A stretch of DNA of 54,784 nucleotides, from assembly GCA_002792535.1 (NCBI GenBank), contig PFOM01000009.1, positions 1-54,784 of the forward strand. Direction: 5' to 3'. The notes under the pieces are model-generated. The model saw only the letters and a program-made list of their open reading frames with translations. It did not search any database and was not told the DNA's origin. The stretch comes from Candidatus Peregrinibacteria bacterium CG_4_10_14_0_2_um_filter_38_24 (GTDB lineage: Bacteria; Patescibacteriota; Gracilibacteria; UBA1369; LOWO2-01-FULL-3). The position numbers and the translations under genes are program-made. This document shows positions 1-54,784 of this stretch, one piece after another (positions within the stretch are counted from its first letter, which is position 1; each line of letters opens with the position of its first letter).

Positions 1-308
1 TCAACAATTGCACTCATACTTGAATCGGATTTTAAAAAAAAATGCTTCGCTCCAAGCCGAATAGCTGTTTTTTTATCTACTTTTTCCCCAAGATTTGAAA
101 GCACAATAACAGGAATTTTCTTTAATTCTTCATGCTTTTGTAATTCATCCAACACTTCAAATCCATTTTTATTAGGCATGATAAGGTCCAACAAAATCAC
201 ATCAGGAGGGTTAGCTTTTATTGAAGAAAGAGCTTCGTCTCAATCAAAAACAGGAGTTACAATATATCCAGCATTTCCCAAATCTCTAGTCAAATTATGA
301 GCTTAAAT
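1..308 (-). pseudogene. Response-regulator receiver-domain remnant (continues past left edge)
   Basis: Minus-strand reading KSRFI*AHNLTRDLGNAGYIVTPVFD*DEALSSIKANPPDVILLDLIMPNKNGFEVLDELQKHEELKKIPVIVLSNLGEKVDKKTAIRLGAKHFFLKSDSSMSAIV; receiver motifs DVILLDLIMP and KSD; in-frame TAA (303-305) and TGA (240-242); N-terminal acidic motif and start missing. Confidence 0.75.
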
Positions 309-402
309 AAAACGAGATTTGACAAGCGGTTAGATTTAATGTTAAGTTACCTTTAGCAAAAGACTAAAAGTCCTTTGTATCTAATATTTTAACGTAAACA
401 CT

Positions 403-600
403 ATGGTCGGAACGATCAAAAAGATTACTGACAAAGGCTTCGGCTTTATCACAGGCGAAGGTCTTGAGAAAGATTTATTCTTTCACAGTAATTCTTTAGT
501 TGGAGTAACATTCAACGAGCTTCAGGAAGGTGACGCAGTCACTTTCGAAACAGAAGAGTCTCCAAAAGGACTTAACGCTGTTAATGTTCAACGTGCTTAA
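403..600 (+). CDS. Cold-shock domain protein
   Basis: GFGFI and DLFFH RNP-like motifs, 65 aa CSD. Confidence 0.95.
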   Translation: MVGTIKKITDKGFGFITGEGLEKDLFFHSNSLVGVTFNELQEGDAVTFETEESPKGLNAVNVQRA

Positions 601-632
601 AGTTGAATGGGCACTTAAAAACGCCAATTGAA

Positions 633-666
633 AAGCCATTACCGTAAAAAGTAGTGGCTTTTTTGT
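633..666 (+). terminator. Intrinsic terminator after cold-shock gene
   Basis: AAGCCATTAC-cgtaaaaa-GTAGTGGCTT followed by T run. Confidence 0.8.
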
Positions 667-739
667 AACATCTTTCCTCATTGACATAACAGTATTTTTC
701 ATGTAGTTTAATCGTCTAAGTAATTAAATACAAAATTAG

Positions 740-2026
740 ATGATCTCTCAGACAGAAACAAAAAAAGAAGAAAACGCAGTAAACCTGCCGGAAGCAAAAT
801 TTTCAGATATGAAAATAAATCCGAAAATTCTAAAGAAACTTGAAGAATTAAAATTCACAGTTCCTACACCTATTCAGCTACAAACAATTCCGGTCGGACT
901 CGAAGGAGGCGATTTGATTGGTATTGCTCAAACAGGAACAGGTAAGACTTTGGCTTTTGGAATCCCGATTATTCAAAAAATAATGGACGAAAAACAGCTA
1001 GCTCTTATAGTGCTTCCAACTCGTGAACTTGCTTTGCAGGTTGATGAGGTTTTCCAAAAGGTTGGAAGATCTCTTGGCATAACCACTGCAGTTTTGATTG
1101 GAGGAGCGGCATTTGGCCCTCAAATGGCGGCGATTCGAAGACATCCACAAGTTATCATCGGAACACCGGGTAGAATTATCGATCACCTTGAAAAGAGACA
1201 TATCAAACTTCACGCATGTAGAATCCTTGTTTTGGATGAAGCGGATAGAATGTTGGACATGGGTTTTGCTCCTCAAATAAAGGAAATTTTGAAAGAAATG
1301 GAAGCTTCGAAAGATCGCCAAACATTGCTGTTTTCAGCAACAATGCCTGACTATATTGCGGCAATTGCAACAAAATATATGAAAACACCTTTGCGCGTGG
1401 AAGTCGCTCGTGCCGGATCAGTCGCAGAAAACATCGAACAAGAAATATATTTCGTAAAAAAAGATCAGAAATTAAGATTACTTGAGAAACTTTTGCAAGA
1501 GCACACAGGCTCAGTTTTGGTTTTCTCAAGAACAAAATACGGTGCTCAAAAAATATGCAAAGAGTTGGAAATGAGTGGTTATACAGCCGCAGAAATTCAC
1601 TCAAACAGATCTTTGATGCAGAGAAGACAAGCTTTGGATGGATTTAAAGCGGGAAAATATCGTGTGCTTGTAGCGACTGACATTGCATCAAGAGGAATCG
1701 ACGTAACAGGAATTCAATTGATCGTAAATTTTGACCTGCCTGAAAGTCCTGAAGATTATGTACACAGAATCGGTAGAACGGGAAGAGCAGGCCAAAAAGG
1801 TCGTGCAATCTCAATCGCAACTTCAGATCAACAACACAAAATTTACCGAATCGAAATGCTTACAAAGACGAAAATGAAAGTTTTCGGAGAGGCAAAAGAC
1901 CTACCAAGAGCATCACAAGGAAGATCACATCCTTCAGAACAAAGACATTTCTTCAAAAAAAGACAATTTAGACGTGGATCAGGAGGTGCAAACAGAGGAA
2001 GAGGGGGAGCACCGGGAGGAAGATAA
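740..2026 (+). CDS. DEAD-box ATP-dependent RNA helicase
   Basis: AQTGTGKT, PTRELA, DEAD, SAT, HRIGRTGR motifs; RG-rich C-terminal tail. Confidence 0.96.
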   Translation: MISQTETKKEENAVNLPEAKFSDMKINPKILKKLEELKFTVPTPIQLQTIPVGLEGGDLIGIAQTGTGKTLAFGIPIIQKIMDEKQLALIVLPTRELALQVDEVFQKVGRSLGITTAVLIGGAAFGPQMAAIRRHPQVIIGTPGRIIDHLEKRHIKLHACRILVLDEADRMLDMGFAPQIKEILKEMEASKDRQTLLFSATMPDYIAAIATKYMKTPLRVEVARAGSVAENIEQEIYFVKKDQKLRLLEKLLQEHTGSVLVFSRTKYGAQKICKELEMSGYTAAEIHSNRSLMQRRQALDGFKAGKYRVLVATDIASRGIDVTGIQLIVNFDLPESPEDYVHRIGRTGRAGQKGRAISIATSDQQHKIYRIEMLTKTKMKVFGEAKDLPRASQGRSHPSEQRHFFKKRQFRRGSGGANRGRGGAPGGR

Positions 2027-2101
2027 AGAAATTTCCCAATTTCGCCATTGTTAAAATGGCGTTTTTGTGCTAAAATACACAGATAAAAATAAAAACAAAA
2101 A

Positions 2102-3826
2102 ATGCAAATTGCAGAAGAGGCTCTAAAAAAAGTTTTAATTGAAAAAGATCTTCTAAAGGAAGAAAAAATTGAGCTTTTAAAAAAACAGGCAAAAACCGAA
2201 GGTAAAACTTTGATAGATTTGATGTTTGAAAAGGAAGTGATTTCAGATCTAGAACTTGGCAAAATTATAGCTGAAATAAACGGAGTTCCATTCATAAAGC
2301 TATCGGATATAAATATCGTGGAAACATTGTTGAAGATCGTACCTTACGCAGTAGCTTCGCATCAATTGGTCATGCCTTTCAAGGAAACTCCGGGGCAGAT
2401 ACATATCGCGATGTACGAGCCTGAAAACAAGGAAATGATAAACTTCCTTGAGCAAAAAACAGGACAAAAAATTGTTCCGTATTTTGCCACAAAAAAAGAC
2501 ATTAAAGCCTCGCTAAAAATCTACAATAGCGATATAAATAAAAAATTTAACGATCTCCTTCAAAGAGTTCTTGCTGATCCTTCAAAAATCGAATCGCTAA
2601 AAGATGCGGCCAAAATTTTGGATACCGTAATTCTTTTTGCATATCAAAATAATTCTTCAGATATTCATATCGAACCGCAAAAAACGGGACTACTCGTCAG
2701 ATACAGAATCGACGGACTTTTACACACGATTACAGAGCTTCCACATGCAGTGGAAGAGCTTTTGATCGCCAGAATAAAAGTTCTCGCGGGAATGAGGACG
2801 GACGAACATAGATCTCCGCAAGACGGACGTTTTAAAATCGATTTGGACGGAAACGAAATCACACTCCGTGTATCGATTTTACCGGTTTACGAAGGAGAAA
2901 AAATCGTACTCAGATTGCTAAGTTCACAAAAACAGGAACTGAATCTCGATGTACTTGGATACACTCCAAAAAATCTTGCAATTATCAAGGCAAATATCGC
3001 AAAAACGCATGGAATGTTGCTTGTGACAGGACCGACAGGTTCAGGTAAAACAACAACACTTTATTCGATTTTAAAACTTCTAAATTCACCTGAAGTAAAT
3101 ATTTCAACAATCGAAGATCCGATCGAGTACAGACTCGAAGGAGTTAACCAAATTCAGGTTAATGCAAAAACAGATCTTACCTTCGCGAACGGACTTCGTT
3201 CTATTTTGAGACAAGATCCGGACATCGTGATGGTCGGAGAGATTCGTGATGAAGAAACAGCCGGCATCGCGATAAACGCGGCGTTAACGGGACATCTCGT
3301 GCTCGCAACTTTACATACGAATGATGCCGCAACAACTCTTCCACGTTTGTTGGAAATGGGCGTCGAAGGATTTTTGGTCGCGGCGACAACAAACGCAATC
3401 ATCGCACAAAGGTTGGTCAGAAAAATTTGTGCGCACTGTAAAGAAGAATACAAAGTTACAAGACAAGTCCTGAAAGACATGAGTACAAGCGCAAGAATCA
3501 AATACGACATCTTGGAAGTTTTCGACAAAGTGGTGCAAGAAAATCCGGAATTGTCAGTTAAAAAAACACCGGAAGAATTTATTTTAACAAAAGGAAAAGG
3601 ATGCGACCATTGTGGTCATACAGGTTTCGCAGGACGACTCGCCATAGCAGAAGCAATAGACATAACAGAAGGTGTCAAAGAATTAATTTTAAACAAAGGA
3701 AACGCAACTCAAATCGAGCAACTTGCCTACAAAGAAGGCATGATTCCGATGTTTATCGATGGAATGATAAAAGTCGTGAGAGGAACCACAACTATCGAAG
3801 AAGTACTTCGCGTAATGAGAGAATGA
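2102..3826 (+). CDS. pilB: Type IV pilus assembly ATPase PilB/GspE
   Basis: GPTGSGKTTTLYSIL Walker A, DPDIVMVGEIRDEETA Walker B, CxxC...CxxC zinc motif; stop TGA immediately followed by TAA. Confidence 0.95.
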   Translation: MQIAEEALKKVLIEKDLLKEEKIELLKKQAKTEGKTLIDLMFEKEVISDLELGKIIAEINGVPFIKLSDINIVETLLKIVPYAVASHQLVMPFKETPGQIHIAMYEPENKEMINFLEQKTGQKIVPYFATKKDIKASLKIYNSDINKKFNDLLQRVLADPSKIESLKDAAKILDTVILFAYQNNSSDIHIEPQKTGLLVRYRIDGLLHTITELPHAVEELLIARIKVLAGMRTDEHRSPQDGRFKIDLDGNEITLRVSILPVYEGEKIVLRLLSSQKQELNLDVLGYTPKNLAIIKANIAKTHGMLLVTGPTGSGKTTTLYSILKLLNSPEVNISTIEDPIEYRLEGVNQIQVNAKTDLTFANGLRSILRQDPDIVMVGEIRDEETAGIAINAALTGHLVLATLHTNDAATTLPRLLEMGVEGFLVAATTNAIIAQRLVRKICAHCKEEYKVTRQVLKDMSTSARIKYDILEVFDKVVQENPELSVKKTPEEFILTKGKGCDHCGHTGFAGRLAIAEAIDITEGVKELILNKGNATQIEQLAYKEGMIPMFIDGMIKVVRGTTTIEEVLRVMRE

Positions 3827-3841
3827 TAATTCAACAACAAT

Positions 3842-5041
3842 ATGCCAAAATTTGAATACGTATTAACGACGAATGGAGGGAAACACGAAGACGGTGAAAT
3901 CTTCGCTCAAGATAGAGAAACTGCCATAAGAAAGCTACAAACGGCGGATAAAATCATCTTGTCGTGCAATGAAATAACAAAAGGAAAACACGAATGGTTT
4001 TGGGAAAAACCAAGTCTTTCTTCAGAAGATCTTTTGATGTTTACAAAATATCTCGCGGCAATGATTACAGCGGGAATTACAATCGCAGAAGCGTTTGATA
4101 TAATAATAAGCCAAACAAAAGATGCCGGATCAAAAAAGATGTTTGAAAATATCACGACGGCAATGAGAAACGGACAAACAATGTCGAAAAGCTTGGCATT
4201 ATATCCGGATGTTTTTTCCGAAATTTACGTGAATATGATCGGGATTGGAGAAGAAAGCGGAACGCTTGAACAAGCCTTAACCGGTCTTGAAACCCAGCTC
4301 GAAAAAGATGCAGACCTAAGAAGTAAAATTAAGGCCGCATTTATCTATCCGATAATAATTTTAATCGTCACACTTTTGATGGCATTTGGTATCGTAATTT
4401 TTATTATGCCAAAAGTTATGAAAATTTTTACGACATTCAAAGTGGATTTACCTCTCCCAACGAGAATTTTAATTTGGGGAACAAACAATGTTTGGCTTAT
4501 TCTTGCCACAACAATCGTTGCAGTGATAACAATGATTTTCTTGTTCAAATTTAAATTCATCAAGAAATTATGGAACAAACTTTCACTGCATTTTCCGATA
4601 TTTGGAAATATTTTGATAAAAACTTACTTGGCAAGATTTTCGAGAACACTCCATTCTCTTTTGCAAAGTGGAATAGTAATGACGAAAGCTCTTCAAATTT
4701 CATCTGAAACAATCGGAAGCGAAACATACAAAGACATAATTATTGAATCAAAACAAAAAGTCGAACAAGGTGGTTCGCTATCAAGCAGTTTAGAATCTCA
4801 TCCAAAATATTTTCCGACAATTATGGCTAAAATGTTGATGGTGGGGGAGAAAACGGGAAGTATGGAAAAAGCAGTCGGCCACTTGGCAAATTTATATGAA
4901 AAAGAAGTGGACAATATCACGAAGAATTTATCAGTCTTACTTGAACCTTTACTCCTTATTTTTATGGCGACAATAGTGGGAGGACTCGCGATTTCCATCA
5001 TCATGCCGATTTATCAATTGCCTAATTTGATTTCGAAATAA
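3842..5041 (+). CDS. pilC: Type II secretion/type IV pilus inner-membrane protein PilC/GspF
   Basis: Two GspF repeats (AGITIAEAFDI..., SGIVMTKALQI...), GEESG / GEKTGSME motifs. Confidence 0.95.
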   Translation: MPKFEYVLTTNGGKHEDGEIFAQDRETAIRKLQTADKIILSCNEITKGKHEWFWEKPSLSSEDLLMFTKYLAAMITAGITIAEAFDIIISQTKDAGSKKMFENITTAMRNGQTMSKSLALYPDVFSEIYVNMIGIGEESGTLEQALTGLETQLEKDADLRSKIKAAFIYPIIILIVTLLMAFGIVIFIMPKVMKIFTTFKVDLPLPTRILIWGTNNVWLILATTIVAVITMIFLFKFKFIKKLWNKLSLHFPIFGNILIKTYLARFSRTLHSLLQSGIVMTKALQISSETIGSETYKDIIIESKQKVEQGGSLSSSLESHPKYFPTIMAKMLMVGEKTGSMEKAVGHLANLYEKEVDNITKNLSVLLEPLLLIFMATIVGGLAISIIMPIYQLPNLISK

Positions 5042-5042
5042 C

Positions 5043-5522
5043 ATGAAAAATATTTTAAAAAAATTAGGGGGAAACGAAAAAGGATTTAGCCTGACGGAAA
5101 TAACTATAGTCCTGATAATTCTTGCAATCGGATTCGGTTTTTCAGTTTTATATACGCAAACAATCCAAGTGCAATCCGACTTAAAATCAATCTCTTCAAA
5201 TTTTGTAGGATTAGCCAGGACCGCACAGAGCAACGCAAACTCAGGCAAGCAAGGCGTCGGGACAGGGGTTCATTTGGACACAAAAGAATATGTGCTTTTC
5301 GAGGGCGGAGTTTACGACCCGAATGCTCCGACAAATTACACGGTGGAAATGCCTTCAACAATTGACATTCAAAATATAAATCTAAACGGAGGAGGAAGTG
5401 AGGTGATTTTTCTATCTCCAAAAGGAGAGACAAACACTCACGGGACATTCTCGTTTTTCTCTTCGCAAAACAACAAATCTATACCAATAACAATCACAAA
5501 CATTGGGTCTATCCAATATTAA
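5043..5522 (+). CDS. Prepilin-like protein
   Basis: KGFSLTEITIVLIILAIGFGFSVLY prepilin peptidase motif. Confidence 0.85.
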   Translation: MKNILKKLGGNEKGFSLTEITIVLIILAIGFGFSVLYTQTIQVQSDLKSISSNFVGLARTAQSNANSGKQGVGTGVHLDTKEYVLFEGGVYDPNAPTNYTVEMPSTIDIQNINLNGGGSEVIFLSPKGETNTHGTFSFFSSQNNKSIPITITNIGSIQY

Positions 5523-7341
5523 AAAAGCAGGAATCTCGATCGTCGAAGTGGTCCTTGCGGCCGGAATTTTCGCAATATTTTCGACTTCTATTTTCTATTT
5601 GTCCGCAGATTCTTTACAAGGTTCTGAAAAAATTGAAGAAAACAATAAAGCAATTTTATATGCACAGGAAGGAATCGAAGCGACAAGACAAATGAGAGAC
5701 AAAAATTATCTATTACTTGAACCGGGAGACCACGGACTTAATCTGACAAACGACACATGGTCATTTATTCAAGCGCCGGAAGATATAGACGGCTACTATA
5801 GCAGAACAATTTTCATTAGTGACGTTTTCAGAGACGGAAATGGGAATATATCGGATTCAGGAACCTTAGATCCGGATATCAAAGAAATTACTTCCAAAAT
5901 AGAATGGCTATACAGAGGCATTCTCCCAAGATCTTTTGAGTTAACGACATATCTCGCGGATTGGAGGGGAAATGACATTATCCAGACAGATTGCACGGAA
6001 TTTAATAGCGGAACTCTTACGGATACGGAAACAATTTCAACTCTCGCTCCACCGGAAGATAATTGCGCTATCAAGCTTTCCATAGAAGAATCTCAAAGCG
6101 AATTTTTAGTTTCGGCGGACGTAGGAGAACATGGAAATGACGTAGTAGTCGATGGAAATTACGCATACGTCTCGACCGAAAAAACGAATGGAGGTCTTGC
6201 AGTAGTGGATATTACAAATAGACAAGCCCCAGTCGTAGTAACTGCAATCGATATTGGAGCAAAAGGTAATTCGGTCACAAAGATTGGAAATTATGTATAT
6301 GTCGGCACAGGAAAGAGCTCAGGAGGATTGGCGGTAATAAACGCAACAACTCCGGCCAGCGCAACATTACTAACAACAAAAAACATTGGAGGAGAGGGGA
6401 TATCGATAGCATCCAGTGGCAATTATCTGTACATGGGAATAGACGGAAGTAGTCCAAAATTTGTTGTATTAGACGTTTCAAATCCGGCATCTCCATCAAT
6501 ATTATCTTCTTCAAATTCTCCAGGGAATATCTACGGAATAGAAATTACAGGAGGATACGCATATGTCGGAATGGATTATGATTGGCAGGGCTTTAGAATT
6601 TACAATATTTCAAATTCCGCCTCTCCGACAGTTGTTTCAAATCTTGGATTAAACGAAGAGGTTAATGTGGTGAAAGTCCAAGGTCCTTACGCATTTTTGG
6701 GAACGGAAGCAAATTCTTTTTACGTAATAGATGTTTCAAATCCGGCATTACCGTCAGTAACAAAAAAAATAACCACAGCCGCGGAAATCCAAGGCATTAC
6801 GATTCAGGGAGATTATGCCTACGTGGCAATGAACACCAATAGTCAAAATTTATCAGCTATAAATATCTCAACACCGGCAAACCCATACGTAGTTTACACA
6901 AAAGATTTGGGAGGCAAGGGTAGTGGAATAACAAGCGATGCAAATTATATTTATGAAACAATCATCGTAAACAACAAAGGCTTGGTTATCAATGGAACAA
7001 CGGTTCTTGAAACGTTGCCTGCAGGGGATTATGTCTCCACGCCTTTCGACACCGGAAGTTCAGATCCAAGATATAATTATTTGAAATGGGCGGCGGAAGC
7101 GACAATAGGATCCACAGTAAAATTACAAATAAGAACCGCAGACACAGAGGTCGGATTAGCTGACGCTATGTGGGTCGGTAGCGACGGGAATAATGGGACC
7201 TATTACGAAAATTCCGGCATGCAAATCACAGTTTCGCCGAGTGCATCGGGAACAAGATATATTCAGTTTAAGATACAAATTATGTCAGACGGAGTAAACA
7301 CACCATTCGTAGAATCAGTAACTATCAACTACAATCCATGA
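5503..7341 (+). CDS. Large minor pilin-like protein with seven LVIVD-like beta-propeller repeats
   Basis: N-terminal AGISIVEVVLAAGIFAIF prepilin-like helix; repeated NYAYV...L.VVDI..PA.P units; TTG start. Confidence 0.8.
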   Translation: MGLSNIKKAGISIVEVVLAAGIFAIFSTSIFYLSADSLQGSEKIEENNKAILYAQEGIEATRQMRDKNYLLLEPGDHGLNLTNDTWSFIQAPEDIDGYYSRTIFISDVFRDGNGNISDSGTLDPDIKEITSKIEWLYRGILPRSFELTTYLADWRGNDIIQTDCTEFNSGTLTDTETISTLAPPEDNCAIKLSIEESQSEFLVSADVGEHGNDVVVDGNYAYVSTEKTNGGLAVVDITNRQAPVVVTAIDIGAKGNSVTKIGNYVYVGTGKSSGGLAVINATTPASATLLTTKNIGGEGISIASSGNYLYMGIDGSSPKFVVLDVSNPASPSILSSSNSPGNIYGIEITGGYAYVGMDYDWQGFRIYNISNSASPTVVSNLGLNEEVNVVKVQGPYAFLGTEANSFYVIDVSNPALPSVTKKITTAAEIQGITIQGDYAYVAMNTNSQNLSAINISTPANPYVVYTKDLGGKGSGITSDANYIYETIIVNNKGLVINGTTVLETLPAGDYVSTPFDTGSSDPRYNYLKWAAEATIGSTVKLQIRTADTEVGLADAMWVGSDGNNGTYYENSGMQITVSPSASGTRYIQFKIQIMSDGVNTPFVESVTINYNP

Positions 7342-7838
7342 GAAAAATAACCTCACAAAAAGGATTCACATTGATAGAAATAGTAGCTTATTTTGCAATA
7401 ACAAGCGTGTTCCTATTTGCAATCTCGGTATTTGCATTGCAAATAATAGATGCATCAAGGCTTTCTGAAAACATGAATGAAATTCAATACAGTGACACAT
7501 TTTCAACAAGCAAATTTATTGAAAAAATTCATAGTGCTCTGAGTGTAGATACAGGCAATAGTGTCTTTGACAACGACACAGGGAAATTAGCTTTAAACGG
7601 ATCTCCAAACATATTGTTCTATTTAGAGAATTCAAATATTTATATCAAAGAAGAAAACGAAACTCCGATAAAATTAAATGCCAACGCAACAAATGTAACA
7701 AAGTTAAGATTTCACCAAATTACTGCGGCAAAAACACCGACACAAATTGTCATAGATGGGGAAATTAATACAATGTCGAACATATCAAATTTGTCACACA
7801 CTTATCCATTTCACTTATCAGTATCACTACGAAAATGA
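7338..7838 (+). CDS. Prepilin-like protein (PilW-type)
   Basis: KGFTLIEIVAYFAITSVFLFAISVFALQ. Confidence 0.85.
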   Translation: MRKITSQKGFTLIEIVAYFAITSVFLFAISVFALQIIDASRLSENMNEIQYSDTFSTSKFIEKIHSALSVDTGNSVFDNDTGKLALNGSPNILFYLENSNIYIKEENETPIKLNANATNVTKLRFHQITAAKTPTQIVIDGEINTMSNISNLSHTYPFHLSVSLRK

Positions 7839-8233
7839 AGAATTTACTAAAAACACAAAGAGGTTCTATCGCACTGATAAGCATGTTAATCATCTCAGCA
7901 TTCGTGCTACTTTTAGCGGTAGGAATGGCGGAAAATAGCATTTCCACCGGTTATCAAAACGTTAATAGTTCTCTAAATGAATATTCAAATAACTATGCCG
8001 AAGGATGTTTTGAGGAAGCCATTCATAGGATTGAATCAGATATTAATTTTAGTGGATATACGTTCAATTTTACAGATGGAACTTGTATAATAAGTGTAAG
8101 TGGAGCAAATCCAAAAACAATAGACGTAACATTGAATTATTTAGATTATTCTCAAACGTTCAGGGGAATTGTAAATATTACTCAAGTTGGGCATGCAACA
8201 AATGCAACCCTTTCTACTTGGACAGAAATCTAA
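7835..8233 (+). CDS. PilX-like pilus assembly protein
   Basis: QRGSIALISMLIISAFVLLLAVGMAE; overlaps preceding ORF by ATGA. Confidence 0.65.
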   Translation: MKNLLKTQRGSIALISMLIISAFVLLLAVGMAENSISTGYQNVNSSLNEYSNNYAEGCFEEAIHRIESDINFSGYTFNFTDGTCIISVSGANPKTIDVTLNYLDYSQTFRGIVNITQVGHATNATLSTWTEI

Positions 8234-8247
8234 TATAATAAAAACCG

Positions 8248-9873
8248 ATGTCATTCTTCTCAAAAAAAATTATAGGATTAGACTTCCATGACTACTACGC
8301 TCAAGTGGTGGAAATGGAAGCATCGGGGGATGGAAATTCATTATTGGCTTTTAATAGAGTAGTAATCCCACCTCAAGTAATCAGAGACGGAGAAATTGTT
8401 AATCAAGAAGAATTAAAAAATATAATTACTACGCTTCTTGAAACAGCAAATCCAAAAGCAATAAAAGTAAAAAACGTGATTTGCAGTTTTCCCGAAAGAA
8501 AAGTTTTTACACATATTTTTAAATTTCCGGTAGAACTAAACCCAAAAGAAATTGAAAAAGCACTACCGTTTGAAGCTGAAAATGTAATCCCTTTTCTTGT
8601 TAAAGACATTTATTGGGATTTTAGAATTTTGCACAAGGATCCGCCAAAAACACCGCATGCTTCACAGTATGTTTTATTCGCAAGTGTCCAAAAACAAGTG
8701 GCAGATAGCTACGTAAAATTACTCACTTCAGTTGGACTAAATCCTTATGCTTTCACAATACATGCGGAATGCGTGGAAAATGCACTTAAAAGTCAGATTG
8801 AAAGAATGCCTTCATCGTTGGTAATAGACATAGGATATCTTGCAACGACATATTCAGTATTCAATAAATCGGAACTCAAAAATGTCTTCACATCTATGGA
8901 AAGTGGAAAAGGCCTTGTGAAAGAATTGGCTGAACAATCACAATTGCAGGAATTTGAAATCATTAATCAAAAAGAAAAAAATAATTTTGATCCGTCATTC
9001 ACTCCTCAAATAGAAAAATTTGAAAATAAAATTTTTGAAGAAACAAAAGTAATAATTAAAGATATTGACGTTAAAACGATATTCCTTACAGGAGAATTTT
9101 TAAACCTTTCAGGTTTTTATGATAACGCCAAAAAAGTGTTCCCTGATAAAGAAATTTTGCCGGGTGATCCACGTTTGGGAATAAAAGTGGACTCAGATAA
9201 ATTTACCCCATTGGACAAAAACAAAGGCGCATTCCCGTATTCAGTCTACTTCTCGACAGCCATGGGATTGGCGGTAAAAGGGCTAAACGCAAAGGACACA
9301 GGCATCAACTTATTGCCCGACTATCTCAAAGCTTCTTTCGCTTCCAAAAAATTATCACTATTGTTGGTTTTAACATCAATATCTTTAGCAATAGTTTCTT
9401 TAGTTCTAAGTACACTTGTCATTTTGAAACATCAGGAATTTTCTTTTCAAAGAGTCGATTCGGAAGGGGAAAAAAGCTCTCTACAGCAATTAATTTACGG
9501 AACAAGATATCAAGAAATCAAAAGAGCAATAACGGATTTTAATGCAGAAGTGACAGCATTAACTACGATTCAAAGTTCTTTATTTTCACTACCTGAATTA
9601 TTAAAAAACATAGTCAGTTCAATCCCAAAAGGAGCCACAATATCTTCTCTTGGATTCAACAACCAGGATTTGACCGTGAATATCAGTGGAATCGCAAACA
9701 CAAGAGAAACCCTATTGAATACAAGAAAAAAACTGGAAGAGGCTCCGTATGTAGAAAAAGTCATTGCGCCTCTATCGAATTTTGACGAAAAAGAAAACAT
9801 CTCATTCATATTAAAACTAGAATTAAAATTTAACGAATTAAAGCCTTATGCTTGGAATGGAATCCCAAAATAG
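8248..9873 (+). CDS. PilM-PilN fusion protein
   Basis: PilM actin-like N-terminus (IIGLDFHDYYAQVVEM), then INLLP motif, TM helix and PilN-like C-terminal domain in one ORF. Confidence 0.8.
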   Translation: MSFFSKKIIGLDFHDYYAQVVEMEASGDGNSLLAFNRVVIPPQVIRDGEIVNQEELKNIITTLLETANPKAIKVKNVICSFPERKVFTHIFKFPVELNPKEIEKALPFEAENVIPFLVKDIYWDFRILHKDPPKTPHASQYVLFASVQKQVADSYVKLLTSVGLNPYAFTIHAECVENALKSQIERMPSSLVIDIGYLATTYSVFNKSELKNVFTSMESGKGLVKELAEQSQLQEFEIINQKEKNNFDPSFTPQIEKFENKIFEETKVIIKDIDVKTIFLTGEFLNLSGFYDNAKKVFPDKEILPGDPRLGIKVDSDKFTPLDKNKGAFPYSVYFSTAMGLAVKGLNAKDTGINLLPDYLKASFASKKLSLLLVLTSISLAIVSLVLSTLVILKHQEFSFQRVDSEGEKSSLQQLIYGTRYQEIKRAITDFNAEVTALTTIQSSLFSLPELLKNIVSSIPKGATISSLGFNNQDLTVNISGIANTRETLLNTRKKLEEAPYVEKVIAPLSNFDEKENISFILKLELKFNELKPYAWNGIPK

Positions 9874-10546
9874 GATAGACGATCCGAGAGAATCGGAAGA
9901 TTACGGAGATGCCACCACTCAGCCGGTAAAAATATCATCACCGGAGGACAACTCTCACGACGAAGGCACCGGAACTTTGGCGAAAAGAATCATACATATA
10001 TGTTTGATATTTGTAATCCTTGGTTTCTTTGGTACGTCCATCATCGGGATGTCTTCGTTAAGTATAAAAACTGACATAAGCGAGAATAAATCTTTTATTA
10101 AAGTCGCGGAAGAAATGCGTCCAAACTTTGAAGATAGCTTATTACTTTACACAGGAAATACTCAAAAAGTTATAGACTTTTTATTGAAATTACGACCTCA
10201 AACGGAAGAGGAATTTATCACATTTATCACCACATTGGAACGTCTCGGAAAAGAACTTTCTCTAAATCTGGATATCAGGACTATTGACGAGAAAGATCAG
10301 CAACCCGACACGAAAAAATCAACAGATGAAGGCGTCACTTATAATATTAATTTTTACGGAAGTCTAAAAGATATGCAATCTTTCATAACTGAACTTGATA
10401 AAATTCCTTATTACATAAAAATTTCAAACATAAAATATCAAAATCTATCACTTAAAGATGGGGCGCAAGACAAGAAATTAGATGGACTTACAAATATCTC
10501 GATAGAACTTCAATTATTCACAAAAAAAAGAAATGCAAATCAATGA
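9848..10546 (+). CDS. PilO-like pilus assembly protein
   Basis: Single TM, coiled/ferredoxin-like region, position after PilM-N. Confidence 0.65.
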   Translation: MLGMESQNRIDDPRESEDYGDATTQPVKISSPEDNSHDEGTGTLAKRIIHICLIFVILGFFGTSIIGMSSLSIKTDISENKSFIKVAEEMRPNFEDSLLLYTGNTQKVIDFLLKLRPQTEEEFITFITTLERLGKELSLNLDIRTIDEKDQQPDTKKSTDEGVTYNINFYGSLKDMQSFITELDKIPYYIKISNIKYQNLSLKDGAQDKKLDGLTNISIELQLFTKKRNANQ

Positions 10547-10769
10547 ATATAAAAAATACAGTCTTTTAATATCAGTTGCTGTATGCGGAATATTGACGAT
10601 AGCCTCCGTTGCATTTTTTCTGTTTTTATATGTGTCATGGGGAAACACGGATGACAAAATAACTCCGGAAGTTATAGAGATTAGGTTGCCCGTAATGAAC
10701 TGGTCGCAATATTCAATCTTGTCAAAAAAGTACGAGAATGGTATCCTAAAGAACGATATTAAAAAATAA
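10533..10769 (+). CDS. Small single-TM protein of pilus operon
   Basis: 78 aa, one TM, overlaps pilO-like ORF. Confidence 0.6.
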   Translation: MQINEYKKYSLLISVAVCGILTIASVAFFLFLYVSWGNTDDKITPEVIEIRLPVMNWSQYSILSKKYENGILKNDIKK

Positions 10770-10782
10770 CCTATCTTTTCCT

Positions 10783-11232
10783 ATGAAAAAGATCCTCAAC
10801 AGGAAGGGCTTCACGTTAGTTGAAGTGCTCCTAGTAGTTGTCATCATTGCGATTTTGGCAGCTATCGTCATCATTGCCATTAATCCGGCAAGACAAATCG
10901 CTCAAGCGAACAACACTCAGAGAAGTTCAGATGTCCAAGCTGTTATAAATGCTGTTCATCAGTCGGCAATTGATAATCGTGGAACACTTCCAACTGAAAT
11001 CACTGTTACAGCTACAGTTATTGGTAGTGCTGTAGGACAGATTGATATTTGTACAATATTAGTCCCTACCTACATGGCGGCAATGCCATTTGATCCTACG
11101 TCAACAGGTGCGGGATACACGGATTGCACAAATTACAACACAGGATATACAATCCTAAAAACTGCTGAAGGAAGAGTAACAGTCTCTGCTCCATCAGCCG
11201 AACTTTCAAAGACAATCAGCGTTACACGATAG
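10783..11232 (+). CDS. Type IV major pilin-like protein
   Basis: RKGFTLVEVLLVVVIIAILAAIVIIAINPARQI. Confidence 0.9.
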   Translation: MKKILNRKGFTLVEVLLVVVIIAILAAIVIIAINPARQIAQANNTQRSSDVQAVINAVHQSAIDNRGTLPTEITVTATVIGSAVGQIDICTILVPTYMAAMPFDPTSTGAGYTDCTNYNTGYTILKTAEGRVTVSAPSAELSKTISVTR

Positions 11233-11253
11233 TTTTTTTCTCAAGACAAAATC

Positions 11254-11283
11254 AAAAAGCCCTTTATCTAAAGGGCTTTTTTA
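11254..11283 (+). terminator. Intrinsic terminator of pilus operon
   Basis: AAAAAGCCCTTTA-tc-TAAAGGGCTTTTTT perfect hairpin with T tail. Confidence 0.93.
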
Positions 11284-11344
11284 GTGCAATTTTCTCGTTG
11301 ACCTTATGAAGTTTTCAGGCATCCCGATCACTTGTTATCTATAT

Positions 11345-11777
11345 ATGAACAATTTTTTAGAAAAATTTGTAATCCCGCTTGTTATAGCTTCCACCCCTGC
11401 TTGTGTCGATCAATATCCAGCGGGAGATCAGGAAGTACCGATTGGGGCTTTATAGCTTTACATTATCGACAGATTTTTTTGATTTTTATCATTTCGAAAA
11501 TGGTGACGGATGTATAAAATGCGGAAAACCAAATCTTAAAGTCCGTAATCCATCCGACTGTGCTATGGAAACAAATTCTGCCTCTACATGCTTAGACTCT
11601 AAAAGTGAAGGAACAGCAAAATGTTTATTGTCAGATGATGATCAAAAGTATCAGATTGTCGAACAAAGATCTCCTCTCGACGAAGGATCTTCTCAGCCTG
11701 ATATTGATGCATTATTTCTCATGCTTCAATCCACAATGCAACTTCAAGGTTACGATTTATTACCATTTGAAAATTGA
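11345..11777 (+). pseudogene. Putative secreted/lipoprotein gene interrupted by frameshift
   Basis: Frame 2: MNNFLEKFVIPLVIASTPACVDQYPAGDQEVPIGAL* (stop 11453-11455); frame 3 continues TDFFDFYHFENGDGCIKCGKPN...LLPFEN* to 11777. Confidence 0.5.
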
Positions 11778-11829
11778 CAAATTTTCTGATGGTGATAATT
11801 TATAATCCAAACTTTTAATCCAAAAAACT

Positions 11830-12027
11830 ATGGCAGAAGTACCAGGAGAAGGAGAAGTTCAGGTCGAAAAAGCAGACCTAGATCCCTCAGCTACAACAGC
11901 AGAAACGGCAGTTGCAGAAGGCGTTGCAGGTAAAATTGAGGCAGTAAGGCCAATCGAAGGAGAAGCGCTTGCCACCGCAGTAGCAAGCATCAGTGACAGA
12001 CTGGATCCGGGAGCACAGCTCTGTTAA
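11830..12027 (+). CDS. Short acidic, low-complexity hypothetical protein
   Basis: 65 aa ORF with ATG just upstream of aspartokinase; downstream of TTGACA at 11774. Confidence 0.5.
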   Translation: MAEVPGEGEVQVEKADLDPSATTAETAVAEGVAGKIEAVRPIEGEALATAVASISDRLDPGAQLC

Positions 12028-12036
12028 CACTCCACA

Positions 12037-13599
12037 ATGCAACCAACGACTGTAAACAAAATTGGGGGTGCCAACATGTCACAGCTAGATGTAGTAAAAC
12101 AGCTCGTCGACACACTTGAGGCGCGAAAAGAAAACATGGTTCTTGTTGTATCCGCATTCGAAGGAGTCACAGATACACTAACCAAAGCGATGAATCGCCT
12201 AAGTGGCACGGATTATTCTGAAGCCGACATAGACGAGGCTTTTTCAGTAACCAAGGCAAAACACGATGAAATCATAGCAAAATTTTTTCCGGGAGAACGC
12301 GCAGATGCAGTCATTGCAAAATATGAAGCTGATTTTTGTGCTTTAAGGCAATCACTAATGACACACAAACAAGTATCAAACGTATTGATGCCAAAATCAG
12401 GGTCTTTCAAAATCCGCGATCAAGTTATAGGATTTGGAGAACATATAGCTGCAGCATTTTTGCAGATTTACCTTGAACAGGAGGAAAAAGAAGCTAGACA
12501 TTTCGAAAACGTAACAGCTGACGAAGAGATTTTAGATCAAGGTCCTATCACAGGAGCTAGGCTTCACGAAGCCAAAAAGAAGGGGATAACAAAAGCATTA
12601 AGAGAAGAGACCAGAGAAAATGTAATAAGAATTTTAGGAGGACACGTGGGAGAAACACCAAAAGGATTGATCCCACACCAAAGTCGTGGGTACAGCGATA
12701 TTATGGCTGTAGATACAGCACTTGCATTAAAGGATATGGGCGGAGATTTGACGGCAACAAGATTCTGGAAAGATGTTGATGGATATTTTACAGCAAATCC
12801 GAAAGATCTTATTTTAAAAAATGATCAAAATAAACCAATACTTCATCGTGATATTTCAAACGACGAAGCTCTTGAAAATGCCTCTGCTGGAAGCGGCCTT
12901 ATAAACGTAGGTGCGCTTGCCCTTGCGGCAAAGCATGGACTCGATCTACACATCAGAAACATAAAAAAATTAGATCCAGAGTTTGGGACAAACGTAACAA
13001 CGGGAGAAATAGTCACAAATAAATTATTTAAAACAATAGTAAGCAATCCACGTATAGACGCAATAACCGTCAAACTTTCACAAATGGCCGATCAAGATGG
13101 ATTCGCGGCGGCAATAGCGACGGCATTTGCAGAACAAGAACTATCAATCGATCAAATTGGAACAGATGGAACAAGTATGACATTCACTACAGTACTGCCA
13201 AAAGATGAAGCTGATCAAGAAGCATGCAGAGAAAAAATTAGAAAAATAAAGGGTGATTTAGGGATGATTGATATCAATGGAGAAAGATATAGAGTTGAAG
13301 GATTTCAATGGGCAGAAGGAAAAGCCACAGTCTCCGTAATTGGAAGTGAACTGTTAAAAAATCCCGGAGTTTTGGGATCAATATATTCTACTTTAACGGC
13401 TTCAGATATAGAAATTCACTTGGTCTCACACTCAATAATGAAGAGAAGATTCTCTTTCCTTATCGATCCTAACAAATGTCAGGAAGCTGTACGATTGATT
13501 CATTCCGTATATGTAGACAATGACAAAATGGTGATTGCAGAAGTGGATACAAAGAGGGCCGAACAAGAGGCCGGAATGAGGGGCACATTTCTAAGGTAA
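12037..13599 (+). CDS. Aspartate kinase with C-terminal ACT domains
   Basis: VNKIGGANMSQLDVVKQLV, VVSAFEGVTDTL, RGYSDIMA, FWKDVDGYFTANPK; C-terminal ACT-like regions. Confidence 0.85.
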   Translation: MQPTTVNKIGGANMSQLDVVKQLVDTLEARKENMVLVVSAFEGVTDTLTKAMNRLSGTDYSEADIDEAFSVTKAKHDEIIAKFFPGERADAVIAKYEADFCALRQSLMTHKQVSNVLMPKSGSFKIRDQVIGFGEHIAAAFLQIYLEQEEKEARHFENVTADEEILDQGPITGARLHEAKKKGITKALREETRENVIRILGGHVGETPKGLIPHQSRGYSDIMAVDTALALKDMGGDLTATRFWKDVDGYFTANPKDLILKNDQNKPILHRDISNDEALENASAGSGLINVGALALAAKHGLDLHIRNIKKLDPEFGTNVTTGEIVTNKLFKTIVSNPRIDAITVKLSQMADQDGFAAAIATAFAEQELSIDQIGTDGTSMTFTTVLPKDEADQEACREKIRKIKGDLGMIDINGERYRVEGFQWAEGKATVSVIGSELLKNPGVLGSIYSTLTASDIEIHLVSHSIMKRRFSFLIDPNKCQEAVRLIHSVYVDNDKMVIAEVDTKRAEQEAGMRGTFLR

Positions 13600-13664
13600 A
13601 CTTAAAACCTTGTCCTTTATTACCATATGTAATACGATAAACCCACAGTTTATATTTTTTAGAA

Positions 13665-14912
13665 ATGATAAATCCAGCAACTTTTATTCAGGACTTCAGA
13701 GAGTTGTACGCAAAATCCCCACAATGCGGTTCATGGACACGTGGCAGTGAAAATTGTGAATATGGAGATATTTTGACAATGTCTAAAAACTGTTACATGT
13801 GCTTCAACACAGGAAACAGCAGGAATGCTTATTACTGCGAAGACGGGCGCATTTTAAACGACTCAGTAGATTGTACTTTTTGCGAAAATTGCGAGCTTTG
13901 CTACGAGTGCACGGATTGCAATAATTGTTATAACTCAAATTTTTGTCAGGACTGCAACAACGGAAATGATATTAGCTTTTGCTACGACGTAAAAAGATGC
14001 AAAAATTGTATAGGATGCGTAGGCTTAAGGGACAAACAATACTGCATTTTCAACGAACAATACACAAAAGAAAAATACGAAGAATTTTTGAAAAATTTCA
14101 ATTTTAGCGATGAAAAAGTTCTCAAAATTACTGCGGAAAAAGTTGAAGAACTGAAAAGAAAAATTCCTAGGATGTTTACACATCAAATTGACACACAAAA
14201 CTGCACAGGGGATTACATCTATCACAGCAAAAACAGCTTTCAGTGTTTTGAGACAAGATATACCGAGGATAGCGGATATATCGTACAAGCAAACCTCGAT
14301 AAAGGCACAAACGACAGTTACGACTGCGGTCCTGTACCAACGGCGCTGGATTTATGTTACGACGCGGCATACGTGGATTATCTTTTTAATTGCGAACATA
14401 TTTATTGGGGAAGTCAGCTAAAAGATTGTGAATATTGCGTAAACTGTATCGAAGGAGGAAATCTTTTTGGATGCAATTATTTACACCATAAATCAGGAAA
14501 ATTTTACATTTTAAACCAAGAGGTGGATGAAGATTTTTACAAAAAAACTACAGAAGAAATAAAAAAAATACTTTTAGAAAATGGAATTTATACAATTCAT
14601 GACCTTATTCATAAAGATCTTACGAAAGCCAAAAACAACGTGGACAACAAGGATCAAAAAAGAAAATGTTTGATTTGCGAAGATGATTTTGAACTGACAC
14701 CACAAGAAATAAAATTTTATGAAGAAAGGAAAATAGTATATCCGGTTTATTGTTTTCCATGCCGAATGAAACAAAGATCAGTTTTAAGGAACGAACGAAA
14801 AATGTACAAAAGAAAATGCGATTCATGTAAAAATACATTGATAACCACTTATCCTGAAGACACGAAATATGTCGTTTATTGTTTAAATTGTTGGTGGAAA
14901 CACATAGGCTAA
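13665..14912 (+). CDS. Cys-rich CxxC-ladder protein with C-terminal zinc-ribbon domain
   Basis: CTFCENCELCYECTDCNNCYNSNFCQDC... ladder; C-terminal CLICEDDFEL...CFPCRMKQRSVLRNERKMYKRKCDSC...CLNC. Confidence 0.85.
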   Translation: MINPATFIQDFRELYAKSPQCGSWTRGSENCEYGDILTMSKNCYMCFNTGNSRNAYYCEDGRILNDSVDCTFCENCELCYECTDCNNCYNSNFCQDCNNGNDISFCYDVKRCKNCIGCVGLRDKQYCIFNEQYTKEKYEEFLKNFNFSDEKVLKITAEKVEELKRKIPRMFTHQIDTQNCTGDYIYHSKNSFQCFETRYTEDSGYIVQANLDKGTNDSYDCGPVPTALDLCYDAAYVDYLFNCEHIYWGSQLKDCEYCVNCIEGGNLFGCNYLHHKSGKFYILNQEVDEDFYKKTTEEIKKILLENGIYTIHDLIHKDLTKAKNNVDNKDQKRKCLICEDDFELTPQEIKFYEERKIVYPVYCFPCRMKQRSVLRNERKMYKRKCDSCKNTLITTYPEDTKYVVYCLNCWWKHIG

Positions 14913-14921
14913 CCTTTAAAA

Positions 14922-15209
14922 ATGTCAGAAAAAAATCAAAAATTAGAATGTGAAAAATGTAAAAAAGAATTTCTCGTAATAGAACAGGAAAGTAATTTTT
15001 ACAAAAGAAAAGGCCTTCCTCTGCCATCGATTTGCTCAGAGTGTAGGCGAGAAAGAAGGAACAACCTAAGAAATAAAAAACAACTTTTCGAAAGAACTTG
15101 CGACAAGTGCGGCACAAACCTAAAAAGCACTTACAAAAAAAACAGCAAATTCACAGTTTACTGCGAAAAATGCTACTTCGATTATATGGGTGGAAGCGAA
15201 ACTCTATAA
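14922..15209 (+). CDS. Stand-alone zinc-ribbon protein, paralog of C-terminal domain of preceding gene
   Basis: CEKCKKEF..FYKRKGLPLPSICSECRRERRNNLRNKKQLFERTCDKCGTN...YCEKCYF. Confidence 0.85.
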   Translation: MSEKNQKLECEKCKKEFLVIEQESNFYKRKGLPLPSICSECRRERRNNLRNKKQLFERTCDKCGTNLKSTYKKNSKFTVYCEKCYFDYMGGSETL

Positions 15210-15213
15210 CATT

Positions 15214-17013
15214 TTACCCTCTTTTCCCTTTCTTTCTGTCATTCTCCGTCAAAAGCTTCTTTCTTAGACGAATGCTCTTTGGAGTGATTTCGGCATATTC
15301 ACCTTCTTTTACGTATTCGATAGCTTTCTCCAAAGTCATTTCAAGTGGAGGAATAAGAGATATTGCATCGTCAGAACCTGATGCACGAATATTTGTAAGA
15401 TTTTTATTCTTAATAGCATTTACAACGATATCAGTACCTTGATTATGTTCACCGATAATCATGCCTTCGTAAATCTCAGTAGTAGGAGTTATAAATAGTG
15501 GACCTCTCTCTTGAAGTTTCCATAGAGAATAAGCCATAGTTTTACCTGTCTCGCCGGAAATCATTGATCCAACACCGCGTTTATCGATCGCTCCTTTATA
15601 AGGCGCAAAACGGTCAAAAGAATGATAAAGCGTTCCTTCTCCACGTGTCATAACCATATATTGTGAACGGAAGCCAAGAAGACCACGTGTAGGAATTTCA
15701 AATTCCAGAGAAGTATTTCCATTCTCGGATTTTACACTCTTAAGTTCACCTTTTCTCTTAGATAAGGCCTCAATCACTTTCCCACTCATATCATCAGGTA
15801 CATTCAAAACAGCGTATTCAATAGGTTCACATTTTTCACCGTTTATTTCCTGCATAATGACCTCAGGTTGCGAGATTTGCAGCTCGAATCCTTCACGTCT
15901 CATCGTCTCAATCAAAACGGCAATGTGCATTTCTCCACGCCCGTAAACTTTTATAGAATCAGAGTTCGGTACATTTTCGATTTTTAATCCGACATTCGTC
16001 TCAAGCTCTTTCTCAAGCCTTTCGCGAATATGACGACCTGTGACATACTTTCCTTCTTTCCCGGCAAAAGGGGAGTCATTTACTACGAATTCAATAGCAA
16101 TAGCCGGCGGATCGATCCTTATTGCAGGTAAAGCCTCAGCATTTTCATCAGTAGTAATAGTTTCTCCAACACTAATATCAGGAATTCCGGCAATCGCAAC
16201 GATGTCTCCGGATACAATTTCCTGTGTTTCAATTTTTTTAAGTCCTTTAAATGTGAAAACTTTTGTGAGTTTCCCTTTTCTTTTCTTCCCATCATAACCG
16301 ATAACGGTAACATTTGTTCCCTCTGCTGCTTTTCCATCAGTCACTTTTCCAATAGCCAAACGACCTATGAAGTTATCATAAGCAAGCGTTGCAGGCTGCA
16401 TTCGGAAAGGCTTTTCAAGATATGTATCAACTGGTTTTACATTTTCAAGAATAAAATCAAAAAGCGGAACAATATCTTTTTTCTCGTCTGTAAGTTGTTT
16501 GATCGCAATCCCTTCTCTAGCAATAGTGTAGATATAAGGGAAATCAAGCTGTTCATCTGTTGCACCCAAAGAAGAGAAAAGATCAAAAGTAAGATCAACT
16601 ACAGCGTCAGGACGAGCCATAGGCTTGTCTATTTTATTTATAACAACAAGAACTTTTAGTCCAAGCTCAAGTGATTTCTTAAGTACAAATTTAGTTTGTG
16701 GCATAGGGCCTTCATAGGCATCCACAAGCAGAAGAGTCGCATCCACTGTTCGTAGCATACGTTCAACCTCTGATCCGAAATCCGCATGCCCTGGAGTATC
16801 AACGATATTGATCTTAGTGCCTTTATAAAAAATCGCCGCATTTTTCGCATAAATCGTGATTCCTCTCTCCTTTTCCTGATCATAAGAATCCATCACGCAT
16901 CTATCAACATGCTGGTAATCTTCAAAAGCCCCACCGGCCTTCAGCAGAGCATCCACAAGTGTGGTTTTTCCATGATCTACGTGCGCTATGATGGCAATAT
17001 TTCGAATATCCAT
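15214..17013 (-). CDS. typA: Translational GTPase TypA/BipA
   Basis: [42 protein letters not shown]; full length. Confidence 0.96.
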
Positions 17014-17077
17014 GTTTTTTGTAAAGCCAAACCATTCTACATGGAAATTGCCTTAGTACAAGGGAAAATAAAAATTA

Positions 17078-17106
17078 TTGACATGTAGATTTAGAGAAGA
17101 TATTAT
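17078..17106 (+). promoter_or_regulatory. Sigma70-type promoter of TrpR-like gene
   Basis: TTGACA-N17-TATTAT. Confidence 0.85.
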
Positions 17107-17115
17107 GTCAACGTA

Positions 17116-17127
17116 TTAACACGTTAA
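17116..17127 (+). promoter_or_regulatory. Candidate operator dyad TTAAC-AC-GTTAA
   Basis: Inverted repeat just downstream of the -10, before the TrpR-like ORF. Confidence 0.4.
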
Positions 17128-17140
17128 AACGCAAAAGCGC

Positions 17141-17434
17141 ATGGAAAAAGAACTAAAAACAAAAGAGGTTAAGGAGCTATATTCGGTTATAAGCAACCTA
17201 AAAAATGCTAAAGAAGCCGAAAACTTTTTGCGTGATTTATGTACTATCTCAGAAATAAAAGCTATGGCTGAAAGATGGCAAGTGGCAGGATTATTAGATA
17301 AGAAAGTTAGTTACAGAGAAGTGGCAAAAACAGCAGGTTCAAGCACCGCAACGGTTACACGTGTTGCCGCTTGGCTTAATCATGGAACCGGAGGGTATAA
17401 ATTACTGCTCCATCGCCGCCGCGGCGAAAAATAA
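17141..17434 (+). CDS. TrpR-like / YerC-YecD family DNA-binding protein
   Basis: LRDLCTISEIKAMAERWQVAGLLDKKVSYREVAKTAGSSTATVTRVAAWLNHG. Confidence 0.92.
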   Translation: MEKELKTKEVKELYSVISNLKNAKEAENFLRDLCTISEIKAMAERWQVAGLLDKKVSYREVAKTAGSSTATVTRVAAWLNHGTGGYKLLLHRRRGEK

Positions 17435-17456
17435 TCAACAGTAATTTATATCCTTT

Positions 17457-17482
17457 AAACCGCAAAAGAACGCGGTTTTTTT
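17457..17482 (+). terminator. Intrinsic terminator
   Basis: AAACCGC-aaaagaac-GCGGTTT followed by T run. Confidence 0.8.
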
Positions 17483-17507
17483 ATTATTAATCTAATTCAC
17501 AAAATTT

Positions 17508-18347
17508 ATGGAAACTAAAAATATTCAAGATGAAGAAGCTGTTCAAAGCGAAATAACCAGAAAATTACAAATCGGAGTAACTGCGAAGGCATCTGCTCCA
17601 AAATATGCCGAAAGAACAGAACAATTAGCGCAAGAAACAAGATTTTGGATTGCGGAAAATAATGCAACCTTAATAGAAGGAATTGAAAGAGGTGAAGATG
17701 TTCTAAAGCCAGATTGTGACGGGATAATTCGAATAGAAGGCGGAGCAGGAAAAACATGCTTAGGTTCGGAAATAGACGTTATATATGCAGCTGACAAAGC
17801 GGAAATGCGAAAAACCGGACAAGTAATATTTTACGTCGATACAGAGGATACAGAATATCCAGAAAATCAAATAGCGGATGTTCCAGGAGAAAGATGCGCT
17901 ATCCAGGAGGAGGGAGACACTCCACAAAAAGCCGTCGAACTAATATTGCAAAGAATTAGAGAAGCGCTTGGGAACATCCCGATAGGTGTGGAAATAACTC
18001 CGCCTCAAGATCCAGCCTTTATAGGGCAATACTCAGAAGCTGCAGTAAAAATTCTCGGAAAAGGAAAAGTAAGTACATGTTTTGTTGTAGGTACAGAGCC
18101 AATGGACTCACTCAAACAAGGGATAGAAAAGGTTGTAGACTTCGACGTGATTCCATCTCCTTTGGCTGGCAGATACTTCGAACAATTCACGGATTATCCT
18201 TTTGATCCTCGCGTAAATTGGAAAGATTTCTTGGAAATTTTTAGATTTACGAGAGAGCAAATGCTACAAAGAGGTCTCATGTCCTCAGATAAAGCAGGAT
18301 GTATCTCATGCGGTATGTGTGATGTCATAGGTGATAAAGAAAAATAG
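17508..18347 (+). CDS. Uncharacterised 279-aa protein, C-terminal CxxCxxC motif
   Basis: Intact ORF between two terminators; C-terminus AGCISCGMCDVIGD; weak resemblance to C-terminal half of radical-SAM/biotin-synthase-like barrels. Confidence 0.7.
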   Translation: METKNIQDEEAVQSEITRKLQIGVTAKASAPKYAERTEQLAQETRFWIAENNATLIEGIERGEDVLKPDCDGIIRIEGGAGKTCLGSEIDVIYAADKAEMRKTGQVIFYVDTEDTEYPENQIADVPGERCAIQEEGDTPQKAVELILQRIREALGNIPIGVEITPPQDPAFIGQYSEAAVKILGKGKVSTCFVVGTEPMDSLKQGIEKVVDFDVIPSPLAGRYFEQFTDYPFDPRVNWKDFLEIFRFTREQMLQRGLMSSDKAGCISCGMCDVIGDKEK

Positions 18348-18357
18348 AGAAAAAGAC

Positions 18358-18393
18358 AATGGGGCTTCGTATCCAAACACCGAGCCCCATTTG
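18358..18393 (+). terminator. Hairpin, probable terminator
   Basis: AATGGGGCT...AGCCCCATTT, short T tail. Confidence 0.65.
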
Positions 18394-18489
18394 ACATTTT
18401 AAAAACTGATTGCATTCTGCCCCTAAAAATGATTCAATTAACAGTGGATGGGGCATAGAGACCCTATTGTTTATCTTAACACCAATACA

Positions 18490-19464
18490 ATGGCTACAAG
18501 AAAAAAAGTATTCGTCACGAGAGAGATTCCGGAGGTTGGACTAAAGATGCTTGAGGAACATTTTGACTTGAAGGTCAGAAGGGAAGATAGCCCTATTCCA
18601 AGGGAACAATTGATGGAAGAAATAAAAGATTATGATGGAATTATCACGATTTTAACAGACAAAATGGATTCGGAAGTAATGGACAATGCACCAAACCTAA
18701 AAATAATTTCAGCTTTCGCAGTAGGATATGACAATATTCAAGTTCCGGAAGCTACAAAAAGAGGAATTGCTGTTGGAAATACTCCTGAAGTTTTGACTCA
18801 ATCTACAGCGGAACACGCACTTGCTCTTATAATGTCAGTCGCAAAAAGAACAAATGAAGGAGACATGGTAATGAGAGAAGATTCATTCCCTGGTTGGGGC
18901 CCAATGTATATGCTTGGAACAGAGCTAGAAGGCAAAACTGTAGGAATTATAGGATACGGAAGAATCGGTCAAAAATTGGGAGAAATGATGGAGAAAGCAT
19001 TCGATTGCAAAATTATTTACATGGATCACAGCGAAAAGAGCACGGGAGGAGCAAGAAAAGTTGAGCTAGATGAGCTTTTGAAGGAGTCAGACATCGTTAG
19101 CATACACGTTCCATTAAACGAACATACGAGACACTTCATAGGAGAAAAAGAACTTAAACAAATGAAGAAAACTGCATATTTGATAAATACAGCACGTGGA
19201 CCTGTCGTTGACGAGGAAGCGCTGTTAAAAGCCCTTCAAGACGGTACCATCAGAGGCGCGGGAATGGATGTTTTCGAGAAAGAACCAAGACGTTTGGCTG
19301 GACTTGAGCAATGCAAAAACGTTGTAATGACGCCACACACGGCCTCTGCAACATGGGAAGCAAGAAGCAAAATGTCTGAGATCGCCGCAAAAAACATAAT
19401 CGGAGTTTTGATAGAAGGTGAAAAACCTGTAGCGATTTTGAACCCGGAAGTTTTGGCAAAATAA
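18490..19464 (+). CDS. D-isomer-specific 2-hydroxyacid dehydrogenase (glyoxylate/hydroxypyruvate reductase-like)
   Basis: GKTVGIIGYGRIGQKLG, NTARGPVVDEEAL, TPHTASATWEAR; start moved to ATG at 18490. Confidence 0.9.
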   Translation: MATRKKVFVTREIPEVGLKMLEEHFDLKVRREDSPIPREQLMEEIKDYDGIITILTDKMDSEVMDNAPNLKIISAFAVGYDNIQVPEATKRGIAVGNTPEVLTQSTAEHALALIMSVAKRTNEGDMVMREDSFPGWGPMYMLGTELEGKTVGIIGYGRIGQKLGEMMEKAFDCKIIYMDHSEKSTGGARKVELDELLKESDIVSIHVPLNEHTRHFIGEKELKQMKKTAYLINTARGPVVDEEALLKALQDGTIRGAGMDVFEKEPRRLAGLEQCKNVVMTPHTASATWEARSKMSEIAAKNIIGVLIEGEKPVAILNPEVLAK

Positions 19465-19503
19465 ATCCGCGAAGGATTTCTCACAATTTGAAAACTTACT
19501 CCT

Positions 19504-20775
19504 ATGATAAAAAATCGGAAAAAGTTACTTAAGAATTTCCCTGAGTCGGGGCTTTTTCTTGATATTGCTGACGAGGCCTTAAAATTTTTATCACCGGAAA
19601 ATCTTATGAAAAACTCGGTGAAATTTGACGAGAAGAAATTAAAAAAATACAAAAAAATCTTCGTAATCGGTGCAGGAAAAGCAACTTACTTAATGGCAAA
19701 AGAAATAAATCGCCTCCTAAAAAACCGCATAACAGAGGGATTTATCAATGTACCTGAGGCAATAACAAAAAACCTCGGAAAAATAAAAGTAAATAAATCT
19801 GGTCATCCTTTTTCTGACGAAAACGGGCTAAAGGGAGCACAAGAAATTTTAAAAATTGCAGAAAAAGCTGACAAAAATGATTTAGTCATTTGTTTGATTA
19901 GTGGTGGAGGTTCAGCGATGTTGCCAGCACCAATCGCTCCATTAAGCCTGAAAGACAAGGTGCAGATTACGAAACAACTTTTGAAATCAACTGCGACAAT
20001 TCACGAAATAAATACGGTCAGAAAACATTTGTCCGAAATAAAAGGTGGAAATTTATCGGCAAAAATAATGCCTGCAGACTTGATAGCGCTATACATTTCA
20101 GATGTAAAAAATGATGATTTGGATATCATCGCATCAGGCCCTACAGTCTTGGATAAAAGTACATCAAAAGATGCCTTAAAAGTTTTGAAAAGATACGGAA
20201 TAAAAAATGCAAAGGCTGAAAAAGTGCTTGCAGTAAACGAAACTCCAAAGTCTATAAACAATAAAAAAGTAAAAAATTACATTATCGGAAGTAACACTCT
20301 CGCACTAAAACATCTACAAAAATTCTTACAAAAGAAAAACCACAAAGTTGAAATCTTTCCGGATTTCTTAGAAGGCGAAGCAAAACTAATGCCAAAAAAA
20401 CTTTTCACAAAAGCCAAACAAAAAAATAAAATTTATATTTTTGGCGGCGAAACAGTTGTAAAAATAATCGGAAAAGGTTTTGGCGGCAGAAATCAGGAAT
20501 TGGCACTTAGTGCGATAAACGAAATTCCCGAAACGGCAAAATTAATGACCCTCGCCACAGACGGAGTCGATGGCATCACCCCAGTTCCAATAGCCGGCGC
20601 AATAACCACACCAGCATTAAAAAAACTTTGCAAAGAAAAGAATATCGATATAGAAAAACACCTCAAGAATAACGATTCATATAGTGTTCTAAAAGACCTT
20701 GATTGTCTCATCTATACGGGTCCTTCCGGCACAAATGTAGGGGATATTTCGGTGGTGAAATATCTCGTGCAATAA
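19504..20775 (+). CDS. Glycerate 2-kinase (MOFRL/GckA family)
   Basis: CLISGGGSAMLPAPI, TVRKHLSEIKGG, ATDGVDGITP, GTNVGDI. Confidence 0.9.
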   Translation: MIKNRKKLLKNFPESGLFLDIADEALKFLSPENLMKNSVKFDEKKLKKYKKIFVIGAGKATYLMAKEINRLLKNRITEGFINVPEAITKNLGKIKVNKSGHPFSDENGLKGAQEILKIAEKADKNDLVICLISGGGSAMLPAPIAPLSLKDKVQITKQLLKSTATIHEINTVRKHLSEIKGGNLSAKIMPADLIALYISDVKNDDLDIIASGPTVLDKSTSKDALKVLKRYGIKNAKAEKVLAVNETPKSINNKKVKNYIIGSNTLALKHLQKFLQKKNHKVEIFPDFLEGEAKLMPKKLFTKAKQKNKIYIFGGETVVKIIGKGFGGRNQELALSAINEIPETAKLMTLATDGVDGITPVPIAGAITTPALKKLCKEKNIDIEKHLKNNDSYSVLKDLDCLIYTGPSGTNVGDISVVKYLVQ

Positions 20776-20867
20776 GAACGCAAATCTGTCCACCGATTCC
20801 ACTTTTCCAATTTCAAGATTTTAGAATTATTTTAAGAAAATTTTAAGCCAACATGTAACAATGCATG

Positions 20868-20896
20868 TTGACATCCACGAAAAGATTGTGTACACT
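20868..20896 (+). promoter_or_regulatory. Sigma70-type promoter of TA module
   Basis: TTGACA-N17-TACACT. Confidence 0.85.
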
Positions 20897-20910
20897 TAAG
20901 GTACACTTAA
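20890..20910 (+). repeat. Tandem direct repeat GTACACTTAA x2 over -10/start region, candidate TA operator
   Basis: GTACACTTAA-G-GTACACTTAA. Confidence 0.6.
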
Positions 20911-20921
20911 TTTTAAAAAAC

Positions 20922-21173
20922 ATGACGACAAAATTCATAGGGGCGAAAGATTTTAGGCAAAACATGTCAGCATACACAGCACAGGCAAACAAGAAAAAAA
21001 TAAAGTTTATTATCCTCAAAAAGAATGTACCTGTTCTCGAAGTAAGTCCGATAAATGAAAAGGAATATGCTTATGTGAAATTTTCAAAAGAAATTGAGGC
21101 CTCAGAAAAACAAATACAAGAAGGAAAATCATATACTCAAGAAGAAGTTATGAAAGAATTCGGATTACTGTAG
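20922..21173 (+). CDS. Type II antitoxin, Phd/RelB-like
   Basis: FIGAKDFRQNMSAYTAQANKKKIKFIILKKNVPVLEVSP; start at ATG 20922. Confidence 0.85.
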   Translation: MTTKFIGAKDFRQNMSAYTAQANKKKIKFIILKKNVPVLEVSPINEKEYAYVKFSKEIEASEKQIQEGKSYTQEEVMKEFGLL

Positions 21174-21177
21174 TTCT

Positions 21178-21453
21178 ATGTACAAAATAATTTATTCTGA
21201 AAATTCAGTAAAAGATTTAAGGAAAATTGATAAATCTATTGCGCAAAGAATCATTAAAAAGATTTTATTCTTTTCAGAACAAAAAGACATATTTAAATTT
21301 TCCAAGCCTTTAAAAGGATTTGGAAATAACAAGTATAGATTCCGCATCGGAGATTATCGCGTTATTTTTAAAGTAGATGGCACAGGCGAGGTTAGAATTC
21401 TTATGATATTAAATATCAAACACCGCAAAGAAATTTATAATTTTTCAAATTAA
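21178..21453 (+). CDS. RelE/ParE-family toxin
   Basis: SVKDLRKIDKSIAQRIIKKI...LKGFGNNKYRFRIGDYRVIFKV...ILNIKHRKEIY. Confidence 0.93.
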   Translation: MYKIIYSENSVKDLRKIDKSIAQRIIKKILFFSEQKDIFKFSKPLKGFGNNKYRFRIGDYRVIFKVDGTGEVRILMILNIKHRKEIYNFSN

Positions 21454-21522
21454 ATTCCCGTTGCAATTTCTTCCAAATACAACGAAAATGAATAAAACCA
21501 AGTTTTCGTAAAAAATTTTGCC

Positions 21523-22530
21523 ATGATACAGAAATTTCCATTTAAAGAACTTTTTTTTGAACAGGTCGAAAAGGCCAAAGGAATGGCTAATTGCCATGCA
21601 CATCTCGATCGCGCATATACACTGACTCCTGAGATTTGGAAGCAAGCTTCCGCGTTGATGGAGGAAAAATGGGTTTTAAATCGCGAGATAAAGAGAAAAC
21701 ATACAGAGGAATCTCTGACAGAAAGACTTACATTTTGTATTGAGGATTTTATGAGGCAGGGGATCACGGCCTGCAGAACCCACGTTGATGCCGATAGCAT
21801 AGTGGGAATGCTGGTGGTCGATTCTGCCGCAAAAGTGAGAGAAAAATATAAAGGAACCTTTACCCTCCAACTCGTAGCTCATCCATTGGAGGGATTTTTG
21901 AATGAGGACAGAACAGAGCCTAGCAAAGAGAAAATGGACCTATTTGAAAAGGCCTGTGCGATTTGTGATGTAGTTGGAGGCCTTCCATCAAGAGATAGAA
22001 ACAAAGACGGTGGAGATAAAAAACACATGGATTTTTTGATAGAAATGGCAAAAAAATTCGATAAAGACATAGATATGCATGTAGATCAGGAAAATAATCC
22101 TGAAGAAAAAGACAGCGAATGGATTTTAGACGCAATAGAAAAAGCCGGAATGCAGGGACGGGTGACTTTCGTTCACGCGATTTCTGTTGCGGCACAAAGC
22201 GCACAAGACAGAGAACGCATTTACAAAAAAATGGCAGAACTTGGCGTAAACGTAACAGTTTGTCCAAAGGCGGCAATCAGTATGAAACAGCACAAAGATA
22301 AATTATCACCACTTCACAACTCGATTGCACAGGTCGACGAAATGCTCGAGCATGGGATTAATGTTTCGCTTGGGACAGACAATATCTCGGACATTTTTGT
22401 GCCGGAAGACAACGGAGATTTATTTGAAGAAATTCTTATGCTGGCGAGTGCGGTCAGATTTTATGACATAGAACGATTGGCTCAAATAGCCACAACAAAC
22501 GGATTCAAAACAATGAAACTTAATCAATAA
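21523..22530 (+). CDS. Amidohydrolase-family metal-dependent hydrolase (cytosine deaminase-like)
   Basis: ANCHAHLDRAYT, ACRTHVDAD, DIDMHVDQ, VTFVHAIS, VSLGTDNISD. Confidence 0.85.
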   Translation: MIQKFPFKELFFEQVEKAKGMANCHAHLDRAYTLTPEIWKQASALMEEKWVLNREIKRKHTEESLTERLTFCIEDFMRQGITACRTHVDADSIVGMLVVDSAAKVREKYKGTFTLQLVAHPLEGFLNEDRTEPSKEKMDLFEKACAICDVVGGLPSRDRNKDGGDKKHMDFLIEMAKKFDKDIDMHVDQENNPEEKDSEWILDAIEKAGMQGRVTFVHAISVAAQSAQDRERIYKKMAELGVNVTVCPKAAISMKQHKDKLSPLHNSIAQVDEMLEHGINVSLGTDNISDIFVPEDNGDLFEEILMLASAVRFYDIERLAQIATTNGFKTMKLNQ

Positions 22531-22541
22531 TTTTTTTTGCC

Positions 22542-23894
22542 ATGACTAAGAAAATCCCAAAGATCAAAACGAAAAAAGAGCCTGCCCAGAAAAAACTTTG
22601 GCAGAAGAAAGGATTTACACTGAACCCAACAATAGAGTTGTATAATTCCGGCGATGACGTTATCTATGATCAGAAACTCATTCCTTATGACGTTCAAGGT
22701 TCATACGCTTACGGGAAAATGCTAAACAGACATGGGATTTTGACAGACAAGGATCTGATAGTCTTGAAAAAAGGATTAGATGAAATAATGGCTCTATATA
22801 AGGCAGGAAAATTCCAACTGAAAGTGGAGGATGAAGATTGTCATACAAAAATAGAAAATTATTTGACGGATCATTATGGAGATATTGGTAAAAAAATTCA
22901 TACGGCTCGTTCAAGAAATGATCAGATTTTGGTGACGATGAGACTTTTCATGAAAGAAAAAATGAAAGAAATGAAAACCCTCGCTTTGCTTCTTGTGAAT
23001 GACCTTTTAGACATGGCACAAAAACATGAATTTGTCCCAATGCCGGGATTCACACACATGCAAAAAGCGATGCCTACAACACTTGGAACATGGTACGGAT
23101 CCTTCGCGGAAAGCTTACTCGACGACATCAAAATTATGTCTGCCATAAGCGACGTTTTGGTCGATCAAAATCCCTTAGGTAGTGGTGCGGGATATGGCTC
23201 ACCGTTCGCATTTGATAGAGATTTATTATCAAAAGATTTGGGATTATCACGAACACAGAGCAATGTGATTTATTGCCACAACTCACGCGGAAAAATCGAA
23301 GGAATGGTCTTGGAATCATGCTGTCAGATAATGCTTTCTTTAAACAAAATGGCGAGCGATTTTCTTCTTTTCACAACTCAGGAATTCAAATTTTTCACAA
23401 TCACTGACGAAATTGGAACAGGATCTTCAATAATGCCTCAAAAGAAAAATCTGGATGTCGCAGAATTGATAAGAGGAAGAACAGCCACTGTAATTTCTTG
23501 CAGAAATGAAATTACAATGAATATTTTGAACAAAGTTTCAGGCTATCACAGAGATGGACAAGAAATAAAAAGACCACTGTTTTTGGGCTTACGCTACACG
23601 GAAATGTCGATGAAGGTCGCTTCAATAATTGTTAAGAAACTTATCCCAAACGAAAAATCTTTATACAAAGATATGACTCCGGAACTTTTTGCGACGCACA
23701 AAGCTTTTGCATTAGTGAAGAAAGGTAAAAACTTCAGAGATGCATACAGGGAAGTTGGTCTGAATTTGGACAAAATGAGAATCGACAAAGACAATATAGT
23801 AAAAATGCTAAAAGAATCACAGCATCAAGGAGGAGCGGGAAATCTACAATTGGATAAACTAAGAAAAGAAGCCGCATACCTTGCAAAACAATAA
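22542..23894 (+). CDS. argH: Argininosuccinate lyase
   Basis: HTARSRNDQILVTMRLF, MPGFTHMQKAMP, GTGSSIMPQKKNLDVAELIRGR. Confidence 0.93.
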   Translation: MTKKIPKIKTKKEPAQKKLWQKKGFTLNPTIELYNSGDDVIYDQKLIPYDVQGSYAYGKMLNRHGILTDKDLIVLKKGLDEIMALYKAGKFQLKVEDEDCHTKIENYLTDHYGDIGKKIHTARSRNDQILVTMRLFMKEKMKEMKTLALLLVNDLLDMAQKHEFVPMPGFTHMQKAMPTTLGTWYGSFAESLLDDIKIMSAISDVLVDQNPLGSGAGYGSPFAFDRDLLSKDLGLSRTQSNVIYCHNSRGKIEGMVLESCCQIMLSLNKMASDFLLFTTQEFKFFTITDEIGTGSSIMPQKKNLDVAELIRGRTATVISCRNEITMNILNKVSGYHRDGQEIKRPLFLGLRYTEMSMKVASIIVKKLIPNEKSLYKDMTPELFATHKAFALVKKGKNFRDAYREVGLNLDKMRIDKDNIVKMLKESQHQGGAGNLQLDKLRKEAAYLAKQ

Positions 23895-23902
23895 CAAATT
23901 CT

Positions 23903-24343
23903 ATGAAAAAATTTATATTCTTTCTGCTTGGTTTGATTTTAGGCATGGCAATAGTTTGGGGTATTGCAATTTCAATGCAATGCAACACGGAAACTACGCC
24001 GGCGAAGCCGACCCAACTAACAACGCAAAGTATTACCGTCACAAGGCCTATCGCAAACGAAGAAATCTCACCCCCGATTTCTATAGAAGGAACCGCGAAA
24101 GGTACATGGTTTTTTGAAGCGGTAGCTCCCGTAAAAATTGTTGATGAAAAAGGACTGGAACTTGGCAGTGGCAGTCTGCAAGCCATGGGAGACTGGATGA
24201 CTGAAGATTTTGTCCCATTCAAAGGTAAAATTTCTTTTGATAAAAAAACATCCAAAACAGGTTTTTTGATTTTCGAAAAAAGCAATCCGTCAGGCCTAAA
24301 AGAGAATGCTGAAGAATTCAAATTGCCTGTTAACTTTCAGTAA
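23903..24343 (+). CDS. Membrane-anchored protein with Gmad2-like Ig domain
   Basis: N-terminal TM; ITVTRPIANEEISPPISIEGTAKGTWFFEAVAPVKIVDEKG...MTEDFVPFKGKISF. Confidence 0.75.
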   Translation: MKKFIFFLLGLILGMAIVWGIAISMQCNTETTPAKPTQLTTQSITVTRPIANEEISPPISIEGTAKGTWFFEAVAPVKIVDEKGLELGSGSLQAMGDWMTEDFVPFKGKISFDKKTSKTGFLIFEKSNPSGLKENAEEFKLPVNFQ

Positions 24344-25529
24344 CAGCAAGAGCTTCCGGTTCAACATTTTCTGTTTTGACGAACAATAACATCACGAAAG
24401 AAATAATCGCGAGTGTTCCACCATAAATAAATGTTGCATTAGGCCCAAACTTATCCCAAAGAAGACCAGCCATAAGGCCTCCAGGAAGGGCAGTTAGGGC
24501 AATGGCAGTTTGAAGAAGTCCAAGTGCCGTAGCCTTTAAATGTTTTGGTGCGACGTCCGCAACAAACGCTCTTTGAACACCGTCGACCATTGCAAAAAAC
24601 ACTCCATAGACCGCAAACGCAAGCAAAAGTGAAGGCAAAGTATTCGCGAAGATAAGCCCAAAAGAGGTCAGCGCAAAAAGCAAAAAACCGACGGATAAAA
24701 CTATTTTTCTTCCAATCCTATCGGAAAGTGCGCCAGCTGGCGTAGTAACAATTGTATAAATAATATAGAAAAACACATAAAGCAAAATAGAATTGCTATC
24801 TGAAAATCCAATATATTTAGCTTTAAGAATCAAGAATGCATATCCAAAATGTCCCAACGCAAAAATTGCAGAGATGAAAACAAAAAGTTTTAGATTTTTT
24901 GGAAGAAGATTAACGCTCAATCTTAAAGTCTGTTTTTCTGCTTCTGGAATCTTCTCCGGTTTTTTTTCTTTAACCAAATAAATAAAGAAAATGACTATAA
25001 GTCCAGGCCAAAAAGAAGCTAAGAATAAATTTTTATATCCCAAAATTGGTAAAAGTAACCACGCCAAAATGGCTCCCATTACGCTTCCGGCTCCATCCAT
25101 TGCCCTCTGAAAACCAAAAGCTTTTCCGTAATATTTCTGTTCACATGAATCAGTGACGATGGCATCTCTAGGTGCACCTCGTATTCCTTTTCCAATTCTT
25201 TCTATTACTCTTATTCCAAGAACTAATGGCCAAAAAGTAGCTAAAGCAAAGAGAGGTTTAGTTATAGAAGAAAGTCCATATCCTAAAAATATAAATGGTT
25301 TTCTTTTTTGAATTTTATCAGACCAATATCCGGAAACTACTTTCAAAAGTGAAGCAGTAGTTTCGGCGGCCCCTTCAACGGCTCCTACAACCACAGCACT
25401 TGCTCCTAAAACAGAAGTAAGGTAAAGAGGAATCAACGGGAAAATCATCTGACTGGTCAAGTCCGTAAAAAGGCTTACAAATCCCAACAAAATGACATTC
25501 TTTGTTATTCCTTTGAACCAGTTCTTCAT
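24330..25529 (-). CDS. MFS transporter
   Basis: 12-TM-like profile; GYWSDKIQKRKP and GALSDRIGRK loops. Confidence 0.9.
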   Translation of the reverse strand: MKNWFKGITKNVILLGFVSLFTDLTSQMIFPLIPLYLTSVLGASAVVVGAVEGAAETTASLLKVVSGYWSDKIQKRKPFIFLGYGLSSITKPLFALATFWPLVLGIRVIERIGKGIRGAPRDAIVTDSCEQKYYGKAFGFQRAMDGAGSVMGAILAWLLLPILGYKNLFLASFWPGLIVIFFIYLVKEKKPEKIPEAEKQTLRLSVNLLPKNLKLFVFISAIFALGHFGYAFLILKAKYIGFSDSNSILLYVFFYIIYTIVTTPAGALSDRIGRKIVLSVGFLLFALTSFGLIFANTLPSLLLAFAVYGVFFAMVDGVQRAFVADVAPKHLKATALGLLQTAIALTALPGGLMAGLLWDKFGPNATFIYGGTLAIISFVMLLFVKTENVEPEALAVTES

Positions 25530-25535
25530 AAATTT

Positions 25536-26774
25536 TTATTTAATTTTCTTTGTAATATTTTCGCCGGCAAGTCTACCTGTGGCCCATGCCGATTGCAAAT
25601 TGAATCCACCTGTAAATCCATCAATATCCAAAATTTCTCCAGCGAAATATAAGTTTGGACAGATTTTTGATTCCATAGTTTTAGCATCTACATTGCGTAA
25701 ATCAACTCCTCCTGCCGTTACAAATTCTTCACTAGGCGTTTTTCCGGAAATATTAAACTTCATGTTTTTCAAAAACTCGGTAAGTTTATTCAAATCTTTT
25801 TTACTAATCTCAGGGCATTTTTTTTTGCCTACTTCAGCGAGTTCACACATCATTTCAGCGAGTGCTTTTGGAACAAAAGTTCTAAAAACATTTATAAATT
25901 CTTTTTTCGGATTCTCTGAAATACCGCGATTCAAATCTTCAAAAACTTCTTCATATTTCTTCTCTGGGAAAAAATCTATAAACAAAGAAGTTTCACCATT
26001 GTCGAATTTTTCATGCGCCGCCATCGATGAAAGTGCGAAAACGGCAGGACCGGTAATTCCTTTATGCGTAAACAAAAACGGACCATTGAACTCATAAGAT
26101 TTTTCACCTTTTATTTTTAAATTCGCATTCGTGAAAGAAATTCCCGCAAGATCTTTTACATATTTTTCTGTAAAACTAAACGCATGCAAACTAGGGGACA
26201 GTTGAGTTATTCTATGCCCCAAAGCTTTCGCAAAATTGTATCCATCTCCAGTTGATCCGGTATGGCTATAGGCATTCCCTCCGGTCGTCAAAAGCAAGAA
26301 ATCAAAAACTATATTTTGCCCGTCCAATAATTTAGTATAAAATTTTTCATTTCTTATCCCAACCTCGGCCACATTATGTTTCAGCAAAACATTAACTTTC
26401 TTCTTTTCAAAAATCTCTCCAAAAAGTTTTGTGATATCTTTCCCGTCATTAGATTTTGGAAAAACACGCATATCGTCTTCAATTTTCAAAGGTACTCCAT
26501 GAGACGCGACCCACTTGAAGACATCTTCAGGCGAAAAATTATGCATCGCAAGCTTCAAAAAATTCGCCCCTCTCGGATATTTTTTCAAAACCTCTTTGTC
26601 ATCACGAAGACCTGTTGTCACGTTACATCTTCCACCTCCGGTAATCTCAACTTTCTTTCCAATCTCGGCATTTTTCTCTATCAAAAAAACATCAGCACCT
26701 CCCTGCGAATTTTCCGCAATCGTCGCCGCCGCCATCATCCCCGCCGCTCCTGCACCTATTATTCCGATTTTCAT
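25536..26774 (-). CDS. FAD-dependent oxidoreductase, HI0933/BaiN-like flavoprotein
   Basis: IGIIGAGAAGMMAA, EITGGGRCNVT, LYFAGEILDIDGFTGGFNLQSAWATG. Confidence 0.93.
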   Translation of the reverse strand: MKIGIIGAGAAGMMAAATIAENSQGGADVFLIEKNAEIGKKVEITGGGRCNVTTGLRDDKEVLKKYPRGANFLKLAMHNFSPEDVFKWVASHGVPLKIEDDMRVFPKSNDGKDITKLFGEIFEKKKVNVLLKHNVAEVGIRNEKFYTKLLDGQNIVFDFLLLTTGGNAYSHTGSTGDGYNFAKALGHRITQLSPSLHAFSFTEKYVKDLAGISFTNANLKIKGEKSYEFNGPFLFTHKGITGPAVFALSSMAAHEKFDNGETSLFIDFFPEKKYEEVFEDLNRGISENPKKEFINVFRTFVPKALAEMMCELAEVGKKKCPEISKKDLNKLTEFLKNMKFNISGKTPSEEFVTAGGVDLRNVDAKTMESKICPNLYFAGEILDIDGFTGGFNLQSAWATGRLAGENITKKIK

Positions 26775-26783
26775 ATAACAAGA

Positions 26784-27353
26784 TTATATTTTTCCAACTA
26801 GATCCAAACCTGGTTTTAACGTAGCAGCTCCTGGTTTCCAGCTAGCCGGGCAAACTTCACCATTGTGTTCACAAACATAAATAGCCGCTTGAAGCTTTCT
26901 TAGAAGCTCAGCAACACTTCGTCCTACTGAATTGTCATGAACCTCCATAACCTTAATTTTTCCATCAGGATCAACAAGAAATGTTCCACGTAGAGATAGC
27001 CCTTCCTCAGGAATATACACCCCCATTTCACGAGAAATATTTCCTGTCGGATCAGCTCCCATTGGAAAAGTGATTTTTTTGATTACAGGAGAGTTATCAT
27101 GCCAAGCTTTGTGCACGAAAACAGTATCTGTGCTCATACTAACTATTTCGGCATTCAATTTCTTGAATTCTTCATAATTGTCCGCCATCTCAGAAAGTTC
27201 CGTAGGGCAAACAAAAGTGAAGTCTGCAGGATAAAAGAATAGAATTAGCCATTTCCCTTTGAAATCGGAAAATTTCACCTTCTTTGTCTCCTCATTTTGA
27301 TAAACTTCAAATTCCAGATCCGGCAGAAGTTTATTGATAAGAGTGTTTTCCAT
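26784..27353 (-). CDS. 2-Cys peroxiredoxin (AhpC/Prx1 type)
   Basis: FFYPADFTFVCPTE; GEVCPASW resolving Cys. Confidence 0.96.
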   Translation of the reverse strand: MENTLINKLLPDLEFEVYQNEETKKVKFSDFKGKWLILFFYPADFTFVCPTELSEMADNYEEFKKLNAEIVSMSTDTVFVHKAWHDNSPVIKKITFPMGADPTGNISREMGVYIPEEGLSLRGTFLVDPDGKIKVMEVHDNSVGRSVAELLRKLQAAIYVCEHNGEVCPASWKPGAATLKPGLDLVGKI

Positions 27354-27431
27354 AATAAAAAAATGTTAAAAAATTCTCTCATACATTCTATCTTGAAGAC
27401 CGAATATGACCAAATGAAAAGCTGAATAAAT

Positions 27432-27459
27432 TTGACAAATAAGAATTTTTGATTAAAAT
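27432..27459 (+). promoter_or_regulatory. Sigma70-type promoter
   Basis: TTGACA-N16-TAAAAT. Confidence 0.65.
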
Positions 27460-27493
27460 GACACCTTGTTAAATAAATTTTAATACAAATTAT

Positions 27494-27697
27494 ATGTCAG
27501 AATCAATACCATCTGGAGACGGAGAAGCTCGACGAGAAACAGAAGGACAAGCCGGAGCAGAGACACAAAGAGACACTCGTCCTGTAGAAACTGAGCTTGA
27601 TGCCGCTTGGAGAAATGCAGGATTACACTCAGCAGTAGACGCTGTACAGGAAAGAGCAATGTCAGCCTTACAAGGTAGACCAAAACGCATAGGCTAA
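27494..27697 (+). CDS. Short hydrophilic hypothetical protein
   Basis: 67 aa ORF, own promoter-like sequence upstream. Confidence 0.5.
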   Translation: MSESIPSGDGEARRETEGQAGAETQRDTRPVETELDAAWRNAGLHSAVDAVQERAMSALQGRPKRIG

Positions 27698-27725
27698 ATT
27701 TCCAAATATGTGCTAATATCTGCAC

Positions 27726-28394
27726 ATGCCAGATAAAACCATTATTTTTGAAGACAAGTCGGTCCTCGTAGTGTCAAAACCACGTGGACTTTTGACTGTT
27801 GCCGCAAAGGACAAAAAAAAACAGAAAAACCTACTTGATGAGCTGAAAGGGAAGTACGAAGCGGAAAGAGTACGCTTACGTCCAGTAAACAGAATAGATC
27901 GAGACACAAGCGGACTTGTAATTTTTGCGAAGACGAAAGAAGCCTTCATGGCAATCATGCAAAAACAAAGATTGGATAAAATCGAGAAGACATATTTGGC
28001 GATAGTTACAGGTATTTTGAAAAAGAAAGAAGGTAACATCAAGATTCCATTGCCATCACGAGAAAATCCAAAAGTAAAAATTCCTGCGAAAACGACATAC
28101 CAAGTTTTACGAGAATTCAGAATAGTAAAAGCTTCGCTTATAGAGGCCAGAATCACTTCAGGGAAATACCACCAAATAAGAAAACATTTCAGAATCCTAG
28201 ATCATGCTCTTTTAATGGATCGTGACTATATGGAGAGAAACGAATACGTGAAATATCAGAAAATCGTACCGTTTAGGCACTTTTTTCTACATTCTGCGGA
28301 AATGGATTTCACTCATCCTATTACAGGCAAAAAAATGCATTTCAGGGCTGAGTTGCCGGAAGAATTTGCTGAAATTTTGAAAATTCTAAAATAA
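27726..28394 (+). CDS. RluA-family pseudouridine synthase
   Basis: PVNRIDRDTSGLVIFAKTKEA, KTYLAIV, ITSGKYHQIRKH. Confidence 0.93.
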   Translation: MPDKTIIFEDKSVLVVSKPRGLLTVAAKDKKKQKNLLDELKGKYEAERVRLRPVNRIDRDTSGLVIFAKTKEAFMAIMQKQRLDKIEKTYLAIVTGILKKKEGNIKIPLPSRENPKVKIPAKTTYQVLREFRIVKASLIEARITSGKYHQIRKHFRILDHALLMDRDYMERNEYVKYQKIVPFRHFFLHSAEMDFTHPITGKKMHFRAELPEEFAEILKILK

Positions 28395-28411
28395 TAAATC
28401 TTAGAGATTTT

Positions 28412-29125
28412 ATGAACATCTCAAAAAGATTCCAGGAAATAGATTTGTTTAGAGGCATCGCCGTAATAGGGATGATTTTTTATCACGCGATTTTTGCTGT
28501 AAATTTTTTTAACATAGCCCAGACAAATATTTTTTCTGATTCATGGCTTCCATACTTGAGATTTGTACAATTTAGTTTCTTAGGACTTGTGGGGATTTCA
28601 ATGGCAATTTCAAAAAAAACATATGCAGGGCAAGTGCGAAGAGCATTGAAAATATTCGCAGGCGCACTTGCGATAACAATTGTCACATACATTTTTGTGC
28701 CGGATTATTTCGTAATTTTTGGAATACTTCATCTGATAACAGTCAGCGTTTTGATTTTACCAATAGCGAAAAACAAAAAACACATGGGGCTGATTTTTGG
28801 GCTTGCTGCGATCACAATCTGGCTTTTTATAAAAGACATATCTTCAGAAAATATTTTTCTTTTCATTCTTGGATTCAAAAATACGACGGTATCTTCTCTC
28901 GATTATTTTTCAATATTTCCTTGGATATCAGTGCCATTTTTTGGGCTTGAAATAGGGCATTACCTCTATAAAGATAACGCCCCAATCATCGATACGAAAT
29001 TCCCAAAATTTTTGCATCCAATCCTATTTTTGGGACGCCACTCTCTTGTTATTTACCTCATACACATCCCGATAATCATCATTTTGCTTTTTATTTGTCA
29101 GACTTTTCTTCGAGTTTTACAGTAA
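28412..29125 (+). CDS. DUF1624-type membrane protein (heparan-alpha-glucosaminide N-acetyltransferase-like)
   Basis: RFQEIDLFRGIAVIGMIFYHAIFAVNFF; multiple TM. Confidence 0.8.
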   Translation: MNISKRFQEIDLFRGIAVIGMIFYHAIFAVNFFNIAQTNIFSDSWLPYLRFVQFSFLGLVGISMAISKKTYAGQVRRALKIFAGALAITIVTYIFVPDYFVIFGILHLITVSVLILPIAKNKKHMGLIFGLAAITIWLFIKDISSENIFLFILGFKNTTVSSLDYFSIFPWISVPFFGLEIGHYLYKDNAPIIDTKFPKFLHPILFLGRHSLVIYLIHIPIIIILLFICQTFLRVLQ

Positions 29126-30290
29126 CAGTTTTCTCCTCACCTTTGTGAAGAACCTTCATCTCTACACTGTCCCCGACATTCTTTTTTGCGATAAAATTCG
29201 GCAATGAAACATTGTCATCGAGTTTTACTCCGTCCACTTCAAGAATAATATCGTTTTCTGTGATGCCAGCTTTATCCGCAGGGGATCCAGGTACGACCGC
29301 AAGTTCTTCAGGCTTTTCTCCGCGCAAAACCAGAACGCCATAATCAACAGATAAACTGTTCGTCTCTTTAATAGCTTTTGTTATAGGGATAAATCTTATC
29401 CCAAGGAAAGGACGAACTATTTTTCCGGTTTTTTGCACAGAATCAAAAATACTTTTTACAGTATTTGCAGGAAGAGAAAATCCTATGTTTTCCGCACTGG
29501 CAACAGCCACATTCACTCCAATTATATTTCCATGGATATCAAGAAGTGGTCCACCGGAATTCCCTGGATTTATAGCCGCATCGGTTTGTATTACTCCTTC
29601 AAGTTTTTCAGACATTCCACGTCCGTCTCCTGCGGTAATTTTCCTTGAAAGCCCTGAAACAACTCCGACAGAAACAGAATTTTTGAATTCAAGAAGAGGG
29701 CTTCCAATAGCGATTGCAGTCTGTCCGACTTGTAAAATATCGCTATCCGCAAAACTCAAAAATGGAAGACCTTTCTCTTCGATTTTTATCACAGCAATAT
29801 CATTTAAAGGATCTCTCGCAATAACTTTTGCATCATATTTCGTTGCTGCATCATTCATAATGACAGTATATTCAGCAGTTTCATCTGAAACTACATGCCT
29901 GTTTGTGATTATATATCCATCCTCTGAGACGATAAATCCGCTTCCTCCGCCAACTTCCTTCTTCTCGGTGCCATTTTGTCTGTATTGAGGTATTTGGAAG
30001 TTGAGAGGACTGCTCTCCCCGAAAGGATTCGAAAAATATTTTTCAAGAATCGGCACATCCTTGCTGATAACGATAGAAACCGTAGAATCCTTAGCTTTTT
30101 TTACGGTATCTATTATGAGCTGTTCTTGTGAGGTAACATTTTGAACAACACTTTTAGAATTAACGTCACTATTTGCAGGGGAATATTGCGCAGACGGGGA
30201 TAGTCCGACAAAAGATCCTACAATAATAAGCGCGGTAACTCCACCGGAAACCGCTCCAGTAAGGACTACTTTCGCATAATTTTTCTCCAT
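29091..30290 (-). CDS. HtrA/DegP-like trypsin-type serine protease with PDZ domain
   Basis: GSGFIVSEDGYIITNRHVV, NDIAVIKI, TDAAINPGNSGGPLLD; PDZ; start at MEKNYAK. Confidence 0.95.
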   Translation of the reverse strand: MEKNYAKVVLTGAVSGGVTALIIVGSFVGLSPSAQYSPANSDVNSKSVVQNVTSQEQLIIDTVKKAKDSTVSIVISKDVPILEKYFSNPFGESSPLNFQIPQYRQNGTEKKEVGGGSGFIVSEDGYIITNRHVVSDETAEYTVIMNDAATKYDAKVIARDPLNDIAVIKIEEKGLPFLSFADSDILQVGQTAIAIGSPLLEFKNSVSVGVVSGLSRKITAGDGRGMSEKLEGVIQTDAAINPGNSGGPLLDIHGNIIGVNVAVASAENIGFSLPANTVKSIFDSVQKTGKIVRPFLGIRFIPITKAIKETNSLSVDYGVLVLRGEKPEELAVVPGSPADKAGITENDIILEVDGVKLDDNVSLPNFIAKKNVGDSVEMKVLHKGEEKTVTVKLEEKSDK

Positions 30291-30313
30291 ATACATGTAG
30301 ATTAAGAAATAAA

Positions 30314-30340
30314 TTAGCACACGTCATATTAGAGTGCTAA
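30314..30340. promoter_or_regulatory. CIRCE element (HrcA-binding site)
   Basis: TTAGCACAC-N9-GAGTGCTAA; consensus TTAGCACTC-N9-GAGTGCTAA, 17/18 arm positions. Confidence 0.93.
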
Positions 30341-30354
30341 AAACAGACTGTCAA
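30326..30354 (-). promoter_or_regulatory. Sigma70-type promoter of htrA-like gene
   Basis: Minus strand TTGACA-N17-TAATAT overlapping CIRCE. Confidence 0.9.
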
Positions 30355-30433
30355 TGGCTTAGACTAAATTAATGTTGACATTTTATGTGGGTAGGATAGT
30401 GTTATAGACAATTACAACATAATCTTCATTTTT

Positions 30434-30736
30434 ATGATGAATTGGTCACAAAACTTCGCATATCCATGGTTTGGAATGCAATTGCATATGTTATTCGCGG
30501 TAATGACGTTTCTAGGAGTAGTTCTATTCCTAATCTGGGCGTTTAGAGTTTTGGACAAGAAGAAAATGTTTTCATGGGCGGTTTGGTTCTTGGCTATCGG
30601 AATAGTTGGGGCATTATTAACATCTGAAATGGGAGGCGCAGGTTTTGGACAAATGAGAGGATTGTGGGGAAGCAAATGTGGATTTAATCAGACAACACAA
30701 GCACCTGCAACTCAAGAACCGGCAGTTGTAAAATAA
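30434..30736 (+). CDS. Small two-TM membrane protein
   Basis: 100 aa ORF with hydrophobic segments. Confidence 0.65.
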   Translation: MMNWSQNFAYPWFGMQLHMLFAVMTFLGVVLFLIWAFRVLDKKKMFSWAVWFLAIGIVGALLTSEMGGAGFGQMRGLWGSKCGFNQTTQAPATQEPAVVK

Positions 30737-30749
30737 TTATTGAAAAATC

Positions 30750-31928
30750 ATGAAAGTAGCGGTACTCCTTTCCGGAGGAGTAGACAGTTCGGTAGCATTG
30801 AAATTGCTTCAAAAAAAAGGCTGTGATATCACGGCCTTTTACTTGAAAATATGGCTTGAGGATGAGATGTCTTTCATGGGAGAGTGTCCGTGGGAGGAAG
30901 ATTTGAAATACGTTCGTGAAGTTTGTGACAAAGAAAAAATTCCTTTGAAAATAGTTCCGATGCAAAAGGAATATTTTGATACTATTGTTAAATATACGAT
31001 CGAAGAAGTGAAAAAAGGTCGTACTCCAAATCCGGATATTATGTGTAACAACAATATAAAATTCGGACTTTTCATAAACAAAATAGACAAGAGTTTCGAC
31101 AAAGTTGCAACTGGACATTATGCACAAGTGGTAAAGAAAACGGGAAAGTATTTCCTGAAGAGATCTCCAGATAAAATAAAAGATCAGACTTATTTCTTAT
31201 CTAGATTAAGCCAAAAACAGCTTGCTCGCGCAGAGTTTCCAATAGGGCATTTGAGCAAAAAACAAGTCAGGAAATATGCAGAAAAATTTGATCTTCCAAA
31301 TAAAAACAGAAAAGACAGCCAAGGAATTTGTTTTCTAGGAAAATTAAAATATAGCGATTTTTTGAAACATTATTTAGGGGAACAAAAAGGAGATATCCTG
31401 GAATATGAAACGGGCGAAAAAATGGGAGAACATGAAGGAACATATTATTATACAATAGGGCAGAGGAAAGGCATTTTATTGGCAGGAGGGCCTTGGTATG
31501 TAGTAAAAAAAGACCTCAAAAAAAATATAGTTTTTATTTCAAAAAACTATCACGATAAAACTAAAAAAAGAAATGAATTTGAAATCTCGGATTACAATTT
31601 CTTTAACAATACATTACCTTCAAATACAAATTTAAAAAAATCCATACAAAAATCCCAAATACAAAACAACAAACAAATTTTGACCGCAGTGTGCAAACAT
31701 GTACATGAAGATCAAAATTTGCCGACAACGCAGAAGATGGGACTTTTGCATGGATCTCTAAAAGTAAAACTTCGCCATGGAGAAAAAATGTATATAGCAA
31801 AAATCACAAAAATAAATTCAAAAAGAGCGAAAGTGAAAATCAATAAAAATGACCAAGGGATCGCAAAAGGACAGTTTGCAGTTTTTTATAGAAATGATTT
31901 ATGCTTGGGCTCAGCGGTAATAGATTAA
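30750..31928 (+). CDS. mnmA: tRNA-specific 2-thiouridylase MnmA
   Basis: VLLSGGVDSSVA, NPDIMCNNNIKFG, ATGHYAQ, DSQGICFLG. Confidence 0.95.
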   Translation: MKVAVLLSGGVDSSVALKLLQKKGCDITAFYLKIWLEDEMSFMGECPWEEDLKYVREVCDKEKIPLKIVPMQKEYFDTIVKYTIEEVKKGRTPNPDIMCNNNIKFGLFINKIDKSFDKVATGHYAQVVKKTGKYFLKRSPDKIKDQTYFLSRLSQKQLARAEFPIGHLSKKQVRKYAEKFDLPNKNRKDSQGICFLGKLKYSDFLKHYLGEQKGDILEYETGEKMGEHEGTYYYTIGQRKGILLAGGPWYVVKKDLKKNIVFISKNYHDKTKKRNEFEISDYNFFNNTLPSNTNLKKSIQKSQIQNNKQILTAVCKHVHEDQNLPTTQKMGLLHGSLKVKLRHGEKMYIAKITKINSKRAKVKINKNDQGIAKGQFAVFYRNDLCLGSAVID

Positions 31929-31930
31929 AT

Positions 31931-33019
31931 ATGAAATCAGAAATAGTAAAAATCGGAAAAGTGAGAATTGGAGGAGGACTTCCTATTATTATTCAATCAA
32001 TGACGGATACTCCAACTTCCGACGTAACAGCAACTGTAAAACAATGCATCGAGCTTTATGATGCTGGCGCAGAAATAGTAAGGATGACTGTAAATGATGA
32101 TACATCCGCGAAAGCAGTGCCTGAAATCAGGAAAAGTTTGGATAAAAAAGGATACAAAGACATCGCACTCATCGGAGATTTTCATTTCAACGGACATATC
32201 TTACTAAACAAATATCCACTTCTTGTAAAAGCACTCGATAAATTTAGGGTAAATCCAGCAAACGAAAAATCATTTGAAGAATTTATAAGAATAGCTGCAG
32301 AAAATAATAAAACAGTAAGAATAGGCTTAAACAAAGGCTCTTTCGACGGCGATATCGTGAAAGCGATTTTGAGTTATGCAGCGAAAGCAGAAAAACTTGG
32401 ACTAAAAAGAAATCAAATAGTTCTGAGTTTGAAGAGTTCAGACGCAGTAGATTTCATAAAAGATCATGAAAGATTAGCGGAAGGAATGAAGAAAAATAAA
32501 AAGATATATGCCCTCCACGTAGGCCTTACAGAAGCGGGAACGGGCGTTCAAGGAATTGTAGCAAGTTCTGTCGCGACAGGAATACTTTTACAAAAAGGCA
32601 TCGGAGATACGATAAGAGTTTCGATAACTCCGACGAAAAATGAAAGCAGAACAAAAGAAGTGGAAGTCTGCAAAAATATTTTACAAACGTTAAATATTCG
32701 CACGTTTACGCCAAAAATCACAAGTTGTCCTGGATGCGGAAGAACGAATAAAAAATATTTTCAGGAAATGGTTGAGAGAATAAATGAACACATCAAAAAA
32801 TATAAAAACGCAAAAAATCTTCATATCGCAATAATGGGATGTATTGTAAACGGTCCAGGCGAATGCAAGAAAGCAGATATTGCAATAATGTTGCCGGGAT
32901 ATCAAGAAAAACAGACAGCTCAGGTTTACATCAAAGGTAAGCTAACAAAGAGCTTAAGTGGTAAAAATATGCTCAAAGAATTCTTTGAAATATTAGACAA
33001 AGAGCTGAAAATAAGCTAA
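31931..33019 (+). CDS. ispG: 4-hydroxy-3-methylbut-2-enyl diphosphate synthase IspG
   Basis: IIIQSMTDTPTSDV, IALIGDFHFN, ITSCPGCGR, IAIMGCIVNGPGE. Confidence 0.95.
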   Translation: MKSEIVKIGKVRIGGGLPIIIQSMTDTPTSDVTATVKQCIELYDAGAEIVRMTVNDDTSAKAVPEIRKSLDKKGYKDIALIGDFHFNGHILLNKYPLLVKALDKFRVNPANEKSFEEFIRIAAENNKTVRIGLNKGSFDGDIVKAILSYAAKAEKLGLKRNQIVLSLKSSDAVDFIKDHERLAEGMKKNKKIYALHVGLTEAGTGVQGIVASSVATGILLQKGIGDTIRVSITPTKNESRTKEVEVCKNILQTLNIRTFTPKITSCPGCGRTNKKYFQEMVERINEHIKKYKNAKNLHIAIMGCIVNGPGECKKADIAIMLPGYQEKQTAQVYIKGKLTKSLSGKNMLKEFFEILDKELKIS

Positions 33020-33047
33020 AAATTCCTAAGCTACATAACAAATAAAA

Positions 33048-33596
33048 ATGATTCTTTCAGACCAAACTTTAGAGCGTTTAATAAAAGAGAAAATTATCGT
33101 CATTGATCCGGTTGATGAAAAATCTATTCAGCCAGCATCAGTTGATTTAAGGCTCGGAACACACTTTCTCATCATCGAAGAAAATCAAATGGAGGTGATA
33201 ACTTTGGACTCAGAAGTTCAATACCGAGAAACAAATAGCGATACAATAATAATCCCTCCAAAATCATTTCTTCTCGCGACGACACAAGAATATATAAAAT
33301 TGCCAAATGACATTACGGCCTTCGTAGAGGGCAGAAGCTCGATTGGAAGAATCGGACTTTTCATCCAAAATGCAGGATGGGTCGATCCGGGATTTGAAGG
33401 AAGAATAACTCTAGAACTATACAATGCGAGTGCGCTTCCAATAAAACTTCAGGCAGGAAAAAGAATCTGTCAGTTGGTTTGTTGCAGAATGGACGCGCCG
33501 GCGAAAACGCCATACAATGGGAAATATCAGGGGCAAGATAAAACAACAGGAAGCAAAATTCACAAAGATACAGACACTATAAAAATAAATTTATGA
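33048..33596 (+). CDS. dcd: dCTP deaminase
   Basis: [39 protein letters not shown]. Confidence 0.95.
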
Positions 33597-34408
33597 AACA
33601 ATATTTAGAACTCGTACAAGAAGTTTTGAAAGATGGAGTTGAGAAAAAAGATAGAACTGGCACAGGAACTATTTCGATTTTTGGAACGCAAAAAAAATAC
33701 GATTTGCGCGAAGGATTTCCAATGGTAACAACGAAAAAAGTAAGCTACGGAGCTATTTTGAGAGAATTACTTTGGTTTCTAAAAGGATCTACAAATATAA
33801 ACGAAGATTTAACTCAGCACACTCCAATTTGGGACGCATGGGCCGACAAAGAAGGAAACCTAGGTCCGATTTATGGCTACCAATGGAGGAAATGGGAAAA
33901 ATTTACTTTAGGCGAAGATCAGAAGACATACACAAAAAGTCACATAGATCAGATACAAACTGCGATAGATACAATCAAAAATAATCCGGATTCAAGAAGA
34001 ATAATAGTAAGTGCATGGAACGTTGCAGATTTGGACAGGATGGCGCTTCCACCCTGCCACGCATTCTTCCAATTTTACGTTGTAGGAGAATTTTTGGACG
34101 TACAGCTCTATCAGAGGAGTGCGGACGTCGCGCTTGGCGTACCGTACAATATTGCGAGCTATGCGACACTTTTGATGATGGTCGCACAAGAATGTAATTT
34201 AACTCCAAGATATTTTGTTCATACGACAGGAGACACACACATTTACTCAAATCATTTGGAAGGAATAAAAGAACAAGTCAAAAGACAACCACACGCATTG
34301 CCGCAGTTGGTAATAGCAAAAAAACCTTTCCGGGATTTAACATTTGAAGACTTCGAATTGAAAAATTACACGCACGAGGCCTTTATAAAATTCCCCGTGG
34401 CTGTATAA
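33593..34408 (+). CDS. thyA: Thymidylate synthase ThyA
   Basis: [58 protein letters not shown]. Confidence 0.97.
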
Positions 34409-34425
34409 TGCTGTATAATAAAGCC

Positions 34426-34944
34426 ATGACGAACAAAGAAATTTACATCATCGTTGCAGTAGACTCAAAAAATGGCATAGGCAAGGACAACGCAATGCCA
34501 TGGCATTTCAAAAAAGAAACTAAGTATTTCAAAGAGATTACTCTAACGACAAAAGATCCAAGCAAAAAAAACATGGTAATCATGGGCAAAAACACTTGGT
34601 ATTCTTTGCCTGAAAAATATCGTCCGCTTAAAAACAGAAAAAATGTAGTCCTTACTCGCGATATATCACTAAAAATCGAAGGAGTAGAAATCCGCCAATC
34701 TCTAGACGAAGCTATCAATTCAGCAGGGGACGACATCGAAACCATTTTCATAATCGGTGGCGCAACACTTTTCAAAGAATCCTTAACTCATCCAAGACTA
34801 ACAGGACTTTACATCACATTTATCGAGAACGAATACGAATGCGATACGTATTTCCCTAAAATCCCAGCCAAATTCTCGCATAAACAACTTCTAAAAGAGG
34901 AAGAAGAGGATGGAGTGAAGTTCAAATTCATACTCTATACATAA
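34426..34944 (+). CDS. folA: Dihydrofolate reductase
   Basis: IIVAVDSKNGIGKDNAMPWH, VIMGKNTWYSLP, IFIIGGATLF. Confidence 0.95.
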   Translation: MTNKEIYIIVAVDSKNGIGKDNAMPWHFKKETKYFKEITLTTKDPSKKNMVIMGKNTWYSLPEKYRPLKNRKNVVLTRDISLKIEGVEIRQSLDEAINSAGDDIETIFIIGGATLFKESLTHPRLTGLYITFIENEYECDTYFPKIPAKFSHKQLLKEEEEDGVKFKFILYT

Positions 34945-34982
34945 AAGAGAGCAGAAATCTATTTCCCAAACTCTTAACTTCC

Positions 34983-35729
34983 CTATTTCGCCAAAGCCTT
35001 ATCTATAACTTGCTCATACGCTTCAAGGCTATATAGCCCATCCATCATATAGCCATTGATAAGAAATCCGGGAGTTCCTCTGAATCCGATATTGGTAGCA
35101 TCTTGTGAATCCTTTGCTACTTCATCTTTGAATGTATCAGCGGCAACGCATGAATCAAATTTAGATAGATTTGCTCCTGATTTTCCGGCAGATTTCCTCA
35201 AGCTTTCCCCAGTCATTTCTTCAGAAAGCGCCGCTTCAAAAATATTTTCATTCATCGCATAATACATCTCGTCTCCACCTTGATCTTTCACGCACTCGGC
35301 CGCAAGCGCAGCAGGATAAGCATTTGGATGAATTGAAGTAAGTGGAAGATCTCTATAAACAAAATTCATTTTACCGGTATCAATATATTTTTCTTTCAAT
35401 GTTGGGAAAACTTCGGCATGAAATCTTTGGCAAACCGGACATTGATAATCTGAAAATTCAATCATTGTGACAGGAGCATCGCTATCCCCAAGAACCGCAT
35501 CATCATCAGTATAATCACCTTCAATTATCGTTCCAGTCTTGTCTTCCGGTTGAGCCTCGGCTTGTTGTTTCGCAATGAAAGCCTTGATGCCTTCCTCAAC
35601 TTTCGAATTGAAAACATCATCAGTCATTTTATTTGCATACTCGTATCCGAAAAAAGATAGAGACCCGGAAACAAGGATAGAAGCCACTAGAATAGAAACC
35701 GGAAGCAATTTGTTTGATTTTTTTTTCAT
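34983..35729 (-). CDS. DsbA-family thioredoxin-fold protein
   Basis: MIEFSDYQCPVCQRFHAEVFP; N-terminal TM. Confidence 0.93.
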   Translation of the reverse strand: MKKKSNKLLPVSILVASILVSGSLSFFGYEYANKMTDDVFNSKVEEGIKAFIAKQQAEAQPEDKTGTIIEGDYTDDDAVLGDSDAPVTMIEFSDYQCPVCQRFHAEVFPTLKEKYIDTGKMNFVYRDLPLTSIHPNAYPAALAAECVKDQGGDEMYYAMNENIFEAALSEEMTGESLRKSAGKSGANLSKFDSCVAADTFKDEVAKDSQDATNIGFRGTPGFLINGYMMDGLYSLEAYEQVIDKALAK

Positions 35730-35744
35730 ATTGTTTAAAATTAA

Positions 35745-36839
35745 TTAATTTAAGAAATCAAATTTTCTATCGCACCATTTAGTTTTTGAGTATACTTTTT
35801 TCCCGTCAAAATATATTTCCGCGTTTGCCCACTTGAAATTAAATATCAAATCCCAATGCACGCTCGAATCATTCCCGTTTGGGCATTCATCATAACACTT
35901 GCCTAACGCCATGTGCAAACTCTTGCCCATTTTTTCATCAAAAAGGATTTGACGCGTCCATGTTTTTATTTGATCGTTAAGCCCAAAAGCGAATTCCCCG
36001 AAATATCTTGACCCTTTATCTGTATCCAGCAGTTTTGTTAGTGCAATTTTGTGATCAGACTCTTCTCCGACAACTTTTCCGTCTTTAAGAGTAAGTTTCA
36101 CCCAATTAAAATCATGTGATTGATAATGAGTCGGTACATTATATTTGATCACACCATTCACACTATCACGCACAGGAGAAGTGAAAATTTCACCATCAGG
36201 CAAATTACATTTTCCACAGCATGTAACCCATGTTTGCCCTGCGACAGAAACTTCCAAATCAGTTTCATCTCCTACAATTCTTATTTTTTTAACTTTAGTC
36301 ATTAGATCTACAAATTTTTGCTGCAATTTTTCTTCCTTTTTCCAATCCAAAAGACAACTATCCAAAATAAAATCTTCCCACTCCTCAAGGCTTCTGTTAG
36401 CCATTATTGCAGATGCATTGTTTGGGTATGCAAGAAGACACCATCTCTTTTTATGCAAAATATCACTCAAAGGTTTTCGCGCTTCTTGGCACACATTGAG
36501 CTTTTTAAAATCAACTTCTTTAAGTTCGTAAGGATTTGTATCCGCAAGAATTTGAACCATCGCATCATAACTATCTGCAACTTGTTTGTCCAAATCGCTC
36601 AAGTGTTTGAGCTGATTTGTGTCTGCATGTTTGAAAAATATTTTGCTAAGTTCATCATTTGAAAAACGAACATCGATAGCAATCGCGCCAGCTTTCACGC
36701 ATTCTTCATAAATTTCTTTTAGCAGGGGATAGCTCTCAAATCCATATCCTCTCAGCAAAATCCTCTCACCTTTTTTCAAAGCAATCGAATAATTCACAAC
36801 AATATCAGCAAGTTTTTTGAGTTTGTATTTATCAATCAT
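35745..36839 (-). CDS. M29-family aminopeptidase
   Basis: VVNYSIALKKGERILLRG, GEIFTSPVRDSVNG, HMALGKCYDECPNGNDSSVHWDLIF. Confidence 0.88.
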   Translation of the reverse strand: MIDKYKLKKLADIVVNYSIALKKGERILLRGYGFESYPLLKEIYEECVKAGAIAIDVRFSNDELSKIFFKHADTNQLKHLSDLDKQVADSYDAMVQILADTNPYELKEVDFKKLNVCQEARKPLSDILHKKRWCLLAYPNNASAIMANRSLEEWEDFILDSCLLDWKKEEKLQQKFVDLMTKVKKIRIVGDETDLEVSVAGQTWVTCCGKCNLPDGEIFTSPVRDSVNGVIKYNVPTHYQSHDFNWVKLTLKDGKVVGEESDHKIALTKLLDTDKGSRYFGEFAFGLNDQIKTWTRQILFDEKMGKSLHMALGKCYDECPNGNDSSVHWDLIFNFKWANAEIYFDGKKVYSKTKWCDRKFDFLN

Positions 36840-36883
36840 GCGAGCATTCTACCACGCTATTGCAAACAGACAAAAATAAAATT

Positions 36884-37891
36884 TTATAATCTGATCCCAC
36901 GCTGATTAAACGCTCGTACATCCCCAATTGAGCCCCCGATAAGTTTAGGTAAATCTTCAGAATCGATATTGCGCACTCTTTCAAAAACCTCTGCAATAAG
37001 CTCGTCGGGAGCTCCTCCATGATAAAAAATATCCCCACGAGCACGTCCCTCATCAAAATCATAATTATCCTCATCCCATGAAAAAAGATTTCCCAATTTT
37101 TCATGAAATTTTGGAGGAAATCTTTCTTCGGCAAAACGGCTTCTCAAAACAAAATCTTCGGCAGGAGAAAAATCTGCTAAAATATTTTTTGCAATCATAC
37201 CTTTTGTTGTAGGCAGTATTTCAACTTTGCCCAATGGCGAAACATGAACAATAGGATAAAATGGCGTCAAAAAAGGGAACAATCTTTGAGGGAAAACATT
37301 GTGTCCCCAATATTGTTCAGTAACTTCTGCCGCCTCAGCAAATCCACCCATATTGGTGAATCCGGATTCATCTAATTCGCATATTGAAACCGGAGATTCT
37401 GATTTATCCACAGTATCATTTGCAACATCAACAAAAAGTGCTCCGGCCTGTAAAGCATTTTGGTAAGAATTCCCTTTTATTCCGGCAATTTGTTTCAAAT
37501 GTCCGCCACGTGCATGAAAATGTCTCAGCGCTTGCATGCCGGGAGGAACAGAATTCCCTTTCGTTTGAGGATATTTTAACGCTCTAAAAATTTGCACCCA
37601 AACGCCATCGGTAATAGTATCGTAAAACCCTACAGGATAATTTTTGGGATTTCTAATCGAAGGATCGCTTTCATACTGAGGAGGAAGATCTTTACTCATT
37701 TTTTTAAGTGCACCCTTTATTCTTATGTCAAATATTTTCATCAACTTCATTAATTCTACAACGATAGCATCAAGATTCGGCAAAAGAACGCTTTCCGTAA
37801 GCTCACGCTGTTGGTCATCCACAGGCCTTGTGTCCCGAGAATCTATCCACGTTTCCAATATTTCCTTAAATGCTCCGTCTTGAATATCCAT
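36884..37891 (-). CDS. Uncharacterised 335-aa protein
   Basis: Long intact ORF in operon-like position; no family recognised. Confidence 0.7.
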   Translation of the reverse strand: MDIQDGAFKEILETWIDSRDTRPVDDQQRELTESVLLPNLDAIVVELMKLMKIFDIRIKGALKKMSKDLPPQYESDPSIRNPKNYPVGFYDTITDGVWVQIFRALKYPQTKGNSVPPGMQALRHFHARGGHLKQIAGIKGNSYQNALQAGALFVDVANDTVDKSESPVSICELDESGFTNMGGFAEAAEVTEQYWGHNVFPQRLFPFLTPFYPIVHVSPLGKVEILPTTKGMIAKNILADFSPAEDFVLRSRFAEERFPPKFHEKLGNLFSWDEDNYDFDEGRARGDIFYHGGAPDELIAEVFERVRNIDSEDLPKLIGGSIGDVRAFNQRGIRL

Positions 37892-37977
37892 ATGAATTTA
37901 TAAAAGGAGGCAATTATCACAAAAAACATTGATTTATGAAAGGTATACCCTTAGAATCTCCCTGTAAAACTTTTTGC

Positions 37978-38052
37978 GCCGGAGTAGCTCATTGGTAGAG
38001 CAGTGGATTGAAAATCCATGTGTAGGCAGTCCGATTCTGCCCTTCGGCACCA
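37978..38052 (+). tRNA. tRNA-Phe (anticodon GAA at 38010-38012), CCA encoded
   Basis: GCCGGAG-TA-GCTC-ATTGGTA-GAGC-A-GTGGA-TTGAAAA-TCCAT-GTGTA-GGCAG-TCCGATT-CTGCC-CTTCGGC-A-CCA cloverleaf. Confidence 0.95.
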
Positions 38053-38058
38053 CTTCCA

Positions 38059-38331
38059 TCAATAAACTTCATCATGCGAACCAATATCAACCGGGACGAT
38101 TTGATCGTCTTTGATTATGAAATAAATAATCAGTCGATAGGAGATGGTGACGGAAACGCTAAATAACTCGGCTAATCTTCCTGATAATTTATGCATTCTC
38201 AAAGAAGGATGTTGAGGATTTATGCAAAGTATTTTTAAAATTTTCTCGTATTGTTCTAATATTTTCGGATGTTTTTCGAAAAATTTCTTTGCTCTTTTTT
38301 GATAACTTTCAGTAATGACTAATTTATACAT
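38059..38331 (-). CDS. RelE/YafQ-family toxin
   Basis: SYQKRAKKFFEKHP...MHKLSGRLAELFSVSVTISYRLIIYFI...VDIGSHDEVY. Confidence 0.9.
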   Translation of the reverse strand: MYKLVITESYQKRAKKFFEKHPKILEQYEKILKILCINPQHPSLRMHKLSGRLAELFSVSVTISYRLIIYFIIKDDQIVPVDIGSHDEVY

Positions 38332-38581
38332 TCTTCAAATCTTTTATATGCTTCTCAACACTTTTTACTTTAAACTTCCCCTTAGCCAAATCCGCTTCGG
38401 ATTCTTTTAAAGCGGCATCCAGCTCACATTCACGCAGATAATTGTATTGATCCATGGTAAGTACGGCAAAACTTTTTTCACCATGAATCGTTATGAAAGT
38501 TTCGCTGAATTTTTTGGCTCTTTCGTTAAGAGCTGACATGCCTTTGGTCTTTAGTTCCTGAGCAGTTACGATATTATTCAT
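38324..38581 (-). CDS. Phd/RelB-like antitoxin
   Basis: MNNIVTAQELKTKGMSALNERAKKFSETFITIHGEKSFAVLTMDQYNYLRE; overlaps toxin. Confidence 0.85.
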   Translation of the reverse strand: MNNIVTAQELKTKGMSALNERAKKFSETFITIHGEKSFAVLTMDQYNYLRECELDAALKESEADLAKGKFKVKSVEKHIKDLKNV

Positions 38582-38611
38582 AGTACTGTTTATAATTTAT
38601 ATATAGTACTA
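38582..38611. repeat. Two AGTACT palindromic sites upstream of antitoxin, candidate operator
   Basis: AGTACT at 38582-38587 and TAGTACTA at 38604-38611. Confidence 0.4.
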
Positions 38612-38693
38612 TTAATAATACCATCCGGGGGCGTAGATGTAAAGGAAAAATGGCAAACTTTATTCGAACATCATCTGCGACTATGTCCCACTT

Positions 38694-38722
38694 CTTGACA
38701 CATTGCCGTAATAGTGATATAA
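38694..38722 (+). promoter_or_regulatory. Near-consensus sigma70-type promoter without obvious gene
   Basis: TTGACA-N17-TATAAC. Confidence 0.8.
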
Positions 38723-38850
38723 CTCTGCTTCATATATCACAATATATTTTTTTATGAGCCCAGAATCAGCAGATAGGACGGCAAGGCAGAGAAGATAGAA
38801 TGGTTAACGGAGAAAATTTCTTGCAGGAATTATTATAAATCACGCAAAAG

Positions 38851-38891
38851 AAAAAAGACCCTCGAGGCTATTAAGTTCAAGAGTCCTTTTT
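38851..38891 (-). terminator. Intrinsic terminator of candidate ncRNA
   Basis: Minus strand AAAAAGGACUCUUGA-loop-UCGAGGGUCUUUUUU; G-U pairs only on this strand. Confidence 0.8.
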
Positions 38892-39029
38892 CGGATGGTA
38901 CCCAATGAATGGCGGTGAAGCCTATCAAAAGAATACCGGAGAGCTGATTTCCTTCTAAATAACTTGCATTATAAGAAGGGATCAGTGGGGCAATTAAAAT
39001 ATAAAACTTACGTTCCATATCCCAATTGC
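38851..39029 (-). ncRNA. Candidate structured small RNA (~179 nt)
   Basis: Promoter TTGTAT-N17-TATTAT with predicted start at hairpin 1; 18-bp hairpin with GUAA loop; hairpin 2 with GCAA loop; hairpin 3; terminator hairpin with U6 tail. Confidence 0.75.
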
Positions 39030-39035
39030 AAGTAT

Positions 39036-39064
39036 ATAATAACATATTTTTAGAAAAAATACAA
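39036..39064 (-). promoter_or_regulatory. Promoter of candidate ncRNA
   Basis: Minus strand TTGTAT-N17-TATTAT. Confidence 0.65.
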
Positions 39065-39121
39065 TAGCGCTTTTTTTAAAAAAGAATATTATAAAAACGT
39101 AATCCATAACAAACAATCTTT

Positions 39122-39493
39122 ATGGAAATAACTTTCTTTCACAAGAACCTCACGAAGGCCGAAGAAAGCTCTTTCGTTGAGTACGTGGAAACAAAACGGG
39201 AGATGATAACAAATCTTCTGAAAACGTTTCCGGAGAATGCTACGCTCATGAGAGCAAACATCGAGAAATTCGAGAAGCATGACGCTTATGAGGTGGAATT
39301 GGCGGTAATAATGCCGACAAAACAAGTTGTGGCAAAAGAGGCAAGCCACATGATAACGAAAGCGGTGGATCTTGCAAAAGACAGGTTAGTTTCTCAGATA
39401 AAGAAACATATCGCTTTAATGAGAAGAGAACGAAAGCACAAGTCTGTAAGGGAAAGAAAGGAGGTTGGAATAAAAGAAGAAGTCTTGTTCTAA
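39122..39493 (+). CDS. Ribosome hibernation factor HPF/RaiA-like protein
   Basis: MEITFFHKNLT..., NIEKFEKHDAYEVELAVIMP, basic C-terminal HIALMRRERKHK. Confidence 0.8.
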   Translation: MEITFFHKNLTKAEESSFVEYVETKREMITNLLKTFPENATLMRANIEKFEKHDAYEVELAVIMPTKQVVAKEASHMITKAVDLAKDRLVSQIKKHIALMRRERKHKSVRERKEVGIKEEVLF

Positions 39494-39500
39494 GATAAAC

Positions 39501-39534
39501 AAAAAAGAGCCCCGCAATGCGGAGCTCTTTTTTT
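39501..39534. terminator. Intrinsic terminator, possibly bidirectional
   Basis: AAAAAGAGCcCCGC-aat-GCGGaGCTCTTTTTTT. Confidence 0.85.
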
Positions 39535-39550
39535 GAAAGTAATTTTATAA

Positions 39551-39763
39551 TTACTTAGCAGCTTCTTCAGCTGGAGCTTCTACAGCTGGAGCTTCTACAG
39601 CTGGAGCTTCTACAGCTGGAGTTTCTACAGCTTTTTCTGGTTCAACAACAGTTGTTGCTGGAGCTTCTGTTTCTTCTGTTGCAGGAGCTGTTATAGCAGC
39701 ACATCCAACTAGAGAAAGCATAGCAACCAAAGCTAGAGATAGTACAATCTTCTTCATAGCCAT
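39551..39763 (-). CDS. Small lipoprotein with AVEAP tandem repeats
   Basis: Lipobox LSLVGC; PAVEAPAVEAPAVEAPAEEAAK tail. Confidence 0.85.
   Translation of the reverse strand: MAMKKIVLSLALVAMLSLVGCAAITAPATEETEAPATTVVEPEKAVETPAVEAPAVEAPAVEAPAEEAAK
39571..39630. repeat. 15-bp tandem repeat, ~4 copies (CTGGAGCTTCTACAG)
   Basis: Three identical plus one near-identical unit inside lipoprotein gene. Confidence 0.9.
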
Positions 39764-39814
39764 CTAGGTTAAGAAATTAATATATTTGTGAGTGACATAG
39801 TCACAACGCAACAA

Positions 39815-39842
39815 ATTATACGTATAACCCGAAAAATGTAAA
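39815..39842 (-). promoter_or_regulatory. Sigma70-type promoter of lipoprotein gene
   Basis: Minus strand TTTACA-N16-TATAAT; GTGAC-ATA-GTCAC dyad at 39792-39804 in leader. Confidence 0.75.
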
Positions 39843-39888
39843 AGAGTTAAAGTTGACAAAGAGGCGAGGAAATGGTTTTAATAGAGCC

Positions 39889-40512
39889 ATGATTTGCGTG
39901 CCGATAAGACAAAATAGTAGTGAAAAAGCCGCTAAAATGATGGTCTCTGCCCAAAAAGTGGCTGACATAAGCGAAATATGGTTTGATGAGATTTCGGATT
40001 TTTCCGCAAAAGACATGGAAGAAATAACAAAAAAGAAGAAAACTCAAGTTATATACAAATGGCAGGGGAATCGCGAAAATCTGATAATTGTTCTGAATAA
40101 AAAGATAGAATATATAGATATTGATGTAAAAACGGAACAATCAATAATTAGAGAAATAAAGAAGATAAGTCCCAAAACCAAAATAATAATTTCATTTCAC
40201 GACTTCAAGAAAACGCCAAAAGACGCAGAACTTCTGAAAATAGTTGCGAAAATGAAAACAAAAAAAGCGGATATTTTTAAGTTGGCCACCTTCGCAAATG
40301 ACTTTTCTGACAATTTTAGAATGTTTAAACTCTTGTCAGCTCTTATCGAAAAAGGAGAAAAGGCGATATGTATTTGCATGGGGGAGAAAGGCAAATTCTC
40401 TCGCACTGCTGGACATTTACTCGGAAATTATTTAATGTACGCACCGCTGAATAAAAAAGATATTACAGCGGAAGGACAATTAACAGTTAAAGAACTCAAA
40501 AAATGTCTCTAA
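39889..40512 (+). CDS. aroD: Type I 3-dehydroquinate dehydratase
   Basis: MICVPIRQ start, IIISFHDFKKTP, DIFKLATFAND, ICMGEKGKFSR. Confidence 0.9.
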   Translation: MICVPIRQNSSEKAAKMMVSAQKVADISEIWFDEISDFSAKDMEEITKKKKTQVIYKWQGNRENLIIVLNKKIEYIDIDVKTEQSIIREIKKISPKTKIIISFHDFKKTPKDAELLKIVAKMKTKKADIFKLATFANDFSDNFRMFKLLSALIEKGEKAICICMGEKGKFSRTAGHLLGNYLMYAPLNKKDITAEGQLTVKELKKCL

Positions 40513-41597
40513 AAATAGGAATTGTAGGCTTACCAAATGTAGGAAAATCAACTCTGTTTAACGCATTAACAAGGACAAAATGCGCGCAGGCTGCAAATTA
40601 TCCTTTTTGCACAATCGATCCAAATATTGGAATAGTTGAAGTCCCGGATTTTAGATTAAAAAAATTAACTGAATTCTCGAAATCAGAAAAAGTTATTCCT
40701 GCGACGATAGAATTCGTTGACATTGCAGGGCTTGTTAAAGGCGCAAGTACCGGAGAAGGACTCGGAAATAAATTTCTTTCACACATCAGAGAATGCAACG
40801 CGATCGCTCACATCGTTAGAGTTTTCAGTGATTCAAATGTCATCCATGTTCACGGAACTGTTGATCCTAAAATAGACAAAGAAGTTATAGAATCAGAATT
40901 GATAATTGCTGACATGCAAACGACAGAAAAACGCTTGGACAAGGCAATTTCTGAGTCAAAAGCTGGAGACAAAGATAAAAAAATATATGCAGAATTGGTT
41001 AGGAAAGTTTTGGAAAATTTGCAAAAAGGAACTATGGCTGTCGACATAGATTTAACGGATGACGAAAAAGAACAGATAAAAGATTTACATTTGCTCACAA
41101 TGAAGCCAAATTTCTACATAATAAATCTTAGCGAAGAAGAAATAAAAAATGCAGACAGGAAAAAGTTCGCAGAAATATTAGACGTAAAAGATGAAAATAA
41201 AATTATTCCGGTTTGCGCAAAAATAGAAGAAGAACTCGGAGATCTAAACGAAGAAGATGCCTACGAATATTTAAAAGAACTTGGGCTAAAAGAAACCGGT
41301 TTAAACGCATTAATCCGCACAGCATATGAAACACTCGGCCTGATAACATATTTCACCACGGGCCCAAAAGAATCGCACGCATGGACAATCAAAAAAGGTA
41401 TTTTTGCCCCTCAAGCGGCCGGAGTTGTTCATACAGATTTCGAAAAAGGCTTTATAAAGGCGGAAATAATAAATTGGCAAAAACTCTTGGAAGCGGGAAG
41501 CGAAGTAAAAGCGAAAGAATTGGGACTCTTAAGAATAGAAGGGAAAGAATATGTAATGCAAGACGGAGATAGTGTGCATTTCAGATTCGCTAACTAA
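40503..41597 (+). CDS. ychF: Redox-regulated ATPase/GTPase YchF
   Basis: IGIVGLPNVGKSTLFNALT, NYPFCTIDPN, VDIAGLVKGASTGEGLGN. Confidence 0.97.
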   Translation: MSLKIGIVGLPNVGKSTLFNALTRTKCAQAANYPFCTIDPNIGIVEVPDFRLKKLTEFSKSEKVIPATIEFVDIAGLVKGASTGEGLGNKFLSHIRECNAIAHIVRVFSDSNVIHVHGTVDPKIDKEVIESELIIADMQTTEKRLDKAISESKAGDKDKKIYAELVRKVLENLQKGTMAVDIDLTDDEKEQIKDLHLLTMKPNFYIINLSEEEIKNADRKKFAEILDVKDENKIIPVCAKIEEELGDLNEEDAYEYLKELGLKETGLNALIRTAYETLGLITYFTTGPKESHAWTIKKGIFAPQAAGVVHTDFEKGFIKAEIINWQKLLEAGSEVKAKELGLLRIEGKEYVMQDGDSVHFRFAN

Positions 41598-43890
41598 GAT
41601 ATTTTTTAAAATTGACGAAACTGAATCCAAGATAGGCATAAATCATGGCTATCTCTATAATCAAAGTCGTCCAGCTCAATTTTAGATCAAAATAAAAAAG
41701 TTCAAATAAAAGCAGAAATGAGGCAATAATCGGGACACCCATGGAGAAAATCAAAAATGCCCTCTTGTTTCTGATGATAGGGAAATACTTTTTCGTGATA
41801 TCTGTCAGATAGAAAACACATAAAAATAGAATAAGCAGTCCGGCATCCAAAATCGCATTAAAGACAACTGTGGAATTTTTTGCGAACGGAATTTCGTCTA
41901 TAAAATGAATAAGAACAGGGTGAATTATCCATAAAACAATCGTAAAAATAGCAAAAGCATAAGTAAAATAAATACCAACATAAGAAATTCTATGAACAGA
42001 TTTAAACCCGTCCATTTTTTCTAGTTCATGAAAAATATTTTCAAGATCCTCTATTCCATCAACCATTATTTTAACACTAAAATATGCCTCATCCTGTTTA
42101 TTAGAGCCATAACCTTTTAGGTGAGTCATGTCCGAAGAATATTTGTACAAGATGTCGGAAATGTCTCTAAGAAGCCCAAATCTATTCTTCGCGACAATTC
42201 TTAGGGTTACATTTATTCCCTCACTTCCTTTCTTTGTTAATGATTTTACGATATCAATAGCCTTCAGATTTCCCTCTCCTATAGCTATAAAAACACTTTG
42301 CATACTTTCAAAATCTTTATGAAAATATGCGTTAATGCCACCTTTCAATTTTTTAAAATTAAAACTCGTAATAAGATCAAGTCCAGCCATATCAAACTCT
42401 TGTTGAAGTATTTTTTTGCCCTCTTTTAATTTCGATACATCTGCGATTTCCCCTAGATATTCCCTTATTTTTGATTTCGCAATATTCGTTTTCGTAAAAG
42501 AAAGCCAGGAAATTTCAGGAGTTGAATCCTCGGAAGTTATTATTTCTACGATATCGCCCGTCTTTAATTTCGTAAGAATAGGATAAATATGTCCATTGAT
42601 TTCAGCTTTGCAAGCATGATTTCCAAAATCATCGGATACGGCATAAGCAAAATCTATTACAGATGCTTCACTTGGCAAATCGATGCGTTTTCCCATCGGG
42701 GTAAAAACGAATATTTTATCCTGAAATACATCGGATTTTAATTGTTCAAGAAAATTTTCACTACCATAAAGTTCATTATCCGATTCAAGAACATCGCTTA
42801 TCCAAGAAGAAAAAGCATTATCCTTATTTCTCTTGTTTAAAAGTGAAGGAATAAGTCCATAATTAGCCTGTTTTTGCATATCAGTCGTTCGTATTTGGAT
42901 CTCCGTAAGAATTCCGTCAATTCCAAAAACCGTAGTATGAAGGCTCTGATAGCCATTCATTTTAGGGCTGGCGATGTAATCCTTGAATCTTCCGACTTTT
43001 GGGACATACAACCCATGAATAATCCCAAGTGCTTGATAGCAAGAAGATACATCGTCCACAACAATTCTTATCGCGATTCTATCTTTTATCTCATTTATGG
43101 TTTTACCTTCAAGTTTAATTTTTTTGTAGATGTTGTATGAATTTTTCTCTTTTTCGAGAATTTTAGCTTTAATCTTTGCATCTCTCAGCTTTGAAGAAAG
43201 CTCTTTTACAAACTCACAAACAGAATCTTTATGTTTCAAAATATTCCCTTCAGTTTTTTCTCTTAATTTTTCGTACTCCGCAGGGAAAATATATTTGAAA
43301 CACAAATTCTCAAGTTCAGACTTAAAAGCCTGAATTCCTATCAGATTTGCAATCGGAACATAAACCTCAAGAGTTTCTTTTGAAATTCTCAATCGCTTTT
43401 CGGGTTTATCGATGAAGTGAAGGGTCCTCATATTGTGGAGCCTATCTGCAAGTTTGATTAGAATTACTCGAGGGTCTTTTATGCTATGAAGCAGAAGTTT
43501 TTTTAGTGACTCAACCTCTCTCTCCGCCATATGACTTTGGTAATGTACCTTAGCCAATTTCGTAATGCCGTCCACGAGAAATGCAACTTTTTCACCGAAT
43601 AGTTTTTTTATTTCAAAGATGGTGTGGCTTGTATCCTCAGGAACATCGTGAAGAAGCGCGCTTATAAGCACATCTTGTCCTGCATGTATTTCCGTCAAAA
43701 TAGAGACAACCGTCACAGGATGCACGATATATGGAGTTTCATTATCTTTTCTAAGTTGTCCGAAATGCGCATTTTCAGCGAACTCAAACGCTTTTCGGAA
43801 CTTTTTGTCATCAAAATCCGGAAGGTATTTTTTTATACTTTTTATCAACGAATTAAGATCAAAATACTTGCTGTAGTCTTTTTTCACCAT
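41590..43890 (-). CDS. Rel/SpoT bifunctional (p)ppGpp synthetase/hydrolase with C-terminal transmembrane extension
   Basis: HD domain (HPVTVVSIL, LLHDVPEDT), synthetase RFKDYIASPKMNGYQSLHT, TGS, ACT, then several predicted TM helices. Confidence 0.93.
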   Translation of the reverse strand: MVKKDYSKYFDLNSLIKSIKKYLPDFDDKKFRKAFEFAENAHFGQLRKDNETPYIVHPVTVVSILTEIHAGQDVLISALLHDVPEDTSHTIFEIKKLFGEKVAFLVDGITKLAKVHYQSHMAEREVESLKKLLLHSIKDPRVILIKLADRLHNMRTLHFIDKPEKRLRISKETLEVYVPIANLIGIQAFKSELENLCFKYIFPAEYEKLREKTEGNILKHKDSVCEFVKELSSKLRDAKIKAKILEKEKNSYNIYKKIKLEGKTINEIKDRIAIRIVVDDVSSCYQALGIIHGLYVPKVGRFKDYIASPKMNGYQSLHTTVFGIDGILTEIQIRTTDMQKQANYGLIPSLLNKRNKDNAFSSWISDVLESDNELYGSENFLEQLKSDVFQDKIFVFTPMGKRIDLPSEASVIDFAYAVSDDFGNHACKAEINGHIYPILTKLKTGDIVEIITSEDSTPEISWLSFTKTNIAKSKIREYLGEIADVSKLKEGKKILQQEFDMAGLDLITSFNFKKLKGGINAYFHKDFESMQSVFIAIGEGNLKAIDIVKSLTKKGSEGINVTLRIVAKNRFGLLRDISDILYKYSSDMTHLKGYGSNKQDEAYFSVKIMVDGIEDLENIFHELEKMDGFKSVHRISYVGIYFTYAFAIFTIVLWIIHPVLIHFIDEIPFAKNSTVVFNAILDAGLLILFLCVFYLTDITKKYFPIIRNKRAFLIFSMGVPIIASFLLLFELFYFDLKLSWTTLIIEIAMIYAYLGFSFVNFKKYLS

Positions 43891-44031
43891 AAAAACGTTA
43901 AATTAGCGTCCGAAAAGATAAAAAAAGCATGTCACAAAACCACCATTCCGTCAACTTTTTTAATTATATGAAGATTGAAAAATGGCTTAAAAAAGAGTAA
44001 TATATACAGATTCAAACAAAAATAAAAACAA

Positions 44032-44901
44032 ATGACAGAATATTTCAAAATACATATAAACCCACACGAGTTTCCGCACGAGCAAATTCCGAAGGAGCCT
44101 CTACCTCAAAAAGAAGCTCCGGTGGAGGAACAAAGAACACTTAAAACCATATTGAAAGATGGTGCCAGGCAGATTATAGCTAGCGCGGTTATATTGGGAA
44201 TAGGTATTTTAGCTCTCAATTGGTCTGCATACTATGAAATCGCGAAAGATGAGTTCAAAACGCTTACCGGTACGCACGTGGAAAGCCCTTTAAACAAGCT
44301 TATAGAAACACCTAAAACGCCAGAAACAAGTCAAGCGGCGGACACAGCCAAAACAGCGCAGGCAAATACTCTAAACACTCAAAATATCCCGGCTTTAAAT
44401 ATAGAAATAGCCCCAAGTGACAATAGACTTATAATCCCTCGAATAGATCAAAATCTTCCGATTGTCAGGATTAGCAGTGAAACGCTTATAAGACGAGACT
44501 GGAGTGCTCTTGAGAAAGAAATGCAAAATGCTTTGCAAGGAGGCGTGGTTCACTACCCTGGAACAAGTATCCCCGGAGAATTGGGAAACATGGCTATTAC
44601 TGGGCACAGTTCGTATTTCCCATGGGATTCAGGCAGATTTAAAGATGTTTTTGCGCTTTTGCACAATGTCGTGGAAGGCGACAAAATAGTCATGTATTGG
44701 GAAGGCAAAAAATATATATATGAAGTAACCGAAATAAAGATCGTTCTTCCGAGCGACATATCTATCTTGAAACAAACTCCTGACAGTACATTGACTCTGA
44801 TAACATGTACTCCGGTTGGAACAAATCTAAAAAGACTTGTCGTCAGAGCAAAGCCAGTCGAAGATGTTGGCCAATCAAACGATGGGAAAATAAAAAGATA
44901 A
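44032..44901 (+). CDS. Sortase-family transpeptidase
   Basis: ITGHSSYF (His), LTLITCTPVG (Cys), LKRLVVRA (Arg); N-terminal TM. Confidence 0.93.
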   Translation: MTEYFKIHINPHEFPHEQIPKEPLPQKEAPVEEQRTLKTILKDGARQIIASAVILGIGILALNWSAYYEIAKDEFKTLTGTHVESPLNKLIETPKTPETSQAADTAKTAQANTLNTQNIPALNIEIAPSDNRLIIPRIDQNLPIVRISSETLIRRDWSALEKEMQNALQGGVVHYPGTSIPGELGNMAITGHSSYFPWDSGRFKDVFALLHNVVEGDKIVMYWEGKKYIYEVTEIKIVLPSDISILKQTPDSTLTLITCTPVGTNLKRLVVRAKPVEDVGQSNDGKIKR

Positions 44902-44903
44902 AC

Positions 44904-45332
44904 TTATAAATTTTGAAGATGTTTGAACAATTCTTCTTCTTCTTTCTGCTCTCCTGCTTTACTTAGGTTTTCTTCTTTCCTTATATTTGCCAATTTTTCT
45001 TTTATTGTAACTTCATTGAATTTAGGGGCTTGCGCAGGAGCTGACTCAGTTTCTGTAGCATATTCCTGATCAAGTTTTGCAAGTTGATTCTTTTCATTCA
45101 AAAGAATGCCTTGGAATTTGGTTATTTGATCTTCAGACATAATAGGCATGATTTGAAGCCAATATTCGCGTTCTTCAGTATTCATAGATTCTGTTTCGAA
45201 AATAAGCTTTATAAGATCCGGAAATTTTTCTCTAATAAGTTTTGGAACAATATAAAACGACTCCGCCTCAATAAGATATTGCTCGGCAGTTTTATTCTTA
45301 TCGACTACTATTTGTTGTGAAACTTGTGACAT
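44904..45332 (-). CDS. Hypothetical protein
   Basis: 142 aa intact ORF, in-frame downstream of 45336-45710. Confidence 0.65.
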   Translation of the reverse strand: MSQVSQQIVVDKNKTAEQYLIEAESFYIVPKLIREKFPDLIKLIFETESMNTEEREYWLQIMPIMSEDQITKFQGILLNEKNQLAKLDQEYATETESAPAQAPKFNEVTIKEKLANIRKEENLSKAGEQKEEEELFKHLQNL

Positions 45333-45335
45333 ATA

Positions 45336-45710
45336 CTAGATTATAAATACATCCCCCCCCCCTATTTCAAGCCTTTCTTTTATGTCCCTTACGCTATGAA
45401 CAAGATTTTGCATCTGGAAAGTCCCCGTGAAACCCGCATCATTAAGCCCTTTAATGTCTCTAATTTTTGAAAGAACATTAAATGCTTCAATATCCGCTTT
45501 CCCCTTTTTGTCTACAGGAAGTTGATCATAAACAGCATGATTGATCAAAGTTTCAGGTTTATAAAGGTCAATTGTGCCTTTTGAAATCAGATCAAGCACA
45601 GTATTTAAAAATTCTTCATCTTTCGGATCATTCCCCGCAGGTGTGGCCAAAGGGGTATTAAGCACCTTTTGTGTCTCGGGATCTATTTGATTATTTGTTT
45701 GTGAATCCAT
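45336..45710 (-). CDS. Hypothetical protein with G10 tract near 3' end
   Basis: 124 aa ORF; C-terminal GGGDVFII encoded across poly-G. Confidence 0.65.
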   Translation of the reverse strand: MDSQTNNQIDPETQKVLNTPLATPAGNDPKDEEFLNTVLDLISKGTIDLYKPETLINHAVYDQLPVDKKGKADIEAFNVLSKIRDIKGLNDAGFTGTFQMQNLVHSVRDIKERLEIGGGDVFII

Positions 45711-45732
45711 TTTTTATTGAATTAATCTTTAA

Positions 45733-49367
<3,635 letters not shown>

Positions 49368-49391
49368 ATGTTTTTAAACTAGGAGAGCATA

Positions 49392-50480
49392 CTAGCACAT
49401 TCTTAGGGCGTGTTTAATCTTTTTTTCAAATATTTCCCTTGAAAAAATTTGCGCATGTCGGCGGATAGTATGTGGCAAATAGAACTTTTCATTATACATA
49501 AGCCTTGCGAGGCCATCTTCCATGGACTCAACAGTTTGTTCAAAGAAAAATTCTCCGGTCTTTCCTGAAATAACACTTTCGGTGACGCCACCTTTTCCAT
49601 AAGCCAAAACGGGCTTTCCGCAAGCCATCGCTTCGACAGGAGTAATCCCAAAATCTTCTTCCCCCGGGAATATAAGTGCGCGACAATTTTCCATATATTC
49701 TTTCACAGTTTCATCATCCTTAAATCCAAGAAAATCTATATTATCCCCAGCAATACTTTCGAGATATTCTCTCTGCGGACCATCCCCGATGACAATGAGT
49801 TTTCGGCCTATCTTATTGAAAAGTTGAACAGCAAGATCAATTTTTTTGTACGGAGTTAATGTGGAAACAATCAAGAAATAATTTGAATGTTCTTCTTTAG
49901 CGCGAAATTTTTCTGTATCAACGGGCGGATAAACAATATCGCTTTCCATTTTATAATATTTACTGATGCGTTTTTGTACATGTCTTGAATTTGATAGATA
50001 CCTCGTAGGCCTATCTGCCGCAATCGCATCCCATTCACGTAAATATTTCATTAAAGGCGCATAAAGAAAAGCCTTAAATCCTTTTATGTCATTTTCTTCT
50101 CGGTATTCATTCGAATAATCCCACGCATAACGCATAGGGGAGTGACAATAGCAAATATGTTTTGTTTCAAGAGGAGTGATAATTCCATGAGAATAAGCAC
50201 CACTCGAGCTTATGACGAAATCAAACCCTTCAAAATTCATTTCTTCGATAGCACGTGGAATTTTATGAGTAAGAAGCCGATATCTTTTTCTTATAAAACT
50301 TGGATAACTCTGCAAAAAAGAAGTTCGGACTCTTTCTTTCGGAAAAATATGCCCGACTTTTTTCTCGTCATAAAGCAAAGTAAAAATAGGAGCCGTGGGA
50401 AACATTTCAGCAAGTACTTTAAGCACACGTTCAGCTCCTCCAAGCTTAAGCAAAAAATCATGGACTAAAGCTATTTTCAT
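49392..50480 (-). CDS. Glycosyltransferase family 4-like
   Basis: GGAERVLKVLAEMFP, FPGEEDFGITPVEAMACGKPVLAYGKGG. Confidence 0.93.
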   Translation of the reverse strand: MKIALVHDFLLKLGGAERVLKVLAEMFPTAPIFTLLYDEKKVGHIFPKERVRTSFLQSYPSFIRKRYRLLTHKIPRAIEEMNFEGFDFVISSSGAYSHGIITPLETKHICYCHSPMRYAWDYSNEYREENDIKGFKAFLYAPLMKYLREWDAIAADRPTRYLSNSRHVQKRISKYYKMESDIVYPPVDTEKFRAKEEHSNYFLIVSTLTPYKKIDLAVQLFNKIGRKLIVIGDGPQREYLESIAGDNIDFLGFKDDETVKEYMENCRALIFPGEEDFGITPVEAMACGKPVLAYGKGGVTESVISGKTGEFFFEQTVESMEDGLARLMYNEKFYLPHTIRRHAQIFSREIFEKKIKHALRMC

Positions 50481-50894
50481 TTATTTTACTGGTTGCTCTG
50501 CTGGTGCCTCGTCGACTGCCGGCACTTCATCAGTTGGCGCTGTATCGGCGCTTATCTCTGCAGATGTAGGAGCCGTTACATCAATTCCTGAACATTCCTG
50601 TAAAGCTTTTGCTGTAACATTTTTAACCTCTTCATCTTTCTCGTAATTCTTTGTGATAGCTTCCATTCCTGCCTGATCCTCAGCATCAAATCCATAATTT
50701 GAATAAATAGCTTTTACTTTATCAGATGTTTCTGGAGTAGGAGCCATAGGATTTTCAGAAGTGAAAATCACGCAGAGCGCCTCAGAAGTAGCTCCAATAA
50801 AACGATCTTTTTCACTTTTAAAGAAGTTTGTTAGTTTGCATCCTGATAATGATAATAAAAACACAGTCGAAAGAAGAATTGCTAAACCTTTTTT
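50481..50894 (-). CDS. Lipoprotein, hypothetical
   Basis: MKKGLAILLSTVFLLSLSGCKL lipobox; Pro/Ala/Glu-rich tail. Confidence 0.8.
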   Translation of the reverse strand, partial: KKGLAILLSTVFLLSLSGCKLTNFFKSEKDRFIGATSEALCVIFTSENPMAPTPETSDKVKAIYSNYGFDAEDQAGMEAITKNYEKDEEVKNVTAKALQECSGIDVTAPTSAEISADTAPTDEVPAVDEAPAEQPVK

Positions 50895-50947
50895 CATTTT
50901 GATAAAATTTATAGAATAAGGACAACTACAAAAGAAATTATACATTG

Positions 50948-52678
50948 TTAAAAATAGGTGTCAAATTTTCCGAGACTTTTCGTATTTAATACATCATCTT
51001 TAGTAAGCCATCCGCGCCTCGCATTGAAAACTCCATACTCCATAAAATCAGGTTGCTCTACGCTATGTGAATCAGTATCTATTACAAATTTTGCACCTTT
51101 GTCTTTCGCAATTTTGATAAATATATCTGGCAAATCAAGACGTGACGGACTTGAGTTTATCTCTATGGCTACATGATTTTGCACGCAAGCTTCTATCACT
51201 TTTTCCATATCAAATTCCATCGGCGCCCTTTTGTTTATGAGTCGTCCGGTCGGATGTCCGAGAATTTTCGCATAAGGATTTTCGATAGCCGTGAGAAGTC
51301 TTTCCGTCTGTGCGTCGTAAGGAAGCGTGCCATACATATGCGCACTGATTACCACTATATCAAGCTGTTTCAAAACATCATCATTAAAATCGAGTGATCC
51401 GTCTTTCAAAATATCAACTTCACAACCTTTCAAAATCCTGATTTTCCCTTTAAGTTTTTTATTTAATTCATCAATTTCTTTCCATTGTCTTTGAATATCT
51501 TTAGTGCTCATTCCATTCACTATCGCCATGATTGAAGAATGATCCGTCACTGCGAAATATTCGTATCCCTTCGCGATAAAAGCCTCCGCCATCTCTTCAA
51601 TACTTGCTTTCCCGTCGCTATAAGTAGTGTGATTATGAAGATCTCCTTTCATATCTTTCAGTTCTATAAATTCAGGGAATTTTTTATTTTTCAGTCCATA
51701 CTCGATTTCGCCATTATTGTATCGATTTTCAGGAATGATATAAGGAAGCCCGACACTTTTGAAAACCTCCTCTTCTGTTTTTCCAGCAATCATTTTCTCT
51801 CCTTTGAAAACACCATATTCATTTATTTTAAGCCCTTTTTTCTTTGCAAGATCGCGTATTTTTATATTGTGATCTTTGCTTCCAGTAAAATAATGCATCG
51901 CCGCACCAAAACTCTCATCATCGATAACGCGTAAATCCACTTGAATTCCACTTTGCAAAACAACGCTTGATTTAGTGTCCCCCTTAGAAAGAATTGTCAA
52001 AATCTCCCTATAAGAATTGAAATATGTCATCACTGTTTCACTACTCTTTTTCGGATTTTTTACTGTGACAAGAATATCGATATCGCCGATGGTTTCTTGT
52101 CTTCTGCGAAGGCTTCCCGCGTATCCAATCCTTTTTACATCGTCACATTTTTCCATAAAAGAAATAACTCTTTTAGCCTCTTGCATGGCTTCGGAAATCA
52201 GATGTCTTTTTGTCGAAAAATAAGCATGTTCAGAAATTGCCTTCATGATTTCATTTTCTGTTTTTTTTCCCATTCCGAGCAAATCGCGAACTTTATGTTT
52301 TTCGCATGCCTCCTTCAAATCGTTGATGCTCTGAACTTTCAAATTCAAATACAAAGCCTTCACTTTTTTCGGGCCTATTCCTCGTATTTCAAGAAGTTCA
52401 AGCAAACCTTTTGGGATGGCTTTTCTGAGCTCATCATGTTCTTCACATTTACCTGTATTCACAAGTTCAATAATCTTATCTTTCAGTCCTTTTCCAACAC
52501 TGGGAATATTTTCAAGTTGCCTCGGGTCTTTCGCAACAACATCGCGTAAATCATATGGGAAATTTGCGATAACATGTCCGGCTTTTCTATAAGCATTTAT
52601 TTTAAAAACACTATCTCCTTTAATATCAAAGATATCTGCCATCTCTTCAAATATCGAAGCAATTTTTTTATTATCCAT
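50948..52678 (-). CDS. polX: DNA polymerase X family protein with C-terminal PHP domain (PolX)
   Basis: HhH motifs, GSLRRRQETIGDIDILV, DLHNHTTYSDG PHP motif. Confidence 0.95.
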   Translation of the reverse strand: MDNKKIASIFEEMADIFDIKGDSVFKINAYRKAGHVIANFPYDLRDVVAKDPRQLENIPSVGKGLKDKIIELVNTGKCEEHDELRKAIPKGLLELLEIRGIGPKKVKALYLNLKVQSINDLKEACEKHKVRDLLGMGKKTENEIMKAISEHAYFSTKRHLISEAMQEAKRVISFMEKCDDVKRIGYAGSLRRRQETIGDIDILVTVKNPKKSSETVMTYFNSYREILTILSKGDTKSSVVLQSGIQVDLRVIDDESFGAAMHYFTGSKDHNIKIRDLAKKKGLKINEYGVFKGEKMIAGKTEEEVFKSVGLPYIIPENRYNNGEIEYGLKNKKFPEFIELKDMKGDLHNHTTYSDGKASIEEMAEAFIAKGYEYFAVTDHSSIMAIVNGMSTKDIQRQWKEIDELNKKLKGKIRILKGCEVDILKDGSLDFNDDVLKQLDIVVISAHMYGTLPYDAQTERLLTAIENPYAKILGHPTGRLINKRAPMEFDMEKVIEACVQNHVAIEINSSPSRLDLPDIFIKIAKDKGAKFVIDTDSHSVEQPDFMEYGVFNARRGWLTKDDVLNTKSLGKFDTYF

Positions 52679-52687
52679 GAGGTAAAT

Positions 52688-53803
52688 TTACACATTACCT
52701 TTTAAAACATCCAGCGTTTTTTTTGCGCAATCTTTCCAAGAAAACAAAGACAATCTTGCAGAACCTTTTTCGGAAAGCTCATCTGTGTATTTCTTGTCAT
52801 TCACGAGTTTATCAAGGCCATCAGCGATAATCTGAACATCGTATGGGTCTATATAGTGACATGCGTCGCCTCCAACTTCGGGAAGACAAGAGACTCGAGA
52901 AGTCAAAACAGGTTTGCGATATGAAAACGCTTCCAGAATAGGAAAACCGAATCCTTCATACAAAGATGGAAATGCGAAAACAGTACAATATTTCATAAGA
53001 GTGGCTTTTTCTTCTTCAGTTACATATCCTGGCATAATAACTCTGTCATCAATTCCAAGATGCTTCACGATATTCAAAATTTTATCAAACCCAACTCCTC
53101 TCTTTCCGGCAAGAATAAGGTAAAAATCGCCATTTTGCTCCAAGAATTTATTGAACGCCTGAACAAGCCTTTCAAGATTTTTTTTACTTTCAAGTCGTCC
53201 GACAAAAAGTATGAATTTCATTTCTTTATTAATGCGAAAATTTTTGAAAAAATCAGATTCCGAAAATTGTTTTTCGATAACTTCATAGGAAATTTTTGAT
53301 GGACTAAAGCCATGGGGGATTACAATAATTTTTTCTTCCAAACATTTGAAAAAATGAATCAGATCATTTTTTGTCGCATTACTTGGAACAATAATTTTCG
53401 AAGCATGTCTCACTGCGTACTTTGTACTCCAATTCAGATAATTATATTGAAAAGAAGAATATGCATTTTTCAGATATCTAAATGCAACATCGTGAATAGT
53501 GATAACGCTTAGTTTCGGCCTTATTAGAGGCAAAACATGAGATGGAACAAAAAGCACATCAACCTTTTTTTTCATCATTTCAAGTGAAAGCCAAAAAAGA
53601 GTCCAAAGCCTTTTTGATTTTATTACGACATTGTGAATAAAATTTTTGTTCGCGATAGGGAGTTTCTCTTTAGAATAAAGGAAAATCTCATCATTCTCTT
53701 TTTCAGCAAGATCAAGCAATGAGTTTATAATATTGAAACTATACCACTCAACTCCTGTGGATTGTTCATGCCCGTATCTGGAAGCGTCTATGCCGATTTT
53801 CAT
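52688..53803 (-). CDS. Glycosyltransferase family 4
   Basis: MKIGIDASRYGHEQSTGVEWY, FVGRLESKKNLERLVQAF, FPSLYEGFGFPILEAFSYRKPVLTS; start at 53803 preferred. Confidence 0.93.
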   Translation of the reverse strand: MKIGIDASRYGHEQSTGVEWYSFNIINSLLDLAEKENDEIFLYSKEKLPIANKNFIHNVVIKSKRLWTLFWLSLEMMKKKVDVLFVPSHVLPLIRPKLSVITIHDVAFRYLKNAYSSFQYNYLNWSTKYAVRHASKIIVPSNATKNDLIHFFKCLEEKIIVIPHGFSPSKISYEVIEKQFSESDFFKNFRINKEMKFILFVGRLESKKNLERLVQAFNKFLEQNGDFYLILAGKRGVGFDKILNIVKHLGIDDRVIMPGYVTEEEKATLMKYCTVFAFPSLYEGFGFPILEAFSYRKPVLTSRVSCLPEVGGDACHYIDPYDVQIIADGLDKLVNDKKYTDELSEKGSARLSLFSWKDCAKKTLDVLKGNV

Positions 53804-53861
53804 ATATTTTTTTAGCCCAAGGAATTTTAACGTAAAAACAGAAAAGAATCCAGTATTCGGA

Positions 53862-53955
53862 GTAATGATATATTCCTTTGACCTTAAGCTTCTTTTATTT
53901 ATCACCAAAGATCCACTAAATTGAACGCAATGCGGTCAAAGAAATATATCATTAC
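53862..53955. repeat. 22-bp inverted repeat (one mismatch) with 50-bp spacer
   Basis: GTAATGATATATTCCTTTGACC (53862-53883) vs GGTCAAAGAAATATATCATTAC (53934-53955). Confidence 0.9.
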
Positions 53956-53968
53956 TACAATTTGCGAA

Positions 53969-54688
53969 TCACCCTCTCGCTAACGCTAAAACACAAACTA
54001 ATCTAACATTAGAATTCTTTAAGGCCTTACTGCATTCATTTGCAGTAGAACATGTGGTGACTATATCATCAATCAAAACTATATTTTTCCCGGCCAAAAA
54101 CTTTGCATATTCATCTTTTACGAAAATAGAATTTTGTAAATTAACCAAGCGATCATGTCTTTTTAGTTTTACCTGATCCTCGCGATGATTTCGCCATAGA
54201 GCATCGCAAAATTTTAAATTTAATTTTTTTGCAAAATTTTGCGCAAGAATTTTTGCATGATTTTCTCCTCGTACTTTAAGTTTTTGTTTGCTCATAGGAA
54301 CGGGAACAACGATAACATTTTCTTTGGAAAAAGAATCCTCGGACAATCGGAAAAACTTCAAAAACTGACTTACAAGAATACTTACGAAAAATTTATTTAT
54401 ATCTCTCAAGAATTTGTATTTGAAATTCACGACCAATTTTCGTAAAACGGTGTTTCGGTCATAGATAAAGCATAAAATCAATTGATCAAAATAAAAACTT
54501 TCCGCGCATCCACGACAAAATTTCCCGCAAAAACTTTTTCTTTTACAATTCGGACACATTTGAAATCCGACAATTTTTATCAAACTCTTGCACTCACTAC
54601 ACAAAAAATCCTCAAATTCACCACAATTTATGCACCTTTTTGGGAACAAAAAATCTACAAACATGCAGGCAGAATAAACTCCCAACAT
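53969..54688 (-). CDS. comF: ComF-family phosphoribosyltransferase-like competence protein
   Basis: CINCGEFEDFLCSEC...CPNCKRKSFCGKFC zinc motif; NIVLIDDIVTTCST PRTase motif. Confidence 0.9.
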   Translation of the reverse strand: MLGVYSACMFVDFLFPKRCINCGEFEDFLCSECKSLIKIVGFQMCPNCKRKSFCGKFCRGCAESFYFDQLILCFIYDRNTVLRKLVVNFKYKFLRDINKFFVSILVSQFLKFFRLSEDSFSKENVIVVPVPMSKQKLKVRGENHAKILAQNFAKKLNLKFCDALWRNHREDQVKLKRHDRLVNLQNSIFVKDEYAKFLAGKNIVLIDDIVTTCSTANECSKALKNSNVRLVCVLALARG

Positions 54689-54784
54689 TAAAAATTCTTA
54701 AAATTTTAGTATAAGAGAGCCTCCCATATTAATGTAGATTAATAGAGGCAAAGTGGAGGAGGAAAAACTTTAAAATTTACACTA

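Follow-up and report, generated by a model that had tools for sequence, protein, structure and literature searches.

A structured small RNA in a Candidatus Peregrinibacteria family and its putative complementary partner RNA

The window, by which we mean the whole stretch of 54,784 nucleotides analysed here, belongs to a Candidatus Peregrinibacteria genome (G000). On its minus strand, positions 38851-39029 hold a structured small RNA that extends from a predicted start to the U-run of a terminator and is marked by a fold z-score of -6.8 and by homologues within the family. The divergent neighbour is a gene of the HPF/RaiA type (39122-39493, plus strand; PF02482, E 1.8e-5). Between HPF and the next gene is a small lipoprotein-like open reading frame with VEAPA repeats (39551-39763, minus strand), and a small gene near HPF in G010 (locus L053) resembles it. 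A YafQ-type toxin gene (PF15738) with a small antitoxin-like gene upstream lies at 38059-38581 (minus strand), adjoined by a tRNA at 37978-38049.

Folding of the minus strand from 39035 to 38845 gave four separate hairpins at a minimum free energy of -66.8 kcal/mol, with the minimum free energy structure identical to the centroid. Shuffled versions of the same stretch averaged -38.6 kcal/mol (s.d. 4.2), so that the z-score is -6.77, and 0 of 200 reached the energy of the real fold. In this predicted fold, with all features on the minus strand, hairpin 1 (38990-39029) has 18 base pairs, five of them G-U, and a GUAA loop, while hairpin 2 (38944-38985) has a GCAA loop; both are variable modules. 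The linker CUCUCC (38938-38943) is single-stranded and is kept in relatives. Hairpin 3 (38897-38937), the core hairpin, is closed by GGUAUUC/GGGUACC and is supported by covariation and by a match to the core model R2 at 38895-38944. An intrinsic terminator hairpin with U6 (38851-38891) completes the RNA. A first-pass annotation had described the same four hairpins, and the exact coordinates, the G-U count and the GNRA loops were all recovered here.

The promoter-like elements named in that annotation, TTGTAT-N17-TATTAT followed after 6 nt by a G at 39029, are present exactly where it placed them. The -10 hexamer TATTAT (39036-39041, minus strand) lies 17 nt from the -35-like hexamer TTGTAT (39059-39064, minus strand), which is weak, with 3/6 matches to TTGACA, and the site is absent from the output of a promoter scan of the window. 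A TATTAT-like -10 element at similar spacing from the start recurs in most relatives. Since the -35 element is weak, the promoter claim draws on the -10 hexamer and on its recurrence, from which we infer that the window RNA may be transcribed from the predicted start.

An undescribed structured noncoding RNA had been proposed at this position, with a 70-amino-acid open reading frame as the competing explanation. That frame begins upstream of the predicted RNA start, is truncated in the nearest relatives and has no conserved counterpart in other genera, and no conserved open reading frame was found in the RNA across relatives. Rfam covariance models matched only a tRNA in the window and nothing in 13 related loci, 6S, tmRNA, SRP and RNase P included, in agreement with the earlier failure to recognise these classes. 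A weak match to ctRNA_p42d (26 bits against a cut-off of 50) covers the terminator only and was rejected as an identity. Similarity to the raiA motif had been raised as well; RF03072 was unmatched both at the gathering score and at E<=10, and similarity of the window RNA to the raiA motif is not supported. With no Rfam match, compensatory changes in relatives and no conserved reading frame, the reading of the window element as an undescribed, noncoding structured RNA is supported.

Relatives were sought by a DNA search and then through the HPF loci of 30 genomes from the same GTDB-level family, and comparison of these loci revealed, in several genera, related RNAs that are oriented divergently from HPF. 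The covariance model R1, built from seven of these RNAs, matched 17 of the 30 genomes at the family threshold of E<=1; one of these, G010, was weak with R1 (E 0.26) and clear with R2 (1.6e-6). The other 13 genomes gave no RNA match, though HPF was found in 28 of the 30. Outside the family no convincing match was found: R1 at E<=0.01 matched none of 60 other genomes of the order, and exact-pattern matches in other phyla were about as frequent as expected by chance. Two matches outside the family, in G090 and G356, had E values of 0.006-0.01 per genome, which is the chance level for 384 genomes, and lacked the architecture. One family member, G022, carries two tandem, diverged copies of the RNA on contig C121 (L046, L054), each with promoter-like sequence and a terminator. 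As a separate observation, the window genome has on the minus strand of contig C25, at about 34298 (L100), a hairpin GGUAUUCUGAAGUUCGCUUUAGAAUACC in a stretch with no long open frames, possibly another structured RNA.

The RNA lies within about 700 nt of HPF in 13 of the 17 genomes. Eight are divergent from it (G000, G002, G003, G012, G013, G019, G023 and G027) and five are a few hundred bases downstream on the same strand (G010, G015, G024, G028 and G029); the other four (G004, G005, G021 and G022) are elsewhere. The stationary-phase or ribosome-linked role suggested earlier has only HPF proximity behind it, and it has to be set against these four genomes and against the 13 family genomes with no RNA match; the observed link between RNA and HPF is positional only. 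We also considered that the RNA might act as a leader or attenuator for whatever gene follows its terminator, or that it might be the terminator region belonging to a small coding gene. A small membrane-protein gene does follow the terminator in several genomes, but the downstream gene varies, the window has none there and only a toxin-antitoxin-like pair further on, the same membrane-protein gene stands beside HPF in RNA-less genomes, and there is no conserved reading frame; we give this explanation almost no credence.

Across the family the number of 5' hairpins varies, and what stays constant is the pyrimidine linker CYCUCC together with hairpin 3 and the terminator. G003 lacks hairpin 1, which is enlarged in genus g13, and G019 lacks hairpin 2. 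Hairpin 3 occurs twice in G013 and in G023, and G004, G005 and G010 have additional hairpins, which often carry UUCG loops and small, symmetric internal loops. Such series of similar hairpins, variable in number and with the same kind of internal loop, could point to a protein- or ribosome-binding scaffold, as could the nearness of HPF, in either of two arrangements, in 13 of 17 genomes. The function of such a scaffold would lie in the hairpin series, perhaps in combination with HPF, and any partner would only tune it. However, conservation is lowest in the 5' hairpins, some of which are dispensable (G003, G019), the RNA is remote from HPF in four genomes, and no conserved pairing with 16S rRNA was seen, and we regard a scaffold as distinctly unlikely.

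Collection of homologues and a covariation analysis, both suggested as checks in the first-pass annotation, showed that hairpin 3 covaries strongly. In a hand alignment of 18 cores, with one hairpin base of G047/L047 omitted, 89% of cells pair, and two-sided changes occupy 24 cells against 8.2 in shuffles; the covariation score is 0.354, compared with at most 0.137 for slid partners. The two arms are kept differently. The 5' arm, GRUAUYCNUUYGA, is kept in sequence, whereas in the 3' arm it is mostly the pairing that persists, which suggests a second partner for the 5' strand. The linker is single-stranded in the predicted folds of the window RNA and of most other RNAs examined, in a survey that read the wrong stretch in G005, G013, G015 and G024 and in which the G022 fold pairs part of the linker.

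A candidate for this second partner lies near a YtxH-like gene, which was found in 26 of the 30 family genomes. R2 gave weaker matches antisense to the sequences that precede this gene, where RNA-bearing genomes show, immediately ahead of an intrinsic terminator, sequences like AUCGAAAGAAUAUUGGAGGG. As comparison with relatives shows, the predicted pairing core of the window RNA, GCUCUCCGGUAUUCUUUUGAU (38924-38944, minus strand), made up of the linker and the 5' arm of hairpin 3, is complementary to this site over about 20 nt. The site falls between the stop codon of an SLH-type gene and the terminator in nine genomes (G000, G003, G004, G005, G015, G019, G021, G024 and G029), the SLH assignment in G021 and G029 being by sequence resemblance only; in G029 it is 1.07 kb further upstream, in the 3' region of the SLH gene. 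Four genomes (G012, G013, G022 and G027) have the site with no preceding SLH gene and with promoter-like hexamers directly upstream, and here it is apparently a short separate transcript of about 55 nt. The predicted core-site duplex has energies of -19 to -32 kcal/mol and z-scores of -2.7 to -8.4 in 11 genomes, and the net cofold gain ranges from -4.4 (G000) to -21.5 kcal/mol. The window genome's own site, outside the window on contig C3 at about 29500-29525, is partly decayed (-15.2 kcal/mol, z -0.4), so pairing there may be weak or lost; the site of G028 is partial or degraded.

The position of the site between SLH stop codon and terminator in nine genomes could mean that the small RNA mainly regulates the mRNA of the SLH (S-layer-type) protein through its 3'UTR, for instance its stability near the terminator, and that the stand-alone sites are remnants from which the SLH gene has moved away. 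The four genomes with no SLH gene ahead of the site nonetheless combine strong pairing with promoter-like hexamers, and we consider this account unlikely.

Of the RNA-bearing genomes that could be evaluated, 12 of 14 have a strong site, compared with 0 of 10 RNA-less genomes (Fisher p 6.7e-5); G002, G010 and G023 were outside the evaluable set, as YtxH was not found or lay too near a contig end. These genomes are related, and the starred branches of a combined HPF+YtxH tree provide only two independent contrasts, too few for significance, neither of which contradicts the co-occurrence of RNA and site. The 10 RNA-less genomes have no comparable site upstream of YtxH, the z-score of -2.6 in G008 lying inside a GC-rich terminator only. 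Since five of the ten (G001, G008, G014, G020 and G025) retain the SLH-YtxH gene order, what is absent is the site and not the locus.

Core and site also change together. In a duplex alignment made by hand, with three bulged site bases of G019 omitted, 224 of 250 cells pair (21 positions, 12 genomes). Matched core-site pairs scored 158 against a mean of 147 when partners were swapped (p=0.001, one genome per genus). Among 11 distinct pairs, two-sided changes occupied 12 cells, compared with 4.2 in shuffles, and none of 500 shuffles reached this count; the shuffles ignore relatedness, and the swap test and a slid-partner control (at most 3 such cells) agree with them. Lineage-specific changes in the core are matched in the site: the g1 core GCUCUCC is accompanied by the site GGAGAGC in G003, the G005 core CCCUUC by GAAGGG and the g13 core CCCUCUGA by UUAGAGGG. 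The complementarity is trans-encoded and conserved, as in sponge or antisense RNAs, and the predicted pairing of core and partner is well supported by this comparative evidence. Both elements are short, and complementarity would arise in one step if the core had once been copied in inverted orientation, so that the pairing might be the functionless by-product of such an old copy. That matched pairs beat swapped ones, that two-sided changes exceed those in every shuffle and that the site is missing at the same place in RNA-less genomes all argue against a by-product, which we hold to be highly improbable.

Pattern searches of the family genomes revealed no second conserved target site. A 16-mer search that allowed two mismatches returned numerous scattered matches, in RNA-bearing and RNA-less genomes alike, and exact 12-mers outside the YtxH/SLH region were also scattered, many within open frames; neither was retained. 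Two 16S rRNA targets were discarded. The core approximates the complement of the E. coli h23 sequence GAAUACCGG, but these genomes read GAACACCAAAAGCG at that position. The 16S sequence AAUACCGGAUGG complements CCGGUAUU, while the g13 cores, with CUGAUAUU, mismatch it and the g13 16S is unchanged. The 16S match on contig C23 of the window genome (1779-3385) spans about 1607 bases, compared with 1465-1500 in several relatives, which suggests an insertion, and 16S matches are fragmented in G002 and others.

The C-rich core might instead have served as an anti-Shine-Dalgarno mimic or Shine-Dalgarno-blocking seed. Shine-Dalgarno-like motifs precede 0 of 47 window genes, against 4.9 expected by chance, and the 3' tail of 16S rRNA reads GGAUGGAAUAUCUCUUUU in the window genus (G000 L076, G001 L075) and GGAUGGAUCACCUCCUUU in relatives. 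Because of the missing motifs and the altered tail, blocking of Shine-Dalgarno sequences, the usual mode of small RNA action, is unlikely here, and Shine-Dalgarno-independent initiation seems likely in the window genus. In a separate survey of leaders across the family, the 40 nt upstream of the start codon contained TTAAC in 19 of 28 HPF genes (L009-L036) and TTAAC, ATAAC or TAACC in 26 of 26 YtxH-like genes (L142-L167); none of these YtxH-like genes had a Shine-Dalgarno-like motif.

Collectively, we think it probable that the window RNA belongs to a family of noncoding, trans-acting small RNAs that work with a dedicated complementary antisense or sponge partner RNA. Comparison of genomes shows the structure, the RNA family and the complementarity with its co-evolution, while we infer transcription, strand invasion, the direction of control and the outcome. 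The 5' hairpins are variable modules, and the working part would be the CYCUCC linker with the 5' arm of hairpin 3. The partner RNA would nucleate on the unpaired linker, the likely first contact, and then invade the strand, displacing the 3' arm of hairpin 3 to form a duplex of about 20 bp. The 3'UTR of the SLH-protein mRNA, or the stand-alone RNA of about 55 nt, would thereby set the amount of free small RNA. If sponges that derive from 3'UTRs or stand alone (PMC9438474, PMC12559287) are a guide, the outcome would most likely be mutual sequestration or decay. A bolder version of this scheme is a two-RNA switch, in which a modular hairpin RNA that binds a protein or the ribosome is turned off by a dedicated partner that a surface-protein mRNA releases. 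Such a switch would couple ribosome hibernation to the expression of the cell surface in one Peregrinibacteria family of bacteria apparently lacking Shine-Dalgarno initiation; we offer it as an improbable speculation.

Both members of the putative RNA-RNA pair were obtained from sequence alone, and their interaction is backed at the level of single bases by compensating changes. None of the papers in the collection searched names both Peregrinibacteria and small RNA, and RNA-RNA regulation in candidate phyla now becomes directly testable.

The RNA can be compared with several known systems. In RNAs of the CsrB type the terminator is preceded by a row of hairpins whose number varies, as in the present RNA family, but the recurrent GGA loop motif of CsrB was not seen here and the conserved part is instead a base-pairing core. 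Type I antitoxin RNAs such as istR-1 are short, trans-encoded and able to pair over about 20 nt with a longer, structured RNA, and the putative partner RNA shares these properties; in contrast to type I toxin-antitoxin systems, the longer RNA here encodes no conserved small (hydrophobic) protein, the 70-amino-acid frame not being kept. The raiA motif (ModT, RF03072), which takes its name from the adjacent raiA, an HPF-type gene, is likewise structured and about 200 nt long. It has been described with two pseudoknots and eight paired regions and occurs in Bacillota and Actinomycetota (PMC11706538). The window RNA is patescibacterial, is a simple row of hairpins in its predicted fold and is incompletely associated with HPF. 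Parallels to the proposed pair are SroC, a 3'UTR-derived sponge that acts on the small RNA GcvB (reviewed in PMC9438474), and CrfA, a sponge RNA that acts on SisA-D (PMC12559287). There too a noncoding RNA is matched, through a complementary stretch, by a second RNA that derives from an mRNA 3' end or from a separate gene. The SroC and CrfA pairs were established by experiment and are Hfq-dependent, while the Peregrinibacteria pair is known through sequence comparison alone, and the Peregrinibacteria small RNA differs from those of both systems in its chain of hairpins and its conserved linker-hairpin core.
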